A stretch of DNA of 64,000 nucleotides from Reinekea thalattae (GTDB lineage Bacteria > Pseudomonadota > Gammaproteobacteria > Pseudomonadales > Natronospirillaceae). Of this stretch, positions 1-64,000 are shown in pieces (within the stretch, counting starts at the first letter, position 1; each line of letters opens with the position of its first letter). The stretch lies in NCBI RefSeq assembly GCF_008041945.1, contig NZ_VKAD01000001.1, forward strand, positions 1,984,001 through 2,048,000, given 5' to 3'. The notes beneath the pieces were generated by a model. That model saw only the letters and a program-made list of their open reading frames with translations. It made no database searches and was not told where the DNA came from. Position numbers and translations under genes: made by a program.

Positions 1-2
1 TG

Positions 3-656
3 TTGCCCGGCCAACACACTCAAATAGCTGGCCCTAACGGCTGCGGAAAATCGACACTGATCGGCTTAATCACCGGAGACCATCCGCAGTGCTACCGTAA
101 TGACTTAACACTCTTTGGTTACCAACGCGGGCAAGGCGAAAGCATTTGGCAAATTAAAAAGCATTTAGGTTATGTCTCGGGCAGTTTGCATCGCGACTAT
201 CGCGTTTCTGGCAATGCACTTACCGCTGTGGTGTCTGGCTTAACCGATTCCATCGGCCTATACCAAGCGGTTGCCGAACAGGAAAAAGCCTTAGCTATGC
301 ATTGGTTAGACGGCGTTGGTTTAAAACATAAAGCACAGGTGGCTTTTCGTCAGCTTTCGATGGGCGAGCAACGCCTAGTGCTGATTGCCCGAGCGTTGAT
401 AAAGCAACCGCCGTTGCTTATTTTAGATGAGCCAACTCAAGGCTTAGATGACTTTAATCGCTACTGGGTGTTACAGGTGATTGAGCGCATTATTCAACAG
501 GGGCCAACAACGCTTTTATTTGTGTCGCACCGCCAAGATGAAAGCCTAAGTGTGATTCATCATCGGCTGAATTTTTTACCGCAGCACTTGCCGCAACATT
601 CACCGCAACAACAGCAAGACGCGCTATATCATATTGCGCATGACTCAGGACAATAA
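3..656 (+). CDS. modF: ModF-like ABC ATPase, C-terminal half (5' end outside window)
   Basis: This is the second nucleotide-binding domain of a tandem ABC ATPase. The Walker A motif GPNGCGKST lies near the start, the signature is degenerate (LSMGEQRL), and Walker B reads LLILDEP followed by LFVSH. The segments TGDHPQ, NDLTLFG, IWQIKKHLGYVS, DYRVS and SIGLYQAV match E. coli ModF closely as I recall it. ModF is a soluble duplicated ABC protein linked to molybdate genes whose role is poorly defined. The open frame runs off the left edge, so the TTG at position 3 is only the first possible start inside the window and not the true one. The C-terminus is Gln/His-rich (QHLPQHSPQQQQ). No mod genes are visible here. 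Confidence 0.8.
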   Translation: MPGQHTQIAGPNGCGKSTLIGLITGDHPQCYRNDLTLFGYQRGQGESIWQIKKHLGYVSGSLHRDYRVSGNALTAVVSGLTDSIGLYQAVAEQEKALAMHWLDGVGLKHKAQVAFRQLSMGEQRLVLIARALIKQPPLLILDEPTQGLDDFNRYWVLQVIERIIQQGPTTLLFVSHRQDESLSVIHHRLNFLPQHLPQHSPQQQQDALYHIAHDSGQ

Positions 657-780
657 AGCACACCGCTAAGCAAAAAAATGTTCTAACAGACTATTTAAAA
701 ACATCATACAATCGCCATCAAGCTGACATCGAACGTGGCTATTCTTACTGCCACCTATTAACCCTTCTTAAGGTTCCGCC

Positions 781-987
781 ATGAGCACGCAACCCATTGT
801 TGAAACCCTTGATCCGAGTCAAAGCACAGTCATTGCCAACAGTATTACGCAAACAGACAGCGTTGCGAGTATCTCACCTATCGACAAGCCAAAACGATCA
901 GAACTGGCGAACAATAAACTTTTCTCAAACGCTCTGTTCGATACCATGAGCACCGACTGGCGCACGATTGTTCATCATCTAAACTAA
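781..987 (+). CDS. small hypothetical protein, 68 aa
   Basis: This short frame begins with ATG. An AAGG Shine-Dalgarno-like sequence sits about 7 nt upstream in the context AAGGTTCCGCC-ATG, which resembles the context before the dctP homologue downstream (AAGGTTCCGACA-ATG). The product is hydrophilic and Ser/Thr-rich, with no signal peptide, membrane segment or motif that I recognise. It lies between the modF-like gene and the TRAP operon and has no obvious terminator. It may be a real small protein, a remnant, or chance; coding support is weak. Confidence 0.3.
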   Translation: MSTQPIVETLDPSQSTVIANSITQTDSVASISPIDKPKRSELANNKLFSNALFDTMSTDWRTIVHHLN

Positions 988-1197
988 GCGGGCTTTGGCC
1001 TAACCTCTAACCGTTGCTCATTCGCATTTTTGCCGAGCACTAACGCTTACTTTTATTGGCTAAAATTACTGCCGCCGATACCGATAAAGACACTCTGGCT
1101 GCACCCAGTAGCCAAGCCTTCACCATTCGCCAACGACCGGTGCACTAAATTTATGGCTAATTTATTGACCCAAGTTAGTCTTTTGCTGCTTTTCGAT

Positions 1198-1225
1198 TTA
1201 CAAAATACCGTTCGGACCCTAATCT
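1198..1225 (+). promoter_or_regulatory. candidate sigma-70 promoter for dctPQM
   Basis: A TTTACA -35 element (1198-1203) and a TAATCT -10 element (1220-1225) are separated by 16 bp. They sit about 130 bp upstream of the dctP homologue. The palindrome at 1230-1248 would cover the transcription start, which is a typical repressor position. The boxes are moderate matches and the assignment is inference. Confidence 0.35.
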
Positions 1226-1229
1226 GCAT

Positions 1230-1248
1230 TTGTATTATCGTAATACAA
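1230..1248 (+). promoter_or_regulatory. palindromic operator TTGTATTA-TCG-TAATACAA upstream of dctPQM
   Basis: Two perfect 8-bp inverted arms are separated by 3 bp. The TTGTA/TACAA half-sites resemble operators of GntR-family regulators of the FadR/UxuR (FCD) type, which often control TRAP transporters for sugar acids. No GntR gene is present in the window, so the regulator would be encoded elsewhere. The palindrome is directly visible; the family of its binding protein is inferred. Confidence 0.5.
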
Positions 1249-1354
1249 ACAACAACTAATAAAAAAACAGCTTATAAAATTAGCTAACACAAAAAATGCC
1301 TGATCTATCAGGCGAAAAATAAAAACCAAAAATAATTCTAAAAAGGTTCCGACA

Positions 1355-2311
1355 ATGAAAAAATTTATCCTGCCTATGCTGGCGGCTGGTCTTATGGTGG
1401 CTGGTGCGCAAGCAAAAACTCTAACCCTTGGTCACGCTATGTCACTAGAAAACGCAGCCCATAAAGGCATGGTTGTGTTTGCTGAAAAAGTAAAAGAAAA
1501 ATCTGGTGGTGACCTTAAAATTAAAATCTTCCCTAATGCTCAATTAGGTTCTGAACGCGACCAAGCCGAACAGGTTGTGACTGGCGCTTTGGATATGGCA
1601 AAAATTAATGGCTCGTTAGCTGAGTCTTTTGAACCCACCTTTAAAACCATTTCCATTCCATTTTTATTTAACAGCACCGAACACATGCGCACCTTTATGC
1701 GCAGCGAAGCGGCGGATGAATTATTAAAGTCCAGTGCTGGTAAAGGCTTTATTGGTTTAACTTTTTACGATTCTGGTTCACGTAGTTTTTACAGCAGTAA
1801 GCCGATACGCACACCAGACGATTTAGCCGGTATGAAAATTCGCGTACCTGAATCACCCACTATGATGCAGATGATTAATTTGTTAGGTGCTAAAGCGACT
1901 CCGGTACCCTTTACCGAAGTCTATACCGCTTTACAACAGGGTGTCATTGAAGCCGCAGAAAACAACGTTTCTAGCTTAGTAGAAATGCGTCACACCGAAG
2001 TAGCGAAATACTACTCGGTAGACCAGCACACCATGAGCCCAGACTTAATTATCATTTCTGAAGCAACATGGAATCGCCTAACGCCTGCTGAGCAAAAAAT
2101 TATCAAAGAAGCGGCACGCGAGTCGATGGAAGAAGAGATTAAACTTTGGGATCAGATCGAAACCGCTAACATCAAAAAAGCAAAAGAGTTGGGTGTTACC
2201 TTTGTCGAACTGGATAAATCTAAATTCCGCGAAAAAGTAAAACCTATGATGGATGAAGCCATGGCCGACGCTAAGCTTGCTTACTTCATCAATAAAATTA
2301 ACGCTCTATGA
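1355..2311 (+). CDS. dctP: TRAP transporter substrate-binding protein (DctP family), 318 aa
   Basis: This is the periplasmic solute receptor of a tripartite ATP-independent periplasmic transporter. A signal peptide is clear (residues 1-20, ending AGAQA before KTLTLGH). Family segments include the TLGH start of the mature protein, the PNAQLGSERDQAEQV region, and the DLAGMKIRVPESP segment. The latter holds the conserved Arg that binds the substrate carboxylate in DctP proteins. PFTEVYTALQQGVIEAAENN is also typical. The length is usual. It is the first gene of dctPQM, separated from dctQ by a stable hairpin. The substrate is a carboxylic acid, either a C4-dicarboxylate or a sugar acid; I cannot choose between them from sequence alone. 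Confidence 0.92.
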   Translation: MKKFILPMLAAGLMVAGAQAKTLTLGHAMSLENAAHKGMVVFAEKVKEKSGGDLKIKIFPNAQLGSERDQAEQVVTGALDMAKINGSLAESFEPTFKTISIPFLFNSTEHMRTFMRSEAADELLKSSAGKGFIGLTFYDSGSRSFYSSKPIRTPDDLAGMKIRVPESPTMMQMINLLGAKATPVPFTEVYTALQQGVIEAAENNVSSLVEMRHTEVAKYYSVDQHTMSPDLIIISEATWNRLTPAEQKIIKEAARESMEEEIKLWDQIETANIKKAKELGVTFVELDKSKFREKVKPMMDEAMADAKLAYFINKINAL

Positions 2312-2329
2312 TCGATCTTTGATCACGCT

Positions 2330-2373
2330 GTGCACTGCTCGAAATGGCCGCTCTAGCCAAGCGAGCAGCGCAC
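2330..2373 (+). other. stable hairpin between dctP and dctQ
   Basis: The outer arms GTGC/GCAC and CTGCTCG/CGAGCAG are joined through a single A-C mismatch, with an inner GGC/GCC. No T-run follows, so it is not a classical terminator. Hairpins in this position commonly protect the 3' end of the binding-protein mRNA, making receptor more abundant than permease. That role is inferred here. Confidence 0.5.
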
Positions 2374-2404
2374 CGTTATTCCTGAGCAGTATGGGGACTT
2401 CCAT

Positions 2405-2887
2405 ATGAAAAACACTCTTAAACTCATCAGAAACACACTCGATAAAACGCTGCTCAGCCTCTGCGGCTTTGCATTAATACTCATGGTTGTCACCGTCACT
2501 TGGCAGGTGTTCAGCCGTTATATTTTAAACGACCCTAGCTCGTTCACCGATGAACTGTCGCGTTACACCATGATCTGGTTAGGACTGTTAGGTGCGGCCT
2601 ATTTATTTGGTCAGCAAAAACACCTCGCCATAACGCTGTTGCCATCAAAACTTTCACCTAAGGCGAACTACCTGCTGCAAGTATTTATTCAATTGCTGGT
2701 TCTTGTTTTTGTGTTACTCGCAATGCTTAAAGGCGGCAGCGCATTAGTTGGCAGAACCCTGCAACAGTTTTCACCAGCGCTTCAAATTCCCATGGCGTAT
2801 GTCTATATGATTCTGCCAATCTCGGCGGTCATTATCAGCCTATACATTCTGTTAAACCTCGTTGACGGCCACGCCAATAAAGACTAA
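2405..2887 (+). CDS. dctQ: TRAP transporter small permease (DctQ family), 160 aa
   Basis: This is the small membrane subunit of the TRAP carrier, with four predicted transmembrane segments (about residues 15-37, 50-68, 88-108 and 128-148). The family motif region WQVFSRYILNDPSSFTDELSRY is present in the first loop, followed by WLGLLGAAY. The usual DctQ length is 150-180 residues. It pairs with the DctM homologue 29 bp downstream. The ATG follows a GGGGACTTCC stretch, which gives a weak Shine-Dalgarno sequence. Confidence 0.9.
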   Translation: MKNTLKLIRNTLDKTLLSLCGFALILMVVTVTWQVFSRYILNDPSSFTDELSRYTMIWLGLLGAAYLFGQQKHLAITLLPSKLSPKANYLLQVFIQLLVLVFVLLAMLKGGSALVGRTLQQFSPALQIPMAYVYMILPISAVIISLYILLNLVDGHANKD

Positions 2888-2916
2888 GGCATCGGCAAAC
2901 GATATAGGATTTTGTT

Positions 2917-4224
2917 ATGGATATTTCAGTTGGATTTTGGCTTTTATGCCTATTTTTATTTATGACCGCTATCAGCGTGCCTATCGCCATTGCGATTGCC
3001 ATGTCGTCGTTGGTTATTATGTTCACCATTTTACCTTTCGACGTTGCCATGATGACGGCAGCCCAAAAACTGGTAACAGGTGTCGACAGTTTTAGTTTAC
3101 TTGCCATTCCATTTTTTATTTTTGCCGGCAATATTATGAACCGAGGTGGCATTGCCGCTCGGTTAATTAACTTTGCAAAATTAATAGTCGGCCGACTCCC
3201 AGGCTCATTGGCTCAGGTTAATATTTTATCGAACATGATGTTTGGTGCGGTATCTGGTTCGGCTGTTGCTGCAGCTGCCGCCGTAGGTAAAACACTTGCG
3301 CCGGAATATGAAAAAGAAGGCTACGATAAATCCTTTACTACTGCGGTTAACGCGGCCTCTTGTCCTGCCGGCTTGTTAATTCCACCGAGCAATTCATTAA
3401 TTGTTTTTTCGGTTGTCAGTGGCGGAACATCGGTTGCTGCGCTGTTTATCGCCGGTTACGTACCGGGCTTATTAATGGGTTTAAGCTGCATGATCTTGGC
3501 GCATTTTATTGCCAAGAAAAAAGGCTATGGTACTCAACACGGTCATAAGGTGACGCTAAAGCAAGCCCTTAAAATTACCTGGCAAGCAATACCTAGCTTG
3601 GGTTTAATTTTTGTTGTCATCGGCGGCATCATTGGTGGTGTTTTTACGGCGACCGAAGGTGCCTGTATTGCGGTGTTATATGCGTTAATTTTATCGCTGA
3701 TTTACCGCTCTATTAAACGTGCAGACTTTAAAACGATCTTAATAGAAACAACAGAGATCACCGGCATTATGCTGTTCTTAATTGGCGCGTCGACCATTAT
3801 GTCTTGGGCCATGGCCTTTACCGGTTTGCCAACCATGATCAGCGATTGGATGCTGTCTATCTCTGACAATCCAGTCATCATTCTTATTATGATGAATGTC
3901 ATTCTACTGATCGTCGGTATGTTTATGGATTTAACGCCAGCACTGTTGATCTTCACGCCGATCTTTATGCCGATTGCCACCGAATTGGGTATGCACGAAA
4001 TTCACTTTGCGATTATGGTGATCTTCAACCTCTGTATTGGTATTGCCACACCGCCGGTTGGAACAGCATTGTTTGTAGGTTGCAGTGTCAGCGGGGCAAA
4101 GATCGAAAATGTCATCCGTTCAATCCTGCCGTTCTGCGCAGTCTTGATGATTACCCTGTTGCTGATTACCTTTATTCCAGAAATCAGCTTGGCATTGCCA
4201 CGTCTGTTTGGTCTTATCCACTAA
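2917..4224 (+). CDS. dctM: TRAP transporter large permease (DctM family), 435 aa
   Basis: This is the large permease subunit that carries the sodium-coupled transport pathway. About twelve hydrophobic helices are visible. Family segments include PFFIFAGNIMNRGGIA, FGAVSGSAVAAAAAVG, CPAGLLIPPSN and GTALFVGCSVSG, with the conserved ITEGA-type segment appearing as TATEGA. The length is normal for DctM. It is the last gene of dctPQM and is followed by an intrinsic terminator. Confidence 0.93.
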   Translation: MDISVGFWLLCLFLFMTAISVPIAIAIAMSSLVIMFTILPFDVAMMTAAQKLVTGVDSFSLLAIPFFIFAGNIMNRGGIAARLINFAKLIVGRLPGSLAQVNILSNMMFGAVSGSAVAAAAAVGKTLAPEYEKEGYDKSFTTAVNAASCPAGLLIPPSNSLIVFSVVSGGTSVAALFIAGYVPGLLMGLSCMILAHFIAKKKGYGTQHGHKVTLKQALKITWQAIPSLGLIFVVIGGIIGGVFTATEGACIAVLYALILSLIYRSIKRADFKTILIETTEITGIMLFLIGASTIMSWAMAFTGLPTMISDWMLSISDNPVIILIMMNVILLIVGMFMDLTPALLIFTPIFMPIATELGMHEIHFAIMVIFNLCIGIATPPVGTALFVGCSVSGAKIENVIRSILPFCAVLMITLLLITFIPEISLALPRLFGLIH

Positions 4225-4251
4225 TGTTAAACAGCCAGCTGTAAACCTTTC

Positions 4252-4280
4252 AAAGCCGCGCTCAACGCGGCTTTTTATTT
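4252..4280 (+). terminator. intrinsic terminator of dctPQM
   Basis: Arms AAAGCCGCG/CGCGGCTTT are separated by CTCAA and followed by TTATTTT. It lies 28 bp after the dctM stop codon. Confidence 0.85.
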
Positions 4281-4299
4281 TGCGTAAACCCAACACACA

Positions 4300-4596
4300 A
4301 ATATCCTAACCTCTAGCGTCAGCGTTACTCCTGCTTAATCGTTACTTGCCTGTACTAAAACGGTTATGCAATCAAACGGATACCCAAAGCACTCTTAAAA
4401 ATGACCGAAAAGCTGACATAAGCGCGTTGCTCTGTATGGGTTGTGTCAAAGCTTGCGGTAATTTTCGTGCAGCAGGAACTTTCGCACTAAGCGCCAGTCC
4501 ATTATTAGGCAAAGGTTCTAAAGCAAACCTTAAGCAGCAAACGTTTTTTCATTTGGTCCTTCTTGTGCCTAGCTTAGGCTAGGCACAAGTTTTTTA
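4300..4596 (+). ncRNA. candidate small RNA ending at an orphan intrinsic terminator
   Basis: A strong plus-strand terminator at 4562-4596 has perfect 12-bp arms CTTGTGCCTAGC/GCTAGGCACAAG, a 4-nt loop TTAG and a T6 tail. No recognisable gene lies upstream of it, and dctM already has its own terminator 280 bp earlier. A T6 tract also precedes it at about 4544. An independent transcript ending here would be a small RNA of up to roughly 300 nt. The 5' boundary given is arbitrary because I could not identify a promoter. Confidence 0.3.
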
Positions 4597-4657
4597 ACCA
4601 CAATGAACATACGGATCACACCAAAAACACTCCTACTGCTATAAAACCTTCGGGCAT

Positions 4658-4684
4658 AAAAAAGCCGGGAGACCCGGCAAAAAC
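4658..4684 (-). terminator. intrinsic terminator of the beta-glucosidase operon
   Basis: Arms GCCGGG/CCCGGC with a 3-nt loop are flanked by A6, which reads as a T6 tail on the minus strand. It lies about 50 bp beyond the GH1 stop codon. Confidence 0.75.
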
Positions 4685-4733
4685 ACACATGAAAGACTTG
4701 CTAAACGACTAACGCTAAACTGGATTAGTCGAC

Positions 4734-6077
4734 TTAACGTGACCGCGCTTTTAAAAACCGCTGCCACTCTAAGCCAGACTTTTTAATGGTTCGCTGCTGT
4801 GTTTGATAATCGACATGGACAATGCCAAAGCGCTGAGAATAGCCAAACGCCCACTCAAAGTTATCCATTAAACTCCAAGCAAAATAACCCTGCACATCAA
4901 CGCCTGCTTCAATGGCATCGTTTAACGCCAATAGATGATCGGCATAATATTGGCTGCGCATATCGTCTGTTATTTTTCCATCGACAATCGGCGTGTTATC
5001 GGCCGCACCATTTTCAGTAATCAAGACAGCAGGGAAATTCGGGTAACGCTTTTTATAGTTCACCAGCGTTTCGGTTAATGCCTTTGGATAAATCGCCCAA
5101 CCAATATCGGTTTTTGGTAATTCCGATTCGCCAAAATCATAGTCGGCACCATCGCTACCGGCTTTGATCAATGTGCTGGAATAGTAATTAATGCCGATGT
5201 AATCCATTTCGGTATTAATGATGGCTAAATCACCTGGTAGCATCATTGGACGCCAATCAGGGTGCTTCTGCCAAATGGATTCTGGGTATTGAGCATTGAG
5301 CAGAGCGTCTAAAAAAAAGTAATTATTTTCTTCATTGCAATAATGGGCCGCAGCAACATCGGCGGCAGAATCACTATTGGCATAAGCCAACATAAAGTTT
5401 AAAACGATGCCATGCTTTGCCTTCGGCGCAGCCTTGCGCATTTTAGGCAACGCCAAGCCGTGCGCCAACATCATGTGATGCGCAGCCTGAAAGCCTAAGC
5501 GGTCTTCAGCCAAACCGGGCGCATGTTCACCACGACGATAACCTAAAAAGGCAGCACACCAAGGCTCGTTAAAGGTGGTGTAACAGGCAACCTTATCGCC
5601 AAAACGCTGAGTTATTTTTTCAGCATAATCGACAAATCGATAGGCCGTTTCACGGTTTATCCAACCGCCTTTATCTTCTAAATATTGCGGTAAATCCCAA
5701 TGGTATAAAGTTAAGTAAGGTTTGATACCGCGTTCAATAAGGCCATCGATTAAACGCTGATAAAAAGCAAAGCCCAACTCGTTCCATTCGCCTTCGGCAG
5801 GCTCAATTCTTGGCCACGCCACCGAAAAGCGATAGGCATCGAAGCCGAGCTCTTTGATTAGATCTAAGTCTTGCTCAAGCCGATGGTAATGATCGCAAGC
5901 TTCTGTGCCATCATCACCATTCAATACTTTACCGGGCAAGCTACAAAACCGATCCCAGATACTTTCACAGCGGCCATCTTCTGTTGTTGCGCCTTCAATT
6001 TGAAACGCCGCCGTTGCTACACCAAAGGTAAATTCTGGCTGCAGCATTTTGCTGTTTTTGGGTAATTCGAAAGTCAT
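4734..6077 (-). CDS. bglB: GH1 beta-glucosidase, 447 aa
   Basis: This glycoside hydrolase family 1 enzyme hydrolyses beta-glucosides such as cellobiose and short cello-oligosaccharides. The catalytic acid/base Glu171 lies in TFNEP (168-172) and the nucleophile Glu355 in ITENG (353-357). The N-terminal substrate segment GVATAAFQIEGA and the C-terminal SLMDNFEWAFGYSQRFG, which contacts the sugar, are intact. The length is typical. There is no signal peptide, so it acts in the cytoplasm on imported sugar. It is the last gene of the unit binding protein-permease-permease-GH1, 38 bp after the second permease gene. A GH94 phosphorylase nearby provides a parallel phosphorolytic route. Confidence 0.95.
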   Translation of the reverse strand: MTFELPKNSKMLQPEFTFGVATAAFQIEGATTEDGRCESIWDRFCSLPGKVLNGDDGTEACDHYHRLEQDLDLIKELGFDAYRFSVAWPRIEPAEGEWNELGFAFYQRLIDGLIERGIKPYLTLYHWDLPQYLEDKGGWINRETAYRFVDYAEKITQRFGDKVACYTTFNEPWCAAFLGYRRGEHAPGLAEDRLGFQAAHHMMLAHGLALPKMRKAAPKAKHGIVLNFMLAYANSDSAADVAAAHYCNEENNYFFLDALLNAQYPESIWQKHPDWRPMMLPGDLAIINTEMDYIGINYYSSTLIKAGSDGADYDFGESELPKTDIGWAIYPKALTETLVNYKKRYPNFPAVLITENGAADNTPIVDGKITDDMRSQYYADHLLALNDAIEAGVDVQGYFAWSLMDNFEWAFGYSQRFGIVHVDYQTQQRTIKKSGLEWQRFLKARSR

Positions 6078-6115
6078 AATTACAACCCTATATCGCTTGT
6101 CAGATTAGCCAGCGG

Positions 6116-6970
6116 TTACTTCACAGCACCACTGGTTAAACCGGAGATCATCTGTTTACTGGCGGCCATATAAATACCAATCAATGGCAAGATCGAAATA
6201 GTCGTACCCAGCATCACGGCTCCCCAAGGTGTATTTGGTACACCCTGAACGCCTCGAAGCATTGTGGTGATCACCATTTTATCGGGGCTATTTAAAACCA
6301 CGAGAGGTTGTAAAAAGTTATTCCACAAGAACACAAACTGAACGATCGCCAATGTTGCCAGGCCCGGTCTGAGCAGCGGTAAGACAATTTGCCAATAGGT
6401 GCGCCATTCGCTCGCGCCATCTAATTTTGCCGCTTCTAAAATATCTTTCGGCACCGATGCCACCACATATTGGCGAATCAAAAAGATACCAAAAGGGTTA
6501 ATGGTAAAGGGCAGCCAAACAGCAAGGTGAGTATTGGCAAGACCAAGCGATGAGATCACCATGTAATAAGGGATCAGCGTTAAAATGGGTGGAATCATCA
6601 TAGAGCCAACCATGACACCAAAAATAACGTTGCGGCCTTTAAATTTATAAATCGCTAAGGCATAACCCGCCATGCTGCAAAAAACTAATGAAATACTGGT
6701 ACCGATAATGGAAACCGAAAAGCTGTTCCACATGCCGGTCCAAAAGTTCATTAGCTCCAATAGGTTGGCGTAGTTTTGGCCGAGCTTATCGCCTAAGGCA
6801 AAACTAATACCGCGCGCAAACATGGTGGAGCGGTCGTGTGTTGCCAATATCGCCGACCAAATAAATGGAAAGATGGTGACAAAGGCAAACAAAACTAAAA
6901 ATACATAAACAATGCCTTTACCGATTTTACGGTAGAGGTTAACGATGAAAGTGGCTTGTTCGTTGGTCAT
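6116..6970 (-). CDS. sugar ABC transporter permease, MalG type, 284 aa
   Basis: This is an inner-membrane permease of a carbohydrate-uptake (CUT1) ABC importer, with six hydrophobic segments. The EAA loop that contacts the ATPase is visible as EAAKLDGASEWRTYWQIVLPLLRPGL at about residues 179-204. The MalG-type C-terminus ends GLTSGAVK, where this branch typically has LTAGAVK. It starts one nucleotide after the upstream permease gene stops, indicating translational coupling. The neighbouring glycosidases suggest cello-oligosaccharides as substrate. Confidence 0.92.
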   Translation of the reverse strand: MTNEQATFIVNLYRKIGKGIVYVFLVLFAFVTIFPFIWSAILATHDRSTMFARGISFALGDKLGQNYANLLELMNFWTGMWNSFSVSIIGTSISLVFCSMAGYALAIYKFKGRNVIFGVMVGSMMIPPILTLIPYYMVISSLGLANTHLAVWLPFTINPFGIFLIRQYVVASVPKDILEAAKLDGASEWRTYWQIVLPLLRPGLATLAIVQFVFLWNNFLQPLVVLNSPDKMVITTMLRGVQGVPNTPWGAVMLGTTISILPLIGIYMAASKQMISGLTSGAVK

Positions 6971-6971
6971 C

Positions 6972-7973
6972 TTATTCGCCTCCTAAACCTTTGCGGCCAA
7001 ATAGGTAGAAATAAATTGCTGTGAAAATACCGATCACCACAAACAGAATCCATGAAATCGCGGCTGCGCTGCCCATATCGAGCCACTGCCATGCAACCTG
7101 GTACAGATAGTTAGAAATGGTTTTACCGTTAGTCTGTGCAAACTGACCACCAACGGTTAACACGTAAGGTTCATCGAATAGGTTCATGTTACCGATAATG
7201 GTGAGTGTGACGCCGAAGAAAATAAACGGCTGTAATAACGGCAACGATACGTGGCGGAAGCGCTGCCAATTATTGGCACCATCAATTTTTGCAGCCTCGT
7301 ATAGATCATTAGAAATGGTGGCTAAACCTGCGGTGTAAATAACGGTATTGAAACCTACGTACTTCCACCAAACCACAAACGAAACCGAGTATCGAATCAG
7401 GCTGTTTTCTTGCACCCAACCTAACGGCAAGGCTTCTTTAATGCCCGATAATAACCACGCCGTTAATGGTGCATCGGCCAAGTAAATCAACACGGCGTTG
7501 AAAATACCTGAGTCTTTTGAGTACATGACATAGAAGATCATCGACACCGCAACGGTGGAGGTAATGTAAGGCAAGAAATAAGCGGTGGTTAGCCAATGAC
7601 GCGCACGAGAACCGAGCATCACCAAAAAGTAAGCTAACGGTAAGGCAAATAAATGCTGCGGCACACCCGATAACACCGCCATCACCAGCGTGTTCCAAAG
7701 TGTTTGCCAGAGTGTTGGGTCGGTTAAACCAAGCACGTAGTTTTCGAGACCGACGAACTCCATGGAACTTAAACCTTCTACCGGATTCCATAAATGGAAG
7801 GATAGATAGATCATAAAGAACACAGGAAACACCCCAAACACGCCATAAATAATAAAGTAGGGCGTTAAAAAGCCATAGGGTGTGAAATTGTTCAGTAGCT
7901 TACGACGCTTCGCGAGGGCTTTTTCTTGCTCAGACATCTCGACTTTCTGGGTGGTCATGGTTTCACTGTTCAT
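6972..7973 (-). CDS. sugar ABC transporter permease, MalF type, 333 aa
   Basis: This is the MalF-type partner permease of the CUT1 importer. A hydrophilic N-terminal extension of about 30 residues precedes six or more transmembrane helices. The EAA loop reads EAAKIDGANNWQRFRHVSLPLLQPF in the C-terminal third. It is co-transcribed with the MalG-type gene. The binding-protein gene lies 222 bp upstream, and the gap contains tandem repeats and a hairpin. No ATP-binding subunit gene is present in the locus. Confidence 0.92.
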   Translation of the reverse strand: MNSETMTTQKVEMSEQEKALAKRRKLLNNFTPYGFLTPYFIIYGVFGVFPVFFMIYLSFHLWNPVEGLSSMEFVGLENYVLGLTDPTLWQTLWNTLVMAVLSGVPQHLFALPLAYFLVMLGSRARHWLTTAYFLPYITSTVAVSMIFYVMYSKDSGIFNAVLIYLADAPLTAWLLSGIKEALPLGWVQENSLIRYSVSFVVWWKYVGFNTVIYTAGLATISNDLYEAAKIDGANNWQRFRHVSLPLLQPFIFFGVTLTIIGNMNLFDEPYVLTVGGQFAQTNGKTISNYLYQVAWQWLDMGSAAAISWILFVVIGIFTAIYFYLFGRKGLGGE

Positions 7974-8081
7974 AACAGCTCTCTTTACTTCGGCAGTTGT
8001 CGCATAAAGGCGCGCCTTGGTGCGACCAATGAATTTTTGTTGTTGTTTTAAGCCATCACTTTTTGGGCAATGGTTTTTAGC

Positions 8082-8156
8082 AAACTATCTTTCAGTAATA
8101 AGCTATCTTTTCGACAATAAATTATCTTTTCAGTAATAAATTATTGTTTGGATAAT
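8082..8156. repeat. four imperfect 18-19 bp tandem repeats
   Basis: The units begin at 8082, 8100, 8119 and 8138, and follow a pattern close to AA[ACG][CT]TATCTTTTCAGTAAT. Units 1-3 are close copies and unit 4 is more diverged. They lie between the binding-protein and permease genes, immediately beyond the hairpin at 8158-8177. Confidence 0.6.
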
Positions 8157-8157
8157 A

Positions 8158-8184
8158 AGGCCGCCGATGCGGCCTTTTTTGGTT
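8158..8184. terminator. hairpin after the sugar-binding-protein gene
   Basis: Arms AGGCCGC/GCGGCCT surround CGAT, with T6 on the plus-strand side and only TTATTAT on the minus-strand side. In the direction of the operon (minus) it would be a partial terminator or mRNA stabiliser, which would lower permease expression relative to the binding protein. Confidence 0.5.
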
Positions 8185-8195
8185 CAGCAAATTGC

Positions 8196-9404
8196 TTAAC
8201 GAACGCGACGACGCAATTGGTTCTCGACGTCTTTTAGTGCTTTGTTGATATCTTCGCCATCGTCTAAGACTTTTTCTAACGCTTGGTTAATTAAGTCTTC
8301 CGCGATTAGGTCGCCTTTCATCGGCGTTACCGGAGTCACGTTTTCTACGATATCTGCGAATAGCATGCGCGCTTTCTGACCGCGTAAAAACTCGATTGGC
8401 TCTTCGAATGACGCATCGTTATAAGTGCCAGTGTGCGCAGGGAAGGCGGCGATATTTTTGAAGCCAGCTAATTGAATAGGCTGAGAAATCATATAGTTAA
8501 TGAGATCCCAAGACGCTTCTGGGTTTTTCGCTTGTTTTGGAATCGCCAAGTAAGAACCGCCCCAAGAACCGTAGGTACCATCGGGTAAATTACTCACGCC
8601 CCACAAGCCTGAAGTTTCAGGTGCGATCCAGTTTTTCAAGTGACCCAACAGCCAAGCGCCAGACATCTGTGTAGCAAACTTGCCGTCGCGGAAACCGCTA
8701 TACCAGTCTTCTGTCCATTCACTAATCTGACCATCCAAGCCTTCATCACGAACTGTTTTTGCAATTTCGAAAGCTCGTACAAAACGCTCTGAAGTGACTA
8801 AGGATTTACCATCTTTATCGAAGTACAAACCTTCGTCGTCAGCAACATTAAATCGGTAGTAAGCATTTGCCAACGCACTGGCGTTACCGATCAATAGGAT
8901 GTCTTTTTCTTTTAGCTTGCGGCCATAGTCGATATAAGTATCCCAATCGGTCATGACTTTATTGATGTCGAATCCCATGTCTTCCATGTAATCACGACGG
9001 TAATACATCACGCCCGGACCTAGGTCGACCGGAACAGCATACTGTTTGCCATCGTTACCCTTACCTGCTGCAACGGCATAACTGGCGTAATCGTCTGCAA
9101 TGTCTTTGTAGTATTTAGTCAGGTCAACAAAGCCGCCAGCGTTAACAAACGAGCCAACAAAACCAACATCAATTAGGACAACATCACCAGCACCGGTGCC
9201 AGTGGCTAAATTGGTTTTTAGTTTGTTGTGGTGGTCACCATGATTGTTTTTAAGCATGGTGATGTTGTGCTGAGGTAAGCCTGATTTGATCGCGTTAATC
9301 TGCGTGTCGTAATCAGGAAAGCCGTCGATGCGGATATCGGCAGCAAAGAGAGTAGTCGCAACTAAACTAAGCGCAGTAATACCTGCCTTCAGTTTGATCT
9401 TCAT
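8196..9404 (-). CDS. sugar ABC transporter substrate-binding protein, 402 aa
   Basis: This is a periplasmic receptor of the extracellular solute-binding protein family 1. A signal peptide is visible (about residues 1-22, ending LFAADIRIDG). There is no lipobox Cys at the cleavage site. Family features include the DVVLIDVGFVGSFVNAGGFVDL segment, the DYMEDMGFD region, and KFATQMSGAWLLGHLKNW in the second lobe. It is the first gene of the transport unit. A LacI-type operator lies 77 bp upstream of its start, and a GGAG Shine-Dalgarno sequence precedes the ATG. Context points to cellobiose or cello-oligosaccharide binding. Confidence 0.9.
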   Translation of the reverse strand: MKIKLKAGITALSLVATTLFAADIRIDGFPDYDTQINAIKSGLPQHNITMLKNNHGDHHNKLKTNLATGTGAGDVVLIDVGFVGSFVNAGGFVDLTKYYKDIADDYASYAVAAGKGNDGKQYAVPVDLGPGVMYYRRDYMEDMGFDINKVMTDWDTYIDYGRKLKEKDILLIGNASALANAYYRFNVADDEGLYFDKDGKSLVTSERFVRAFEIAKTVRDEGLDGQISEWTEDWYSGFRDGKFATQMSGAWLLGHLKNWIAPETSGLWGVSNLPDGTYGSWGGSYLAIPKQAKNPEASWDLINYMISQPIQLAGFKNIAAFPAHTGTYNDASFEEPIEFLRGQKARMLFADIVENVTPVTPMKGDLIAEDLINQALEKVLDDGEDINKALKDVENQLRRRVR

Positions 9405-9480
9405 AGTGTGTCTCCAATATTTTTGTTTTTATGGCTTTTTTATTCATTTTTCACACTGACGGTTACTTTCAAAACGACAC

Positions 9481-9494
9481 TGTAACCGCTTACA
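9481..9494. promoter_or_regulatory. LacI-family operator upstream of the sugar-binding-protein gene
   Basis: TGTAACCGCTTACA fits TGTAAnCGnTTACA, a palindrome with the central CG typical of LacI-family operators. The same pattern occurs upstream of the GH94 gene at 13322-13335, and the LacI regulator gene lies next to this site. A half-site CGGTTAC at 9459-9465 lies nearby. Confidence 0.7.
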
Positions 9495-9563
9495 AAAGAG
9501 TAGGTTTCAAGCCCCTGAGTGTCAACCGTTTTTGCACTCTTTTAGCCAAAAGTCATGGATCGT

Positions 9564-10592
9564 TTAAGCCAAATCAACAGAATTTTTCAGCGTTATTTTT
9601 TGCGTTGATTTTCGTATCACTAACTGTGGTTCAAAACGCAGATTACAGCCTTCCGGTTGATCGCCATCAGCCAACTTCAATGCCATTTTTGCAGCCAGTT
9701 GACCAAATTCGGCTGCAGGAATTGCAACAGTTGTCAGCGCGGGGGAAACGTATCTGGCCATAACGATATCGTCGTAACCAACAATGCTCACCTCGGCGGG
9801 CAAATTGACGCCCCGACTCTTTAATTCGTTAATGGCGCCAAACGCCATATGGTCGTTATGTACAAACAAAGCACTGTAGTCTGCACCGCGTCGCTTTAAT
9901 CGTTCGATCGGAGCGATACCACCGTCTTCTTGGAAATCGGATTCAACAACCAGGTTTTCATCGTATGTTAAACCGGCTTCGTTGAGTGCGCGTCGGTAAC
10001 CGGCCAGGCGGTCACGCGTGTCAGACTTATACAAAGGCCCTGTTATGGTGGCGATTTTTTTATGGCCTAAATCGAGCAAATGCTTTACCGCCAAATAGCC
10101 ACCCAATTCGTTATCGACCGAAATGCTAACTTCGCTTAGCTCTGGCACCAAACGGTTCACCAGAATAATCGGCACGCCGCAGTTGTCGGCTAAATCGATA
10201 ATTTCTTGGTCGGACATGACATCCAAATGCAAAATTAATGCATCCACTCGGCGCTGCAATAAAAAGTCGATAGCATCCTTTTCACTGGCCGCGGTTTCTT
10301 GGCCACTGGTAATAATTAGATGCTTGCCCGCCAAGCGCACTTCACGCTCGGCTTGCTCCATTAACTGACCAAAAAAAGGCCCCGACAAACAACCAATCAC
10401 CATACCGACAGTTCCGGATTTATTCGTCGCTAACGAGCGAGCAAAAGAGTTCGGCTGATAACCCAACTCTTGCATAGCCGCCAATACCTGCTCGCGCGTT
10501 TTATCGGAGACCCACTTGTTACCGTTGATCACCCGACTGACGGTTGCGACCGATACATTAGCCAACTTTGATACTTCTCGAATGGTTGCCAT
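9564..10592 (-). CDS. LacI-family transcriptional regulator of the cello-oligosaccharide locus, 342 aa
   Basis: This is a sugar-responsive repressor. The N-terminal HTH reads TIREVSKLANVSVATVSRVING (residues 3-24), followed by the hinge region ending GYQPNSFARSLA. The remainder is a periplasmic-binding-protein-like effector domain (GTVGMVIGCLSGPFF, VPIILVNR, SIVGYDDIVMARY, LTTVAIPAAEFG). It lies 31 bp downstream of the GH94 gene on the same strand and is probably co-transcribed. Matching operators precede both that unit and the transport unit, so autoregulation together with control of transport is likely. The effector is probably cellobiose, which is inferred from the neighbours. Confidence 0.92.
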   Translation of the reverse strand: MATIREVSKLANVSVATVSRVINGNKWVSDKTREQVLAAMQELGYQPNSFARSLATNKSGTVGMVIGCLSGPFFGQLMEQAEREVRLAGKHLIITSGQETAASEKDAIDFLLQRRVDALILHLDVMSDQEIIDLADNCGVPIILVNRLVPELSEVSISVDNELGGYLAVKHLLDLGHKKIATITGPLYKSDTRDRLAGYRRALNEAGLTYDENLVVESDFQEDGGIAPIERLKRRGADYSALFVHNDHMAFGAINELKSRGVNLPAEVSIVGYDDIVMARYVSPALTTVAIPAAEFGQLAAKMALKLADGDQPEGCNLRFEPQLVIRKSTQKITLKNSVDLA

Positions 10593-10623
10593 CTTGTCTT
10601 TCTTTTGCCTTTTCTTTGTTGTC

Positions 10624-13107
10624 TTAACCCAGCATGACGATCACTTTATGTAAGCTGCCAGCCTCGAACATCGGCAGAACATTACCTGCTATACGTTCAC
10701 CGTCAACCGTGATCCAACCAATACTAGAGCTGTGTTGTTCTGGGTTTTTAATGGTGATGTCATAAGTGACATCGCGGAACACTCGTTTTACCGAATACTC
10801 CGTCCAATCGCGCGGAATGCAAGGCGCAATCTGCAAGCCGTTGTAATGCGGTTTAATGCCTAAAATATATTGAGTAATGGCAACGTAATTCCAAGCTGCC
10901 GTGCCAGTTAGCCAAGAATTTTTTGCTTGGCCGGGTGTTGCAGCCTCTTTACCGGCGATCATTTGTGCATAGACGTATGGCTCGGTTTTATGCAGTTTTA
11001 CTTTATCGTCTTGGTAAGCCGGAGCAATTTTTGTGTAGTACTCGAATGCTCGATCGCCATTACCGGCAACCGTTTCGCCAATCATAATCCAAGGATTGTT
11101 GTGGCAAAAAATGCCGCCATTTTCTTTATAGCCTTGCGGGTAGGTTGAGATCTCACCGTACTCAATTTTATATTCGGTAAAGGCTGGATAATTCAACACG
11201 ATGCCATAGTCACAGGCCAAATATTTGTTCACCGAATCGAGCGACTGTTGCAGTTTGCCATCGTCTTTACCGATGCCTGCCATGGTGCAAAAACCTTGTG
11301 ACTCAATAAAGATTTTTGACTCATCGGCCTCGTGCGTGCCAACCTTTTTACCAAAGGCATCATAAGCGCGCAAAAACCATTCGCCATCCCAAGCATGGGC
11401 TTTAATGGCTTGCACCATCTGTTCTACATGGCCTTCGGCGCGTTCGGCTTCTGCGGTTTTTCCTAACTGACGGCACAACTCAATATAATCATTACCAAAC
11501 AACACAAATTGACCGGCAATCATCACCGATTCGGCGCGGCCACCTTCTTTGTTTTCGGTGGTTTGGAAACTTTCGTTTGGCTCCATGGAAAAACAATTTA
11601 AATTTAAGCAGTCGTTCCAATCGGCTCGGCCAATCAGCGGCAAACCATGCTCGCCTAAATTATGAGTAATAAAGTTAAACGAGCGTGTTAAATGTTCAAA
11701 CAAACTGGTGGCTTTGCTTTCGTCGTTATCGTACGGCACCTGTTCTTCTAAAATAGAAAAATCACCGGTTTCTTTTATATAAACTGTTACCGATTGCACC
11801 AACCACATTGGGTCGTCATTAAAGTTTCCGCCAACTGCGGCATTACCGCGTTTAGTTAATGGCTGGTATTGGTGATAAGCAGAGCCATCTTCAAACTGAG
11901 TCGAGGCGATGTCGATAATACGCTCACGAGCGCGCTCCGGCACCAGATGCACAAAGCCAATTAAATCTTGGTTCGAGTCGCGGAAGCCCATACCACGGCC
12001 AATGCCGGATTCAAAATAAGACGCCGAGCGTGACATATTAAAGGTAACCATGTTTTGATACTGGTTCCAAATATTAACGCCACGGTTAAGCCGTTCGTCA
12101 TCAGAGATCACCACAAACTTACTTAACAAATCGTCCCAATAATCGGTCAACTGTTTAAAGGACTTTTCAACTTTGGCTACCGAATCAAAACGCTCAATAG
12201 CCGCTAATGCTTTGGTTTTGTTAATGACGCCTGGCGCTTGCCACTTTTGCTCTTGTGGCATCTCGACATAGCCTAATGTGAAAATAAAATCACGCGATTC
12301 ACCCGGTGCCAACTCAACTTCAATATAGTGTGAGCCGATAGGCGACCAGCCGTGTGCAATCGAATTATTGGGCTGACCTTTGGCGACAACCTCTGGGCTA
12401 TCAAAGCCATTGTAATCACCTAAAAAGCTGTCTCGGCAGGTATCGAAACCCTGAATAGATTCGTTGACGGAATAAAACGCAAAATGATTACGACGCTCAC
12501 GGTATTCGGTTTTGTGATAAATCACCGAGCCTTCAACTTCGACTTGGCCGGTTGAAAAATTACGCTGAAAATTGGTCATGTCGTCTTCAGCGTTCCACAA
12601 GCACCATTCAGCGAAAGAAAACAGTTTCAATTTTTTAGTGGTTAGGCTGCTGTTGGTCAGCGTCATATGTTGAACTTCTAAATCTTCGCCTTGCGGTACA
12701 AAGAACAACACCGAACTGGTAACGCCATCTTTCATGCCGCTAATACGGCTATAGCCCATACCATGACGACATTCATAATGATCGAGCTCAGTTTTTAACG
12801 GCTTCCAGGCTGGCGACCAAACTGTATCACCATCGACAATATAAAAATAACGCCCGCCAGTATCGACCGGAACATTGTTGTAGCGATAACGTGTGAGTCG
12901 GCGGAACTTAGCATCTTTATAAAAACTATAACCACCGGCGGTATTAGAAATGAGCGAAAAAAACGCCGTATCACCTAAGTAGTTAATCCACGGGTAGGGC
13001 GTTTTCGGTGTCGTTATAACGTACTCTTTGGCGACATCATCAAAATAGCCGTATTCTTGTTCTTGTTGGTTCGACATAGCTTGAGCCTCGTAATCAGCTT
13101 TTTCCAT
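10624..13107 (-). CDS. GH94 cellobiose phosphorylase, 827 aa
   Basis: This glycoside hydrolase family 94 enzyme phosphorolyses cellobiose to glucose-1-phosphate and glucose, saving ATP compared with hydrolysis. The N-terminal signature [27 protein letters not shown] is characteristic. The catalytic Asp lies in [10 protein letters not shown] (about 494-503). [15 protein letters not shown] and the C-terminal [12 protein letters not shown] are also typical of cellobiose phosphorylases. The length matches the family. There is no signal peptide, so it is cytoplasmic. Translation may start at residue 1 (AGGGA 6 nt upstream) or at Met11 (13077); both have plausible ribosome sites. A hairpin at 13115-13140 overlaps the upstream site. 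Confidence 0.95.
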
Positions 13108-13114
13108 CTACATC

Positions 13115-13140
13115 CCTGCTATTAGCAAGCAGATAGCAGG
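13115..13140 (-). promoter_or_regulatory. leader hairpin overlapping the GH94 ribosome-binding site
   Basis: Perfect 8-bp arms CCTGCTAT/ATAGCAGG enclose a 10-nt loop. On the mRNA, the 3' arm contains the start of the AGGGA element that precedes the ATG at 13107. The hairpin could modulate translation or favour the internal start at 13077. Confidence 0.35.
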
Positions 13141-13321
13141 AGCCGTTTGTTGTGCGCAGTTATAAATAAACACCGTCACTCAATTTTCAGAATGGCTAAT
13201 TGGTTATTGACGATGTTTTTGTGCGGATAGGTTTCCCCAATGGTCTGCTGAGCTTAACGCCAGCCTTTTATTATTAAATTTAGGACCATACCAGTGCAGT
13301 GTAATCGCATTTCAGACAAAT

Positions 13322-13335
13322 TGTAAACGGTTACA
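13322..13335. promoter_or_regulatory. LacI-family operator upstream of the GH94 gene
   Basis: TGTAAACGGTTACA is a second match to TGTAAnCGnTTACA, 214 bp upstream of the GH94 start codon. The paired occurrence in front of the two units of the same locus supports a shared LacI regulator. Confidence 0.7.
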
Positions 13336-13418
13336 GGTTGTTTTTTTATCGATCTGAATCGAGCTTTGATATAACGCAGATTTTTCGGGCCTGCTGGTAA
13401 CTATGCAGCCTACAAAAC

Positions 13419-13438
13419 AAACATACCTAGCTATGTTT
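13419..13438 (-). terminator. weak terminator-like hairpin after the WYL regulator gene
   Basis: AT-rich arms AAACATA/TATGTTT surround a 6-nt loop and are followed on the minus strand by GTTTTG. It is located 11 bp beyond the regulator stop codon. Confidence 0.35.
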
Positions 13439-13448
13439 TGCTGAAATG

Positions 13449-14183
13449 CTAAATCGGTGGATACGACGGCGAGTAGATACCTGAAAACACGTGCTTTTCG
13501 CGGAGCTTAAATCGCTCATCCAATATTGTTGCATGCTGTATACGATCAATCCTAAACACTCGAGATGACTCTCGCAGATGATCCCAGCCAATGATGTACC
13601 AGATCGGTAAGTTTAATAGTAAGTATTGAGCTTCTATCACTCGTTGCGACCGCTCTCCAGCCTCTGAGACATATTCAATTTTTAAAAGCTTTTGCTGCAG
13701 AAAGCTAGTAGCGACTGGCTCTGAAATAGCCTGCTCAGGGGCTCGATAAAATGACGTAATATACTGCTTGGCTATATCGCCCACCATAATACGTTGACGA
13801 ATATCACTGACGGCCGCTCTTTGATTTTCTGGGAATACCTGAAAAAGCTTCTGTTTGATCGCTTTCAAATTACTTGTCAACAATGGCGACTTTAACGACT
13901 CGACAATAGCTAAAGAAAGGATCAATTCTAACACTTCATTGTGGTTTAGATTGATCCTACCGACGCCCCAGCGCCCATCCAAGCGAATACCACCACCAAC
14001 TCCACGACTCGATTCAATGGGGTAACCCGCATCACGCAGTTGTGCTAATTCACGCATCAATGTTCGCTGGCTAATACCCAGCTCTTCACGTAAATCTGAC
14101 GTTTGCCAATAGTATTCGGACTGAAGCAATCCTATTAGGCGATCGCGTCGATCCGAGCGTTTTTCAAAGCTACTATTTGTCAT
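13449..14183 (-). CDS. YafY-type HTH/WYL-domain transcriptional regulator, 244 aa
   Basis: The N-terminal helix-turn-helix of the HTH_11 type covers about residues 10-60 (RRDRLIGLLQSEYYWQTSDLREELGISQRTLMRELAQLRDAGYPI), followed by the RGVGGGIRL wing. A WYL ligand-binding domain occupies about 165-235; its core reads PIWYIIGWDHLRE, a variant of the WYL motif. Such proteins commonly regulate a divergent neighbour, here an alpha/beta hydrolase gene 122 bp away. A 13-bp inverted repeat starts one nucleotide upstream of the ATG, suggesting autoregulation. The effector is unknown. Confidence 0.88.
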   Translation of the reverse strand: MTNSSFEKRSDRRDRLIGLLQSEYYWQTSDLREELGISQRTLMRELAQLRDAGYPIESSRGVGGGIRLDGRWGVGRINLNHNEVLELILSLAIVESLKSPLLTSNLKAIKQKLFQVFPENQRAAVSDIRQRIMVGDIAKQYITSFYRAPEQAISEPVATSFLQQKLLKIEYVSEAGERSQRVIEAQYLLLNLPIWYIIGWDHLRESSRVFRIDRIQHATILDERFKLREKHVFSGIYSPSYPPI

Positions 14184-14184
14184 C

Positions 14185-14217
14185 GATTAAATGTGCCATA
14201 AAAAGGCATATTTAATC
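14185..14217. promoter_or_regulatory. 13-bp inverted repeat between the WYL regulator and hydrolase genes
   Basis: Arms GATTAAATGTGCC (14185-14197) and GGCATATTTAATC (14205-14217) match at 12 of 13 positions around a 7-bp A-rich spacer. The repeat directly abuts the regulator start codon and lies 89 bp before the divergent hydrolase gene. It is the best candidate for the regulator's own operator; the protein-site pairing is inferred from position. Confidence 0.6.
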
Positions 14218-14305
14218 ATAGAATCCTACTCAGTCAACACAGCTGACATATTTAAAACCAATGAAAGCAGCCTATTCGTTAAGTTATAAATAAGGATTCA
14301 AAACT

Positions 14306-15238
14306 ATGTTCAAGCCAGAAGACTTTCCAGAAGCTAAATTCATTTCAGTCAACAATGTCACCCTAGAAGTTTTTGAAGCAGGTGAAGAAAACATCGGTAA
14401 TCCTATTCTGCTTTGTCACGGCTGGCCGGAACTTGCGTTTTCATGGCGCTATCAAATTCCGGCTCTTGTCGCAGCAGGCTACCATGTCATCGCTCCCAAC
14501 CAGCGAGGCTATGGCAAATCATCCCAGCCAAATGAAATCACTCACTATGACATTAAACATTTAACCGATGATCTGACTGCACTACTTGATCACTATGGGT
14601 ACCGTAGTGCCACCTTTATTGGCCATGACTGGGGGGCTTTTGTTGTTTGGGGGATGGCTTTATTACAGCCTAACCGAGTCGATAAAGTAATTAACCTAGC
14701 CCTGCCTTATCAAGAACGAGGCGACGTCCCTTGGATAGAACTTATGGAGCAGTTTTTAGGAAGCGACTATTACTTTGTACATTTTAACCGCCAGCCTGGC
14801 GTCGCCGATAAAATTCTCGAGCAGAACACTCAGCAGTTTTTAGGCAATCTATTCCGTAAAAATGTACCGTTAATGCCACCTGAGCCACGCATGGAAATGA
14901 TCCATTTAGCTAAAACAACCGACGCTCTTGGCGAACCTTTAATGAGCGATGATGAACTGGCAGTTTTTGTATCGGCCTTTGAAGAATCTGGATTTAGTGC
15001 CAGCATTAACTGGTATAGAAATCTCGACCGAAATTGGCATTTATTAGCAGATGCACAACCAATCATCGACCAGCCAGCATTAATGATTTATGGAGCGCGC
15101 GATGTGATTCCACCGTTTGCAGACATTGCCAAATTTGTACCTAACGTAGAGGTATTAACCTTAGATGCTGGCCATTCAATCCAGCAAGAAAAACCACAAG
15201 AAACAAACAAAGCTATTTTAGAATGGCTCAGTAAATAA
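14306..15238 (+). CDS. alpha/beta hydrolase, epoxide-hydrolase-like, 310 aa
   Basis: This is an alpha/beta-fold hydrolase of the soluble epoxide hydrolase type. The oxyanion-hole motif HGWPELAFSW is at about residues 38-47. The nucleophile elbow GHDWGAF (about 107-113) carries Asp rather than Ser, as in epoxide hydrolases and haloalkane dehalogenases. A cap domain follows, and the catalytic His lies in LDAGHSIQQEKP near the C-terminus. HGWP favours epoxide hydrolase over dehalogenase. It is transcribed divergently from the WYL regulator gene, which probably controls it. There is no signal peptide. The natural substrate cannot be told from sequence. Confidence 0.88.
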   Translation: MFKPEDFPEAKFISVNNVTLEVFEAGEENIGNPILLCHGWPELAFSWRYQIPALVAAGYHVIAPNQRGYGKSSQPNEITHYDIKHLTDDLTALLDHYGYRSATFIGHDWGAFVVWGMALLQPNRVDKVINLALPYQERGDVPWIELMEQFLGSDYYFVHFNRQPGVADKILEQNTQQFLGNLFRKNVPLMPPEPRMEMIHLAKTTDALGEPLMSDDELAVFVSAFEESGFSASINWYRNLDRNWHLLADAQPIIDQPALMIYGARDVIPPFADIAKFVPNVEVLTLDAGHSIQQEKPQETNKAILEWLSK

Positions 15239-15252
15239 CCGAGCCAAAATAT

Positions 15253-15277
15253 AGGGAAGCAGCAACTGTGCTTCCCT
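15253..15277. terminator. hairpin between convergent hydrolase and SAHH-like genes
   Basis: Arms AGGGAAGCA/TGCTTCCCT (9 bp) enclose a 7-nt loop. The minus-strand side continues TATATTTT, giving a reasonable terminator for the SAHH-like gene. The plus-strand side has no T-run. Confidence 0.55.
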
Positions 15278-15295
15278 GTAGACTCCAAAGAAAGC

Positions 15296-16396
15296 TTAAA
15301 GCACTGGCTGCCAAGCTTCTTTTGGCAGTAGGTGCAAACCAATCTCGGCTTCGCTGCCTGCTCTAAGAATATGGCCGACACCTGCGGTCATCAACGCCAG
15401 AGACACATCGAAAGCATTAATAGAGTCGCCATAACCGGCAGTAAGGTTAAACATGGCACCGTTAGAAAGCAGGTAGAAGCAGCGATTTTTACTGTTTTTA
15501 TATTCAAACACTTCTGGCATAAGTTCGGTGGCACTGCTTTTATCGAGCTGGCTGGTATTAATTTCATCGCTGACATGGCCAACATTCAGCACAAAGGCAC
15601 CGTCTTTCAGATTGGCTAAATGCTCAGGCTTAATCACATTAGCAACGCCTGTGGCGGTAACAACGATATCGGCATTCGGCAACGCTTCATCGAGCGATAC
15701 GGTGTGCCAGCCATCGTAACTGGCCATAATGCGGCGCGAAGGATCGATTTCGGCAATACTGACGCTGCCGCCAAACGCTCGGGCAGAAGCCGCAACGCCT
15801 TGACCCACCAGCCCAGCACCAACGACAACAACGTTTTTTTCGTGCAACGATAAATGAGTACGTTCCATAAACGCCTGCCAAGTGGTTAAACCGACCATGT
15901 GGCGATTATGCAGGCCTTCTTTGGCGGCCAAATCATCCCAGTTAAAAATAGGGTATTGCAGATCAATTTTTTGTAGTCGGCTAACGCCAGAACCGGTGCC
16001 TTCTAAGCCTGCAATCACTGGCGCATCAGAGCCCGATAGGTGAAAGAGTGAATTAATATCAGCACCGAATTCACAAATGTAATTAGGTTGCCAATCCAAC
16101 GCCTTCTGGAAAGAGGCTTGCCACTCTTCTTCTGGCATATCTTTCCAAGCATGCGCCTCAGCACCTAGGCTGACTAAGTACTGCACCACCTCATCACGTA
16201 CCGTGGTTGGGTTACAGGTAGTTAAAAACAGCTCACCGCCGCGCTCTAAAAAACCCTTATAAAACGGCACCATCTTAATATCTAAGTGGGTACAGATAGC
16301 CAAACGCTTACCTTGGCAATCGGGCAAAGCCGAAACCGCTGCATTGGTACGAACCATGTGGCGCTCAAGCCAGTGAATGTGCTGTTGGAAACTCAT
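15296..16396 (-). CDS. divergent S-adenosyl-L-homocysteine hydrolase-family protein, 366 aa
   Basis: The fold resembles NAD-dependent adenosylhomocysteinase. CNPTTVRDEV (61-70) corresponds to the family CNPxSTQDDVA segment. The NAD-binding loop VVGAGLVGQG lies at 191-200, and NVGH (271-274) is kept. The substrate site is altered: the usual HxTxQT reads HLDIKM, the DDGGDLT loop reads EFGADIN, and the conserved Asp of the KxxxDN segment is His163. The HPS motif and the Lys/Tyr C-terminal tail are absent. It is about 60-100 residues shorter than canonical SahH. I chose ATG 16396, preceded by AGAGGTT, over an in-frame upstream ATG at 16435. It probably acts on a related substrate; the actual reaction is unknown. 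Confidence 0.75.
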   Translation of the reverse strand: MSFQQHIHWLERHMVRTNAAVSALPDCQGKRLAICTHLDIKMVPFYKGFLERGGELFLTTCNPTTVRDEVVQYLVSLGAEAHAWKDMPEEEWQASFQKALDWQPNYICEFGADINSLFHLSGSDAPVIAGLEGTGSGVSRLQKIDLQYPIFNWDDLAAKEGLHNRHMVGLTTWQAFMERTHLSLHEKNVVVVGAGLVGQGVAASARAFGGSVSIAEIDPSRRIMASYDGWHTVSLDEALPNADIVVTATGVANVIKPEHLANLKDGAFVLNVGHVSDEINTSQLDKSSATELMPEVFEYKNSKNRCFYLLSNGAMFNLTAGYGDSINAFDVSLALMTAGVGHILRAGSEAEIGLHLLPKEAWQPVL

Positions 16397-16687
16397 AAGA
16401 CAACCTCTATTAAAAATCGCCGCTGAGTTTGCCACTTTTTTATCGCTACTGCGATATTTGGTATTGAACAGCTATGATTTGCTCGCTGTAACGTTCTTTA
16501 AATTCCTTTATGAATAACGCAACGCTGATTAACGTTTTATAACACCCGTACTTAACGATAAAGGCTCAGCCAAAAAACTAAGCACTTAATTTATTAAACG
16601 GTTAAGCGACCAACAACTATAGATAAAAATGGCTAGATGATAGGCTGTGTTGCAAAACCACTTATCCAAATGAGGTATTAAGGCAGT

Positions 16688-17040
16688 ATGCAACAGCAGA
16701 AAATTCAACTGACAAAAGAAGGCCTTGCTCATCACAGCCGTTATTTCGCTATTCAGACAAATAATGAGGCGTGGAAGCTGGCCGATACAGCCAAGACAGA
16801 TGCCGAGAAAGAAGCGTTGATGGCTCATGCCTTTGCGTCGTTGTTCCATTGGCAGAAGTCGGGCCATGCTAACAACATCAATATGGCTTACTGATGGTTG
16901 CGCACGCTTGGGCTGTTCAGGGCAAAAAACGCAACTTTAAGAAGTACGTTGATCTGGCGACCGCTATTGCAGAACAGCTGGATGCCAAACAACAGCAGGC
17001 GTTTCAGGCGACGCTAGAAAAGATTGACCCACCAGCCTAA
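16688..17040 (+). pseudogene. small gene interrupted by a one-base frameshift (about 117 aa if restored)
   Basis: The first frame (16688-16894) gives 68 residues ending ...FHWQKSGHANNINMAY and then TGA. The +1 frame continues immediately from 16894 with MVAHAWAVQGKKRN... to a TAA at 17040. Restoring one G (TAC-TG-ATG to TAC-TGG-ATG) yields a continuous helical protein whose AFASLFHWQKSGHANN-INMAYWMVAHAWAVQG core resembles a TPR-like helical hairpin. A terminator follows at 17078. It could be a recent mutation, a sequencing error, or two genes coupled by a TGATG overlap. I do not recognise the family. Confidence 0.6.
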
Positions 17041-17077
17041 TCCGCCACCCTTTACAGCTTGCACTAAAAGCATCAAT

Positions 17078-17102
17078 AAGGCCGAATTTACGGCCTTTTT
17101 TT
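17078..17102 (+). terminator. intrinsic terminator after the frameshifted gene
   Basis: Arms AAGGCCG/CGGCCTT enclose the 6-nt loop AATTTA and are followed by a run of Ts. The position supports transcription of the small gene as a single unit. Confidence 0.8.
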
Positions 17103-17294
17103 GTGCAAATAGCACCACTTTGGCGTTTAACCGCAAAAGAACTGCAAAAGTTTTGGTAATAAGTGAACAGAACGATATATTGCTAGTCACTATTATTAAC
17201 AACGATCTATTACTAACGACTGCTTATTTTGAATGACGACCCATTTTTTATGACGGTCTAACATCTTGAATGATCCGGTTAAAAGAGTGACACC

Positions 17295-19094
17295 ATGATA
17301 CGAAAACTACTTATCTGCGCTTTACTAGTACCCGTTCTTGCTCATGCAGAAGTGACCATTATTGAAGCGCAATCTATCGCCTTACGTGGCGAGCCTAAAT
17401 ACGCCGATGACTTTACACATTTTGATTACGTCAACCCAGATGCACCCAAGGGTGGGACTTATCGAAGTGAGGCAAATGGCACATGGGATTCTTTTAATCG
17501 CTATGGTCAGCGCGGCGATCCAGTCGTGTTATCTGGCTCCTACTACGACACTCTGATGACTAGCTCTGCTGATGAACTGGATGTTTATTACCCGCTGATC
17601 GCCGAAAAAATTCGCTACGCCGACGACTATTCATTTATTACATTCTTTATTAACCCGGCAGCGCGCTTCAGTGACGATAAAGCCATCACCGCTCAAGATG
17701 TTAAGTTCACCTTTGAAAAATTACTCAGCCAAGGTGTTCCTTTTATCAAAACCTACTACGCGTTTGTTAAAGAAGTGACGATAGAAAACGATCACCAAGT
17801 AACCTTTCATCTACAGGATGCTGATCGTGAACGGATGATAGCACTTGCTGGTTTGGCGATTTTCCCTGAGCATTTTTGGAAAGACCACGACCTTTCTGAG
17901 CCACTAAAAGAAGTGCCAGTGGTCAGCGGTCCGCTATTGATTAAAGACTTTAAGTTTGGCCAGTCAATCACCTATGTGCGTAATAAAAACTACTGGGCAA
18001 AAGATTTACCCAGCCAAAAGGGGCGCACTAATTTCGATGAATACCATTACGATTACTATCGCGATAGAACCATCGCCTTTGAAGCCTTTAAAGCGGGTAA
18101 CATTGATATCTGGATAGAAAATATTTCTAAGCAATGGGCAACCGGCTATGACATTCCTGCAGTCAAAGAAGGCCGCATGATTAAAGAGGAAATACCTCAT
18201 AGCGTACCGCAAGGCATGCAAGCCTTTATTTTTAACACTCAACGCGCGCCCTTTAATGACCCTAAAGTCCGTGAAGCCATGAATTACGCGCTCGACTTTG
18301 AATGGATGAATAAAAATCTGTTTTATGGTGCTTACAAGCGCGCCAACAGTTATTTCCAAAATACGGCCTACATGGCACGCGAGCTACCAAGTGCCGAAGA
18401 ACTGAAAATTTTAGAGCCGATAAAAAATCAAATAAACCCTCGCGTCTTTACCGAAGTTTATAACCCGCCAGTCAACGATGGCAGTGGCAATATTCGAGGC
18501 TCATTACGCCAAGCGCTTGCACTATTAAAACAGGCTGGCTGGGAAATACAGAATAAAAAACTCACCAACGTTGAAACCGGCGAGCTGTTTGAATTTGAAC
18601 TGATGACATACAGCCCAACAACCGAACGCGTTGCTATTCCGTTACAGGAAAACTTAGCTAAACTCGGCATCACTATGAACATCCGCCAAGTGGATACATC
18701 TCAGTTTGTTAATCGCTGGCACGATCACGACTTCGACATGGTCGCCAGTGGCTTTTCTGCCATGGCTTACCCATCTTCTGCGTTAATGAATCGCTGGCGT
18801 TCAGACTTAGTCGATTCGACTTACAATCAGGCAAATGTTACTGACGACGCCATTGATTATCTGGTTAACGGCATTTTAGATAATCTTTCAGATGACGAAG
18901 CTTTATTGCATTGGGGCAGAGCGTTGGATCGCGTTTTACTGTGGAACCACTACATTATTCCGCAGTGGTATTCGAGCAGCTACCGTGTTGCTTACGTAAA
19001 TAAATTCAGCCGTCCTGAGATTCGACCGACTTATGATCTAGGCACCGACACTTGGTGGATCGATGCAGAAAAAGAAGCGGCACTAACTCAGTAA
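17295..19094 (+). CDS. yejA: peptide ABC transporter substrate-binding protein, YejA-like, 599 aa
   Basis: This is a periplasmic extracellular solute-binding protein of family 5, which binds oligopeptides. The signal peptide covers residues 1-18 (MIRKLLICALLVPVLAHA). YejA-type features include the mature start AQSIALRGEPKYADDFTHFDYVNPDAPKGG and the central GSYYDTLM and NTQRAPFNDPKVREAMNYALDFEWMN. The total length of about 600 residues is usual. It is the first gene of yejABEF. In enterobacteria the Yej importer takes up peptides, including microcin C and defensin-type peptides, and the same general role is likely here. Confidence 0.92.
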   Translation: MIRKLLICALLVPVLAHAEVTIIEAQSIALRGEPKYADDFTHFDYVNPDAPKGGTYRSEANGTWDSFNRYGQRGDPVVLSGSYYDTLMTSSADELDVYYPLIAEKIRYADDYSFITFFINPAARFSDDKAITAQDVKFTFEKLLSQGVPFIKTYYAFVKEVTIENDHQVTFHLQDADRERMIALAGLAIFPEHFWKDHDLSEPLKEVPVVSGPLLIKDFKFGQSITYVRNKNYWAKDLPSQKGRTNFDEYHYDYYRDRTIAFEAFKAGNIDIWIENISKQWATGYDIPAVKEGRMIKEEIPHSVPQGMQAFIFNTQRAPFNDPKVREAMNYALDFEWMNKNLFYGAYKRANSYFQNTAYMARELPSAEELKILEPIKNQINPRVFTEVYNPPVNDGSGNIRGSLRQALALLKQAGWEIQNKKLTNVETGELFEFELMTYSPTTERVAIPLQENLAKLGITMNIRQVDTSQFVNRWHDHDFDMVASGFSAMAYPSSALMNRWRSDLVDSTYNQANVTDDAIDYLVNGILDNLSDDEALLHWGRALDRVLLWNHYIIPQWYSSSYRVAYVNKFSRPEIRPTYDLGTDTWWIDAEKEAALTQ

Positions 19095-19117
19095 TTTTGC
19101 AAAGCTAGGAGAGTTTT

Positions 19118-20203
19118 TTGGGCGCCTATATTGTTCGCCGATTATTGCTGATGGTCCCCACACTGTGGGCGATCATCACCATCAATTTTTTTATTGTACA
19201 GCTGGCACCCGGCGGCCCAGTTGATCAAGCCTTGGCAACGGCTCAAGGCATTGAAGGCTCCATGCTTGACCGAGTCACCAACGATAATCAATTTGAAGTT
19301 GCAGAAACCAACACAGATCGCCAATCAGACTACCGTGGCGCACAGGGCCTCGACCCTGAAATCATCGCAGAAATCGAAAAGCGCTATGGTTTCGATAAAC
19401 CGATTTACGTACGCTACTTTAAAATGCTGGGCGACTACCTAAGGTTTGATTTTGGCGACTCGCTGTTTAAATCCGGCTCGGTTATAGGGCTGATCATTGA
19501 GCGCATGCCGGTTTCAATTTCGTTAGGCTTATGGAGCACACTGATTATTTATTTTGTCTCCATTCCGCTGGGGATCAAAAAAGCCATTCGGCATAATTCT
19601 CAATTCGATATTTCATCCACCAGCATTTTAATTTTACTCAGTGCCATTCCCGGATTTTTATTCGCTGTGCTGTTAGTGATTTTATTTGCTGGCGGCAATT
19701 ATTTTGATTGGTTCCCGATTCGTGGTTTGGTGTCGCAAAACTGGCAAGAGCTTTCTTGGTTTGGAAAAATTATCGACTACTTCTGGCATATGACGCTGCC
19801 GATTATCGCCACGGTGGTTGGCGGTTTTACAGTGCTAACCATGCTGACTAAAAACTCCTTTCTCGATGAAATCGCCAAGCAGTATGTCATTACCGCTCGC
19901 GCCAAAGGCAATACCGAAAATCGCATTCTGTATAAGCATGTCTTTCGTAATGCCATGCTGATTATTATTGCTGGCTTTCCTGCCACCTTTATCAGTCTAT
20001 TTTTTACCGGCTCGGTACTGATTGAAGTTATTTTTTCACTCGAAGGTTTAGGCTTATTAGGTTTTGAGGCGATGGGCCAGCGCGATTACCCCATTATGTT
20101 CGGCACGCTCTATATGTTTACCTTACTCGGCTTATTGTTAGGCCTGCTGGGCGATCTAATGTACACCGTGGTCGACCCACGCATCGATTTTGAGGCGCGC
20201 TAA
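19118..20203 (+). CDS. yejB: peptide ABC transporter permease, YejB-like, 361 aa
   Basis: This is an inner-membrane permease of the oligopeptide/dipeptide importer class. It has an N-terminal transmembrane helix, a characteristic long periplasmic insertion (about residues 35-95), and five more helices. The EAA-type loop is in the C-terminal half ([31 protein letters not shown]). Translation starts at TTG, supported by AGGAGAG just upstream. The C-terminus [10 protein letters not shown] is typical of YejB. The yejE start codon follows one base after the stop, so the two are coupled. Confidence 0.92.
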
Positions 20204-20204
20204 T

Positions 20205-21227
20205 ATGCAGTTAAGCCCTATTGCACAAAAACGCCTGCACCTATTTAAACAGAACAAACGCGCGGTGATTTCCTTATGGTTATTCGGCTTTCTGTTTATT
20301 GTGTCGTTGTTTTCGGAGCTGATCGCTAACGACAAACCCATTTTGGTACGTTACGACGGCCAGTTTTATACACCCTTTTTAGTCGCCTACAGCGAAACCC
20401 AATTTGGCGGTGACTTTGAAACCGAAGCCGACTACAAAGACCCTTATGTTATTGAGCTAATCGAAGCAAAAGGCTGGATAGTTTGGCCGCTGATCCCATT
20501 CCACTACAGCACCATAAATTACGATTTGCCAACGCCTGCGCCTTCGCCACCGGATGCGGTGAACTGGCTTGGCACCGACGATAATGGCCGCGACGTACTG
20601 GCGCGCATTCTCTATGGTTTTCGCATTTCTTGTTTGTTCGGTTTTATCCTCACCATTATTTCAACCCTGATTGGCGTCACCGCTGGCGCTGTGCAGGGTT
20701 TTTATGGCGGTAAAATCGATTTGTATTTTCAGCGCTTTATTGAAGTGTGGGGCAGCATGCCGACGCTGTTTATTCTAATTATTTTAGCGTCGGTGATTCA
20801 GCCCAGTTTTTGGATGCTAATGGGTATTTTATTGCTGTTTAGTTGGATGAGTTTTGTTGGCGTGGTGCGCGCCGAGTTTTTACGTACCCGAAATTTTGAA
20901 TACGTCATGGCCGCTAAAACACTCGGCATGAGCAACAATCGTATTATGTTCCGCCATGTTTTACCCAATGCGTTAGTAGCAACGCTGACCATGATGCCAT
21001 TTGTACTCAGCGGCTCAGTCACAACCTTAACCTCGCTGGATTTTCTCGGCTTTGGCTTACCGCCGGGCTCGCCTTCGCTCGGTGAATTACTCGCTCAAGG
21101 TAAAGCCAATATTCAAGCACCGTGGCTGGGGCTTTCTGCATTTGTCGTCTTGGGCTTATTGATGGCGTTGCTGGTATTTATTGGCGAAGGTGTGCGCGAC
21201 GCGTTCGACCCTCGGCATTCCAATTGA
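20205..21227 (+). CDS. yejE: peptide ABC transporter permease, YejE-like, 340 aa
   Basis: This is the second permease of the Yej importer. The N-terminal cytoplasmic segment LSPIAQKRLHLFKQNKRAVISLWLF leads into the first helix. A long periplasmic region follows (ANDKPILVRYDGQFYTPF and PPDAVNWLGTDDNGRDVLARILYGFR), then five helices. The EAA loop reads RTRNFEYVMAAKTLGMSNNRIMFRHVLPNA. I chose ATG 20205, directly after the yejB stop, over an upstream TTG. The protein ends GVRDAFDPRHSN, characteristic of this permease family. Confidence 0.92.
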   Translation: MQLSPIAQKRLHLFKQNKRAVISLWLFGFLFIVSLFSELIANDKPILVRYDGQFYTPFLVAYSETQFGGDFETEADYKDPYVIELIEAKGWIVWPLIPFHYSTINYDLPTPAPSPPDAVNWLGTDDNGRDVLARILYGFRISCLFGFILTIISTLIGVTAGAVQGFYGGKIDLYFQRFIEVWGSMPTLFILIILASVIQPSFWMLMGILLLFSWMSFVGVVRAEFLRTRNFEYVMAAKTLGMSNNRIMFRHVLPNALVATLTMMPFVLSGSVTTLTSLDFLGFGLPPGSPSLGELLAQGKANIQAPWLGLSAFVVLGLLMALLVFIGEGVRDAFDPRHSN

Positions 21228-21237
21228 GGTTATTTGC

Positions 21238-22821
21238 ATGTCATTAGTCGAATATAAAAACCTATCGATTGGTCTGGTTGACAACCAGCAAGATTGGATT
21301 GTCAAAGAGTTAAATCTAACCATTGAGGCAGGCGAGTTTGTCGGCTTTGTCGGCGAAAGCGGCTCGGGTAAGTCAATCAGCGCGCTATCGATTTTGCAGC
21401 TATTGCCAAGCCAACTAACTTACCACCCTGATTCCATCTTGCGGCTAAACGGCACCGATGTTCTAACGGCCGATGAAAAAACCTTACGCCAGTTACGCGG
21501 CAATGTTGTTGGCTGTATTTTCCAAGAGCCGATGACTTCTCTCAACCCGCTACAAACCATCGAAAAGCAAATGGCCGAAGTGCTCTATTTGCACAAGGGC
21601 TGGCTGCTCAATCAACAACAAACGACAGACTCCATTCTGCAATGGTTGAACCGCGTTGAGTTGAGAAATCCAGAACAAAAACTCAAGGCTTACCCACATC
21701 AGCTTTCTGGTGGCGAACGGCAACGAGTGATGATCGCCATGGCGCTGCTAAATGAACCAGAGCTATTGATTGCTGACGAGCCAACTACGGCGCTCGATGT
21801 CACCGTGCAGGCGCAAATTTTACAGCTGATTAAAAAACTGCAGGCCGAACTCAACATGGCCGTGCTGTTTATTAGTCACGATTTAGGCGTGGTTAAACAG
21901 ATTGCAGATCGCGTTGTGGTGATGCAACAGGGCAGACTGGTTGAGCAAAACAACACCGACGCTTTATTTTCTCAGCCTCAGCACCCCTATACCAAAAAAC
22001 TGCTGGCGGCAGAACCCAGTGGCACACCTACCGAAAACAACAGCGATCATCTATTGCTGAATACCGAAAAAACCAGCGTTTGGTTCCCAGTTAAAAAGGG
22101 CGTTTTAAAACGAATTAGTCATCACATTAAAGCCGTGACCGAAGCTTCGATTAGCGTTAAGCAGGGGCAAACACTCGGTATTGTCGGCGAAAGCGGCTCG
22201 GGTAAATCGACCCTCGCTAAGGCCATTCTTGGCTTAGAACAGTTTCAGGGTGACATCCAATTTAGCGGCCAATCTCTAGTTGGGCTCAAGCACAAACAAT
22301 GGCAGCCGTTACGCAAAAAAATTCAGGTGGTCTTCCAAGACCCGTATGGCTCATTGAGCCCGAGAATGTCAGTACAGCAAATTATTGCTGAGGGTTTAGA
22401 AATTAATAACATCGGTGACGCCGCCAGCCAAGAGCAAGCCGTTATTGAGATAATGACCAAGGTCGGCTTAGACCCCGCTACTCGCGATCGCTACCCTAAT
22501 GAATTTTCTGGCGGCCAACGTCAGCGTATCGCCATTGCGCGAGCGATGATATTACAGCCCGAACTGGTTATTTTAGATGAACCCACTTCGTCATTAGACC
22601 GAACCGTGCAAGTGCAAATCATCGAGCTTTTAAAGCAGCTACAACGTGAAAACAACGTCAGCTATATTTTTATTTCTCACGACTTAAAGGTGGTAAAAGC
22701 CATCGCCCATGATGTCATTGTGATGAAGCAGGGTAAAATCGTTGAGCAAGGCAATCACATCTTCAAACAGCCTGAAAATGAATACACTCAAAAATTAGTT
22801 GCGACGGCCTTTTCGTATTAG
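21238..22821 (+). CDS. yejF: peptide ABC transporter ATPase with two fused NBDs, YejF-like, 527 aa
   Basis: Two complete ATP-binding domains are joined in one chain. The first has Walker A GESGSGKS, signature LSGGERQRV and Walker B LLIADEP. The second has [17 protein letters not shown] and LVILDEP, and each domain ends with an ISHDL switch segment. The dipeptide-importer QxPxHPYT motif follows the first domain ([12 protein letters not shown]). ATG 21238 was chosen because GAGG precedes it and the protein start [12 protein letters not shown] fits the family; an upstream in-frame start would overlap yejE. It energises peptide uptake by YejABE. A hairpin overlaps the stop codon. Confidence 0.93.
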
Positions 22822-22828
22822 GCCGTCG
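22802..22828. terminator. hairpin overlapping the yejF stop codon
   Basis: Perfect 8-bp arms CGACGGCC/GGCCGTCG enclose an 11-nt loop; the TAG stop lies at the loop/3' arm boundary. Only TTGTTCT follows, so termination would be weak. It separates yejF from the convergent minus-strand genes. Confidence 0.4.
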
Positions 22829-22945
22829 TTGTTCTACTCATAACTCTTTCTGATTCTTATAACAACAAAGCTCACAGACTTTGATTTTAATAAAATGTCA
22901 GCACATCAAAACGCATAACTAACAGAAGCAATGACTCGGCTGCTA

Positions 22946-23386
22946 TTAAAAAGAATCACGATGGAATGTTGAGTGAATTTGATAATCTTTCTTTGGACCA
23001 ACAACTGAAAAACTCAATACAAAGTTATTTTCAGAGTTAAATTGAAACCTAGCATCGTAATGATCTTTAATGCATAGATGATGAGAAGTGAGCGTGCTTT
23101 CTTTATTAAAACTGAAGCTTAGAAAGAGTTTGCCGTTATCTGGGCCGTCGCTAAAAAAAATATCAAAGCCGTTCTTTTGGATTCGATACTGGTAACTACG
23201 AAAGGCGTTAGCTTTGTCGCTGTTTGGCAATATCATGGCTTCGTTGAAATCAAGAACATCAGGATCATCTTGATTAACTCGAAAACGAGCATCGCCTGAT
23301 ATTTCACCAAAGCCGGTAATGCTTCGCTTTACTTTCCAGCTACCTAAAAAGTAATCACCGACTTGATCCGCTTGGATAAAATACAT
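22946..23386 (-). CDS. DUF6314-like protein, 146 aa
   Basis: This is a small soluble protein with beta-barrel character. The pattern GSWKVKRSITGFGEISGDARF, then RSYQYRIQKNGFDIFFSDGPDNGKLF, HHLCIKDHYDARF and FSVVGPKKDYQIHSTFHR follows what I recall of the DUF6314 family (lipocalin-like fold, function unknown). It starts 6 bp after the TraB/GumN-like gene ends and has only a weak ribosome-binding site, so it is probably translated by coupling. No signal peptide or metal motif is seen. Confidence 0.6.
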   Translation of the reverse strand: MYFIQADQVGDYFLGSWKVKRSITGFGEISGDARFRVNQDDPDVLDFNEAMILPNSDKANAFRSYQYRIQKNGFDIFFSDGPDNGKLFLSFSFNKESTLTSHHLCIKDHYDARFQFNSENNFVLSFSVVGPKKDYQIHSTFHRDSF

Positions 23387-23392
23387 AACTAA

Positions 23393-24238
23393 CTACAGCT
23401 GCGTTACTCGATAATTGGCGGCTTTAAACTGATCTAACAGTCCATTCTTACCACCTAAATGCAGAGTACCGACAGCGACACAATGAGTTTGGCTAGCAGA
23501 CTCTTGGCTTAAAGTTGCAAACCATTTGTCATTACGCTGAGTTAATATTCGTTGTTCAATTTCAGGGTAAGTATCGAGCTTAGCAATCTTATACAGCCTA
23601 TCTGGGTTGCCGATCTCCCAGTAGCGGTAAAGCTGTTCAATGTACTGGTCGATCTGATCTATATCTTGAGTCGCGAAACTAATGTATTTATTAATGTCTA
23701 AATTCGCAGCATCATCAAGCATCGACAATTGCCATACGCTGGTTTCAAACGCATGCACTGGGATACCCTTTTGCACGGCCTTATTTTGCAAATAGGAATC
23801 GAGCCCTAGATCGGCTTGTAAACCCTGTTGCTGCATGACCGCAACACTCAAAATATTAGCGACCATCCAAGGCTTTACCTGTTCGAATGGCTGCAACGAA
23901 CTACCCGCATATTCTGCTAGTTGCTGTAACCTAGAATAATTGGCCGCCGAAACTTCCCTGCTTAGGGTTTTATTTTGTGGCAATAGCATCAGCTGCTGCA
24001 TCGCAGTGACAACTGATGGATCGGAAGTTTCTGTGGTATCGACTTCAAGCCACAAATCATCACACTGATTAAAAGCATGATCATAAACTTCTGGCAACGG
24101 GTAAGAGCTTGGCTTCATCATATGAACAGTGCCAAAAATATAAAATGTCTGCTTACCCTCAACCTGCCAAATCGAAACTGCCTGGCTGATACTGGAAACA
24201 ATAAGCAGTAGCAAACTTATAAAAATACGCATCGTCAT
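23393..24238 (-). CDS. TraB/GumN family protein, 281 aa
   Basis: A signal peptide is visible at residues 1-20 (MTMRIFISLLLLIVSSISQA), followed by the TraB/GumN domain. The hallmark IFGTVHMM, containing the conserved GTxH, is at about residues 35-42. A second conserved His lies in the C-terminal VAVGTLHLGGKNGLLDQF segment. The family is related to the Tiki metalloproteases, but many bacterial members remain uncharacterised. Secretion to the periplasm or attachment to the membrane is likely. It is first in a two-gene unit with the DUF6314-like gene. Confidence 0.85.
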   Translation of the reverse strand: MTMRIFISLLLLIVSSISQAVSIWQVEGKQTFYIFGTVHMMKPSSYPLPEVYDHAFNQCDDLWLEVDTTETSDPSVVTAMQQLMLLPQNKTLSREVSAANYSRLQQLAEYAGSSLQPFEQVKPWMVANILSVAVMQQQGLQADLGLDSYLQNKAVQKGIPVHAFETSVWQLSMLDDAANLDINKYISFATQDIDQIDQYIEQLYRYWEIGNPDRLYKIAKLDTYPEIEQRILTQRNDKWFATLSQESASQTHCVAVGTLHLGGKNGLLDQFKAANYRVTQL

Positions 24239-24355
24239 TGCCTTCTGGTTATTCTTTAAGAGTTTTTAATTGTTCTTGTTAACTCGTGTTTTATATTAAT
24301 TTCTGTTTGATGTTAACAGGCGCTGCCATTGGCAGCACCGCTATCAGTTATCGCA

Positions 24356-25999
24356 TTACTCGTCGGCTTGATTATTAAGTCGCTCGGCTTCTAATTCCGC
24401 TTCGGCTTTTGCCTTCGCTTCAGCTTCTGCCTGCACCTGTAACTTTGCCTGATGCTGTTCTATTGCGGCGTCAACAAACGGCTTTAAACGCTCGGCAAAA
24501 GCATCGTTTATCATAGCGATGCGCCAACGCCTAGCGAGTACATCTTCAGCTGTTTGAGCACCTTCGTAAGTCAGAATATAGCTCAACTCAGCGTCGATAT
24601 AGGGCGCGCCCTCAATTAAACGTTCGCTTGTACCACACTCTAAAACCAACGGCACACGGTCACCGTAGTTTTGCCATAAATGCTGTTTTATGTCGTCTGG
24701 CAACTTCGCCATGGCATTACTGGCATCTTTTAAATCGCCACGCGCACCGGCTAGAGTGATGTAATCGATGCCGCTCATCTTTGCATCCAGACCATAGTCA
24801 TTGATTAAACGATCAAGACCATCTTCAGCCATTCGTCGCCAGCGAATCCAATCGCCACCAGCAATAGTGATAAGCCCTTCGTCGTTAATGACAACATAAT
24901 TGCGTTGTACTGCTTCAGGATCAACAGCTAGCGGATCTTCAATGACTGGCCGCAAACCAACCCAAGCCGCCGCAACATCATCGGCAGTTAAAGGCTCAGC
25001 CAAGTGACGGTTCGCTGCCTTTAACAAGCGGTCGACATCATGTTTAGAAACGCTTGGTGTTTGGGCTGAAGTGGCATCAGAGTGAACACCGGTAATCAGT
25101 GTCTGGCCAAGCCATGGCAGCATAAAGTTAACGCTGCCATCTTCTTTGTTGGTTAGTAAAACACCACGGCCATCCGGCAGTAGGTTTTCTTTAAGCACGA
25201 TGTGAGTGTCTAGCTGATAACTGAGAATAGGCTTGGCTTGCGGGTCAGCTAACTTACGTAACTCGTCAGTCCAAGCGCCTGCACAATTAAGCACCGACTT
25301 GGCCATAATCTCCATGGACTTACCAGTTTGAGTATCGGTGCAGCTAACGCCAATGATCTGTTGTGCTTCTCGTATTAGGCCGTCGACCTGGCAATAGTTC
25401 AGTGCCGATCCGCCCATTTCTATACCAGTACGAACCATCGCCAAACCATAGCGAGCATCGTTAAACACGCCATCAACGTAAGTCACGCCAGAAAATACAC
25501 TCTTCATGTTTAGGCTAGGGCAGAGCGCTTTTAATGTTTTGCGACCGACTAGCTTTGACGCACCTAGGCTTTGTTTTTGCTTTTTGGCTATCGCTTCATA
25601 ACGACGTAGGCGACGTCGATGGGATGTTATGCGAGTTAAACCTTTAATTGGTCTGACAATAGAAACGGCTTCTGTTAAATGCGGAGCCATAGCAAGCAAT
25701 GATTTACGCTCGGCCAATGCTTGACGAATAAGACGAGTTTTATAGCGATCACGCTTCTTTAAAGTTTGTTGGTAATACTGCATGCCGCCTTCGAGCATTT
25801 TGCTCGAGTGGCTAGAACTGCCCGCGGTAAAGTCTTGCTTATCAACAATCGCAACCTTCAGGCCACGACTGAGTGCATCCAAAAATACACCAGTGCCAAT
25901 AGCACCACCACCAATAATAAGCACATCAAAATATTGGCCGGTGAGTTGAGCAATTTGTTCTTTACGCTGCCAAGGGTCGTTAGGCAAAAGGGCTGACAT
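24356..25999 (-). CDS. glpD: FAD-dependent glycerol-3-phosphate dehydrogenase (GlpD-like), 547 aa
   Basis: This is a membrane-associated flavoenzyme that oxidises sn-glycerol-3-phosphate to dihydroxyacetone phosphate and passes electrons to quinone. The FAD-binding GxGxxG appears as IGGGAIGTGVFLDALSRG at about residues 29-46. The DFTAGSSSHSSKMLEGGMQY segment replaces the classical GTSSRSTKLIHGGLRYL. The C-terminal cap segment follows (ELSYILTYEGAQTAEDVLARR), which is recognisable as the DAO C-domain. An extra Ala/Glu/Lys-rich tail (about residues 510-547) looks like a charged helix. The divergence leaves some doubt about the exact substrate. It lies downstream of the symporter gene, with a terminator between. 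Confidence 0.82.
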   Translation of the reverse strand: MSALLPNDPWQRKEQIAQLTGQYFDVLIIGGGAIGTGVFLDALSRGLKVAIVDKQDFTAGSSSHSSKMLEGGMQYYQQTLKKRDRYKTRLIRQALAERKSLLAMAPHLTEAVSIVRPIKGLTRITSHRRRLRRYEAIAKKQKQSLGASKLVGRKTLKALCPSLNMKSVFSGVTYVDGVFNDARYGLAMVRTGIEMGGSALNYCQVDGLIREAQQIIGVSCTDTQTGKSMEIMAKSVLNCAGAWTDELRKLADPQAKPILSYQLDTHIVLKENLLPDGRGVLLTNKEDGSVNFMLPWLGQTLITGVHSDATSAQTPSVSKHDVDRLLKAANRHLAEPLTADDVAAAWVGLRPVIEDPLAVDPEAVQRNYVVINDEGLITIAGGDWIRWRRMAEDGLDRLINDYGLDAKMSGIDYITLAGARGDLKDASNAMAKLPDDIKQHLWQNYGDRVPLVLECGTSERLIEGAPYIDAELSYILTYEGAQTAEDVLARRWRIAMINDAFAERLKPFVDAAIEQHQAKLQVQAEAEAKAKAEAELEAERLNNQADE

Positions 26000-26072
26000 C
26001 TATGTTACGCCTCCAAAATAATGGCCCGCATTCGCGACTTGGCCATCGGTATTAATTAGGCGCATAGAATAC

Positions 26073-26100
26073 AAAAAAGCGGGCTAAATAGCCCGCTTTA
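26073..26100 (-). terminator. intrinsic terminator of the sodium:solute symporter gene
   Basis: Arms AAAGCGGGCT/AGCCCGCTTT surround the 4-nt loop AAAT, with an A6-derived T tail on the minus strand. It separates the symporter gene from the GlpD-like gene. Confidence 0.85.
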
Positions 26101-26126
26101 GATAGGTTTTTAAAACGCTTTAATAA

Positions 26127-27887
26127 TTAAGCGTTAGCAGAATCGTCGACTTTGTCGTCAACAGCTTTAACCAGTAACAGACCAACGCCCATTACGATAA
26201 AGCCACAAAGAACGAACACTAAACGACCCCAAAGTGGGTTAGGTAGTGCAAACATTGTCATCACGAAGATACCTGCGATGGCAATCAAAGTACCTAGCAT
26301 ACGACGCTGTTTGTTATCCAAGTTCTTCTGCTCAGCAGACTCGCTTACAAGCGGAGTTGCTAAGTTGGTGAAGAAAGTATCCACGTCTTTTTCACGGTGT
26401 TCAGGCAATGGCTTGTAGAACAGAGTAGTTGCCATGAAGAAACCGCCGGTGATAGTGATGTGCGCAATCAAACCAATCGCAACTTTGATATCGCTCCACT
26501 CACGACCTGTTAGAGGAATCTCAAGGTTGAATAGGTTGTTGATTGTGTCTGCATTGATCGCGAAACCAACATAGTAAGAAACCAAACCACCGACAACTAG
26601 AGTTGCCCAACCTGCCCAGTCTGGCGTCTTACGAATAAAGAAGCCTAGGAATGCTGGGATAGTCATTGGGAAGCTAATCAAGGCACCAACATACATCATG
26701 GTGTCGAATAGGCTTAGACCTTTCAACGAGTTGATGAATAGTGCAACAAGAATAATGATGATACCAAAAACCGTAGAGGTAATTTTAGAAACGGTAACCA
26801 GCTCTTTCTCAGAAGCGCCTGAACGCAATATTGGCTGATAGAAGTTCTTAACAAAAATACCTGAGTTACGGTTTAGACCTGAGTCCATAGAAGACATAGT
26901 CGCAGCGAACATAGCAGCAACTAATAAGCCGACCATGCCTGCTGGCATAAAGTGTTCTACGAAGTATAGGTAAGCGAAGTCAGCTGCTTTTTTACCCTGT
27001 TCTGGGTAAGCAAGAGCAAGATCAACACCACTACCAGCAACAACCCAGCTTGGGATAAACCAAATGAAAGGACCTAAGATCATTAGGCAGCAAGCTAATA
27101 GCGCTGCTTTACGAGCGTTTTTAGAATCTTTAGCTGCTAGGTAACGGTAAGAGTTCAACATGTTGTTGGTAATAGAGAACTGCTTAACGAAGATGAAGAA
27201 TGCCCAAAGACCAAAGATACTCATGTAGTTCAGGTTATTACCTGCAATAAAGTTGTCTGCAGGGAAGTTAGCAATAATGTTACTAGCACCACCGCCTTGA
27301 ACCAATGCAACAACCGCACAGGTTACTGTAACCGCCATGATAATAACCATCTGCATAAAGTCAGATGCGATAACAGCCCAAGAACCACCTGTTACAGACA
27401 TTAACAAGACAACTAGGCCTGTTGCCCAAATAGTCCATTCCATGCTGAAACCGAAAATGCCTGAAGCAATAATGGCTAGACCATTCAACCAGATACCGGC
27501 AGAAATAACCGATGTTGGCATGTTACTCCAAGTGAACACCTGCTCGTTGGTTTTACCGAAACGTTGGCGGATAGCTTCGATCACAGTAATTACACGCAAT
27601 TGGCGGAATTTAGGAGCGAAGTAGACGTAGTTCATGAAATAGCCAAACGCATTAGCTAAGAAGATGAACGCAACGGCGAAACCGTCGTTGTAAGCTTTAC
27701 CTGCAGCACCGGTGAAGGTCCAAGCACTGAACTGCGTCATAAATGCAGTTGCACCAACCATCCACCACAGCATGTTGCCGCCGCCACGGAAATAATCACT
27801 TGTTGTTGTTGTAAACTTTCGAAACATCCAGCCGATTCCGACAAGGAATGCGAAATAGATGACAACGATCAGGGTATTTAATTCCAT
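26127..27887 (-). CDS. sodium:solute symporter (SSS family), 586 aa
   Basis: This is an inner-membrane secondary transporter with roughly 13-15 hydrophobic helices. The SSS-family signature region is present as MVGLLVAAMFAATMSSMDSGLNRNSGIFVKNFY. The N-terminus SDYFRGGGNMLWWMVGATAFMTQFSAWTFTGAAGKAY is typical of the family. Sodium coupling is expected from family knowledge. The solute is not evident: the GlpD-like gene follows but is separated by a terminator, and no kinase or catabolic cluster gives a clue. Confidence 0.9.
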   Translation of the reverse strand: MELNTLIVVIYFAFLVGIGWMFRKFTTTTSDYFRGGGNMLWWMVGATAFMTQFSAWTFTGAAGKAYNDGFAVAFIFLANAFGYFMNYVYFAPKFRQLRVITVIEAIRQRFGKTNEQVFTWSNMPTSVISAGIWLNGLAIIASGIFGFSMEWTIWATGLVVLLMSVTGGSWAVIASDFMQMVIIMAVTVTCAVVALVQGGGASNIIANFPADNFIAGNNLNYMSIFGLWAFFIFVKQFSITNNMLNSYRYLAAKDSKNARKAALLACCLMILGPFIWFIPSWVVAGSGVDLALAYPEQGKKAADFAYLYFVEHFMPAGMVGLLVAAMFAATMSSMDSGLNRNSGIFVKNFYQPILRSGASEKELVTVSKITSTVFGIIIILVALFINSLKGLSLFDTMMYVGALISFPMTIPAFLGFFIRKTPDWAGWATLVVGGLVSYYVGFAINADTINNLFNLEIPLTGREWSDIKVAIGLIAHITITGGFFMATTLFYKPLPEHREKDVDTFFTNLATPLVSESAEQKNLDNKQRRMLGTLIAIAGIFVMTMFALPNPLWGRLVFVLCGFIVMGVGLLLVKAVDDKVDDSANA

Positions 27888-28305
27888 TGTTTTAAACCTT
27901 AATTGTTATGCGGTTGTGTTTTATAGGTTCCCGAAGGGATGCGTAATAAATCATACAATACGATGAAAGGACAAGAGCGAAATGCCCCTGAGGTGATATT
28001 AATCAACTGGGGTGGCCATGAAAATGGCTGCAAGTACCGATATATAGCAAGGATGGTGATATTGGCACAACCATAAGTGAAAAAAACTCACAGCTGTTTT
28101 TCTTAAAAATCACAGAAAAATATCGCCTTTATGCTGCAGTTTGGCACTACTTAGCCACTTTTGTCGCGCTATTGGTGCAAATTTTACAGTTTTTGACTCA
28201 ATCTAGCCATCTTGCAGCGCTGTTGTCGTAAAGTTTTTACACCAGCAAGCCAATTCGCTCACGATTTGGACTACAATGCGCGGCTTGAATGACTAGGTAG
28301 TACAG
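27888..28305. other. divergent promoter region between the symporter gene and cvfB
   Basis: No gene is seen in these 418 bp. The region must hold divergent promoters. An imperfect palindrome with CCCC/GGGG ends occurs near 27984-28011, but I could not assign convincing promoter boxes or a known operator. The ATG of the cvfB-like gene follows a weak purine-rich stretch (TAGGTAGTACAG). Confidence 0.4.
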
Positions 28306-29142
28306 ATGGCACAAATCGGAAAATTCAACACCTTAGAAGTGGTCTCAATCGCAGACTTTGGCGTCTATTTAGATGGCGAGAATCTCGACACCATCCTGTT
28401 ACCCAAAAGGCAGGTCCCTGCGGACACTGAAATTGGCGACTGGATTAATGTCTTTATCTATTTAGATTCTGAAGACCGCCTTATTGCCACAACCGATAAG
28501 CCACTGGTCGAAGTGGGCCAATGTGCTTTGCTAAGCGTCAAAGATGTTAATAAGTTTGGCGCGTTCTTAGACTGGGGCTTACCTAAAGATCTACTGGTGC
28601 CGTACGGCGAACAACGTAAGCCGATGGAAGTCGGTCAGCGTCATGTTGTCTACCTTTATATAGACGAATACACCCAACGCATTACAGGCAGCGCCAAGCT
28701 GAGCAATTTTTTACGTGAAGAGAGCCATAATCACCAAACCGGTGACCGTGTCGACCTGATGGTGATTAACCGCACAGACATTGGCTACAAAGTCATTATC
28801 GATGAGCTTTACCTCGGTGTTGTACACAATATGGATGTACTGCAACCCTTAAAGCCCGGCCAACGTTTAACCGGCTATGTGAAGCAGGTGCGTGATGACA
28901 ATAAGCTAGACATTGCCCTACAACTGCAAGGCCAAGAAGCTCGCGACGACATCAGTGCTCGTATTTTGGCTGAGCTAGAACGCAACGGCGGGGTATTGAA
29001 TTTAGGCGACAAAAGCTCTCCTGAAGAAATCTACGCTGTTTTCCAAACCAGTAAGGGCAACTTTAAAAAAGCCGTTGGTGGCTTATTAAAGCAGCAAAAA
29101 ATCACTGCCGAAGCCAAACGCATCGTACAGGTCAAAGCCTAA
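28306..29142 (+). CDS. cvfB: S1-domain RNA-binding protein, CvfB/YitL family, 278 aa
   Basis: The domain order is that of CvfB: three S1-like OB folds followed by a winged helix. The first S1 copy reads VVSIADFGVYLDGE (about 10-23), the second SVKDVNKFGAFLDWGLPKDLLVPYGEQ (about 77-103), the third INRTDIGYKVIIDELYLGVVH (about 149-169), and the winged helix covers about 220-278. Family members bind RNA and affect gene expression in Gram-positive pathogens; the role in this lineage is not established. It is located 3 bp before rep and is probably co-transcribed with it. Confidence 0.9.
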   Translation: MAQIGKFNTLEVVSIADFGVYLDGENLDTILLPKRQVPADTEIGDWINVFIYLDSEDRLIATTDKPLVEVGQCALLSVKDVNKFGAFLDWGLPKDLLVPYGEQRKPMEVGQRHVVYLYIDEYTQRITGSAKLSNFLREESHNHQTGDRVDLMVINRTDIGYKVIIDELYLGVVHNMDVLQPLKPGQRLTGYVKQVRDDNKLDIALQLQGQEARDDISARILAELERNGGVLNLGDKSSPEEIYAVFQTSKGNFKKAVGGLLKQQKITAEAKRIVQVKA

Positions 29143-29145
29143 GCT

Positions 29146-31167
29146 ATGGCAAACAAACTGAACCCTCGCCAGCAAGAGTCTGTTGAATACATCAGCGGGC
29201 CGCTACTGGTATTGGCGGGCGCAGGCTCCGGCAAAACCTCGGTAATCACACAAAAGATCGCTTATCTGATCCAAGAATGTGGTTATAAAGCACATAATAT
29301 TGCCGCCGTGACCTTTACCAATAAAGCCGCTCGCGAAATGAAGCAGCGGGTTGGTAAGCTGGTAAAGGGCAAACAGTCACACGGGCTGATTGTTTCTACC
29401 TTCCATAACCTCGGCCTGAATATTCTGCGCAAAGAATGCACCAGCGCCGGTTTAAAAAATAATTTCACCCTATTTGATGATCACGACTCTAAAGCGCTGA
29501 TTAAAGACATTACCTTACGCGCGGCGCCCAACTCGGTTGATGAAATCGACTTTTTTAAAAACCTAATCAGCCTTTGGAAGAATGATTTAAAAGAACCCGA
29601 CGAGCTTCGCGGCACAACCGAAGATGCTTTGCATACCCTTGCAGTTGAAGTCTATGCCGAATACAACCGGATGCTTAAAGCCTACAACGCTGTCGATTTT
29701 GATGACCTCATTCGGTTGCCAACACTTTTGTTCCAAAGCAACCCTGAGGTATTAGCGAAATGGCAACGCCGCATTCGATACCTACTGGTCGATGAATATC
29801 AGGATACCAACATCTCTCAATACTTGTTGGTGAAACTGCTGGTAAAAGAAAACCCGCGCTTTACCGTTGTTGGCGACGATGACCAATCGATCTATAGCTG
29901 GCGTGGCGCTCAGCCAGAAAACCTCGCCAAGCTACAAGAAGACTTCCCAACACTACGACTGGTGAAGCTAGAGCAAAATTACCGCTCAACAAAACTCATT
30001 TTGAACGCCGCCAATACCGTGATCGATAACAACCCACACGTATTCAAAAAAACCCTGTGGAGTGAAATGGCGCACGGCGAGCCTATTCGGATTGTTCGTA
30101 ACGGTAACGAAGAAGTCGAAGCCGAACGGATTGCTAACGAAATTCTGCACCAACGACTGGTACGCAAAAGTGACTACAAAGACTTTGCTGTACTTTATCG
30201 CGGTAACCACCAAGCTCGGCTGCTAGAACTCAAATTGCAGCAAAACCGCATCCCGTACATGATCAACGGCGGCACCTCGTTTTTTGCTAAAGCAGAAATT
30301 AAAGACGTGATGAGCTATTTAAGGCTGCTTATTAACCCCGATGATGATGCCGCCTTCTTGCGGGTTATTAATACCCCAAGACGCGAAATCGGAGCGGCAA
30401 CACTGGAAAAACTCAACGAATACGCCAGCATGCGGCAAGTCAGCCTAACCATTGCCAGTGGTGAGATCGGCCTGCAACAGCACCTAAGCGCTCGCGCCAG
30501 TGAGCGTTTAACTCGCTTTTGCGATTGGCTACAAAACACCATTAAAAAGCTACACACAGAAGAAAACCCTGTGCTGGTGATTCGCGAAATGATCAGCGAC
30601 ATCAACTACGAAGCTTGGCTTAAGCAAGACAGCACCAGCGATAAAATGGCTGAGAAGCGCCTTGCTAACGTGCATATTCTTATCGATGGCCTGCAATCAA
30701 TGCTTGAGCGTGGCAACGAAGATGACGACTCTGACTTAGCAGTCGGCGATGCGATTGCCAAACTGGTGCTGCGCGATTTGATGGAACGGCAAGAAGAAGA
30801 AAACGATGAAGACGCCGTGCAGCTGATGACCTTGCACGCCTCTAAAGGATTGGAATTTCCCTATGTGTTTATGATGGGGCTGGAGGAAGATATCCTGCCG
30901 CACCGCAACTCTATAGAAAGTGGCGACATCGAAGAAGAGCGACGACTCATGTATGTCGGCATTACTCGCGCACAAAAAGCACTGACGCTAACTTATGCGT
31001 CTAAGCGCAAGCAATTTGGCGAACTGATCGATTGCACACCGAGTCGTTTTTTAGATGAACTACCCGCAGATGATGTCACCTGGATTGGTGTCGAGAACGG
31101 CGCCTCCGATAGCGGCACCGATAATTCAAACACCATCAGCAGCTTACGGGCACTATTAAACAGCTAA
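29146..31167 (+). CDS. rep: ATP-dependent DNA helicase Rep, 673 aa
   Basis: This superfamily 1A 3'-5' DNA helicase helps replication forks pass protein roadblocks. Walker A is GAGSGKT (about 26-32), motif Ia TFTNKAAREMK, motif II LLVDEYQDTN, motif III GDDDQSIYSWRGA, motif IV QNYRST, motif V LMTLHASKGLEF and motif VI EERRLMYVGITRAQ. The 673-residue length equals that of E. coli Rep, and the N-terminus LNPRQQESVEYISGPLLVLAGAGSGKT is Rep-like rather than UvrD-like. It follows the cvfB-like gene by 3 bp. Confidence 0.96.
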   Translation: MANKLNPRQQESVEYISGPLLVLAGAGSGKTSVITQKIAYLIQECGYKAHNIAAVTFTNKAAREMKQRVGKLVKGKQSHGLIVSTFHNLGLNILRKECTSAGLKNNFTLFDDHDSKALIKDITLRAAPNSVDEIDFFKNLISLWKNDLKEPDELRGTTEDALHTLAVEVYAEYNRMLKAYNAVDFDDLIRLPTLLFQSNPEVLAKWQRRIRYLLVDEYQDTNISQYLLVKLLVKENPRFTVVGDDDQSIYSWRGAQPENLAKLQEDFPTLRLVKLEQNYRSTKLILNAANTVIDNNPHVFKKTLWSEMAHGEPIRIVRNGNEEVEAERIANEILHQRLVRKSDYKDFAVLYRGNHQARLLELKLQQNRIPYMINGGTSFFAKAEIKDVMSYLRLLINPDDDAAFLRVINTPRREIGAATLEKLNEYASMRQVSLTIASGEIGLQQHLSARASERLTRFCDWLQNTIKKLHTEENPVLVIREMISDINYEAWLKQDSTSDKMAEKRLANVHILIDGLQSMLERGNEDDDSDLAVGDAIAKLVLRDLMERQEEENDEDAVQLMTLHASKGLEFPYVFMMGLEEDILPHRNSIESGDIEEERRLMYVGITRAQKALTLTYASKRKQFGELIDCTPSRFLDELPADDVTWIGVENGASDSGTDNSNTISSLRALLNS

Positions 31168-31200
31168 TCGGCTTATTCTTAGTCTGCCGATTGAGTATTT
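31166..31200 (+). terminator. possible terminator after rep
   Basis: Arms AATCGGC/GCCGATT enclose a 13-nt loop, followed by GAGTATTTTTG. The 5' arm begins inside the rep stop codon. The large loop makes it a moderate candidate. Confidence 0.4.
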
Positions 31201-31235
31201 TTGACTTCATGTCTTTACCACAAGGAACCTAATCT

Positions 31236-31598
31236 ATGTCTCTTTTAGCCAGCATCTTTGTTGCTCTCGTTGCGATTGAACACGCCTACATTTTAATACT
31301 GGAGATGTTTCTCTGGACTCGAGCAAGAACGCAACGCGTTTTCGGTTTGCCGATGGAACTGGCTGAAAAAACCACAGTGTTAGCCGCCAACCAAGGCTTA
31401 TATAACGGTTTCTTATCGGCAGGTTTAATCTGGAGCCTAGTGCACCCAGATGCTTTGTTTGGCGAACAGCTGCAAATGTTCTTTTTAGGCTGCGTCATTG
31501 TCGCTGCTGCTTACGGCAGCTATTCCGTTAAACGCTCAATCCTTATTGTGCAGGGCTTACCTGCATTGATTGCGTTAACTTTGGTCTGCCTCGCCTAA
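31236..31598 (+). CDS. DUF1304 family membrane protein, 120 aa
   Basis: This is a small integral membrane protein with about four hydrophobic segments. Conserved DUF1304 features are visible: the N-terminal LVAIEHAYILILEMFLW, the NQGLYNGFLSAGLIW segment, and the C-terminal AAAYGSYSVKRSILIVQGLPALIAL. The length is normal for the family. No function is established. The ATG is preceded by AGGA. It stands alone between rep and a hydratase-like gene. Confidence 0.85.
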   Translation: MSLLASIFVALVAIEHAYILILEMFLWTRARTQRVFGLPMELAEKTTVLAANQGLYNGFLSAGLIWSLVHPDALFGEQLQMFFLGCVIVAAAYGSYSVKRSILIVQGLPALIALTLVCLA

Positions 31599-31718
31599 GC
31601 CTGACACTGGCAATTTCATACCAACTAAATACCCCTAAGCTGATGTTGCTCATACAATATGACTAGCACTTTCGGCTTTTGGGTTTTAACATCCTTGGCG
31701 GTTCACAATAACTATATT

Positions 31719-31735
31719 GGCCAGCAACGCTGGCC
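31719..31735 (+). other. perfect hairpin in the leader of the hydratase-like gene
   Basis: Arms GGCCAGC/GCTGGCC enclose the 3-nt loop AAC, 30 bp upstream of the start codon. Only TTGTTC follows, so it is a weak terminator at best or a 5' leader element. Confidence 0.35.
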
Positions 31736-31765
31736 TTGTTCGACTTAAACACAAGAGAGGAACTT

Positions 31766-32581
31766 ATGTCTGCTTCTACGCCTATGACCGCTGATCAAAT
31801 CAGCCAATTATCCAACACCATTTTCAGCGCTCGCCGCGACAACACCATCTTAGATGTTTATCCAGGTCAGCCACCAGCAACACTAGAAGAAGCTTACGCA
31901 GTACAAGACCTTTCTATTAAAGCCAACCCTGATGTCATCACTGGTTGGAAGATCGGCATGGTACCTCCTGAGTTCCGTGAGCAACTAGGCGCCGAGCGCA
32001 TTATGGGTCCTGCCTATAAGAGCGTTACTCACTTTGTTGGCCGTTCACACAGCGATGATGAGTGCTTACAACTGCCTGTATTTAAAGGCGGTTTTATTGC
32101 TGTAGAAGCTGAGCTTGTTATTGAAATTGCCGAAGACATTGCACCAGGTAGCGTTAATACTGCCGATGGCGTTGAGCACTTGGTCAAAGCGGTTTACGCC
32201 GGTATCGAAATTGCGAGCAGCCCAATTGTTGACCTAAACGATTACGGCCCAACGGCGATTGTCAGTGACTTTGGTAACCAGCAAGGCATGATCATCGGTG
32301 AAAAAATTGAAGACTGGCAGAGCGTTGTTCCAACAATGGAAGCGAAGACGGTTATCAACGGTGAAGTGATTAGCGCGAAACCTGCAAATAACGTTTTGAA
32401 TGGCCAGATGTCAGCTTTTGCCTACGTCATTGATTGTGCTGCAAAGCGCGGCATTACATTACCAGCCGGTAGCTTTATCTTGTCTGGTGCGACAACAGGT
32501 GTACACGAAACCGTGGTTGGCGCTAAATCAACGGTCAGCTTTGGTGACATGAAACTAAACATCGAGTTAGTTGCTATCTAA
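31766..32581 (+). CDS. 2-keto-4-pentenoate hydratase-like protein (FAH superfamily), 271 aa
   Basis: This resembles the MhpD/HpcG hydratase-decarboxylase branch of the fumarylacetoacetase superfamily. YAVQDLSIKANPDVITGWKIGM, then the metal-site segment FIAVEAELVIEIAEDI with acidic residues, AVYAGIEIASSP, and LSGATTGVHETVVGA are characteristic. Such enzymes hydrate 2-oxo-pent-4-enoate in aromatic meta-cleavage pathways, but no other pathway genes are adjacent, so the physiological substrate is uncertain. I chose ATG 31766 because AGAGAGGAAC precedes it. The stop codon lies inside a triplicated 13-bp repeat. Confidence 0.8.
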   Translation: MSASTPMTADQISQLSNTIFSARRDNTILDVYPGQPPATLEEAYAVQDLSIKANPDVITGWKIGMVPPEFREQLGAERIMGPAYKSVTHFVGRSHSDDECLQLPVFKGGFIAVEAELVIEIAEDIAPGSVNTADGVEHLVKAVYAGIEIASSPIVDLNDYGPTAIVSDFGNQQGMIIGEKIEDWQSVVPTMEAKTVINGEVISAKPANNVLNGQMSAFAYVIDCAAKRGITLPAGSFILSGATTGVHETVVGAKSTVSFGDMKLNIELVAI

Positions 32582-32608
32582 CGTTGCTATCTAACGTTGC
32601 TATCTAAC
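32570..32608. repeat. three tandem copies of a 13-bp unit at the gene end
   Basis: GTTGCTATCTAAC is repeated exactly three times (32570, 32583, 32596). The first copy encodes the last codons and TAA stop of the hydratase-like gene. This is consistent with recent slippage duplication. Confidence 0.9.
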
Positions 32609-32630
32609 AAAGAAGGCCTTACCGCCAATA

Positions 32631-32655
32631 AAAAAGCCAGCGAATGCTGGCTTTT
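32631..32655. terminator. bidirectional intrinsic terminator
   Basis: Arms AAAAAGCCAGC/GCTGGCTTTTT enclose a 4-nt loop. It can serve both the hydratase-like gene (plus) and slyD (minus). Confidence 0.85.
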
Positions 32656-32713
32656 TGCTTTCTAGAAACTCTAAACGCGAATTAGCTTAAATAGAGTGGT
32701 TTAAATAACCGGC

Positions 32714-33223
32714 TTAGCAGCAGCTGCAACCTGAGTCTGATTCGTCTGCATGAGAATGGCCATGATCATGTACATGACCGTGCGCTAATTCTTCTTCGCT
32801 GGCGTCGCGAATCTCAACAACACTGCCAGTAAAGCTTAGAGTTTTTCCTGCCAACGGATGATTCGGGTCAACTGTGATGTCATCACCTTCAACGCCTGTA
32901 ACGATCAACTGTACTGGGCCATTTTCAGTATCCGCAGTAAAGGCCATTCCTGGTTCAACGCTTTCTACGCCTTCAAAGGCTGCACGAGGTACGACTTGAA
33001 CCGCAGCGGCATTGTATTCGCCGTAGGCATCTTTTGGTTCAACGGTAACATCAAACTCTTCACCCTGTTTTTTACCCGTTAGAGCATCTTCAAGACCAGG
33101 GATGATGTTTTTAAAACCATGTAAATAGACCAACGGTGCTGCGCCTTCAGAGCTGTCAATCAGCTGGCCGTCTGCATCTTTAACGTTGTAATTCAGTGTT
33201 ACTACTTTTTTGTCTGCAATCAT
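32714..33223 (-). CDS. slyD: SlyD-like FKBP-type peptidyl-prolyl isomerase, 169 aa
   Basis: This is a cytoplasmic prolyl isomerase and chaperone with a metal-binding tail. The FKBP domain occupies about 1-70 and 120-145 (LIDSSEGAAPLVYLHGFKNIIPGLEDALTGK). An inserted IF domain (about 75-118) includes KDAYGEYNAAAVQVVPRAAF. The C-terminus is His/Cys-rich (HGHVHDHGHSHADESDSGCSCC). That tail binds nickel and other metals in E. coli SlyD and helps hydrogenase maturation there. No hydrogenase gene is in the window, so here it may act in metal handling or folding. Confidence 0.92.
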   Translation of the reverse strand: MIADKKVVTLNYNVKDADGQLIDSSEGAAPLVYLHGFKNIIPGLEDALTGKKQGEEFDVTVEPKDAYGEYNAAAVQVVPRAAFEGVESVEPGMAFTADTENGPVQLIVTGVEGDDITVDPNHPLAGKTLSFTGSVVEIRDASEEELAHGHVHDHGHSHADESDSGCSCC

Positions 33224-33335
33224 TTTTCTTCCTAGTATTAGCGTGAATTTAGGAGCGACAAAAAGTAATAGACGCTCTTAGATAAGTTGACTCATATTCA
33301 ATGAGTGGTGCTTTATTGAAAATATACAACCTCTG

Positions 33336-33974
33336 TTAAGGCTGTAAACGATCCAATTGCCAACCTTCGGCTGCTTGGCTGTACATCAGTCGGTCGTGCA
33401 AGCGCGAACCGCGACCTTGCCAAAACTCAACTTTAGTCGGCCTCACTCGATAACCGCCCCAAAACGACGGCAACGGAATATCACCTTGCTGGAACTTGTG
33501 CTTCATCTGCTCAAATGCCTGCTCCAACAGCTTACGCGAGCCGACCTTTTGGCTTTGCTGACTGGTCCATGCGGCGATCTGGCTTTCTCTAGGTCGCGAT
33601 AAAAAATAGCGTGTCGCCTCAGCGACCGAGAGCTTTTCTGCTTCACCATAAACAATGATTTGGCGCTCTAACGGCGTCCAAGCAAAATGCAGGCTGACCT
33701 TATTGTTGCCTGCAATATCTTGCGCTTTATGGCTTTGTAAATTGGTGTAGAACACAAAACCTTGGTCATCGTAATTTTTCAACAACACAATGCGCTGGCT
33801 TGGCTGGCCATCAGCATCGACCGTTGCCAGTGACATCGCAGTTGGATCTGCTGTTAATTCTGCGGCGAGAGCCTGCTTAAACCAATCTTCAAACTGAGTC
33901 ATTGGATCATCAGCCATCTGTTCTCGGCTTAAACCTGCCAAGGTATAGTCGCGACGAATATCTTCCAGTTTCAT
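33336..33974 (-). CDS. pdxH: pyridoxamine/pyridoxine 5'-phosphate oxidase PdxH, 212 aa
   Basis: This FMN enzyme makes pyridoxal 5'-phosphate by oxidising pyridoxine or pyridoxamine phosphate. The PdxH start [18 protein letters not shown] is present. FMN and substrate segments include [30 protein letters not shown] and the C-terminal [24 protein letters not shown]. The length matches E. coli PdxH (218). Cytoplasmic. The window also encodes PdxJ, so both late steps of the DXP-dependent vitamin B6 pathway are represented, at separate loci. Confidence 0.96.
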
Positions 33975-34011
33975 AATCTCTCCAGCTGCTGGTTATAAAG
34001 CATAGAGCCTG

Positions 34012-34830
34012 TTAGCTCGGTTGGCACTGCGTGCAATAACAGGTGCTGCGATTGGCGGTTCGCATTTCTTTTATCAGCGTGCCACACACCAAACAGGGCA
34101 AGCCCGCACGACCATAAACATTCAGCGATTGGGCGAAATAACCCGGCTTACCATCGCCGCCAACAAAGTCTTTTAGTGTTGTACCGCCTTGTTCGATAGC
34201 CTTTGCCAACACTTGCTTAATGCTTTCGGCCAAAGCAACCGCTTCGGCTTTAGTCAGGCGACCAGCCTGTTTATGCGGATAAATACCGGCCAAAAACAAC
34301 GCCTCATTGGCGTATATGTTACCGACGCCAACCACCATTTTGGCATCCATTATCAAAGTTTTAATCTTGGTTTTACGTTTGCGACTGCATTGATACAGGT
34401 AATCACTGGTAAAGGCATCGGTTAAGGGTTCAGGGCCCAAATGCGTAATCAACGCGTGCTGTTCAACCGGCTCAACGGTATGCATAAAGGCGCCAAAGCG
34501 GCGAGGATCATGATAACGCAGACGGGTGCCGTTACTCAGTTCAATATCGAAATGATCATGCTTGTTAGGCGTCGGGTCATCAAACAGTACGCGCAAATTG
34601 CCCGACATGCCCAAGTGAATCAGCAGTGCGCCTGAATCCAAGTTTAAAATTAAATACTTAGAGCGGCGCTCAACCGAATGGATGGTTTGGTCTTGCGCCC
34701 AAGCCGCCAGCGACTCTTCTATCGGCCACCTTAAGCGGAAATCACGAATGCTGACACGAGAGATCTGTTGACCTTCAATGTGCGGTGCAATGCCACGCTT
34801 GGTAGTTTCGACTTCTGGCAGTTCGGGCAT
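34012..34830 (-). CDS. mutM: formamidopyrimidine-DNA glycosylase MutM (Fpg), 272 aa
   Basis: This bifunctional DNA glycosylase/AP lyase removes 8-oxoguanine and formamidopyrimidines. The N-terminus MPELPEVETTKRGI provides the catalytic Pro2 and Glu3. A conserved Lys lies in RRSKYLIL (about 55-62). The helix-two-turn-helix region reads VGVGNIYANEALF, and the C-terminal zinc finger CLVCGTLIKEMRTANRSTCYCTQC has all four Cys. It lies 37 bp before pdxH on the same strand. Confidence 0.97.
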   Translation of the reverse strand: MPELPEVETTKRGIAPHIEGQQISRVSIRDFRLRWPIEESLAAWAQDQTIHSVERRSKYLILNLDSGALLIHLGMSGNLRVLFDDPTPNKHDHFDIELSNGTRLRYHDPRRFGAFMHTVEPVEQHALITHLGPEPLTDAFTSDYLYQCSRKRKTKIKTLIMDAKMVVGVGNIYANEALFLAGIYPHKQAGRLTKAEAVALAESIKQVLAKAIEQGGTTLKDFVGGDGKPGYFAQSLNVYGRAGLPCLVCGTLIKEMRTANRSTCYCTQCQPS

Positions 34831-34910
34831 TTCAATACCACCTATAACGATCTATTGAGACTATCTATTGAGCTTGCTAGTAAACTTATTGCAGAACAGG
34901 TCACTGATTG

Positions 34911-34933
34911 AAAAAAGGCCCATAAAGGGCCAA
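34911..34933 (-). terminator. intrinsic terminator of glyQS
   Basis: Arms GGCCC/GGGCC enclose ATAAA, preceded on the plus strand by A6, which is a T6 tail on the minus strand. It lies about 70 bp beyond the glyS stop codon. Confidence 0.8.
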
Positions 34934-34935
34934 TG

Positions 34936-34980
34936 GCTAAAAACACATCAAATACTATCGCTAAGAACACATCAAATACT
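34936..34980. repeat. 24-bp near-perfect direct repeat downstream of glyS
   Basis: Two copies of GCTAA[A/G]AACACATCAAATACT (34936-34956 and 34960-34980) are separated by 3 bp and differ at one position. The repeat lies between the glyS stop codon and its terminator. Confidence 0.85.
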
Positions 34981-35000
34981 GACGTTAGCGCTCAGTGCTA

Positions 35001-37067
35001 CTAGAGCACTGAAATATCAGCCACCTGCATAAACAGATTGCGCAGCTTAGCCAATAACGCCAAACGGTTCTGACGCACTTTCGGATCGTCAGCATTAACC
35101 ATGACGTCATCAAAGAAGCGATCAACTACGTCTCGCAAGCTAGCAAGCTCGGTTAACGCGGCAGTATAGTTGGCTGCCTGAACCGACTCGGTGACAACCT
35201 GGCTGACGTTTTCTAGCGCGGCAAACAATTCCGTTTCAGCCGACTCAGCAAAGAGTGCTGAATCAACTTCGGTGCTGATATCGTCTTCTGCCTTCGCCAA
35301 GATATTCGACACCCGCTTATTCGCAGCGGCCAAGGCAGACGCCTGCTCAAGCTGGCTAAATTGCGCCACGGCACGCACACGTCGGTCGATATCCAGAGGC
35401 TTGGTCAAATTTAACGCTCGCACCGACTGGAAAATTTCAGCACGGAAACCAGCATCGGCGTACCAAGCGCTGAAGCGGTCTAATGCATATTGCACAACCT
35501 CATTAACAACCTGATCTTGTTTCGCCAAAGCCTTATGTTGACCAGCGGCAAAACCCACCAGCTCGGCCAAATCTAAATCCAATTCACGCTCAACAATAAT
35601 ACGTAGCACACCTAATGCTGCACGACGTAATGCGAACGGGTCTTTGGTTCCTGTTGGCGGCTGGCCAATACCAAACAGGCCAGATAGATTATCGAGCCGA
35701 TCGGCCAGCGCAACGGCCATGCCTTCTTTGCTTTCTGGCAATGAATCACCAGCACCTGCTGGCTTATATTGCTCCAAAATAGCCTGTGCCACGGCAGCAT
35801 CTTCACCGTCAGCCAAGGCATAGTAACGCCCAGCAATACCCTGAAGGTCGGTAAATTCAAACACCATATCAGTGACAAGATCGGCCTTAGCCAAATAGGC
35901 TGCGCGCTCGGTATTTTGTTTCGACGCTGAAATTTGTTCTGCGATGTGGCCAGCGATCGATTGGATGCGCAAGACTTTATCGTAAACACTGCCCAACTCT
36001 TGTTGGAACATGACTGTTTTGAGCTTTTCAACTCGATCAGCCAACGGTGTTTTCTTATCGGTTTCCCAGAAGAAGGCGGCATCGGCCAAGCGTGGGCGAA
36101 TCACCTTTTCATTACCTTCAATAACAATCTCAGGCTGCTTACTTTCGATATTACTGATAAAAACAAAGTAAGGTTGAATAGCGCCTTCGGCGTTAACCGT
36201 AGGGAAATATTTTTGATGCTCTTCCATCGAAGACATCAAGGCTTCTGCTGGCACGTCTAAGAAGCGCTCTTCATAACTGCCGACCAAAGCCACTGGCCAT
36301 TCGTTTAGAGCCGTCACTTCATCTAATAAGTCATCGTTAATAACAGCAACCACGCCTTTAGTTTGCGCTGCGGCTTTGGCATCGGCCGCAATTTTTTGCT
36401 GACGCTTTTCGAACGAGGCCATAACAAAGCCTTGGTTCAGCAAGGTGTTTTCATAGTCCGATGCTTTATTAATCACAATTTCTTTCGGCGCATGAAAACG
36501 ATGGCCACGAGTAACGTTTGCAGACGAAACACCATAAAAAGTCGCTGGCACGACCTCTTCACCTAACAGCATTAACAACCATTTCACCGGACGAACAAAT
36601 TCGTCACGGCGCGCACCCCAACGCATACGCTTAGGAATTGGTAAGCTATCTAAGGTTTCTTGCACAATGGTTGGCAATAACGCCTTGGTTGCTTGGCCAG
36701 GCTTAGTGCCGCGATACATCAGCCAAGGGCCTTTTTTGGTTTCGACCTGTTCTAGATCGCTAACTTCAACACCGCAAGAGCGGGCAAAGCCTTCAACTGC
36801 TTTAGTGGGCTTGCCATCGGCATCGAAAGCCACCGCAACCGCAGGGCCACGGCGCTCAATCTGCTCATCGGGTTGTTGTAAATCTAGGTTGCTGAGCGTC
36901 AGCGCTAAACGACGCGGCGCAGCAAAGCGCTCACTGGCGTCAAACGATAAACCGGCAGCGGTTAAACGCTCGATAATGCCATCGGCAAAGGCATCTTGAA
37001 GCGAGCGCAGCGCTTTCGGTGGTAATTCTTCGGTGCCTAATTCAATTAAAAAATCTGCTTTGCTCAT
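35001..37067 (-). CDS. glyS: glycyl-tRNA synthetase beta subunit, 688 aa
   Basis: This is the large subunit of the bacterial alpha2beta2 glycyl-tRNA synthetase, needed for tRNA recognition. The N-terminus KADFLIELGTEELPPKALRSL is the family hallmark. Further segments include MRWGARRDEFVRPVKWLLMLLG, the degenerate HD region, and an anticodon-binding DALR-like C-terminal domain ending FFDDVMVNADDPKVRQNRLALL. The length is normal (E. coli 689). Its ATG overlaps the glyQ stop codon by one base (TAATG), giving tight coupling of the two subunits. Confidence 0.98.
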   Translation of the reverse strand: MSKADFLIELGTEELPPKALRSLQDAFADGIIERLTAAGLSFDASERFAAPRRLALTLSNLDLQQPDEQIERRGPAVAVAFDADGKPTKAVEGFARSCGVEVSDLEQVETKKGPWLMYRGTKPGQATKALLPTIVQETLDSLPIPKRMRWGARRDEFVRPVKWLLMLLGEEVVPATFYGVSSANVTRGHRFHAPKEIVINKASDYENTLLNQGFVMASFEKRQQKIAADAKAAAQTKGVVAVINDDLLDEVTALNEWPVALVGSYEERFLDVPAEALMSSMEEHQKYFPTVNAEGAIQPYFVFISNIESKQPEIVIEGNEKVIRPRLADAAFFWETDKKTPLADRVEKLKTVMFQQELGSVYDKVLRIQSIAGHIAEQISASKQNTERAAYLAKADLVTDMVFEFTDLQGIAGRYYALADGEDAAVAQAILEQYKPAGAGDSLPESKEGMAVALADRLDNLSGLFGIGQPPTGTKDPFALRRAALGVLRIIVERELDLDLAELVGFAAGQHKALAKQDQVVNEVVQYALDRFSAWYADAGFRAEIFQSVRALNLTKPLDIDRRVRAVAQFSQLEQASALAAANKRVSNILAKAEDDISTEVDSALFAESAETELFAALENVSQVVTESVQAANYTAALTELASLRDVVDRFFDDVMVNADDPKVRQNRLALLAKLRNLFMQVADISVL

Positions 37068-38041
37068 TAGTTTTTCTCTCCCGATGCTGCGGCTTCTTTC
37101 GCGATGACTTCGTCTCGTAAGGCTTTAGGTGCTTGAGGGAAACCAAGCTTTAAGCGTGAGTCATAATAGGATTTAGCAACCGCGCGTGAGAGGGTACGAA
37201 TTTGCAAAATGTAACGCTGACGTTCGGTGACCGAGATCGCTTTACGGGCATCCAACAGGTTAAAGGTATGGCCAGATTTTAAAATTTGCTCATAAGCAGG
37301 CAAGGGTAGATTTTGTTCAATCAGTTTTTCAGCTTCGCCAGCGTGGTAATCAAACTGATGGAAAAGCTCTTCAACATTGGCGTGTTCAAAATTGTAGGTC
37401 GATTGTTCGACCTCATTTTGATGGAACACATCGCCGTAAGTAACAGGCGTGCCATCTGGACCGACAGTCCAAATAAGATCGTAAACGCTGTCGACACCTT
37501 GAATATACATTGCCAAACGCTCAAGGCCGTAAGTAATTTCGCCAGTCACAGGGTAGCATTCTAAACCGCCAACCTGCTGGAAATAGGTAAACTGGGTGAC
37601 TTCCATACCGTTCAACCAAACTTCCCAACCTAAACCCCATGCGCCCAGCGTTGGGTTTTCCCAGTTATCTTCGACAAAGCGAATGTCGTAAATCGTAGGA
37701 TCAATGCCCATGGCTTTGAGCGAGCCTAAGTACAGTTCTTGGATATTATCTGGGTTCGGCTTCAATACCACCTGATACTGATAATAGTGCTGCAAGCGAT
37801 TTGGGTTTTCGCCATAGCGACCATCGGTTGGCCGACGCGACGGCTGAACATAAGCCGCGTTCCATGTTTCTGGCCCTAACGCGCGTAAAAACGTCGCTGG
37901 ATGAGAAGTACCGGCACCGACTTCCATATCTAACGGTTGCAAGATCACGCAACCCTGATCGGCCCAGTACTTTTGAAGCGTTAAAATAAGGTCTTGAAAC
38001 GTCAGCGTTTCGGAAGGTGTTTTCGTCGTCATGGTGCTCAT
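37067..38041 (-). CDS. glyQ: glycyl-tRNA synthetase alpha subunit, 324 aa
   Basis: This is the catalytic class II subunit of the tetrameric glycyl-tRNA synthetase. The N-terminal [45 protein letters not shown] is nearly invariant in GlyQ. The class II motif 2 region appears in [25 protein letters not shown]. Length fits the family (about 300-320). AAGG lies 7 nt before the ATG. It is the first gene of glyQS. Confidence 0.98.
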
Positions 38042-38149
38042 TTCGCCTTGCGCAACAGCAGTGATTTAAAAGGTGGCACATTATACACAGGCCAGCCGCA
38101 TGGGTCATGCGAGGATCTGAATAGTTTTAGCGCAACCGCTTAGGCGTTT

Positions 38150-39598
38150 TCACTTACGCCAATATTGCGGTGTAAATAGCACCAATAGGGTGAAGATTTC
38201 TAAACGGCCGAGCAGCATGGCAAGACACAGCAGCCATTTGGCGACAGCAGGAATGCTGCCGTAATGCTCGGCCACTTCACCCAAGCCTGGGCCTAAATTA
38301 TTCATTGCAGAACCAACCGCAGACCAGGTAGTAACAAAATCTAAGCCGCAGGCAAGCAGACCAAAAAAGATAATGCCGTAGGCTAGGATATAGACACTGA
38401 AAAAGCCCCAAACCGACTCAACCACCTTATCGCTAACTTTGCGATCGCCGACCTTAACGCTGAATACACCCTTGGGGTGAATAAGTCGTTTCACTTCGCG
38501 AAGACCCTGCTTAAAGATCAACATAACCCGCACTACCTTCATGCCTCCGGCTGTAGAGCCAGCGCAGCCACCAATAAAGGACGCCATAAACAATACGAAC
38601 GGCGCAAACAAAGGCCAGATCGAAAAATCGGCTGTGGCGAAGCCTGTGGTAGTTAACAAGCTGATACTTTCAAAAATACCGTAGCGGAACGATTCAAAGG
38701 GCGTGTAAGTATGGATTAGCAAGAGCGTTATCGAAGTAACTAATGCCAATGTTAATGCGATGATTTGAAACGCCCGATACTCAGGGTCTAAGAAATAGTG
38801 CTTTAGCGATCGGCTGTTCCAAGCCACGTAGTGCAGGGCAAAATTGGCCGAAGAAAGCAGCATAAAGACTACTGCGATCAGTTCGATGGTGACATTATCA
38901 AAGTAGCCAATAGAAGCATCGTGGGTAGAAAAACCACCAATGGCGACAGTCGAAAAGCTGTGCGACAGCGCATCAAAAAAACTCATACCCGCAGCCCAAT
39001 AAGCCAAGCCACAAATAATGGTTAAGGTTAGATAGATATACCAAAGCGCTTTCGCCGTTTCGGCAATTCTGGGAGTAAGCTTGTTATCTTTTACTGGCCC
39101 CGGTGTTTCGGTGCGATACAGCTGCATGCCACCAATGCCGAGCATCGGTAGCACGGCGACCGCCAAAACAATAATCCCCATGCCGCCCAACCATTGCAGT
39201 TGCTGACGATAAAACAAAATACTCTTCGGCAAAAAATCGATGCCGGTAATCACCGTTGAACCGGTTGTGGTTAAGCCACTAAAGGATTCAAAAAAGGCGT
39301 CGGTATAACTCAAATTCACAGCAGGTGCTAAATACAGCGGAATCGAGCCAGCAACGCCCAATACCACCCAAAACAAGACGGTCACCAAAAAGCCATCGCG
39401 AGCACGCATCTCTTTTTTATAATGGCGTACCGGCAGCCACATAAAAAAGCCGACCGCGACAACCCATAAGAATGCAACGATAAAAGCATGGTGCGCACCA
39501 TCTTGATAGATCAGTGACACCAACACCGACGGCAATAACGTCAGGCTAAACACCATCAGCAGTAAACCGAGAATTTTTAATGTAAGTCTAAACTGCAT
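38150..39598 (-). CDS. trkH: potassium uptake protein TrkH, 482 aa
   Basis: This is the membrane channel subunit of the Trk potassium uptake system. It has four M1-P-M2 repeats; selectivity-filter segments are recognisable, for example FSGLTTTGSTVI, FSTVAIGGFSTHD, LLTTTGFATADF and VGSAMNNLGPGLG. About ten membrane helices are present, and the C-terminus reads EIFTLLVLFTPQYWRK, as in E. coli TrkH. It lies 68 bp after trkA on the same strand and would be gated by TrkA. Confidence 0.96.
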   Translation of the reverse strand: MQFRLTLKILGLLLMVFSLTLLPSVLVSLIYQDGAHHAFIVAFLWVVAVGFFMWLPVRHYKKEMRARDGFLVTVLFWVVLGVAGSIPLYLAPAVNLSYTDAFFESFSGLTTTGSTVITGIDFLPKSILFYRQQLQWLGGMGIIVLAVAVLPMLGIGGMQLYRTETPGPVKDNKLTPRIAETAKALWYIYLTLTIICGLAYWAAGMSFFDALSHSFSTVAIGGFSTHDASIGYFDNVTIELIAVVFMLLSSANFALHYVAWNSRSLKHYFLDPEYRAFQIIALTLALVTSITLLLIHTYTPFESFRYGIFESISLLTTTGFATADFSIWPLFAPFVLFMASFIGGCAGSTAGGMKVVRVMLIFKQGLREVKRLIHPKGVFSVKVGDRKVSDKVVESVWGFFSVYILAYGIIFFGLLACGLDFVTTWSAVGSAMNNLGPGLGEVAEHYGSIPAVAKWLLCLAMLLGRLEIFTLLVLFTPQYWRK

Positions 39599-39666
39599 GG
39601 CGGGTTGCTGAGCCTTTGTGTTTTGAAGTCATGTTTTATCTAGCAATAAGTAACCGAGCAAGCGAG

Positions 39667-41043
39667 CTAAAAGAAGCTAAAGCCAACTTGGAATAATTTT
39701 TCGACATCTGGCGTGCGGCGCTTATCAACCAAAAACAGAATCACGTGATCGCCGGATTCTATTTTTGTTAGGTCGTGCGCGATAATGACTTCTTCGTTGC
39801 GCACGATAGCACCAATGGTACAGCCTTCAGGTAAGTCGATATCTTCAACGAAACGACCGACAACCTTCGAAGACTTTTCATCACCGTGCGCAACCGCTTC
39901 AATGGCTTCGGCAGCACCACGGCGCAACGAATGCACATTGACGATGTCACCGCGACGCACGTGCGCCAACAAACTGCCCACTGTGGCTTGCGGTGGCGAA
40001 ATAGCGATATCGATATCACCACCCTGAACCAGATCGACATAGGCGGTGTTATTAATCAGCGTCATCACCTTGCGTGCACCTAAACGCTTCGCTAATAGTG
40101 ATGCCATGATGTTTGCTTCGTCATCATTTGTAACGGCAATAAAAACATCGGTGTCTTCGATGTTTTCATCCAGCAGCAATTCTTGGTCGGAGGCATCGGC
40201 TCGTAACACGATGGCCTGTTTTAGATGATTACTGAGCCAATCGCATCGCTTTTCATCGCGCTCTAACACTTTAACTGAGTAACGCTTTTCAATACTGCGA
40301 GCCAATCGATAACCGATGTTGCCACCGCCAGCGATAACGATTCGTTTATAGGTATTTTCTTTGCGTCGCAGCTCGCTCATGATGGCTCGAATATCGCTAC
40401 TGGCAGCGATAAAGAACACCTCATCTTCAGCTTCGATAATGGTATTACCTTCCGGAATAATCGCCTGACCTTTGCGATAAATAGCAGCGACTCGAGTTTC
40501 GGTAGTCGGCATATGGTGGCGTAAAAAACGCAATTCTTGACCCACCAACAGACCGCCGTGAACCGCCTTAACTGCCACCAGCTGGAGCTTGCCGTCGGCA
40601 AAATCGAGTACCTGAAGCGCGCCGGGCGTTTCAATAAGGCGGTGAATGTAGTTGGTCACCAATCGTTCGGGGCTAATCAAAACATCGACAGGGATGGCAT
40701 CTTGGGCAAAAAGTTTATCGGCATCGCGAATGTACTGAGGGTCGCGAATACGGGCAATTTTGGTTGGCGTTCGGAACAGCGTCAGCGCAACCTGACAGGC
40801 AATCATATTGACTTCATCGCTGCTGGTCACAGCAATTAGCATATCGGCATCGTCAGCACCGGCTCGCTCTAGAATATCAGGCAACGATGCTTGGCCGTTA
40901 ACCGTTCGAATATCAATGCGATCCTGTAATTCACGTAATCGCACACTGTCGGTGTCGACTACGGTGATGTCATTTTCTTCGGACGCTAAATTTTCCGCTA
41001 ACGTGCCACCAACTTGGCCAGCGCCTAATAGGATAATTTTCAA
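39667..41043 (-). CDS. trkA: Trk potassium uptake system regulatory subunit TrkA, 458 aa
   Basis: This is the cytoplasmic nucleotide-binding (RCK) subunit that gates TrkH/TrkG. It has two tandem copies of the TrkA-N Rossmann fold plus TrkA-C. The first begins [20 protein letters not shown] (GxGxxG); the second begins [19 protein letters not shown] at about residues 234-252. Length equals E. coli TrkA (458). The gene usually follows rsmB directly in gammaproteobacteria, but here an oppositely oriented membrane-protein gene lies in between. Confidence 0.97.
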
Positions 41044-41207
41044 TGCCTAACCTCTATAGGGTGTCGCTAACACCGATGATTGATATGGGTTCAACAACCT
41101 AAAAGCTTTAATCGTAGTGAGCAATCGTTGTAATAGAGAATAATAGTAGCGAGCTATGGTTTGAAAAACGAGTTTGAATTACACAAATACTGACTTAAAG
41201 TGTCGGC

Positions 41208-41762
41208 ATGACTCATAATCGTAAATTATTCATTTGGCTAGGGATGATTATCCTAGCTCTGTTCTCAATGCAGCAACTGGTTAGCCATTACAGCTGGTCT
41301 GAAATTCAACAGCTGATGCAGCAATACGAAACGCCAATTTTAATGGCTTATTTTGTTTTACTGAGCTTTCGCGGTGTTCTCTTTGTGCCGACCATGCCGT
41401 TTATTATTCTCATGGCGTATAGCTTCCACCCGTTGTTGGTATTTGCCGTCACACTAATGGCTTCTACCCTTTCTGCTTGGGTGGTTTGCGTGGCAGTAGA
41501 TCGTTTTAATTTTGCCGAAAAGGCAGCAAAATTATCTGCTCGGCACCACGCCAAAGCCAGTAACGCGTTAGAAAAATATGGTTTCTTTGCCGTGCTTATT
41601 TGGGCGCTGACACCCATTACCTTTACGGAACTAATAGTCTACTTGGCGCGCATTGGTCAGCTTTCGCGTTGGCGTATTATTCCGGCGGTTATCTTAGGCG
41701 AAGGCAGTTTGATTCTATTTATCATTCTGCTTACCGACCTGTTTAAGCAGTGGATGCTTTAA
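41208..41762 (+). CDS. VTT-domain (TVP38/TMEM64, SNARE-associated) membrane protein, 184 aa
   Basis: This integral membrane protein has about five hydrophobic segments. The VTT/DedA-like core is seen in VLLSFRGVLFVPTMPFIILMAYSFHP, in the re-entrant-loop-like central region, and in GFFAVLIWALTPITFTELIVYLARIGQLSRWR. Family members act as lipid scramblases or transporters, which is inferred from eukaryotic and DedA relatives. It sits on the plus strand between divergently placed trkA and convergent rsmB, interrupting the common rsmB-trkA order. No strong Shine-Dalgarno sequence is seen. Confidence 0.75.
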   Translation: MTHNRKLFIWLGMIILALFSMQQLVSHYSWSEIQQLMQQYETPILMAYFVLLSFRGVLFVPTMPFIILMAYSFHPLLVFAVTLMASTLSAWVVCVAVDRFNFAEKAAKLSARHHAKASNALEKYGFFAVLIWALTPITFTELIVYLARIGQLSRWRIIPAVILGEGSLILFIILLTDLFKQWML

Positions 41763-41794
41763 TGATTGCCGACATCAACAGCCACCGACCGGCA

Positions 41795-43093
41795 TCAACA
41801 ATCAGCGGTATCGGTTTTCTTTAATAGCGCATAAAAAAAGCCGTCGTGACCATTCGGTTGAGGCAACCATTGCACGCCCATCGGCGAGGCGACATCGGCA
41901 TCTAGGTTCAACTCAATGACTTCAACATCGGATACTTGGCTAACAAAAGCTTCTATTTGCTGGGTATTTTCATCTGGCAAAATAGAGCAGGTTGCATATA
42001 AAAGATGTCCGCCAGGCGCGAGTGTTGGCCAGAGCTTTTGTAACAGATTCTGTTGGATTTTTGCCAGCGCCGAAATATCCGCAGACTTACGCAACAGCTT
42101 AATATCTGGGTGGCGACGAATAACCCCAGTACCCGAACAGGGCGCATCTAATAAAATGGCATTAAACGCTTTGCCATCCCACCAATGTTCAACATCGGCA
42201 GCATCGGCTGCGATTAACTGAGCTTGCTCGCCAATTCGGTCTAGGTTTTCTTGTACTCGATGCAAGCGCTCGGCAGAAACATCCAAGGCCAGCAATTCTA
42301 GATTTTGTGCCGACTCTAATAAGTGCCCAGTTTTACCGCCCGGTGCAGAACAGGCATCTAACACTCGATCACCATCTTTAATAGGCAGCAGTTGCGCGCA
42401 AAGCTGAGCGGCTTCATCTTGCACAGAAACATCACCTTGCTCAAAGCCGGGCAGCATCGCCACCGGCGCTGGGCTTTGCAATGTCACACCAACATGAGAA
42501 TGCTCGCAGGCATGCGCTTGAATGCCTTCTTGCTCTGCAATTTGCAGCCAAGCTTTTGGTGACTGTCGCTTGGCGTTGATGCGCAACGACATCGGTGCAG
42601 GAATATTAGAATGCGCACAAATATCGGCATAGTGCTCTGGGTAGGCTTGTCGTAAACGCTTATTCAGCCAGCCCGGAAAGGAGTCGCCACGACGGCATTC
42701 AGCCAATAACGCTTCCTTTTCACGCTGAAAACGACGCAAACTGGCGTTCACCAAGCCTTTAGCCCATTGCCGCTTCGACTCTACTGTCGTGGCAACGGTT
42801 TCATGAATCGCAGCATGCTCGGCAACATTCAGCTTCCACAGCTGATAAATACCGATCGCCAATATCATGTGCACCAGCCGTTCTTTATCTTTAATCGGCT
42901 TATCGACAATTTTGCCGATCAGTTCATCCAGCGCAAAATAGTAGCGGCTTGCGCCGTACACTAGCTGCTGTACAAACGGCTGCTGATCGATGTCGACTTC
43001 GGCTAAACGGGTTGGCAGCTCGTCATTCAAAGACCGGCCTTGATCGACAACATTTAATAGAATTTGTGCGGCGATGAGTCGGCTCGATGTCAT
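41795..43093 (-). CDS. rsmB: 16S rRNA (cytosine967-C5)-methyltransferase RsmB, 432 aa
   Basis: This SAM-dependent enzyme methylates C967 of 16S rRNA. An N-terminal NusB-like domain (about 1-140) is followed by the methyltransferase domain. The SAM-binding motif is VLDACSAPGGKTGHL, and the two Cys are in DAPCSGTGVIRRHPDIK and YATCSILPDEN. Length equals the family norm (about 430). The start overlaps the fmt stop codon by 4 bp (ATGA). Confidence 0.97.
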   Translation of the reverse strand: MTSSRLIAAQILLNVVDQGRSLNDELPTRLAEVDIDQQPFVQQLVYGASRYYFALDELIGKIVDKPIKDKERLVHMILAIGIYQLWKLNVAEHAAIHETVATTVESKRQWAKGLVNASLRRFQREKEALLAECRRGDSFPGWLNKRLRQAYPEHYADICAHSNIPAPMSLRINAKRQSPKAWLQIAEQEGIQAHACEHSHVGVTLQSPAPVAMLPGFEQGDVSVQDEAAQLCAQLLPIKDGDRVLDACSAPGGKTGHLLESAQNLELLALDVSAERLHRVQENLDRIGEQAQLIAADAADVEHWWDGKAFNAILLDAPCSGTGVIRRHPDIKLLRKSADISALAKIQQNLLQKLWPTLAPGGHLLYATCSILPDENTQQIEAFVSQVSDVEVIELNLDADVASPMGVQWLPQPNGHDGFFYALLKKTDTADC

Positions 43094-44049
43094 GCGCCAA
43101 AAACCGGGTCTGCTTCAAACGCGGCTTTACGTGCGTTCAAAATATCTTTCACTGGCATGGCTTTTTTACCCGGCATTTGCAACGTTTCTAATAACAACAA
43201 GCCTTCGCCAGTGGCAACGGTAAAACCCTCTGGGCCCATCGCGACAATCGTGCCTGGTTGTGCGTCTGTTGCATTGCTTTGCGAATTTGCTTCTAGCAAC
43301 TGAGCTTTATGAACTCTAACGTTGCTGCCTTGCCATTGTGTAAAGGCGCCAGGCCATGGCGTAAGACCGCGAATTTGGCGGTCGATCTGCTCTGCTGACT
43401 GAGCCCAATCAATTGAGCCCTCTGCTTTTTCCAACTTATGGGCGTAATTGGCTAGGCTGTCGTCCTGCTTAACCGGCTTTGCAGTACCCTGTTCTAATTG
43501 TTCTAGCGTCGCTATTAAGGCGGGCTGACCAATCTCGATAAGTCGGTCGTGCAACTGCTCAGAGGTGTCGTGCGGATAAATCGGGCATTCACTGATCATC
43601 AGCATATCGCCCGTATCAAGGCCTTTATCCATTTGCATAATGGTGACACCGGACTTGTCATCGCCAGCTAAAAGCGCGCGGTGAATTGGCGCAGCACCGC
43701 GCCAACGCGGTAGTAACGAAGCATGTACGTTGATACAACCAAGACGAGGCGTATCAAGCACCTGTTGTGGCAAAATCAGGCCATAGGCGATAACCACCAT
43801 AACATCGGCGTTATAGGCTTTCAGTGTGGCGATAGATTCTTCGGTTTTAAAATTGACCGGCTGCTCAACAGCAATTTGATGCTCTAATGCAAGCGCCTTG
43901 ACTGGTGATGCCGTTAATTTACGACCGCGCCCAGCCGGGCGATCTGGCTGGGTGTATACCGCAACAATCTCATGCTCGCTATCAAGCAGAGTCTTTAAAT
44001 GTTCGGCGGCAAATTCAGGATAACCGGCAAAGACTATTTTTAATGCCAT
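43090..44049 (-). CDS. fmt: methionyl-tRNA formyltransferase, 319 aa
   Basis: This enzyme formylates initiator Met-tRNA using 10-formyl-tetrahydrofolate. The N-terminal KIVFAGYPEFAAEHLKTLL carries a YPEFA variant of the common TPxFA. The active-site region INVHASLLPRWRGAAPIHRALLAGD contains the catalytic Asn/His, followed by GVTIMQMDKGLDTGDML. It lies between def (3 bp upstream) and rsmB (4-bp overlap), the standard def-fmt-rsmB order. Confidence 0.97.
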   Translation of the reverse strand: MALKIVFAGYPEFAAEHLKTLLDSEHEIVAVYTQPDRPAGRGRKLTASPVKALALEHQIAVEQPVNFKTEESIATLKAYNADVMVVIAYGLILPQQVLDTPRLGCINVHASLLPRWRGAAPIHRALLAGDDKSGVTIMQMDKGLDTGDMLMISECPIYPHDTSEQLHDRLIEIGQPALIATLEQLEQGTAKPVKQDDSLANYAHKLEKAEGSIDWAQSAEQIDRQIRGLTPWPGAFTQWQGSNVRVHKAQLLEANSQSNATDAQPGTIVAMGPEGFTVATGEGLLLLETLQMPGKKAMPVKDILNARKAAFEADPVFGA

Positions 44050-44052
44050 TGA

Positions 44053-44559
44053 CTAACGCGCCGCCAATTTATGCTGTTTTTCTAGCTTGGCTTTAATACG
44101 GTTACGCTTCAGTGTAGAAATGTAATCGACAAATAGCTTGCCGTTCAGATGGTCGATTTCATGCTGAATGCAGATAGCAAAAAGATCCTCTGCAATAAAT
44201 TCGATCTGTTCACCTTCGGTGTTTAAAGCCGTAACTTTGATTTTATCCGAACGAGTAATCTTCTCGTAGAAACCCGGAATCGATAGGCAGCCTTCTTGAT
44301 ATTCCATTGGCTCACCCAACTCTTCGAATGTTGGGTTAATCAGCACATGCGGGTCATCCTGTTCTTCTGAAACATCAACGGTAATCACACGCTTATGAAC
44401 ATTCACCTGAGTTGCCGCCAAGCCAATACCTGGTGCATCGTACATTGTTTCAAGCATGTCCTTCGCCAGCGTGCGAATCTCGTCGTCCACGTTCGCCACT
44501 TCTGTTGCGACGGTGCGTAAGCGAGGATCAGGAAATTCCAAAATATCGAGTAAAGCCAT
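44053..44559 (-). CDS. def: peptide deformylase, 168 aa
   Basis: This metallo-hydrolase removes the N-formyl group from nascent proteins. All three PDF motifs are present: [10 protein letters not shown] (about 45-54), EGCLSIPGF with the metal-binding Cys (about 88-96), and [12 protein letters not shown] with the two metal-binding His and the catalytic Glu (about 131-142). Length matches E. coli (169). It is the first gene of def-fmt-rsmB and is divergent from dprA. Confidence 0.98.
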
Positions 44560-44870
44560 AACGTATTGATCAACCTAGGTTCATTAAAAAGATAGCCAAA
44601 AGAGCCATAAGAAATTGGTCATGACGCCTATGATAGATGCGCCGCAAGGCATTCTTATTGGCAGGCGGATGCGCGCATTGTATCGCCAATCGGGCACAGA
44701 GCAAAACCGTCACCGGATTTAACCAGCAAATTAGCGCGTTATTCGACTAACGAATGATCACTTTTTGTGCTAATTTTCCACCGAGCTTGGTGCAACGGAT
44801 ATGCACCATTGATTTTACTGTACGCAGGCAAGCTAACGCCGCGTCAGTCACTACTGATCAAGGATGAATC
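44560..44870. other. divergent region between def and dprA
   Basis: No gene is seen in these 311 bp. It contains a palindrome TGGTGCA-N7-TGCACCA at 44788-44808, 62 bp before dprA, which could be an operator or a leader hairpin. The LysM-domain gene commonly found beside dprA in relatives is absent here. Confidence 0.45.
44788..44808. promoter_or_regulatory. 7-bp-arm palindrome upstream of dprA
   Basis: TGGTGCA and TGCACCA are perfectly inverted around ACGGATA. I do not recognise a regulator for this pattern. It may also form a leader hairpin, since no T-run follows. Confidence 0.3.
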
Positions 44871-45965
44871 ATGTCGCAACATTGCCTGCCTTGGCTGCGC
44901 TGGGTACTGATCCCTAATTTTGGCTTAAAACGCTGCCACGAACTGCTGAACTACCTCGACTCACCACAAGCGCTGTTTTTGCATCCAGACCGCTGGCCGC
45001 TACCTGATAGCATTCGGCAGACCCTTAAAGATATGAATCGACTGGGCGAACAGCATCCTGTTCATCGGCGAGCGCTTGAGCAATTAGCTTGGGCCGAAAC
45101 GGAACAGCATCACCTGATCTCGTTAGAAGATCAGGCTTACCCTGATAACTTTCAGGCACTCTACGATGCACCTCTGATGCTCTGGGCGAAAGGCAAGCCG
45201 GAATTACTGAAAAGCTCGCAGGTTGGAATCGTCGGCAGCCGCAACGCCAGCCCAAACGGCATTCGCCACACCAGTGACATTAGCCAGCAACTGGCTCAAT
45301 CAGGCTTAACCATTACCAGTGGTGGCGCGTTAGGCGTTGATGCTGCCAGCCATCAGGCGGCGCTTAAAGCAAACGGTAACACCATTGCCGTACTGGGCTG
45401 CGGACTTGATATCGTCTACCCAAAACAAAACCAGCAATTGTTTCAACAGATTGCTGAGCAAGGGCTATTGCTGTCTGAATACCCGTTGGCAACACCGCCA
45501 AGACCCGGCCACTTCCCAAGACGAAACCGCATAATCAGTGGCTTAAGTGATGCTTTAATTGTGATTGAAGCGGCATTAGCCAGCGGCACATTGACCACCG
45601 CACAACACGCAATTGAACAGGGCAAAGACATTTTCGCGCTACCGGGTGATATCAGCCACGCCAATAACGCAGGCTGCCACCGGCTAATCCAGCAAGGTGC
45701 TTATTTGCTCGCGCATGTAAATGATGTCATTGAGCATTTTCAATTAAAGCCTTCCCGTCAGCATGACCGCAATAAAGAGACTAGTGATTATCCTCTCAGC
45801 CCTTTGCAGCAAGGTATTTTAGAATGCCTAGCAGCAGAATCGATGCCGATCGAGAGCTTAGCGCTACAGTTAAACGAGCCGATGAAAAACCTATTAGAAC
45901 CACTATTAGAACTTGAGCTGGCCGGTCTTTTAGAACAACACCCCGGCGGTTACTGCTTAAGTTAA
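44871..45965 (+). CDS. dprA: DNA processing protein DprA (Smf), 364 aa
   Basis: This protein binds incoming single-stranded DNA and loads RecA during natural transformation. An N-terminal helix-hairpin region (about 1-60) is followed by the Rossmann-like core: VGIVGSRNASPNG (about 121-133), TSGGALGVDAASHQAAL, VLGCGLDIVYPKQN and LVIEAALASGTLTTAQHAIEQG. A C-terminal winged helix covers about 300-364. The length is usual. It is transcribed divergently from def and is followed by two hairpins before tsaC. Confidence 0.96.
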   Translation: MSQHCLPWLRWVLIPNFGLKRCHELLNYLDSPQALFLHPDRWPLPDSIRQTLKDMNRLGEQHPVHRRALEQLAWAETEQHHLISLEDQAYPDNFQALYDAPLMLWAKGKPELLKSSQVGIVGSRNASPNGIRHTSDISQQLAQSGLTITSGGALGVDAASHQAALKANGNTIAVLGCGLDIVYPKQNQQLFQQIAEQGLLLSEYPLATPPRPGHFPRRNRIISGLSDALIVIEAALASGTLTTAQHAIEQGKDIFALPGDISHANNAGCHRLIQQGAYLLAHVNDVIEHFQLKPSRQHDRNKETSDYPLSPLQQGILECLAAESMPIESLALQLNEPMKNLLEPLLELELAGLLEQHPGGYCLS

Positions 45966-45988
45966 AGCCGCGAGCTAAACGGTCGTTT

Positions 45989-46029
45989 AGGCCGTATTTT
46001 GCCACTCTAATGCTTATTTACGGCCTTTT
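45989..46029 (+). terminator. terminator-like hairpin after dprA
   Basis: Arms AGGCCGTA/TACGGCCT (8 bp) enclose a long 22-nt loop and are followed by TTT. The long loop makes it a moderate candidate. Confidence 0.4.
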
Positions 46030-46062
46030 CAGTGCAAAATCGATGACAGAAGGCGTTGAAAC

Positions 46063-46107
46063 AGTTGCCGAAAGGCTCGTTGATCAGTAGGCTTTTCGGC
46101 AACTTTT
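46063..46107 (+). terminator. strong hairpin between dprA and tsaC
   Basis: Arms AGTTGCCGAAA/TTTCGGCAACT (11 bp, extendable by three pairs) are followed by TTTAAA, only 22 bp before the tsaC ATG. It could terminate dprA transcription or act as a tsaC leader structure. Confidence 0.5.
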
Positions 46108-46126
46108 AAACAGCCATATATTTGTT

Positions 46127-46684
46127 ATGAATATCCGCGCCATCGCATTAAGAAAAGCCGCCAAGCAGGTGAAAAAGGGCGGTGTCATTGCTTATCCTAC
46201 TGAAGGCGTTTTTGGCTTAGGTTGTGATCCGTTTAATGAAGACGCTGTCACTCGCATACTGCAGCTCAAAGGACGGCCTGTTGAAAAGGGCGTTATCCTG
46301 ATCGCATCAGAGCTTTCTATATTTCAGCCCTACCTTGTTGAACTCACCGATGAACAACGTCAGCGCATGAACTCTAGTTGGCCTGGAGCCACCACTTGGG
46401 TTGTACCTCATAACGGTAGCTTGCCAGACTGGGTCACTGGTGGGCGCGATAATGTCGCCATTCGTGTCAGCGGTCACCCATTAGCTAGAACATTGTGCCA
46501 ACGGCTACAGATGCCATTAGTTTCTACCAGCGCCAATCGATCTGGTGAGCCTGCGGCGACAACTGACCCAGAAGTAAAGCAACAGCTTGGCAGCGAATTA
46601 GACTACGTTCTTACTGGCAAGGTACTAACACCTGGGCAATCTAGCCAGATAAAAGACCTCATCACACAAACTCAATATCGATAA
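46127..46684 (+). CDS. tsaC: threonylcarbamoyl-AMP synthase TsaC, 185 aa
   Basis: This enzyme makes threonylcarbamoyl-AMP for t6A modification of ANN-decoding tRNAs. It has a YrdC/Sua5-type fold: KKGGVIAYPTEGVFGLGCDPFNEDAV near the N-terminus, RILQLKGRPVEKGVIL, SSWPGATTWVVP, and PLVSTSANRSGEPAATT near the C-terminus. Length fits TsaC (about 190) rather than the longer Sua5. It is followed 28 bp later by hemF, as in many gammaproteobacteria; aroE, often third, is absent. Confidence 0.96.
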   Translation: MNIRAIALRKAAKQVKKGGVIAYPTEGVFGLGCDPFNEDAVTRILQLKGRPVEKGVILIASELSIFQPYLVELTDEQRQRMNSSWPGATTWVVPHNGSLPDWVTGGRDNVAIRVSGHPLARTLCQRLQMPLVSTSANRSGEPAATTDPEVKQQLGSELDYVLTGKVLTPGQSSQIKDLITQTQYR

Positions 46685-46711
46685 TCGATAGCTAAAGAAT
46701 ATAAAAAATTT

Positions 46712-47644
46712 ATGAACCAACAGACGACACAAATAGACACCGTTAAAATTGAAATCGTTAAAAGCTACCTCATAGCTCTACAAGCTAGCATCTGCCAGTC
46801 GCTGCAAGGCTTAGAAAAACAACATGTTTTTAATGAAGACAATTGGCAACGCGCAGAAGGCGGTGGCGGCAGCGTTCGAATTCTAGAAGGCGGTGATGTG
46901 TTTGAAAAAGCAGGCATCGCTTTCAGTCATGTGACAGGCAGTACACTGCCGCCTAGCGCCAGTGCGCATCGTCCTGAGCTTGCGGGCGCAAAATGGCAAG
47001 CCATGGGTGTTTCACTGGTGATTCATCCAAAAAACCCTTTTGTACCAACTTCACACGCCAACGTTCGTTTTTTTGTCGCCGAAAAAGAAGGCCAGCCGCC
47101 AGTATGGTGGTTTGGCGGCGGTTACGACCTAACGCCTTACTATGGCTTTGAAGAAGATTGCATCCATTGGCACCAAACCGCCAAGACGGCCTGCGAACCC
47201 TTTGGTGAGCAACTCTACCCTCAGTTCAAAAAGTGGTGCGATGATTACTTTTATTTAAAACACCGCAATGAACCTCGCGGCATTGGCGGTGTCTTTTTCG
47301 ATGACTTTAATCAGTTCGACTTTGAGCAAAGCTTTGCCTTTATGCGTTCGGTGGGTGACTCCTACATCGATGCCTATTTGCCGATTGTCAAAAAGCGCCT
47401 AAACAATCCGTTTAATGAACATAATCGGCAGTGGCAAGCTTATCGCCGCGGCCGTTATGTTGAGTTTAATTTGGTATTCGATCGCGGCACTTTATTTGGC
47501 CTTCAGTCCGGCGGTCGCACCGAGTCGATTTTGATGTCGATGCCGCCACAAGCGAACTGGCGTTATAACTTTCAACCCGAGCAAAACTCTGCCGAGCAAC
47601 GTCTGTTAGACGACTTCTTAATTCCTAAAGATTGGCTAGATTAG
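46712..47644 (+). CDS. hemF: oxygen-dependent coproporphyrinogen III oxidase HemF, 310 aa
   Basis: This enzyme catalyses the aerobic oxidative decarboxylation of coproporphyrinogen III in haem synthesis. Conserved segments include [19 protein letters not shown], the HANVRFF region, [59 protein letters not shown] and the C-terminal [13 protein letters not shown]. Length is slightly above that of E. coli HemF (299). It is cytoplasmic and lies in a likely operon with tsaC. Confidence 0.98.
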
Positions 47645-48052
47645 CGCCTAACCTAATATATATTAAAAGAACCTATTTAAAAAATTATGCACTTTACCGT
47701 TTAGCTATTATTAGCCCTATTGGATAGGGCAGTAGCTACTATGATTTCATTCGTCTATGCGAACTGTTTTTATTTTTTACAATCATACAGACCGTAATGA
47801 AGCCTAGTTCGTATTCTGCAAATACAAGCTTTACCGATAACACCAAAATTGGAATACATAACGGGGTTGAGTAATCTATCTTAGATGGCTAGATATGTGA
47901 CATTCATCACAAAAATAGATTATGGATTATATTTTTTACCCTTAATCACACTAAAGCATCAATTCTCAGCTGTGACTGCAGATACATTAAAATAATTACT
48001 CAAACGTTAAAGATGCAACAATAATTATGACGTACAACTGGAGTTACCTATT
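47645..48052 (+). other. AT-rich regulatory region upstream of the chemoreceptor gene
   Basis: No gene is seen in these 408 bp. It holds a double hairpin after hemF (47702-47738: outer TAGCTA/TAGCTA, inner GCCCTAT/ATAGGGC) without a T-run, and a perfect CRP-type site at 47896-47911. TATATT at 47928-47933 could be a -10 element, but the spacing to the CRP site is not standard. Confidence 0.5.
47896..47911. promoter_or_regulatory. CRP/Vfr-type binding site upstream of the chemoreceptor gene
   Basis: TGTGACATTCATCACA matches the consensus TGTGA-N6-TCACA at every specified position, and is preceded by ATA and followed by AAA. It is centred about 149 bp before the chemoreceptor start codon. The match is seen directly; cAMP-dependent control is inferred. 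Confidence 0.65.
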
Positions 48053-49726
48053 ATGTTTCGGTCATTAAAAGCACAGATTTACATGTTCGCCTTCGTACCC
48101 TTTATTTTAGTGGCTTTAGTCGGCGTTTTTGTACAGCTAAAAACTTTAGAGAGCATCAAAGCAGATGTCTCAACAATTTCTGAACAAGCCATTATTGAGG
48201 TTGAGAAGCGTCGCCTTGTGACGGTACTAGACTCCGCCATGAGCATTATTCAGCCTTATGTTGATATGCCAGGGAAGACTGGTATGGAAGATGCGCTAGC
48301 TTTGCTTTATACCTATCGTTTCGATAATGGCATCGGTTATCTGTTTACCTACGACGGTACAGGCACCCTCCTAATGAGTGGGTCGGGCAATGGGATAGGT
48401 AAAAACTTCATTAACAATAAAGATAAAGCAGGTAACTATTTAGTACAAAATCTTTTAAAGGCGGCGCAATCAGGCGAAGGATTTACCAGTTACTTTTTCC
48501 CGAAAAAAGGCGAAACTGAGCCCTCTGAAAAATACAGCTATGCTATTTGGATAGACAAGTGGGATGTTGCCGTAGCAACAGGCTTCTTTATTGACGGTAC
48601 CGAATCATTGTTAGAAAACATTGATAACGCATTGGTCAAGTCTGAACGCATGGCTCTCGGCCAAAGCCTTTTAGTAATTTTAGCCTTATCCTCAGTAGTG
48701 GCGACCGTGGTGTTCTTTTCTGTTCGCGCCATATTGTCAGCTCTCTATTCGTTAAAGACAGCCGTGAAGCACCTTGCTGATGGCGAAGGCGACTTAACGA
48801 CTCAACTACCTTCCAGCTCACTAGATATTTTGGACGATATCTCGAAAAACTTTAATCGCTTTTTATCGAGCATGGCCAATGACATCATCACGCTGAAAAA
48901 TGCCTGCCACCAACTTAACGAAGTCGCCGATATTTCGCGTAATCAACATGAAATTCTAGCCTCTTCGTCAAACCAACAGATTGAAGAAACCACCAGCACT
49001 GCAGCGGCGATTGAGCAGATGTCATCAACTGCCGTAGAGATTGCCAACAATGCAGAAAACACCCGCACCTCGGCAGAAAGCACTGACCAAGAAGTACAAA
49101 ATGTCCTAAAGCAGGTACAAATCTCTGGTGATGAATTAAACGGCCTTAATTCCGTTTTAAGCAGTGTTGAAAGTTCAGTTCAAGAACTTGGTGGTAACGT
49201 CGAAGAGATCAATTCGGTGTTAGGTGTCATTCAGGGTATTTCGGAACAAACCAATCTATTAGCGCTTAACGCTGCTATCGAAGCGGCTCGTGCTGGCGAA
49301 TTAGGCCGAGGTTTTGCCGTGGTTGCCGATGAGGTACGAAACCTAGCCCAACGCAGCCAGCAAAGCACCATCGAAATTCAAACCATCTTGGATAAATTGC
49401 AACAGAGTGCCGACAAAACCATTCAGGATATGACCAATACCTCGGAGCAACGCACTCGAGTAATTGAGGCTATGGATACCATTACTGCCATTATAAACTC
49501 CAGCTCAGAATCCATTAAGCACCTAACCAACATGAATATTGATGTTTCTAACGCAGCCAACCAGCAGTCTGAAGTGGTTAATGAAATGGCCAACAAAATC
49601 AGTGGTATTGCTGAGATTGCCGAAACCATCGGCCAAAGCTCGCAAGAAACCAGTAAGCAGTTTAATCGTTTAGAGGATCAATCCCAGCTTATTCAACAAG
49701 TTGCCAATAAATTTAAAACGCAATAA
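48053..49726 (+). CDS. methyl-accepting chemotaxis protein with a Cache sensor domain, 557 aa
   Basis: This is a transmembrane chemoreceptor. Transmembrane segment 1 is at about residues 9-28. The periplasmic single-Cache (Cache_2/sCache type) domain covers about 45-190 and includes [27 protein letters not shown] and [20 protein letters not shown]. Transmembrane segment 2 lies at about 200-222, a HAMP domain follows, then the coiled-coil signalling domain with the hairpin tip [20 protein letters not shown] and [18 protein letters not shown]. There is no C-terminal CheR pentapeptide. It stands alone, downstream of a CRP-type site. The ligand is unknown; related sCache receptors often sense small organic acids. 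Confidence 0.93.
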
Positions 49727-49787
49727 CTCAATAAACTTGCACTAACCACAGCCATTGAGGCTGAAAATAGTGGGAAGTGCTCGGTAA

Positions 49788-49825
49788 CTGGAGAGTCTAT
49801 CGTTAATCGGCGATAAACTCTCCAG
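49788..49825. other. long hairpin between the chemoreceptor gene and leuA
   Basis: Outer arms CTGGAGAGT/ACTCTCCAG (9 bp) and inner arms TATCG/CGATA are separated by one mismatch, with an 8-nt loop. There is no T-run on either side. It lies between convergent genes and may block readthrough or stabilise a 3' end. Confidence 0.45.
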
Positions 49826-49906
49826 CGATAGTTTGGAGGCAGCAAAAAAATACGACCAACCTTCAGGGGCGGGTGTAACTCAAAGACTCGATCAATTTAC
49901 CGTCGC

Positions 49907-51622
49907 CTAGCCAGGAAGCTGTGCGCTGACGCGACCGACTGCCGATAACAATGCTTGTAAATTAGCGGTTGTGGTGTCTTCATGAATCGCCACTGCAACC
50001 GACTCGATACCATCGACATCGATACTCAAGCAGGCAATCGCGTCCGAGTCAGTACCCTGTCGTAATGCATGCTCATCGAACTGGGTCACCTTGACGCTGA
50101 CTTGGAAGTGCTTACCAACAGCATCCGCCAGTGCTTCTAATGCGCCTTGGCCAACGCCTTTCAACGCCAACGGCTCTGTGGCTTCAATTCTAAAGGTTGC
50201 TTGCGTCGCTTGGGCTGATGACGTCAAATCATAACCGCTTAGGTTCCAACTTTGCGGAATGGCAAGAAAATGCTCATCGAATAAAGCCTTGATCTGAGCG
50301 CTCGATACCTCTGCGCCAGCTTTTTCTGCAACAGACTGAACAACCTTGCTGACATGACCGTGCAGCCACTTAGGCAATTCAATGCCATAGTCTCGTTCCA
50401 ATACGTGCGCCACACCACCTTTACCAGACTGGCTGTTGATACGCACAACGGCTTCATAATTACGGCCAAGATCAGCTGGATTAATCGGCAAATAGGCCAC
50501 TTCCCAGTGCGGTACTTGATGGTCGTTGTGGTATTGCAAAGACTTGCGGATAGCATCCTGATGCGAGCCAGAAAACGCTGTATAAACTAGCTCACCGACC
50601 CAAGGGTGACGCGGGTGAACCGGCAAATCGGTACATTCGGTGTAGACATCGATCATCTCTTGCACATCGCTAAAATCGAGTGTCGGATCAATGCCTTGCG
50701 AGTAAAAATTCATCGCCAATGTCACCAAGTCCATATTGCCTGTTCGCTCGCCATTGCCAAACAAGGCACCTTCGACTCGATCAGCACCAGCCATTAAACC
50801 CAACTCCGTCGCGGCAACACCACAGCCTCGATCGTTATGCGTGTGCAAGCTCACAGCTATGTGCTCTCGCTGATGTAAACCGCGGCACATATATTCAATT
50901 TGGTCGGCATAAACATTCGGTGTCGCCATCTCAACCGTTGCGGGCAAGTTAATAATGACGTGACGGCCCTGCTGCGGTTGCCAGACATCAATGACTCGGT
51001 TACAGACCTCAAGAGCATAATCGACTTCAGTACCGGTAAAGCTTTCCGGCGAATATTCAAACGCCCACTCACTTTGAGGATACTTGGCGGCATAATCCTG
51101 CACCCACTTGGCACCCTGAACGGCAATATCGGAAACCTGATCTTGGCTCATGCCAAAGGTTTGCTCACGCTGCACCGTTGAGGTGGAATTATAAACATGG
51201 ATGATGGCGCGCTTTACCCCAACCATCGATTCGAAGGTACGCTCGATAAGATGCTCTCGCGCCTGCGTTAACACCTGAATGGTGACGTCATCAGGAATTA
51301 AATTTTCTTCGATAAGCCGGCGTGCAAAATCAAATTCTGGTTGAGCCGCGGCAGGGAAACCAATTTCAATTTCTTTAAAGCCCAGCTTGACCAGCAACTT
51401 AAACATTTTCACCTTTTGCTCGACATTCATTGGCTTCACCAATGCCTGATTACCGTCGCGCAAATCGACACTGCATAAGGTTGGCGCTTTGGTCAGCTGT
51501 TGATCAGGCCAGGTGCGATCTTTCAGGGAAAGGGCCGGATAAGCACGATACTTGGTATGGTCAAATGAGCCGGCATCCGCCATTTGTTGAGCGACAGATT
51601 GTGTTTTTGGTTGACTGGTCAT
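49907..51622 (-). CDS. leuA: 2-isopropylmalate synthase LeuA, 571 aa
   Basis: This enzyme condenses acetyl-CoA with 2-ketoisovalerate in the first committed step of leucine synthesis. The N-terminal TIM-barrel has APTLCSVDLRDGNQALVKPM with the metal-binding Asp, KEIEIGFPAAAQPEFDF, and VSLHTHNDRGCGVAATELGL with the metal-binding His pair. The C-terminal regulatory LeuA dimer domain covers about 440-571 and binds leucine for feedback inhibition. The long N-terminus and SLKDRTWPDQQLTKAP mark the larger LeuA type seen in Pseudomonas and actinobacteria. A candidate attenuator precedes it. Confidence 0.97.
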   Translation of the reverse strand: MTSQPKTQSVAQQMADAGSFDHTKYRAYPALSLKDRTWPDQQLTKAPTLCSVDLRDGNQALVKPMNVEQKVKMFKLLVKLGFKEIEIGFPAAAQPEFDFARRLIEENLIPDDVTIQVLTQAREHLIERTFESMVGVKRAIIHVYNSTSTVQREQTFGMSQDQVSDIAVQGAKWVQDYAAKYPQSEWAFEYSPESFTGTEVDYALEVCNRVIDVWQPQQGRHVIINLPATVEMATPNVYADQIEYMCRGLHQREHIAVSLHTHNDRGCGVAATELGLMAGADRVEGALFGNGERTGNMDLVTLAMNFYSQGIDPTLDFSDVQEMIDVYTECTDLPVHPRHPWVGELVYTAFSGSHQDAIRKSLQYHNDHQVPHWEVAYLPINPADLGRNYEAVVRINSQSGKGGVAHVLERDYGIELPKWLHGHVSKVVQSVAEKAGAEVSSAQIKALFDEHFLAIPQSWNLSGYDLTSSAQATQATFRIEATEPLALKGVGQGALEALADAVGKHFQVSVKVTQFDEHALRQGTDSDAIACLSIDVDGIESVAVAIHEDTTTANLQALLSAVGRVSAQLPG

Positions 51623-51953
51623 ACTTTCCCCTCATGAATCTCTAAAACCGGAAAAGGCACCCTTAGGTGCCTTAGAATAAACATTTAAATAAGCACTCTC
51701 GGTAAAGAGCATATAATTGCGGGTCACAATAGCGCTGCCGGCGTCACCTAAAGGTCATAGGTTTTGCATCGTTACCTCAGGGTAAGAAGTAACCAGGCGG
51801 TATTTTATTTAATGACTGTTTTATTCAATAACAAACAGTATAAGGAGCTTGCGCCGCAATGTCCGTGCGTTATTCGCTTATATTTCACTATTTACGCGAT
51901 TTTGTTGCTAAGATATTAAAATACTAGCAATTTTTAATTATCCGAGGTGCTCT
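51623..51953. other. divergent regulatory region between leuA and the Lrp-family gene
   Basis: No conventional gene is seen in these 331 bp. On the minus strand it contains a terminator-like hairpin 32 bp before leuA (51654-51673), an upstream segment able to pair with it (51745-51754), and a very short Shine-Dalgarno-led frame MQNL (51755-51769). TTGTTA-N17-TAAATA in the AT-rich part around 51790-51835 may be the leuA promoter. Confidence 0.45.
51652..51769 (-). promoter_or_regulatory. candidate transcription attenuator in the leuA leader
   Basis: Reading the minus strand, GAGG is followed 5 nt later by ATG-CAA-AAC-CTA-TGA (minimal peptide MQNL). Next is CCTTTAGGTG (51754-51745), which is complementary, with one bulge, to CACCTAAGG (51669-51661). 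That segment forms the 5' arm and loop of the terminator hairpin AAGGCACC/GGTGCCTT, which is followed by T-rich sequence. This is the layout of an attenuator, with a leader codon, antiterminator and terminator. The peptide is unusually short with one Leu codon, so the model is tentative. Confidence 0.35.
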
Positions 51954-52439
51954 ATGAGCGAATCTTCTTCGCTAGACCGCTTTGATCGCGAAATTCTACA
52001 GCTGCTACAAATTGATGCTGGCTATTCAAATCAAGAAATCGCAGAAAAGGTCGGCTTATCAGCCTCGCCCTGTTCTCGGCGCATCAAAAGCCTAGAAGAG
52101 CGAGGCTTCATCGATCGACGCATTACGTTGGTGAATCGCAAAGCCATCAATCTCAATCTTATTGCCATCATTAATATTCGGATGGATCGCCATACGCCAG
52201 ACCGCTTTGAGCGCTTTGAAAATGCCGTCGCAAACATCGATGAAGTCATTGAATGCATCCTAGTCACCGGCCAAGACGCAGACTACCAGCTGCGCATTGC
52301 AGTACCGGATATGGAGGCTTATCACACCGTATTGCTAAACAGCATCACCACCATTGAAGGCGTTGTTGGTGTGCATTCCAGCTTCGTACTACGCGACATT
52401 ATTAAAGCCAAGCCATTACCGTTGAATTATTTACGCTAA
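51954..52439 (+). CDS. Lrp/AsnC-family transcriptional regulator, 161 aa
   Basis: The N-terminal winged HTH is at about residues 8-60 (DRFDREILQLLQIDAGYSNQEIAEKVGLSASPCSRRIKSLEERGFI), followed by the RAM ligand-binding domain with ECILVTGQDADYQLRIAVPDMEAYHTVL. Length is typical. It is divergent from leuA, so regulation of leucine synthesis or a nearby gene by an amino acid is plausible, but the effector is not determinable from sequence. AGGTG lies about 8 nt before the ATG. Confidence 0.93.
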   Translation: MSESSSLDRFDREILQLLQIDAGYSNQEIAEKVGLSASPCSRRIKSLEERGFIDRRITLVNRKAINLNLIAIINIRMDRHTPDRFERFENAVANIDEVIECILVTGQDADYQLRIAVPDMEAYHTVLLNSITTIEGVVGVHSSFVLRDIIKAKPLPLNYLR

Positions 52440-52528
52440 TCAGAAAAAGGTTGCGTCAAAAGCCATTAGCGGCCAATTTTTATTCGGGTATACTGGCCGT
52501 TTCCCACTATGAGACAGACTACATCACT

Positions 52529-53044
52529 GTGATTAATCTATTAAAATCTCGCCTGCTATTCATTGCGCCCATCCTTATTTTGGGCTCAATTCTCGACCGT
52601 ATTACCAAACTATGGGCGGTTAATTTTCTGCAAGGCGAGCCAAGCGTCAGCTATTTTTCTAATTTTATTCGCATCACCTATGCCGAAAATACCGGTGCTT
52701 TCTTAGGCTTAGGTTACAACCTGCCACCTCAAGTCCGATTTTGGCTACTAACTGCAACCGTCGGATTATTTCTGCTTGGCCTAATTGTGTACCTGTTTAT
52801 CGGTAAAGAGGTTGATAAAACCAGCATCGTCTCATTAAGTCTTATTTTTACCGGCGGCTTTAATAACTTTATTGACCGAGCGTTTAACGACGGCGCTGTG
52901 GTCGATTTTCTAAATATGGGTATTGGCAGCTTACGCACCGGTATTTTCAATGTCGCTGATATGTACATTATGGCAGGCGCCGCATTACTCATCGTTGGCC
53001 AATTCCTATTCGAGAGAAAGTCTCGTACCCAGGAAGCTGGCTAG
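52529..53044 (+). CDS. lspA: lipoprotein signal peptidase LspA, 171 aa
   Basis: This inner-membrane aspartic protease cleaves signal peptides of diacylglyceryl-prolipoproteins. Four transmembrane helices are visible. Catalytic Asp residues lie in NNFIDRAFNDGAVVDF and in IFNVADMYIM, and NTGAFLGLG is the conserved loop. A GTG at 52529 gives MINLLKSRLLFIAPILILG, which fits the family N-terminus; the longer in-frame TTG at 52451 would add 26 residues without membrane character. The ribosome site is weak. The stop codon overlaps the next gene's GTG (TAGTG). The usual ileS and fkpB neighbours are absent. Confidence 0.9.
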   Translation: MINLLKSRLLFIAPILILGSILDRITKLWAVNFLQGEPSVSYFSNFIRITYAENTGAFLGLGYNLPPQVRFWLLTATVGLFLLGLIVYLFIGKEVDKTSIVSLSLIFTGGFNNFIDRAFNDGAVVDFLNMGIGSLRTGIFNVADMYIMAGAALLIVGQFLFERKSRTQEAG

Positions 53045-53655
53045 TGGCGAGCGTTGAGCTTTTGGGCAAACAGATCACGCCTGGGAAAATCGTCTGCATC
53101 GGCCGCAACTATGTTGAACATATAGCGGAGTTGAATAACGAAGTCCCCGAAAACATGGTGTTTTTTAACAAGCCCGCAAGCAGCATAGGCAATACTCTGA
53201 TTGCTTTTCAGAACGAGCCGATTCACTTTGAAGCCGAGCTTTGCTTTATTTTCCAGCAGGCAAAGCTCGCCTCTGTCGGCTTCGGTTTAGACCTCACAAA
53301 AAGAAACCTACAAAGCCAATTAAAGAGCAAAGGGTTGCCATGGGAGCGTGCTAAAGCCTTTCAAAATTCGGTTGTTTTTAGTCCATTTGTACCGCTAGAG
53401 GCACCGCTTGAGCAGTTAAGCTTCAGCCTCCATATTGACCAACAGCTGCAACAGCAAGGCAATATTGAGCTAATGATTAATAAGCCGACGGCTATCGTTA
53501 AAGAGCTCGAACAGTTTTCACCCTTACAGGACGGCGACATCCTGATGACCGGCACACCAAAAGGCGTAGGCCAGATCATCGCCGGGCAGCAATTCACTGG
53601 CCGCATTCTGTTAAATGACAGGGTTATTATTGAGCAACACTGGCAAGCGATTTAA
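53044..53655 (+). CDS. fumarylacetoacetate hydrolase family protein, 203 aa
   Basis: This is a short FAH-domain protein. GKIVCIGRNYVEHIAELNNEVPENMVFFNKPASSIG is the conserved N-terminal part. HFEAELCFIF supplies acidic metal ligands, and DGDILMTGTPKGVGQI is the C-terminal signature. Related short proteins (YcgM/FAHD1-like) act as acylpyruvases or oxaloacetate decarboxylases; the activity here is inferred at family level only. Its GTG start overlaps the lspA stop by one base, indicating translational coupling with an unrelated protein. Confidence 0.83.
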   Translation: MASVELLGKQITPGKIVCIGRNYVEHIAELNNEVPENMVFFNKPASSIGNTLIAFQNEPIHFEAELCFIFQQAKLASVGFGLDLTKRNLQSQLKSKGLPWERAKAFQNSVVFSPFVPLEAPLEQLSFSLHIDQQLQQQGNIELMINKPTAIVKELEQFSPLQDGDILMTGTPKGVGQIIAGQQFTGRILLNDRVIIEQHWQAI

Positions 53656-53849
53656 CGCCGCAGAGCTCTTAGACACTTCCAAACCTTCCGCCGATAGCAA
53701 CTTTCCTGTTAAAGCTAGAGAATACGCAACCGACTCAGGTCCTCATCAAATATCAGGGTACCCTTTAGCGTTGAGAACTGGATAATAGCCGCCTTTATTC
53801 ATCCACAATGCTCTGAATTTGCGATTCAGGGGGCAAAGAGGAAGATGAG

Positions 53850-54839
53850 ATGTCATCACAAATCGTAGTTTGTGCACTCTATAAATTTGTGCGCTTAGAT
53901 AACTTTGAACAGTTACGGCAGCCGTTGCAGGCGGTCATGGAACAACACCAAGTCAGAGGCACTCTGCTGCTGGCTGAAGAAGGTATTAACGGTACTATTG
54001 CTGGCCACCGATACGGTATCGACGCCGTATTGGCTTGGTTAAAGCAAGATGATCGACTCGCCGATATTTCTTACAAAGAAAGCTTTGACGATAACATGCC
54101 GTTCTATCGCACCAAGGTGAAACTGAAAAAAGAGATCGTCACCATGGGTGTTGAAGGGATCGATCCAAACCAGGTTGTCGGTACCTACGTTAAGCCTAAA
54201 GATTGGAACGCCCTAATCAGCGACCCTGATGTTGTGTTGGTTGATACTCGTAACGATTACGAAGTGCAAATCGGTACTTTTAAAGGCGCGATCAATCCCA
54301 AAACAGAAACCTTCAGGGAATTCCCTGACTACGTTGCTGAAAATTTAGACCCAGAAAAAAACAAAAAGGTGGCGATGTTTTGCACCGGCGGCATTCGCTG
54401 CGAAAAGTCTACTGCCTATTTGAAAGAGCAGGGCTTTGAAGAGGTTTATCACCTTGAAGGCGGTATCCTGAAGTATCTAGAGGAAGTTCCAGAACAAGAT
54501 ACTCTCTGGCAGGGCGACTGCTTTGTTTTTGATAACCGAGTTGCGGTTAATCATAACCTGAGCAAAGCCGATTACGATCAGTGCCACGCTTGTCGCATGC
54601 CGATCACCGAACAGGACATGCAATCTGAGCAGTACATCAAGGGCGTGTCATGCCCACACTGTTACGGCAAGGTTTCTGACGAGCAGCGCGCTCGCTTTGA
54701 AGAGCGGCAAAAGCAGATTGAACTGGCCCAGCAACGTGGTGAAGCTCATATTGGTTCAGATGCAACCTCAGCATTAATAAAGCGTAAGCAGCAAAAAAAG
54801 CTATACAAAGAAGCGCAAGCTAAAACAAAACAGAAATAA
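53850..54839 (+). CDS. trhO: tRNA uridine(34) hydroxylase TrhO (YceA), rhodanese-domain protein, 329 aa
   Basis: TrhO catalyses oxygen-dependent hydroxylation of U34 in some tRNAs, the first step to 5-(carboxy)methoxyuridine. The N-terminal UPF0176 domain contains [14 protein letters not shown] (about 39-52). The rhodanese domain (about 115-220) has [22 protein letters not shown], and the active Cys lies in [11 protein letters not shown] (Cys178/Cys184). The C-terminal part has a CHACR...CPHCYG cysteine pair set and a basic tail. The length is usual. Two hairpins follow before pdxJ. Confidence 0.95.
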
Positions 54840-54887
54840 AGACGTCGTTTACGTCTTGTTAATCACTGGCGACCATTAGGGTCGCCA
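54839..54887 (+). terminator. twin hairpins between trhO and pdxJ
   Basis: Hairpin 1 has arms AAGACGT/ACGTCTT at 54839-54857, followed by GTTAAT. Hairpin 2 has arms TGGCGACC/GGTCGCCA at 54867-54887, followed by TATTG. Neither has a full T-run, so they may reduce rather than block readthrough into pdxJ. Confidence 0.45.
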
Positions 54888-54918
54888 TATTGTTCCATCG
54901 CTGGTATAGGAATCTCTG

Positions 54919-55653
54919 ATGACGGCACTCAGTGTTAACCTGAACAAAATCGCCTTACTTCGTAACTCTCGCGGTCACGACGAGCCTAACGTCGTTGCGT
55001 TTGCGAAAAAATTTATCGATCTTGGAGTGACGGGTATTACCATTCATCCACGTCCAGACGAGCGCCACATCACTCGCCAAGATGCGATCGATTTAGGCAA
55101 CCTAATTGCACCTTTAAAGGGTATTGAGCTAAATATTGAGGGCTATCCGTCTGAGGAATTTTTGCAGCTTATTGAAGCGGTAAAACCAGACCAAACAACA
55201 CTAGTTCCCGACTTACCAGGGCAACTAACATCGGATCATGGTTTTGATTTCAATACTCAGGCTGAGTTTTTAGCGCCGATTTTATCGCGACTAAAACAAA
55301 CCGGTACACGTATCTCGGTGTTCTTAGACCCTGATCTTGAACAGGTGAAGATGGCGGCAAAATCGGATGCAGATCGCATTGAGCTATATACCGAGGAGTA
55401 CGCTCGCACATTTATAAGTGCAGATCATGATGAGGTGCATCAACGCTACCAAGCCGCTGCGTTATTAGCGCAAGAGCTGGGCTTGGCTGTTAACGGTGGT
55501 CACGATTTAAACCTCAACAACCTGAAAAAGTTTGTCTCTATTCCCGGCATTCTAGAGGTTTCGATCGGTCACGCCCTGATCATCGAATGTTTAGAGCAGG
55601 GCATGAACAGTGTGGTTGAGCAATATTTAGCTATTTGTCAGCATTCTGCTTAA
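54919..55653 (+). CDS. pdxJ: pyridoxine 5'-phosphate synthase PdxJ, 244 aa
   Basis: This TIM-barrel enzyme condenses 1-deoxyxylulose-5-phosphate with 3-amino-1-hydroxyacetone phosphate to give pyridoxine 5'-phosphate. VNLNKIALLRNSRG, GVTGITIHPRPDERHITRQDA and AKSDADRIELYTEEYA fit the family, as does GLAVNGGHDLNLNNL near the C-terminus. The sequence is somewhat divergent from E. coli PdxJ, which starts LLGVNIDHIATLRNARG. AGGA precedes the ATG. It stands apart from the era/recO genes that usually neighbour it. Confidence 0.93.
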   Translation: MTALSVNLNKIALLRNSRGHDEPNVVAFAKKFIDLGVTGITIHPRPDERHITRQDAIDLGNLIAPLKGIELNIEGYPSEEFLQLIEAVKPDQTTLVPDLPGQLTSDHGFDFNTQAEFLAPILSRLKQTGTRISVFLDPDLEQVKMAAKSDADRIELYTEEYARTFISADHDEVHQRYQAAALLAQELGLAVNGGHDLNLNNLKKFVSIPGILEVSIGHALIIECLEQGMNSVVEQYLAICQHSA

Positions 55654-55664
55654 GCTTATTAAGT

Positions 55665-55699
55665 CGCCTGCAGTCTGCTGATCAAAAGACTGCTAGGCG
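55665..55699. terminator. hairpin between convergent pdxJ and DUF212 genes
   Basis: Arms CGCCT/AGGCG and CAGTCT/AGACTG are joined by a small internal loop. The DUF212 stop codon lies within the 3' side. No T-run is present. Confidence 0.35.
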
Positions 55700-56163
55700 T
55701 AATAATAGATACCAAGGGCAACGAGTATGCCCAGCAATAAGCCTGCAAATACTTCCTGTAAGCTGTGGCCAATACGCTCACGAAAACGCTGCATGACCAA
55801 GCGACCACGGTCTGGACCTTTTTCACGTGCCAATTCACTCAGCGCTCGTAGCTCCTCGATAATGATATTCAACGCCGCGGCATGACGTCCGGCGGCTAAA
55901 CGAACACCCATGGCATCGTAAGCGACGACGCAGGCAAATACCGCTGCGATAGTAAAGACGCTGGAATCAAAACCATCATGCAGACCAACACCCATCGCTA
56001 ATGCTGAAACTGTAGCGGAGTGACTACTAGGCATTCCACCGGAGGCAAAGAGCACCTCAGGCTTAATACTGCGACCTTGAATACCTTGGATAATCGCCTT
56101 AGCAAGCTGAGCCGATAAATTACCAAAAAAAGCGGCCCATAATGGGTACGAAAATACTGTCAT
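55693..56163 (-). CDS. divergent PAP2 family (DUF212) membrane protein, 156 aa
   Basis: This is a small membrane protein of the family annotated as acid phosphatase/vanadium-dependent haloperoxidase-related. GGMPSSHSATVSALAMGVGL carries the PSSHSA motif, YDAMGVRLAAGRHAAALN is the second conserved segment, and GHSLQEVFAGLLLGILVAL the third. Three or four hydrophobic helices are visible. Relatives include Bacillus YuiD; no defined substrate is established. It lies in the same direction as the LysE-family gene, 46 bp downstream. Confidence 0.85.
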   Translation of the reverse strand: MTVFSYPLWAAFFGNLSAQLAKAIIQGIQGRSIKPEVLFASGGMPSSHSATVSALAMGVGLHDGFDSSVFTIAAVFACVVAYDAMGVRLAAGRHAAALNIIIEELRALSELAREKGPDRGRLVMQRFRERIGHSLQEVFAGLLLGILVALGIYYYA

Positions 56164-56209
56164 TCGTCTTTATACCTTTCTATTTAATACTGGACTAGTT
56201 AATAACAAG

Positions 56210-56836
56210 CTAGCCAAAAAACAACCAAACACCAACAGCCATCATCAGGCTGCCAGCTATGCGATTCAGTAATCGTACATTGGATGACTTTTGCAATAAT
56301 CGATTTAACGACTGTCCGCCTAAGGCGTAGGTCAGTAAAGCGGACCATTCAATTAATAAAATAATCGCCACCAGTAACGCTAACTGCGGCGCTAAGGGTA
56401 AAGAATCATCTAAAAAGGGCGGCAATAACACCATAAAAAAGGCCCAACCCTTTGGGTTTGCGATGGCGGTAAAAAAACCCTGAACAAATAAAGCTCTACG
56501 TGTTGCCGAAGAACTTGCTGTATCGTCCAATTCAGAAATTGCCAATTTGCCTCGCGAGCGCCACATTTCGACACCCAACCAGAGCAGGTATAAACCTCCC
56601 ACCCACTTAAACAGGTAAAAGGCCCACGGTACACTCAATAATAGTGCGGCAACACCCAACACCGAAGCAACCGCGACAGCACCAACAGCAATCAATTCAC
56701 CCAACATCATCCAAAGCGTACGTCGCACACCAATGGTGATACCCAACGTCATCGATAGCGTCATGCACATCCCTGGCGTAAAGGAGACGAACAAAAAGGT
56801 CGGGATAAAGGCCGCCATTAAAGCCGTATTTAACAT
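56210..56836 (-). CDS. LysE-family amino-acid exporter, 208 aa
   Basis: This is an RhtB/LysE-type efflux permease with about six hydrophobic helices. The N-terminal segment FTPGMCMTLSMTLGITIGVRRTLWMMLGELIAV matches the conserved PGPxxxxxxxxGxxxGxxxGxxxxxG pattern, here with TPGMC. FKWVGGLYLLWLGVEMWRS and FFTAIANPKGWAFF are further family hallmarks. Such proteins export neutral amino acids or homoserine lactone; the substrate here is unknown. Confidence 0.92.
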   Translation of the reverse strand: MLNTALMAAFIPTFLFVSFTPGMCMTLSMTLGITIGVRRTLWMMLGELIAVGAVAVASVLGVAALLLSVPWAFYLFKWVGGLYLLWLGVEMWRSRGKLAISELDDTASSSATRRALFVQGFFTAIANPKGWAFFMVLLPPFLDDSLPLAPQLALLVAIILLIEWSALLTYALGGQSLNRLLQKSSNVRLLNRIAGSLMMAVGVWLFFG

Positions 56837-56882
56837 TGGAAAACCTCGTGGAATGGGTAGTTAGGCCGAAAAACGATACCAA

Positions 56883-57515
56883 TCAGTGAGACACTTGCTG
56901 ACTGGCTAAAACAGCCATACCGAGACGAACATGAAGGTCGGCAGCCTTGGGCAGGTTAATAAGTATTTGCTCAGCTAGCTGATCTGGCCGCAACTTAAGC
57001 GACTTTTCTTCAATGTAATTTTTGGCTTTTTCAGGGCTGGTAAAGAAAGTTAGCGCAAATACCTGAGTCGCTAACTCTTCGCGTAATTCGTCTGGTGTTA
57101 ACGCAGACCAAAGAGATGAAATGCATTGATAGCCGCGCTCAAAACCCTGACTAAAACTATTCATTGCACTGCCTTCTGCAATGGCCAACAGAGGATCAGT
57201 TTCTGTTGGTAGAGCGTACTTTTGTTGCTCCATTCGTGATTTGGAATGCAGCTGATAAGAAATTAATAAATTAAAGCTATCACCCGGAGTTTCATCGGGT
57301 AATTCAATCAGTGGCATCAACTCCGCTAACCATTCGGTAGGAGAGATATCGGCTGGGGCACTATTAATCGCAAATAAAAAACCATTAATGGTTTCCATCG
57401 CAGGATACATATCAGTCTCAGCTATACGATCTTGACGCTTTAATAATTCAAAACGCTCAATCAGGCCATCCAACGACTGGCGATAGCTTAAACTTTTAAT
57501 CCATGGATCCGACAT
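56883..57515 (-). CDS. UPF0149 (YecA/YgfB-like) family protein, 210 aa
   Basis: This soluble, acidic, mostly alpha-helical protein resembles the UPF0149 family. AMETINGFLFAINSAPADISPTEWLAELMPL fits the LEGFLCALLSGPxxxxPxEWL pattern, and GFERGYQCISSLW fits GFxxGxxxxxxxW. There is no SEC-C zinc motif at the C-terminus. ATG 57515 was chosen because GAAGG precedes it; an upstream in-frame ATG at 57548 has no ribosome site. Function is unknown. Confidence 0.65.
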   Translation of the reverse strand: MSDPWIKSLSYRQSLDGLIERFELLKRQDRIAETDMYPAMETINGFLFAINSAPADISPTEWLAELMPLIELPDETPGDSFNLLISYQLHSKSRMEQQKYALPTETDPLLAIAEGSAMNSFSQGFERGYQCISSLWSALTPDELREELATQVFALTFFTSPEKAKNYIEEKSLKLRPDQLAEQILINLPKAADLHVRLGMAVLASQQVSH

Positions 57516-57600
57516 CTCTTTACCTTCTATATAAAGCGCATTCATCAATACGTAAATGACTCAAACTCTAGGGCGAGCGTGATCCAGCTCGCCATCCTGT

Positions 57601-57993
57601 CTAGCCACCGGATTTTTTAACCTGATAACCCTTGTCGCTCAGTAAGCTATACAGCAAGTCACGACAATCGCCCTGAATTTCAATGACGCCATCCTTTACC
57701 GTACCGCCCGTACCGGCTTTCGTTTTTAACTCTTTTGCTAATTTTTTTAGCTCATCTGGCGCCAGCAATACACCCGTAACCAGAGTCACTCCCTTACCTT
57801 TTCGGCCTTTTGTCTGTCGACTTAAGCGAACAATGCCATCTCCCTCAGGAATTGTCGCCTGAGCACAAACGCAATCAGCAATTGGCTGATCGCAATCGGG
57901 ACAAATTCGACCAGACTCGGTGCTGTAAACCCGAGAGCCAGTATTCAGTAAGGCGTCTAAGTCGTTAAGGCTAGATAGGTTTTTTTTAGGCAT
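57601..57993 (-). CDS. yciH: Sui1/eIF1-like translation factor YciH, 130 aa
   Basis: This is a small protein related to eukaryotic initiation factor eIF1. The SUI1 core reads VTLVTGVLLAPDELKKLAKELKTKAGTGGTVKDGVIEIQGD (about 74-114), with the conserved GxGGTVKDGxIEIQGD. An N-terminal CPDCDQPIADCVC cysteine cluster (about residues 32-44) could bind zinc. YciH has been implicated in discriminating aberrant initiation complexes in E. coli, where it is not essential. Confidence 0.93.
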   Translation of the reverse strand: MPKKNLSSLNDLDALLNTGSRVYSTESGRICPDCDQPIADCVCAQATIPEGDGIVRLSRQTKGRKGKGVTLVTGVLLAPDELKKLAKELKTKAGTGGTVKDGVIEIQGDCRDLLYSLLSDKGYQVKKSGG

Positions 57994-58165
57994 AACAAAG
58001 CATCGTTGAAACAGGGTTAATAGTTGAAACAGAGCTATGTAATTAACACAGGATCAATAACATCAAGCTGGATTGCAGTGACATACGCCATCAAAATAAA
58101 GCGATACATCAGCGACTCATTAATGACTTAAAGCATCATTAATGAGTCGATTTTTCAGCTAACGA

Positions 58166-58786
58166 TTAAACAATATCCAACAGTTCAACTTCAAAAATAA
58201 GCGCCTGATAAGGACCAATCGCACCGCCGGCACCCTGAGCACCGTAAGCAAGGTTATGTGGAATATAAAGCTTCCACTTATCGCCTGGTACCATCAGCTG
58301 TAACGCCTCGGTCCAACCGGGAATTACACCATTAACAGCAAATTCAATTGGCTCACCACGGTCTACTGAGCTATCAAATACCTCACCACTGATTAAAGTA
58401 CCGTGATAATGCGTTTTAACCGTTGAGTTAATCGCTGGCTTCTTAGCACTTTCATCGCCAGACTTAATTACTTCGTACTGTAAGCCAGAAGCGGTTGTGG
58501 TAACGCCTTCTCGCTTAGCATTTTCTTCAAGAAACGCCTGGCCTTCACCGGCTAGTTGCTTCTCTTTTTCTGCCTGAACCGACTCCATACGCTCGCGAAT
58601 CACTTCATAAGCCTTTTGCATATCCATTGGATTAATCGGATCTGCGACTTCAGTAAAAGCGTCTCTAACACCTTCAGCTACGGCTTCAATATCTAAGCCT
58701 TCGAAAGGTTGTTGCAATAATTGATTGCCCATTTGGCGACCAATGCCATAGCTGACTTGACGTTCTGGAGTATCGTATTTAGACAT
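58166..58786 (-). CDS. fklB: FKBP-type peptidyl-prolyl isomerase, FklB/Mip-like, 206 aa
   Basis: An N-terminal helical dimerisation domain (about 1-95; VSYGIGRQMGNQLLQQPFEGLDIEAVAEGVRDAF) is followed by a C-terminal FKBP domain. That domain contains VKTHYHGTLISGEVFDSSVDRGEPIEFAVNGVIPGWTEALQLM and IPHNLAYG. Length equals E. coli FklB (206). ATG 58786 was chosen because AGGA precedes it and MSKYDTPERQVSYGIG fits the family. There is no signal peptide from this start, so it is cytoplasmic. Confidence 0.93.
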   Translation of the reverse strand: MSKYDTPERQVSYGIGRQMGNQLLQQPFEGLDIEAVAEGVRDAFTEVADPINPMDMQKAYEVIRERMESVQAEKEKQLAGEGQAFLEENAKREGVTTTASGLQYEVIKSGDESAKKPAINSTVKTHYHGTLISGEVFDSSVDRGEPIEFAVNGVIPGWTEALQLMVPGDKWKLYIPHNLAYGAQGAGGAIGPYQALIFEVELLDIV

Positions 58787-59137
58787 ATTAATCCTGTTTT
58801 TCGGCGTTAAAATTTTGGCCGCGAAGTGTACCACATTGAATAAAAGCTGCATTTATTCCTATTTCAATGCGTCGCAACAGCCTGCACTGGCTATCCAAAC
58901 GAGCTCACTAACAGACAAAACCTAACCAACGAACGCACTGAATAAAGCTGTGTGTAAGCCTTTGGATAACCCCAGCATAAGCTTGTTATATCCTATGAAC
59001 GAACGGTGAATAGTCTGTGGATTAAAAATACGCAACAAACATTTTACTCAGCCAATAGTATTCCGCCTGTATTACACTTATGGTTAGCAAAATCGACTTT
59101 GCTTACACTCATCCACGCAATCTAGTCAGAGACTCCT
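58787..59137. other. divergent region between fklB and the lipase-like gene
   Basis: No gene, clear promoter pair or operator was recognised in these 351 bp. A short hairpin AGCAAA/TTTGCT lies near 59086-59103, shortly before the lipase-like gene. Confidence 0.4.
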
Positions 59138-60055
59138 ATGCAATACCTTGAAGAATTTATCCAAGCGAAAGATGGCCATGACATTCCGGTGAGGCTTTGG
59201 CGGCCAAACCGAGTGGAACGTCTATTAGTCATTGTTCATGGCATGGCCGAATATTGTGAGCGCTATGCTGCCTTTGCTGACTGGCTAACCGAATCCAACA
59301 TCGCAGTGGTTACCCTAAACTTGCGCGGTCACGGCATGGATTGTAACGATGATGAGCTAGGTTACTTTGGTGAAAAAGATGGCTGGCAATTATTGCTAGC
59401 AGATATTCATGCGACGATAGAATTTGCCAAACAAGAATTACCTAATGTACCGATAACGCTATTTGGTCACAGCATGGGTTCATTTTTGGCGCAAAATTAT
59501 ATTCAACAATACCCACAACAATGTGAGCAGCTAATTCTAGGTTCTACGAATCGAGTCAATCGCAGCCAAATAAGCAGTGCTTTGTTTTTAGTGTCGTTAC
59601 TAAAGCGAGTCAAAGGTAGCAGGGCACACAGCTCACTGGTTGAATGGTTGGTTTTTGGCCGCTTTAATCGACGTTTCAAACCAAATATGAGCGACAATGA
59701 TTGGCTCAGCCGAGATGCCGAACAGGTCGAAGCCTATACCCTAGACCCCTTTTGCGGCTTCCCCTGCAGCTTATCGATGTGGCAGGATTTGTTTAATGGC
59801 ATGTTATCGATTGATATCAAAAACTGGCCAAGCGAATGTAAGCTTCATCTACTTTCCGGTAGCGATGATGCGCTGGGTGAATTTGGCCAAGGCATTACGA
59901 TACTAGCCAACAACATTAAAAAGCAGGCGTTACGGCTAACAACTTTCCGGCTGTATCAAGAAGCTCGCCATGAATTGCTCAACGAAACCAACGCCATGCA
60001 AGTTTGGCAGGATATTCGTGATATCACGCTCACTGGCAAGCTAAAAGAAGTGTAG
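59138..60055 (+). CDS. alpha/beta hydrolase, lysophospholipase/monoacylglycerol-lipase-like, 305 aa
   Basis: This is a serine hydrolase of the Hydrolase_4 type. The oxyanion region reads LLVIVHGMAEYCERYAAFADWL (about 29-50). NLRGHGMDCNDDELGYFGEKDGW is characteristic of this family. The nucleophile elbow is GHSMGSFLAQNY (Ser at about 112), and the catalytic His lies in EARHELLNE near the C-terminus. The acid is probably the Asp in LSGSDDALG. There is no signal peptide. It is a single gene convergent with the Nudix gene. Confidence 0.9.
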   Translation: MQYLEEFIQAKDGHDIPVRLWRPNRVERLLVIVHGMAEYCERYAAFADWLTESNIAVVTLNLRGHGMDCNDDELGYFGEKDGWQLLLADIHATIEFAKQELPNVPITLFGHSMGSFLAQNYIQQYPQQCEQLILGSTNRVNRSQISSALFLVSLLKRVKGSRAHSSLVEWLVFGRFNRRFKPNMSDNDWLSRDAEQVEAYTLDPFCGFPCSLSMWQDLFNGMLSIDIKNWPSECKLHLLSGSDDALGEFGQGITILANNIKKQALRLTTFRLYQEARHELLNETNAMQVWQDIRDITLTGKLKEV

Positions 60056-60063
60056 CTAGGCTA

Positions 60064-60465
60064 TCAGCCTATTGTCTGAGCTAATAGATGATCAATAATA
60101 GGGATGTCAGCAGCGCTCCATGGCAGCTGCTGCAATTCTGACAACGGCAGCCAACGAATAAGATCGTGATCGACACAGTTGAAATCGCCGCATAACCAAC
60201 GAACTTGAAAGGCATGCAGATCGATTATTTTATCCGGATAACGATGTCGTGAGGTTAACAAAAAGCGTTCTACTCGAACCTCAATAGCAAGCTCTTCTGC
60301 AAGCTCTCGCACTAAACACTGCTCAAGCGTTTCACCCAATTCCAACTTGCCACCAGGAAACTCCCAGTAGCCAGCATGTTCCTTATGGGCAGCACGGCGA
60401 GCACAACAAATACGATCATCTTTGACGATTACTGCTGCTGTGACGTCTATTATCACTGGCGGCAT
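60064..60465 (-). CDS. Nudix hydrolase, MutT/NudG-like, 133 aa
   Basis: This is a nucleotide pyrophosphohydrolase. The Nudix box is complete at about residues 35-57: G-x5-E-x7-RELAEEL followed by AI. The preceding HAGYWEFPGGK is typical of MutT/NudG. The protein starts VTAAVIVKDDRICCARR. It may sanitise oxidised or methylated nucleotides; family resemblance to NudG and MutT does not decide the substrate. Its ATG overlaps the TGA of the TetR gene (TGATG), so it is probably translated by coupling. Confidence 0.9.
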   Translation of the reverse strand: MPPVIIDVTAAVIVKDDRICCARRAAHKEHAGYWEFPGGKLELGETLEQCLVRELAEELAIEVRVERFLLTSRHRYPDKIIDLHAFQVRWLCGDFNCVDHDLIRWLPLSELQQLPWSAADIPIIDHLLAQTIG

Positions 60466-61028
60466 CAAACGATTCCTTTACGCCAAGCGGCTAATACACG
60501 ATCAAAATAATCAGAATCATTGGTGCCCTGAACCAAAATCGAAGCGCCATGCAATGTCGCCAATAATTGGCTTGCCAATAGCAACCCTTCGGCTTCATCA
60601 ACAGCATTTAAACGCATAAACACCTGAGTCAACCAATTCAGTAATAATTCATAAAACTGAGCCAGCTCAGTTGCTACTCGCTCGGGCAATAGCGGTTTAT
60701 CAGCGGTTAAAATGGTACACAGACTCATATTGTGTTGATCGACTATCTTGCCTTTGAAGCCTGCGATAAAGCCTTCTAATAACTCAATTGCCGATTTAGC
60801 GTCACTCATCGGATCAGGTAGTTGCTGCGCAAATTGCTCGGTATAGCGCTCCATAACAGCCGCCACTAAATCACCCTTGGTAGGGTAATGATAATGAACA
60901 CTGGCACTTTTAATGCCGACCTCTTCGGCAATATCACGAAAACTAAAATTGCCGTAACCCGATTCGATAATAAAGCTTTCACCGGCGTCCAATAATCTTT
61001 GTTTTGTGCTTTGTTTATCTACGCTCAT
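60465..61028 (-). CDS. TetR/AcrR-family transcriptional regulator, 187 aa
   Basis: The N-terminal HTH covers about 9-55 (TKQRLLDAGESFIIESGYGNFSFRDIAEEVGIKSASVHYHYPTKGDLVAAVMERY). The remainder is a helical ligand-binding domain without recognisable specificity. It is divergent from a dihydrolipoyl dehydrogenase gene. Two palindromes of the same type lie in the shared promoter region, one close to its own start codon. This supports autoregulation and control of lpd. The Nudix gene follows with a 1-bp overlap. Confidence 0.92.
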   Translation of the reverse strand: MSVDKQSTKQRLLDAGESFIIESGYGNFSFRDIAEEVGIKSASVHYHYPTKGDLVAAVMERYTEQFAQQLPDPMSDAKSAIELLEGFIAGFKGKIVDQHNMSLCTILTADKPLLPERVATELAQFYELLLNWLTQVFMRLNAVDEAEGLLLASQLLATLHGASILVQGTNDSDYFDRVLAAWRKGIV

Positions 61029-61050
61029 CGATACCTACTGTTTTGAAACT

Positions 61051-61070
61051 TATCTATCACTTGGTAGATA
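61051..61070. promoter_or_regulatory. TetR-type operator 1, next to the tetR-like start
   Basis: TATCTATCACTTGGTAGATA is a near-perfect 20-bp palindrome with core CTAyCA-CT-TGGTAG. It lies 22 bp upstream of the TetR-family start codon and just upstream of the lpd -35 element. Confidence 0.7.
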
Positions 61071-61075
61071 TTCTA

Positions 61076-61105
61076 TTGACCTACCCTAAAGCTACAAGCT
61101 ATATT
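61076..61105 (+). promoter_or_regulatory. sigma-70 promoter of lpd
   Basis: TTGACC (61076-61081) and TATATT (61100-61105) are separated by 18 bp. Operator 1 lies immediately before the -35 element and operator 2 immediately after the -10 element, so repressor binding would bracket the polymerase site. Confidence 0.65.
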
Positions 61106-61107
61106 TT

Positions 61108-61127
61108 ACCTATCAAGTGGTAGATAG
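61108..61127. promoter_or_regulatory. TetR-type operator 2, over the lpd transcription start
   Basis: The core CTATCAAGTGGTAG (61110-61123) is an inverted repeat that matches operator 1 in both half-sites. Its position overlaps the predicted +1 of lpd. Confidence 0.7.
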
Positions 61128-61146
61128 ATTATATAGGTGGTTCAAT

Positions 61147-62562
61147 ATGACTTACGATGTTGTCGTGTTAGGTAGTGGTCCTGGCGGTTATGCTTCGGCG
61201 TTTCGAGCAGCCGATTTAGGTTTAAAAGTCGCGCTCATTGAACGCTATAAAACTCTTGGGGGTGTTTGTCTCAATGTTGGCTGCATTCCCTCTAAGGCGT
61301 TATTGAGTGTTGCAGGTAAGATTCGCAGCGCTGAACAAACAGACAAGGGCATTAGTTTTTCAAAACCTACTATTGACCTTGAAGCCATTCGCCAACATCG
61401 CCAAACCACTGTCGATACTCTGACAAACAATCTAGCGTTAATGGCAAAAGGCCGTCATGTCGATGTTTATTACGGTGAGGGAAAGTTCGTCAGCACCACA
61501 GCAATGACCGTTAGCAACCAAAAAGTTCAGACAAGCCTAGAGTTTAAACATGCCATCATTGCGGTTGGCTCAAAAGCTATTAAATTGCCTTTCATTCCTC
61601 ACGATGATCCTCGTGTACTCGATGCTACCAGTGCACTGCAATTAGAGCGTATTCCAAAGCACTTACTCGTCATCGGTGGCGGTATTATTGGTTTAGAAAT
61701 GGCAACGGTGTATCAAGCACTCGGTGCTGGAGTAACGATTGTTGAATTAGGCAACCAAATCATGACCGGTGCCGATAAAGATTTAGTACGGGTTTTTCAA
61801 CAGGCGAATAAAGACAAATTCAACTTCTTAACCCAAACTCAGGTGACTGACGTGACAGCAACACCAGAGTCACTCAAGGTATCAATGACCAACAAAGACG
61901 ATGGATTCTCTCTAGACGTTGATGCGGTACTGGTTTCTATTGGTCGATCGGCTAATGGCAATACCTCTAATATTGCAGAAATTGGCGTTAAAACCGACGA
62001 TCGAGGCTTTATTCTAACTGACGATCAAGGACGAACATCTGTCGAACATATTTTTGCCATTGGTGATGTGACTCATGGGCCAATGCTTGCTCATAAAGCA
62101 GCTCATCAAGGCCATATTGCAGCCGAAGTCATTGCTGGACATTCAGCTCATTTTCAAGCCTTAGCGATTCCATCCATTGCTTATACTTATCCAGAAGTTG
62201 CTTGGGTAGGGCTTACAGAAGAGCAGGCAAAAACACAAAACATAGCCTTCAAAACCGCTGTTTTCCCATGGAGTGCCAGTGGCCGTGCTATTGCAGCTGG
62301 CAATGCTGCAGGAAAAACAAAACTTATTTATGAGCAAAAAACCGAACGACTGCTCGGTGCTGGCATCGTAGGCGATCATGCTGGTGAATTACTGGGCGAG
62401 TTAACCTTAGCAATAGAGTTTGGCGCAACCTTAGAAGATATTGCACTAACAATCCACGCTCATCCCAGCTTGCATGAAACCATTGGACTGGCGGCAGAAC
62501 TTGGAGCTGGCACCATTACTGATTTGCCAAATAAAAAAGCGCTGCTCAGTCACAGCAATTAG
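61147..62562 (+). CDS. lpd: dihydrolipoyl dehydrogenase, 471 aa
   Basis: This FAD/NAD flavoprotein reoxidises dihydrolipoamide in 2-oxoacid dehydrogenase or glycine cleavage complexes. The FAD motif is VVVLGSGPGGYASAF (about 5-19), the redox disulfide is GGVCLNVGCIPSK (Cys41/Cys46), and the NAD motif is LLVIGGGIIGLEMA. The C-terminal HAHPSLHET carries the His-Glu pair. ATG 61147 follows AGGTGG; an upstream GTG lies inside the operator and is unlikely. No E1 or E2 genes are adjacent, and a TetR regulator probably controls it, so this may be a specialised paralogue. Confidence 0.94.
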   Translation: MTYDVVVLGSGPGGYASAFRAADLGLKVALIERYKTLGGVCLNVGCIPSKALLSVAGKIRSAEQTDKGISFSKPTIDLEAIRQHRQTTVDTLTNNLALMAKGRHVDVYYGEGKFVSTTAMTVSNQKVQTSLEFKHAIIAVGSKAIKLPFIPHDDPRVLDATSALQLERIPKHLLVIGGGIIGLEMATVYQALGAGVTIVELGNQIMTGADKDLVRVFQQANKDKFNFLTQTQVTDVTATPESLKVSMTNKDDGFSLDVDAVLVSIGRSANGNTSNIAEIGVKTDDRGFILTDDQGRTSVEHIFAIGDVTHGPMLAHKAAHQGHIAAEVIAGHSAHFQALAIPSIAYTYPEVAWVGLTEEQAKTQNIAFKTAVFPWSASGRAIAAGNAAGKTKLIYEQKTERLLGAGIVGDHAGELLGELTLAIEFGATLEDIALTIHAHPSLHETIGLAAELGAGTITDLPNKKALLSHSN

Positions 62563-62593
62563 AATTAGCTACCTGCAGCTGCCTATAAAAACC

Positions 62594-63949
62594 TTACTTA
62601 CCGATACAAAAGCTACTAAAAATTCGGCCAAGCAGATCATCGGAACTGAATTCTCCGGTGATCTCATTTAATGCATTCTGTGCAAATTTTAAATCTTCAG
62701 CCAATAACTCACCGGCGGAATAACCCTGTAATTGTTGCAGACCGTTTTGCAGAGCAGCTTCAGCCTGTGATAACGCATCCAAATGACGCTTCCGCGCTAT
62801 AAAGCCAGACTCGTGCAAGCCTTCAAAGCCCATCAGTTGTTTAAGGTGCTGTTTAAGATCATCAACGCCTAAACCCTGCTTGGCTGATAACCTAATGACA
62901 GGGATCTCCTGAGCATCAATGCCGGGCTGCTCAACGGTCATATCGATTTTATTGCGTATCACCGTTATTTTGGCTTCTGGAGGTAACCGATCGATAAAAT
63001 CTGGCCATATTTTAGCTGGATCAGTTTCGTCAGTGGTTTTTGCATCGACTAAAAATAAAATGCGATCGGCGGTTGCGATCTCTTCCCACGCACGCTCGAC
63101 ACCAATCTTTTCAACAACGTCCGGTGCATCACGCAAGCCGGCGGTATCGATTAGGTGTAAGGGCATGCCATCGATATGAATATGCTCTTTTAACACGTCA
63201 CGCGTAGTGCCGGCGATATCGGTAACAATCGCCCGTTCGTGACCAGCTAATGCATTCAGCAAGCTCGATTTACCGGCATTTGGGCGACCTGCGATAACCA
63301 CTCTCATGCCTTCGCGCATCAATTGACCTTGATTCGCCGCCTGCTTAACGCGCTCCAGTTGCTCAATAATCGTAACCAGATCGGCTTCAACCTTACCGTC
63401 AGATAAAAAATCAATTTCCTCTTCAGGAAAATCAATCGCCGCTTCAACATAAATACGAAGCTGGATAAGCTGTTCAACCAGCTGATGGATTTGCTTAGAA
63501 AACACGCCTTTTAACGATCGAACGGCAGAGCGGGCGGCTTCTTTAGAACTGGCATCAATTAGATCCGCAATGGCCTCAGCCTGAGCTAAATCCATCTTGT
63601 CATTCAGAAATGCACGCTCAGAAAACTCTCCCGGACGCGCTAATCGACAACCCTGCTGAGTAATAGACTCCAGCAACAGCTCTAAAATAACTGGGCCGCC
63701 ATGACCTTGAAACTCGACAACATCTTCACCAGTAAACGAATTCGGTCCTGGAAAATACAGACTAATGCCTTCATCAATAACAGCACCGTCAGTGTCGTAG
63801 AATTCACCATAATGGGCGTACCGAGGTTTAGGAGAGTGCTTTAAAATTTGCTCGGCAATGCTCAAAGCAGCAGGGCCTGACACCCGAACAATACCGACAC
63901 CGCCACGCCCTGGCGCAGTAGCAACTGCTGCGATGGTTTCTTTTGTCAT
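62594..63949 (-). CDS. mnmE: tRNA uridine-5-carboxymethylaminomethyl(34) GTPase MnmE, 451 aa
   Basis: With MnmG, this enzyme modifies the wobble uridine of several tRNAs. The N-terminal folate-binding domain starts [21 protein letters not shown]. The inserted G domain has the P-loop [12 protein letters not shown] (about 224-235), DTAGLRD and NKID. The C-terminus ends in CIGK, the catalytic Cys motif of the family. ATG 63949 was chosen because [13 protein letters not shown] fits the family start. In gammaproteobacteria mnmE lies beside yidC-rnpA-rpmH-dnaA, which are expected just beyond the right edge of the window. Confidence 0.97.
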
Positions 63950-64000
63950 TTGATTTTTAGACTCTCTTAACCCAACTCTTGAAGACACATTTGAAACAAT

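Follow-up and report, generated by a model that had tools for sequence, protein, structure and literature searches.

The window analysed here, the whole 64,000-nucleotide stretch from Reinekea thalattae, holds two genes that diverge from a common control region. On the minus strand lies the gene of a TetR-type repressor (60465..61028), a protein of 187 amino acids with a single cysteine, Cys104, recognized by its PF00440 TetR_N match (8.6e-11) and by its closest solved folds, which are of the TetR family. On the plus strand lies lpd (61147..62562), which encodes a dihydrolipoyl dehydrogenase of the E. coli LpdA type, 471 amino acids long (TIGR01350, 479.3 bits for a cut-off of 408.8). Its start is read as the ATG at 61147, preceded by a ribosome-binding site, AGGTGG, seen by direct reading (61135..61140, plus strand); the automatic ORF listing puts the start at a GTG, at 61117. 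As the sequence-only reading had claimed, this lpd stands alone, flanked by the divergent tetR and by a convergent gene (mnmE by eye), with neither E1 nor E2 genes as neighbours. Reading the neighbours by eye revealed no gene for a peroxidase, a lipoyl protein or a 2-oxoacid dehydrogenase beside the pair. To the right of the cassette, mnmE, yidC, rnpA, dnaA and dnaN were recognized by eye (L088:6595-13628), which places it beside the conserved replication-origin gene block.

A MutT-like Nudix hydrolase gene (60064..60465, minus strand; PF00293/PF14815) follows tetR. Its ATG shares one base with the stop codon of tetR (TGATG), and it is probably co-transcribed with tetR. A part in the system had been attributed to this enzyme, which has to be abandoned: no match to the Nudix gene was found among the ORFs of 80 named loci or in 21 other genome stretches. 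It is a non-conserved neighbour, rejected as a partner of tetR-lpd, and lies outside the conserved unit.

Two 20-bp palindromes, which have no strand of their own, are found in the control region at a centre-to-centre distance of 56 bp: operator 1 (61051..61070, TATCTATCACTTGGTAGATA) and operator 2 (61107..61126, TACCTATCAAGTGGTAGATA). By direct reading, operator 1 and the reverse complement of operator 2 are identical at 17 of 20 bases. The common half-sites noticed in the sequence-only reading are thus real; operator 1 lies where it had been located, and the core of operator 2 (61110-61123) is part of a longer site. When the window was scanned with a consensus derived from these two operators themselves, allowing up to three mismatches, four matches were obtained (the two sites on both strands) for 0.01 expected from shuffles. 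The promoter that had been described between the operators, TTGACC-N18-TATATT, is present at 61076-61105 on the plus strand, with its -35 element TTGACC at 61076..61081 and its -10 element TATATT at 61100..61105. It scores 10/12 in the promoter scan, which gave 2 hits in the window for 3.6 expected, and the score alone is not significant. The lpd promoter is accepted because of its conservation in all 27 divergent tetR-lpd loci: TTGAC stands 6 bp from operator 1 in every one of them, and TATATT is found at the -10 position in 20 of the 22 Marinomonas loci. For tetR, a possible promoter, TTGTAG-N16-TAGAAT (61070..61097, minus strand), can be read directly, below the scan threshold. Operator 1 lies next to the lpd -35 element and overlaps the presumed tetR -10 element and start, and operator 2 lies over the presumed lpd transcription start.

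Both operators match perfectly a family motif of 18 bases, WYCTAYC-N4-GRTAGRW, which was searched in 11 genomes together with a reversed-pattern control. The 2,942,562-base host genome contains exactly two perfect sites, both at tetR-lpd, for none with the control. In two Marinomonas genomes (G057 and G059, loci L108 and L119), too, the only two perfect sites are those of the tetR-lpd pair. Two genomes (G005 and G016) have a single perfect site, upstream of lpd; four (G008, G019, G058 and G069) have one before lpd and another without evident target. G001 has no perfect site, its lpd site having one mismatch, and G066, which has no lpd, has three perfect sites without evident target. No sensible target was found at six of these extra sites examined in other genomes, a set that does not include G066 C3:161622. 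A wider regulon was rejected in the host genome, since the remaining perfect site of a shorter, 16-mer form of the motif (C1:747310) falls within coding sequence, and a near match (C3:35102) lies where another gene ends.

The association of the motif with this type of repressor extends far beyond the host. With at most one mismatch, the 18-mer precedes 61/80 related tetR genes and 0/900 of the other ORFs predicted in these loci; with two mismatches allowed, the figures become 70/80 and 14/900. These 80 named loci are the best 80 of 486 confirmed relatives, include many sister species and served in part to derive the motif, and the 900 control ORFs are longer than 150 amino acids and exclude the two closest to tetR on each side. 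The order operator, 6 bp, TTGAC, operator is kept in 27/27 divergent tetR-lpd loci, which comprise the host locus, 22 of Marinomonas, one of Marinimicrobium and those of three genomes of the host's family. The conservation script sought a site 3-14 bp before TTGAC, so the constant 6-bp gap was not imposed. The spacing between operators is 56 bp in 20 of these loci, 57 bp in two, 59 bp in two, and 60, 61 and 66 bp in one each. The operator 1 position is occupied in all 27 loci, by a poor site (3 mismatches) in three loci of the host's family, and the operator 2 position holds in all of them a site with at most one mismatch. That the palindromes occur by chance, or belong to another regulator, is hardly credible: the third perfect 16-mer site of the host genome, in its coding region, and the target-less perfect 18-mer sites of 5/11 genomes, with a control matching once in 2/11 (G057 and G066), weigh little against the window scan, the contrast at related tetR genes, the invariable order, the two genome-wide perfect sites and the co-occurrence of operator and TetR. 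Their predicted behaviour as operators is thus supported.

Co-occurrence was further considered from the side of the enzyme. An LpdA-type lpd is present at 30 loci. At 17 of these a TetR of the same subfamily is adjacent, and all 17 have the operator (at most one mismatch); in two others (G001 and G008) the operator is present and tetR is elsewhere in the genome. The remaining 11 have neither an adjacent TetR nor an operator, even at two mismatches. As judged by eye, three of these genes are in E1-E2-like operons (L047-L049), two carry an N-terminal lipoyl-type domain (L215 and L217), one is an unclear long frame (L216) and one is beside ABC-transporter genes (L218); the others are L044 and L212-L214, the last three having no E1 or E2 within 1.5 kb by eye. 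The LpdA-type lpd genes of L212, L213 and L214 belong to another family and are 58-59% identical. At L218:2910-3620, a different TetR-like reading frame, seen by eye, follows the lpd beside the ABC-transporter genes. In Reinekea G2M2-21 and in Saccharospirillum, lpd and tetR are arranged in tandem, with one operator before lpd. The conservation in relatives by which the sequence-only reading proposed to judge the pair is thus found, first of all at the 27 divergent loci; many marine bacteria carry the pair together with its sites and promoter. The genomes show that tetR and lpd diverge, have one short control region in common and keep the operator-promoter-operator order across genera; the two genes are best explained as a self-contained regulatory cassette. 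That they form one circuit is further deduced from the two genome-wide perfect sites, the 27/27 order and the 61/80 versus 0/900 motif counts. At another locus (L080:6130-7107, G046:C19), tetR and lpd are both truncated at the 5' end and the control region is gone. Two overlapping remnants are left, which indicates that the pair can be lost.

The origin of the pair was approached through the trees of both proteins, in which the host copies group with Marinomonas and not with the host's own genus. The clades tested were named only after the first tree had been seen, and the Lpd trees were built without the Lpd row of G012; with these settings, grouping the host Lpd with seven rows of the host's family is rejected (log-likelihood 151.69 lower, p-AU 9e-74), and the seven rows without the host copy are not rejected (p 0.10). 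For TetR, the host copy with six host-family rows is rejected (80.57 lower, p 3e-69), and the six rows alone are weakly rejected too (17.52 lower, p 0.016). Grouping of the host copy with G001 and G005, of the same genus, is rejected for Lpd (p-AU 2e-6) and for TetR (p-AU 9e-9). A Marinomonas clade without the host copy is not rejected (p 0.077 for Lpd and 0.395 for TetR), and the host copies may lie inside or beside Marinomonas. The GC contents of tetR (43.1) and lpd (45.1) are like that of the window (45.9), so composition is uninformative on transfer. Since both trees place the host copies with Marinomonas and own-genus grouping is rejected, tetR-lpd probably arrived as a single unit, with Marinomonas or a close relative of it as the donor.

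The enzyme itself has the hallmarks of an E3, which are a CxxxxC disulphide and a C-terminal HPxLxE motif: Cys41, Cys46, His439 and Glu444 are invariant in 8/8 homologues. It is an extra copy. The sequence-only reading proposed to look for another lpd, and a second one was found in a sucAB-lpd-sucCD cluster (suc genes by eye, E2 by PF00198); the idea that the tetR-linked gene is the sole lpd of the genome was therefore rejected. The tetR-linked product is 55.5% identical to E. coli LpdA and 39.0% identical to the genome's own sucAB-linked Lpd. The E. coli gene, for all this common identity, is part of pdhR-aceE-aceF-lpd, whereas the host gene stands alone opposite tetR. A solitary Lpd is known from pseudomonads, whose third enzyme (LPD-3/Lpd3) is encoded apart from E1-E2 operons in genomes that also encode another Lpd; it is not known to have a TetR partner or operator.

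The resemblance to the E. coli aceEF-lpd type, together with a host aceEF without lpd (none of the seven Pyr_redox_dim genes of the host genome is at aceE-aceF), could suggest that this Lpd is the normal housekeeping E3 of the pyruvate dehydrogenase complex, TetR merely tuning its level. The distribution of both proteins makes this quite improbable. Pyruvate dehydrogenase E1 was found in 57/57 relatives, as against 12 of the same 57 for an LpdA-type Lpd at 50% identity or more. Within the order, an LpdA-type lpd was detected at E 1e-120 in 29 of 390 genomes and 12 of 142 genera, the 29 including operon-linked and lipoyl-fused LpdA-type genes. Moreover, all eight Marinomonas genomes searched that have tetR and no adjacent lpd (L129, L131-L136 and L155) contain no Lpd above about 40% identity, which means that pyruvate dehydrogenase must work there without an LpdA-type Lpd. 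Given the second Lpd, the rarity of the LpdA type next to the constant E1 and these eight Marinomonas genomes, the tetR-linked Lpd looks dispensable to the normal complexes.

Additional hints about its role come from the genes that the same operator precedes elsewhere. In the 80 loci, with at most one mismatch, these are lpd in at least 25 cases (a lower bound, the lpd of G012/L178 being absent from the ORF calls), a short-chain dehydrogenase (SDR) in 11, a GST in 11, a ChrR-type cupin in 4, an amine oxidase in 3, a VOC-like protein in 3, an MFS transporter in 2 and a CMD protein in 1, one to three members of each class having been checked by Pfam and the VOC-like member, without Pfam match, being named by eye. 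Single further cases are an ALDH-like gene and a DapA-like gene, located more than 200 bp away from a site in common with tetR, and an ORF of 105 amino acids; in G006, sites stand before an MFS gene. In six loci (L144, L149, L150, L162, L166 and L187), tetR does not share the motif-bearing promoter. At L068:5362-6621 (G054), the interval from a TPR gene to a DJ-1/PfpI gene contains three motif-like sites (5362, 5570 and 5624), and a weaker site (6602) precedes tetR. The common theme of these predicted operator-controlled genes is detoxification.

The AlphaFold model of the repressor (pLDDT 92.6, pTM 0.86) has nine helices and the features of the TetR family, namely an N-terminal helix-turn-helix, a helical C-terminal domain and TetR-family structural matches. 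Its nearest solved folds are 3on4 from Legionella (Z 22.9), 2g7s from Agrobacterium (Z 21.2), NemR (Z 20.7, rank 3) and PA2196 from P. aeruginosa (Z 20.2). The first two are the nearest solved relatives by both sequence and fold, and their structure listings give no function; 3on4 has a Gly at the Cys104 column and a Cys at the 102 column. The NemR match (rmsd 2.5 over 182 residues, 16% identity) is tied with those of 2g7s and PA2196 and ranks 7 in Foldseek. A subfamily profile aligns with NemR along its full length (E 1.5e-10, rank 17), the better-ranked named chains including HlyIIR, the haemolysin II regulator (residues 3-137). No NemR model appeared among the NCBIfam matches, the best of which, PsrA (partial, residues 4-75), ScbR and AcuR, are all far under their cut-offs. 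NemR is described as a cysteine-based repressor of detoxification genes and a sensor of electrophiles and bleach (PMC5297802, PMC7464077).

A cysteine is kept in most members of the subfamily. Cys104 is kept in 75/81 TetR proteins, a Cys is found at 102 in 47/81, and one of the two in 78/81, these columns having been pooled after inspection of the alignment. The three exceptions (L135, L136 and L155) are from Marinomonas genomes without an LpdA-type Lpd. The tetR genes of L129 and L131-L134, also without lpd, retain Cys104. NemR Cys106 aligns to column 102, two residues before Cys104, which is Ser102 in the host and Cys in 19/35 proteins; NemR Lys175 aligns to Gln167, in a column with Gln in 14, Arg in 12 and Lys in 7 of 35. 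The Cys106-Lys175 switch of NemR is hence absent from the host TetR. The systems also differ in their genetic layout, E. coli nemR-nemA-gloA being a tandem arrangement and the host genes being divergent, with lpd as the target. NemR-type control of nemA and gloA was not found, the only perfect operators of the genome being at tetR-lpd. By analogy, the host TetR may work like NemR, yet it is not NemR.

How the circuit might operate can be outlined from the position of its elements. A TetR dimer would, with high confidence, bind each palindrome; with the same confidence, occupancy of operator 2 would cover the lpd start, and a dimer on operator 1 would abut the lpd -35 element and cover the presumed tetR promoter. 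From these operator positions it follows that the repressor should shut off both lpd and tetR itself, both of which would rise upon loss of binding. The 56-bp operator spacing corresponds to 5.3 helical turns, which would not favour a tight DNA loop, and simple blocking should suffice. TetR very probably switches this spare lpd on and off through the two matching sites. With moderate confidence, the repressor would be released when a reactive electrophile or oxidant modifies Cys104 or acts in the adjoining pocket, and the production of E3 would rise. The added Lpd could, as a guess, serve to re-reduce the lipoyl groups of 2-oxoacid dehydrogenase complexes under stress, or else, equally a guess, to reduce quinone-like compounds with NADH (diaphorase activity). 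Overall, we assign a probability of roughly 0.6 to an accessory tetR-lpd cassette in which TetR represses lpd and itself, an electrophile or oxidant releases it through Cys104, and extra E3 is made.

The nature of the signal is where another explanation has to be weighed, namely that the circuit is the same and responds to an ordinary small molecule bound non-covalently in the TetR pocket, Cys104 being structural. Most studied TetR repressors do bind their ligands non-covalently, many of them are encoded beside detoxification genes, and a conserved Cys can be structural; in the present subfamily, the targets elsewhere include MFS transporters and SDRs, and the switch residues of NemR are not at the matching positions. 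We nevertheless consider this less likely, given that a Cys at 102 or 104 persists in 78/81 proteins despite very different targets, being missing only from three copies in genomes without this lpd, and that NemR is among the nearest folds. The detoxification targets, the conserved cysteine and the NemR likeness together designate an electrophile or oxidant as the likeliest signal, and a redox or electrophile role is, by analogy, our best guess. A more elaborate version of the electrophile reading, put forward tentatively, would be a cassette for electrophile response that moves horizontally and has a single target. Its repressor, NemR-like and cysteine-based, would make a spare E3 a stress-inducible defence (lipoyl repair or quinone reduction) instead of a housekeeping enzyme, and the cassette would represent one branch of a shared-operator subfamily with interchangeable detoxification targets.

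Lpd, together with SucB and AhpD, reduces a mycobacterial peroxidase. The three proteins are named among peroxidase reductants in PMC8176726. The same source describes CssR of Corynebacterium glutamicum, also a stress repressor of the TetR type, whose target operon is divergent and whose targets are other ones. Among the papers listed in literature searches (15 of 106 in one of them, most subscription journals lying outside their coverage), none dealt with a TetR-controlled solitary lpd or with this operator. A TetR-controlled stress gene is a known theme, and lpd as its target is unusual. The tetR-lpd pair provides, for an E3 that is not part of its complexes, a mapped unit of regulator, operators and target. 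Through the operator motif, one TetR subfamily, present in gammaproteobacteria, alphaproteobacteria and other groups, is linked to detoxification genes. Should the inducer prove to be an electrophile, E3 would act as an inducible defence, and the motif would assist target prediction in the genomes that carry this subfamily.
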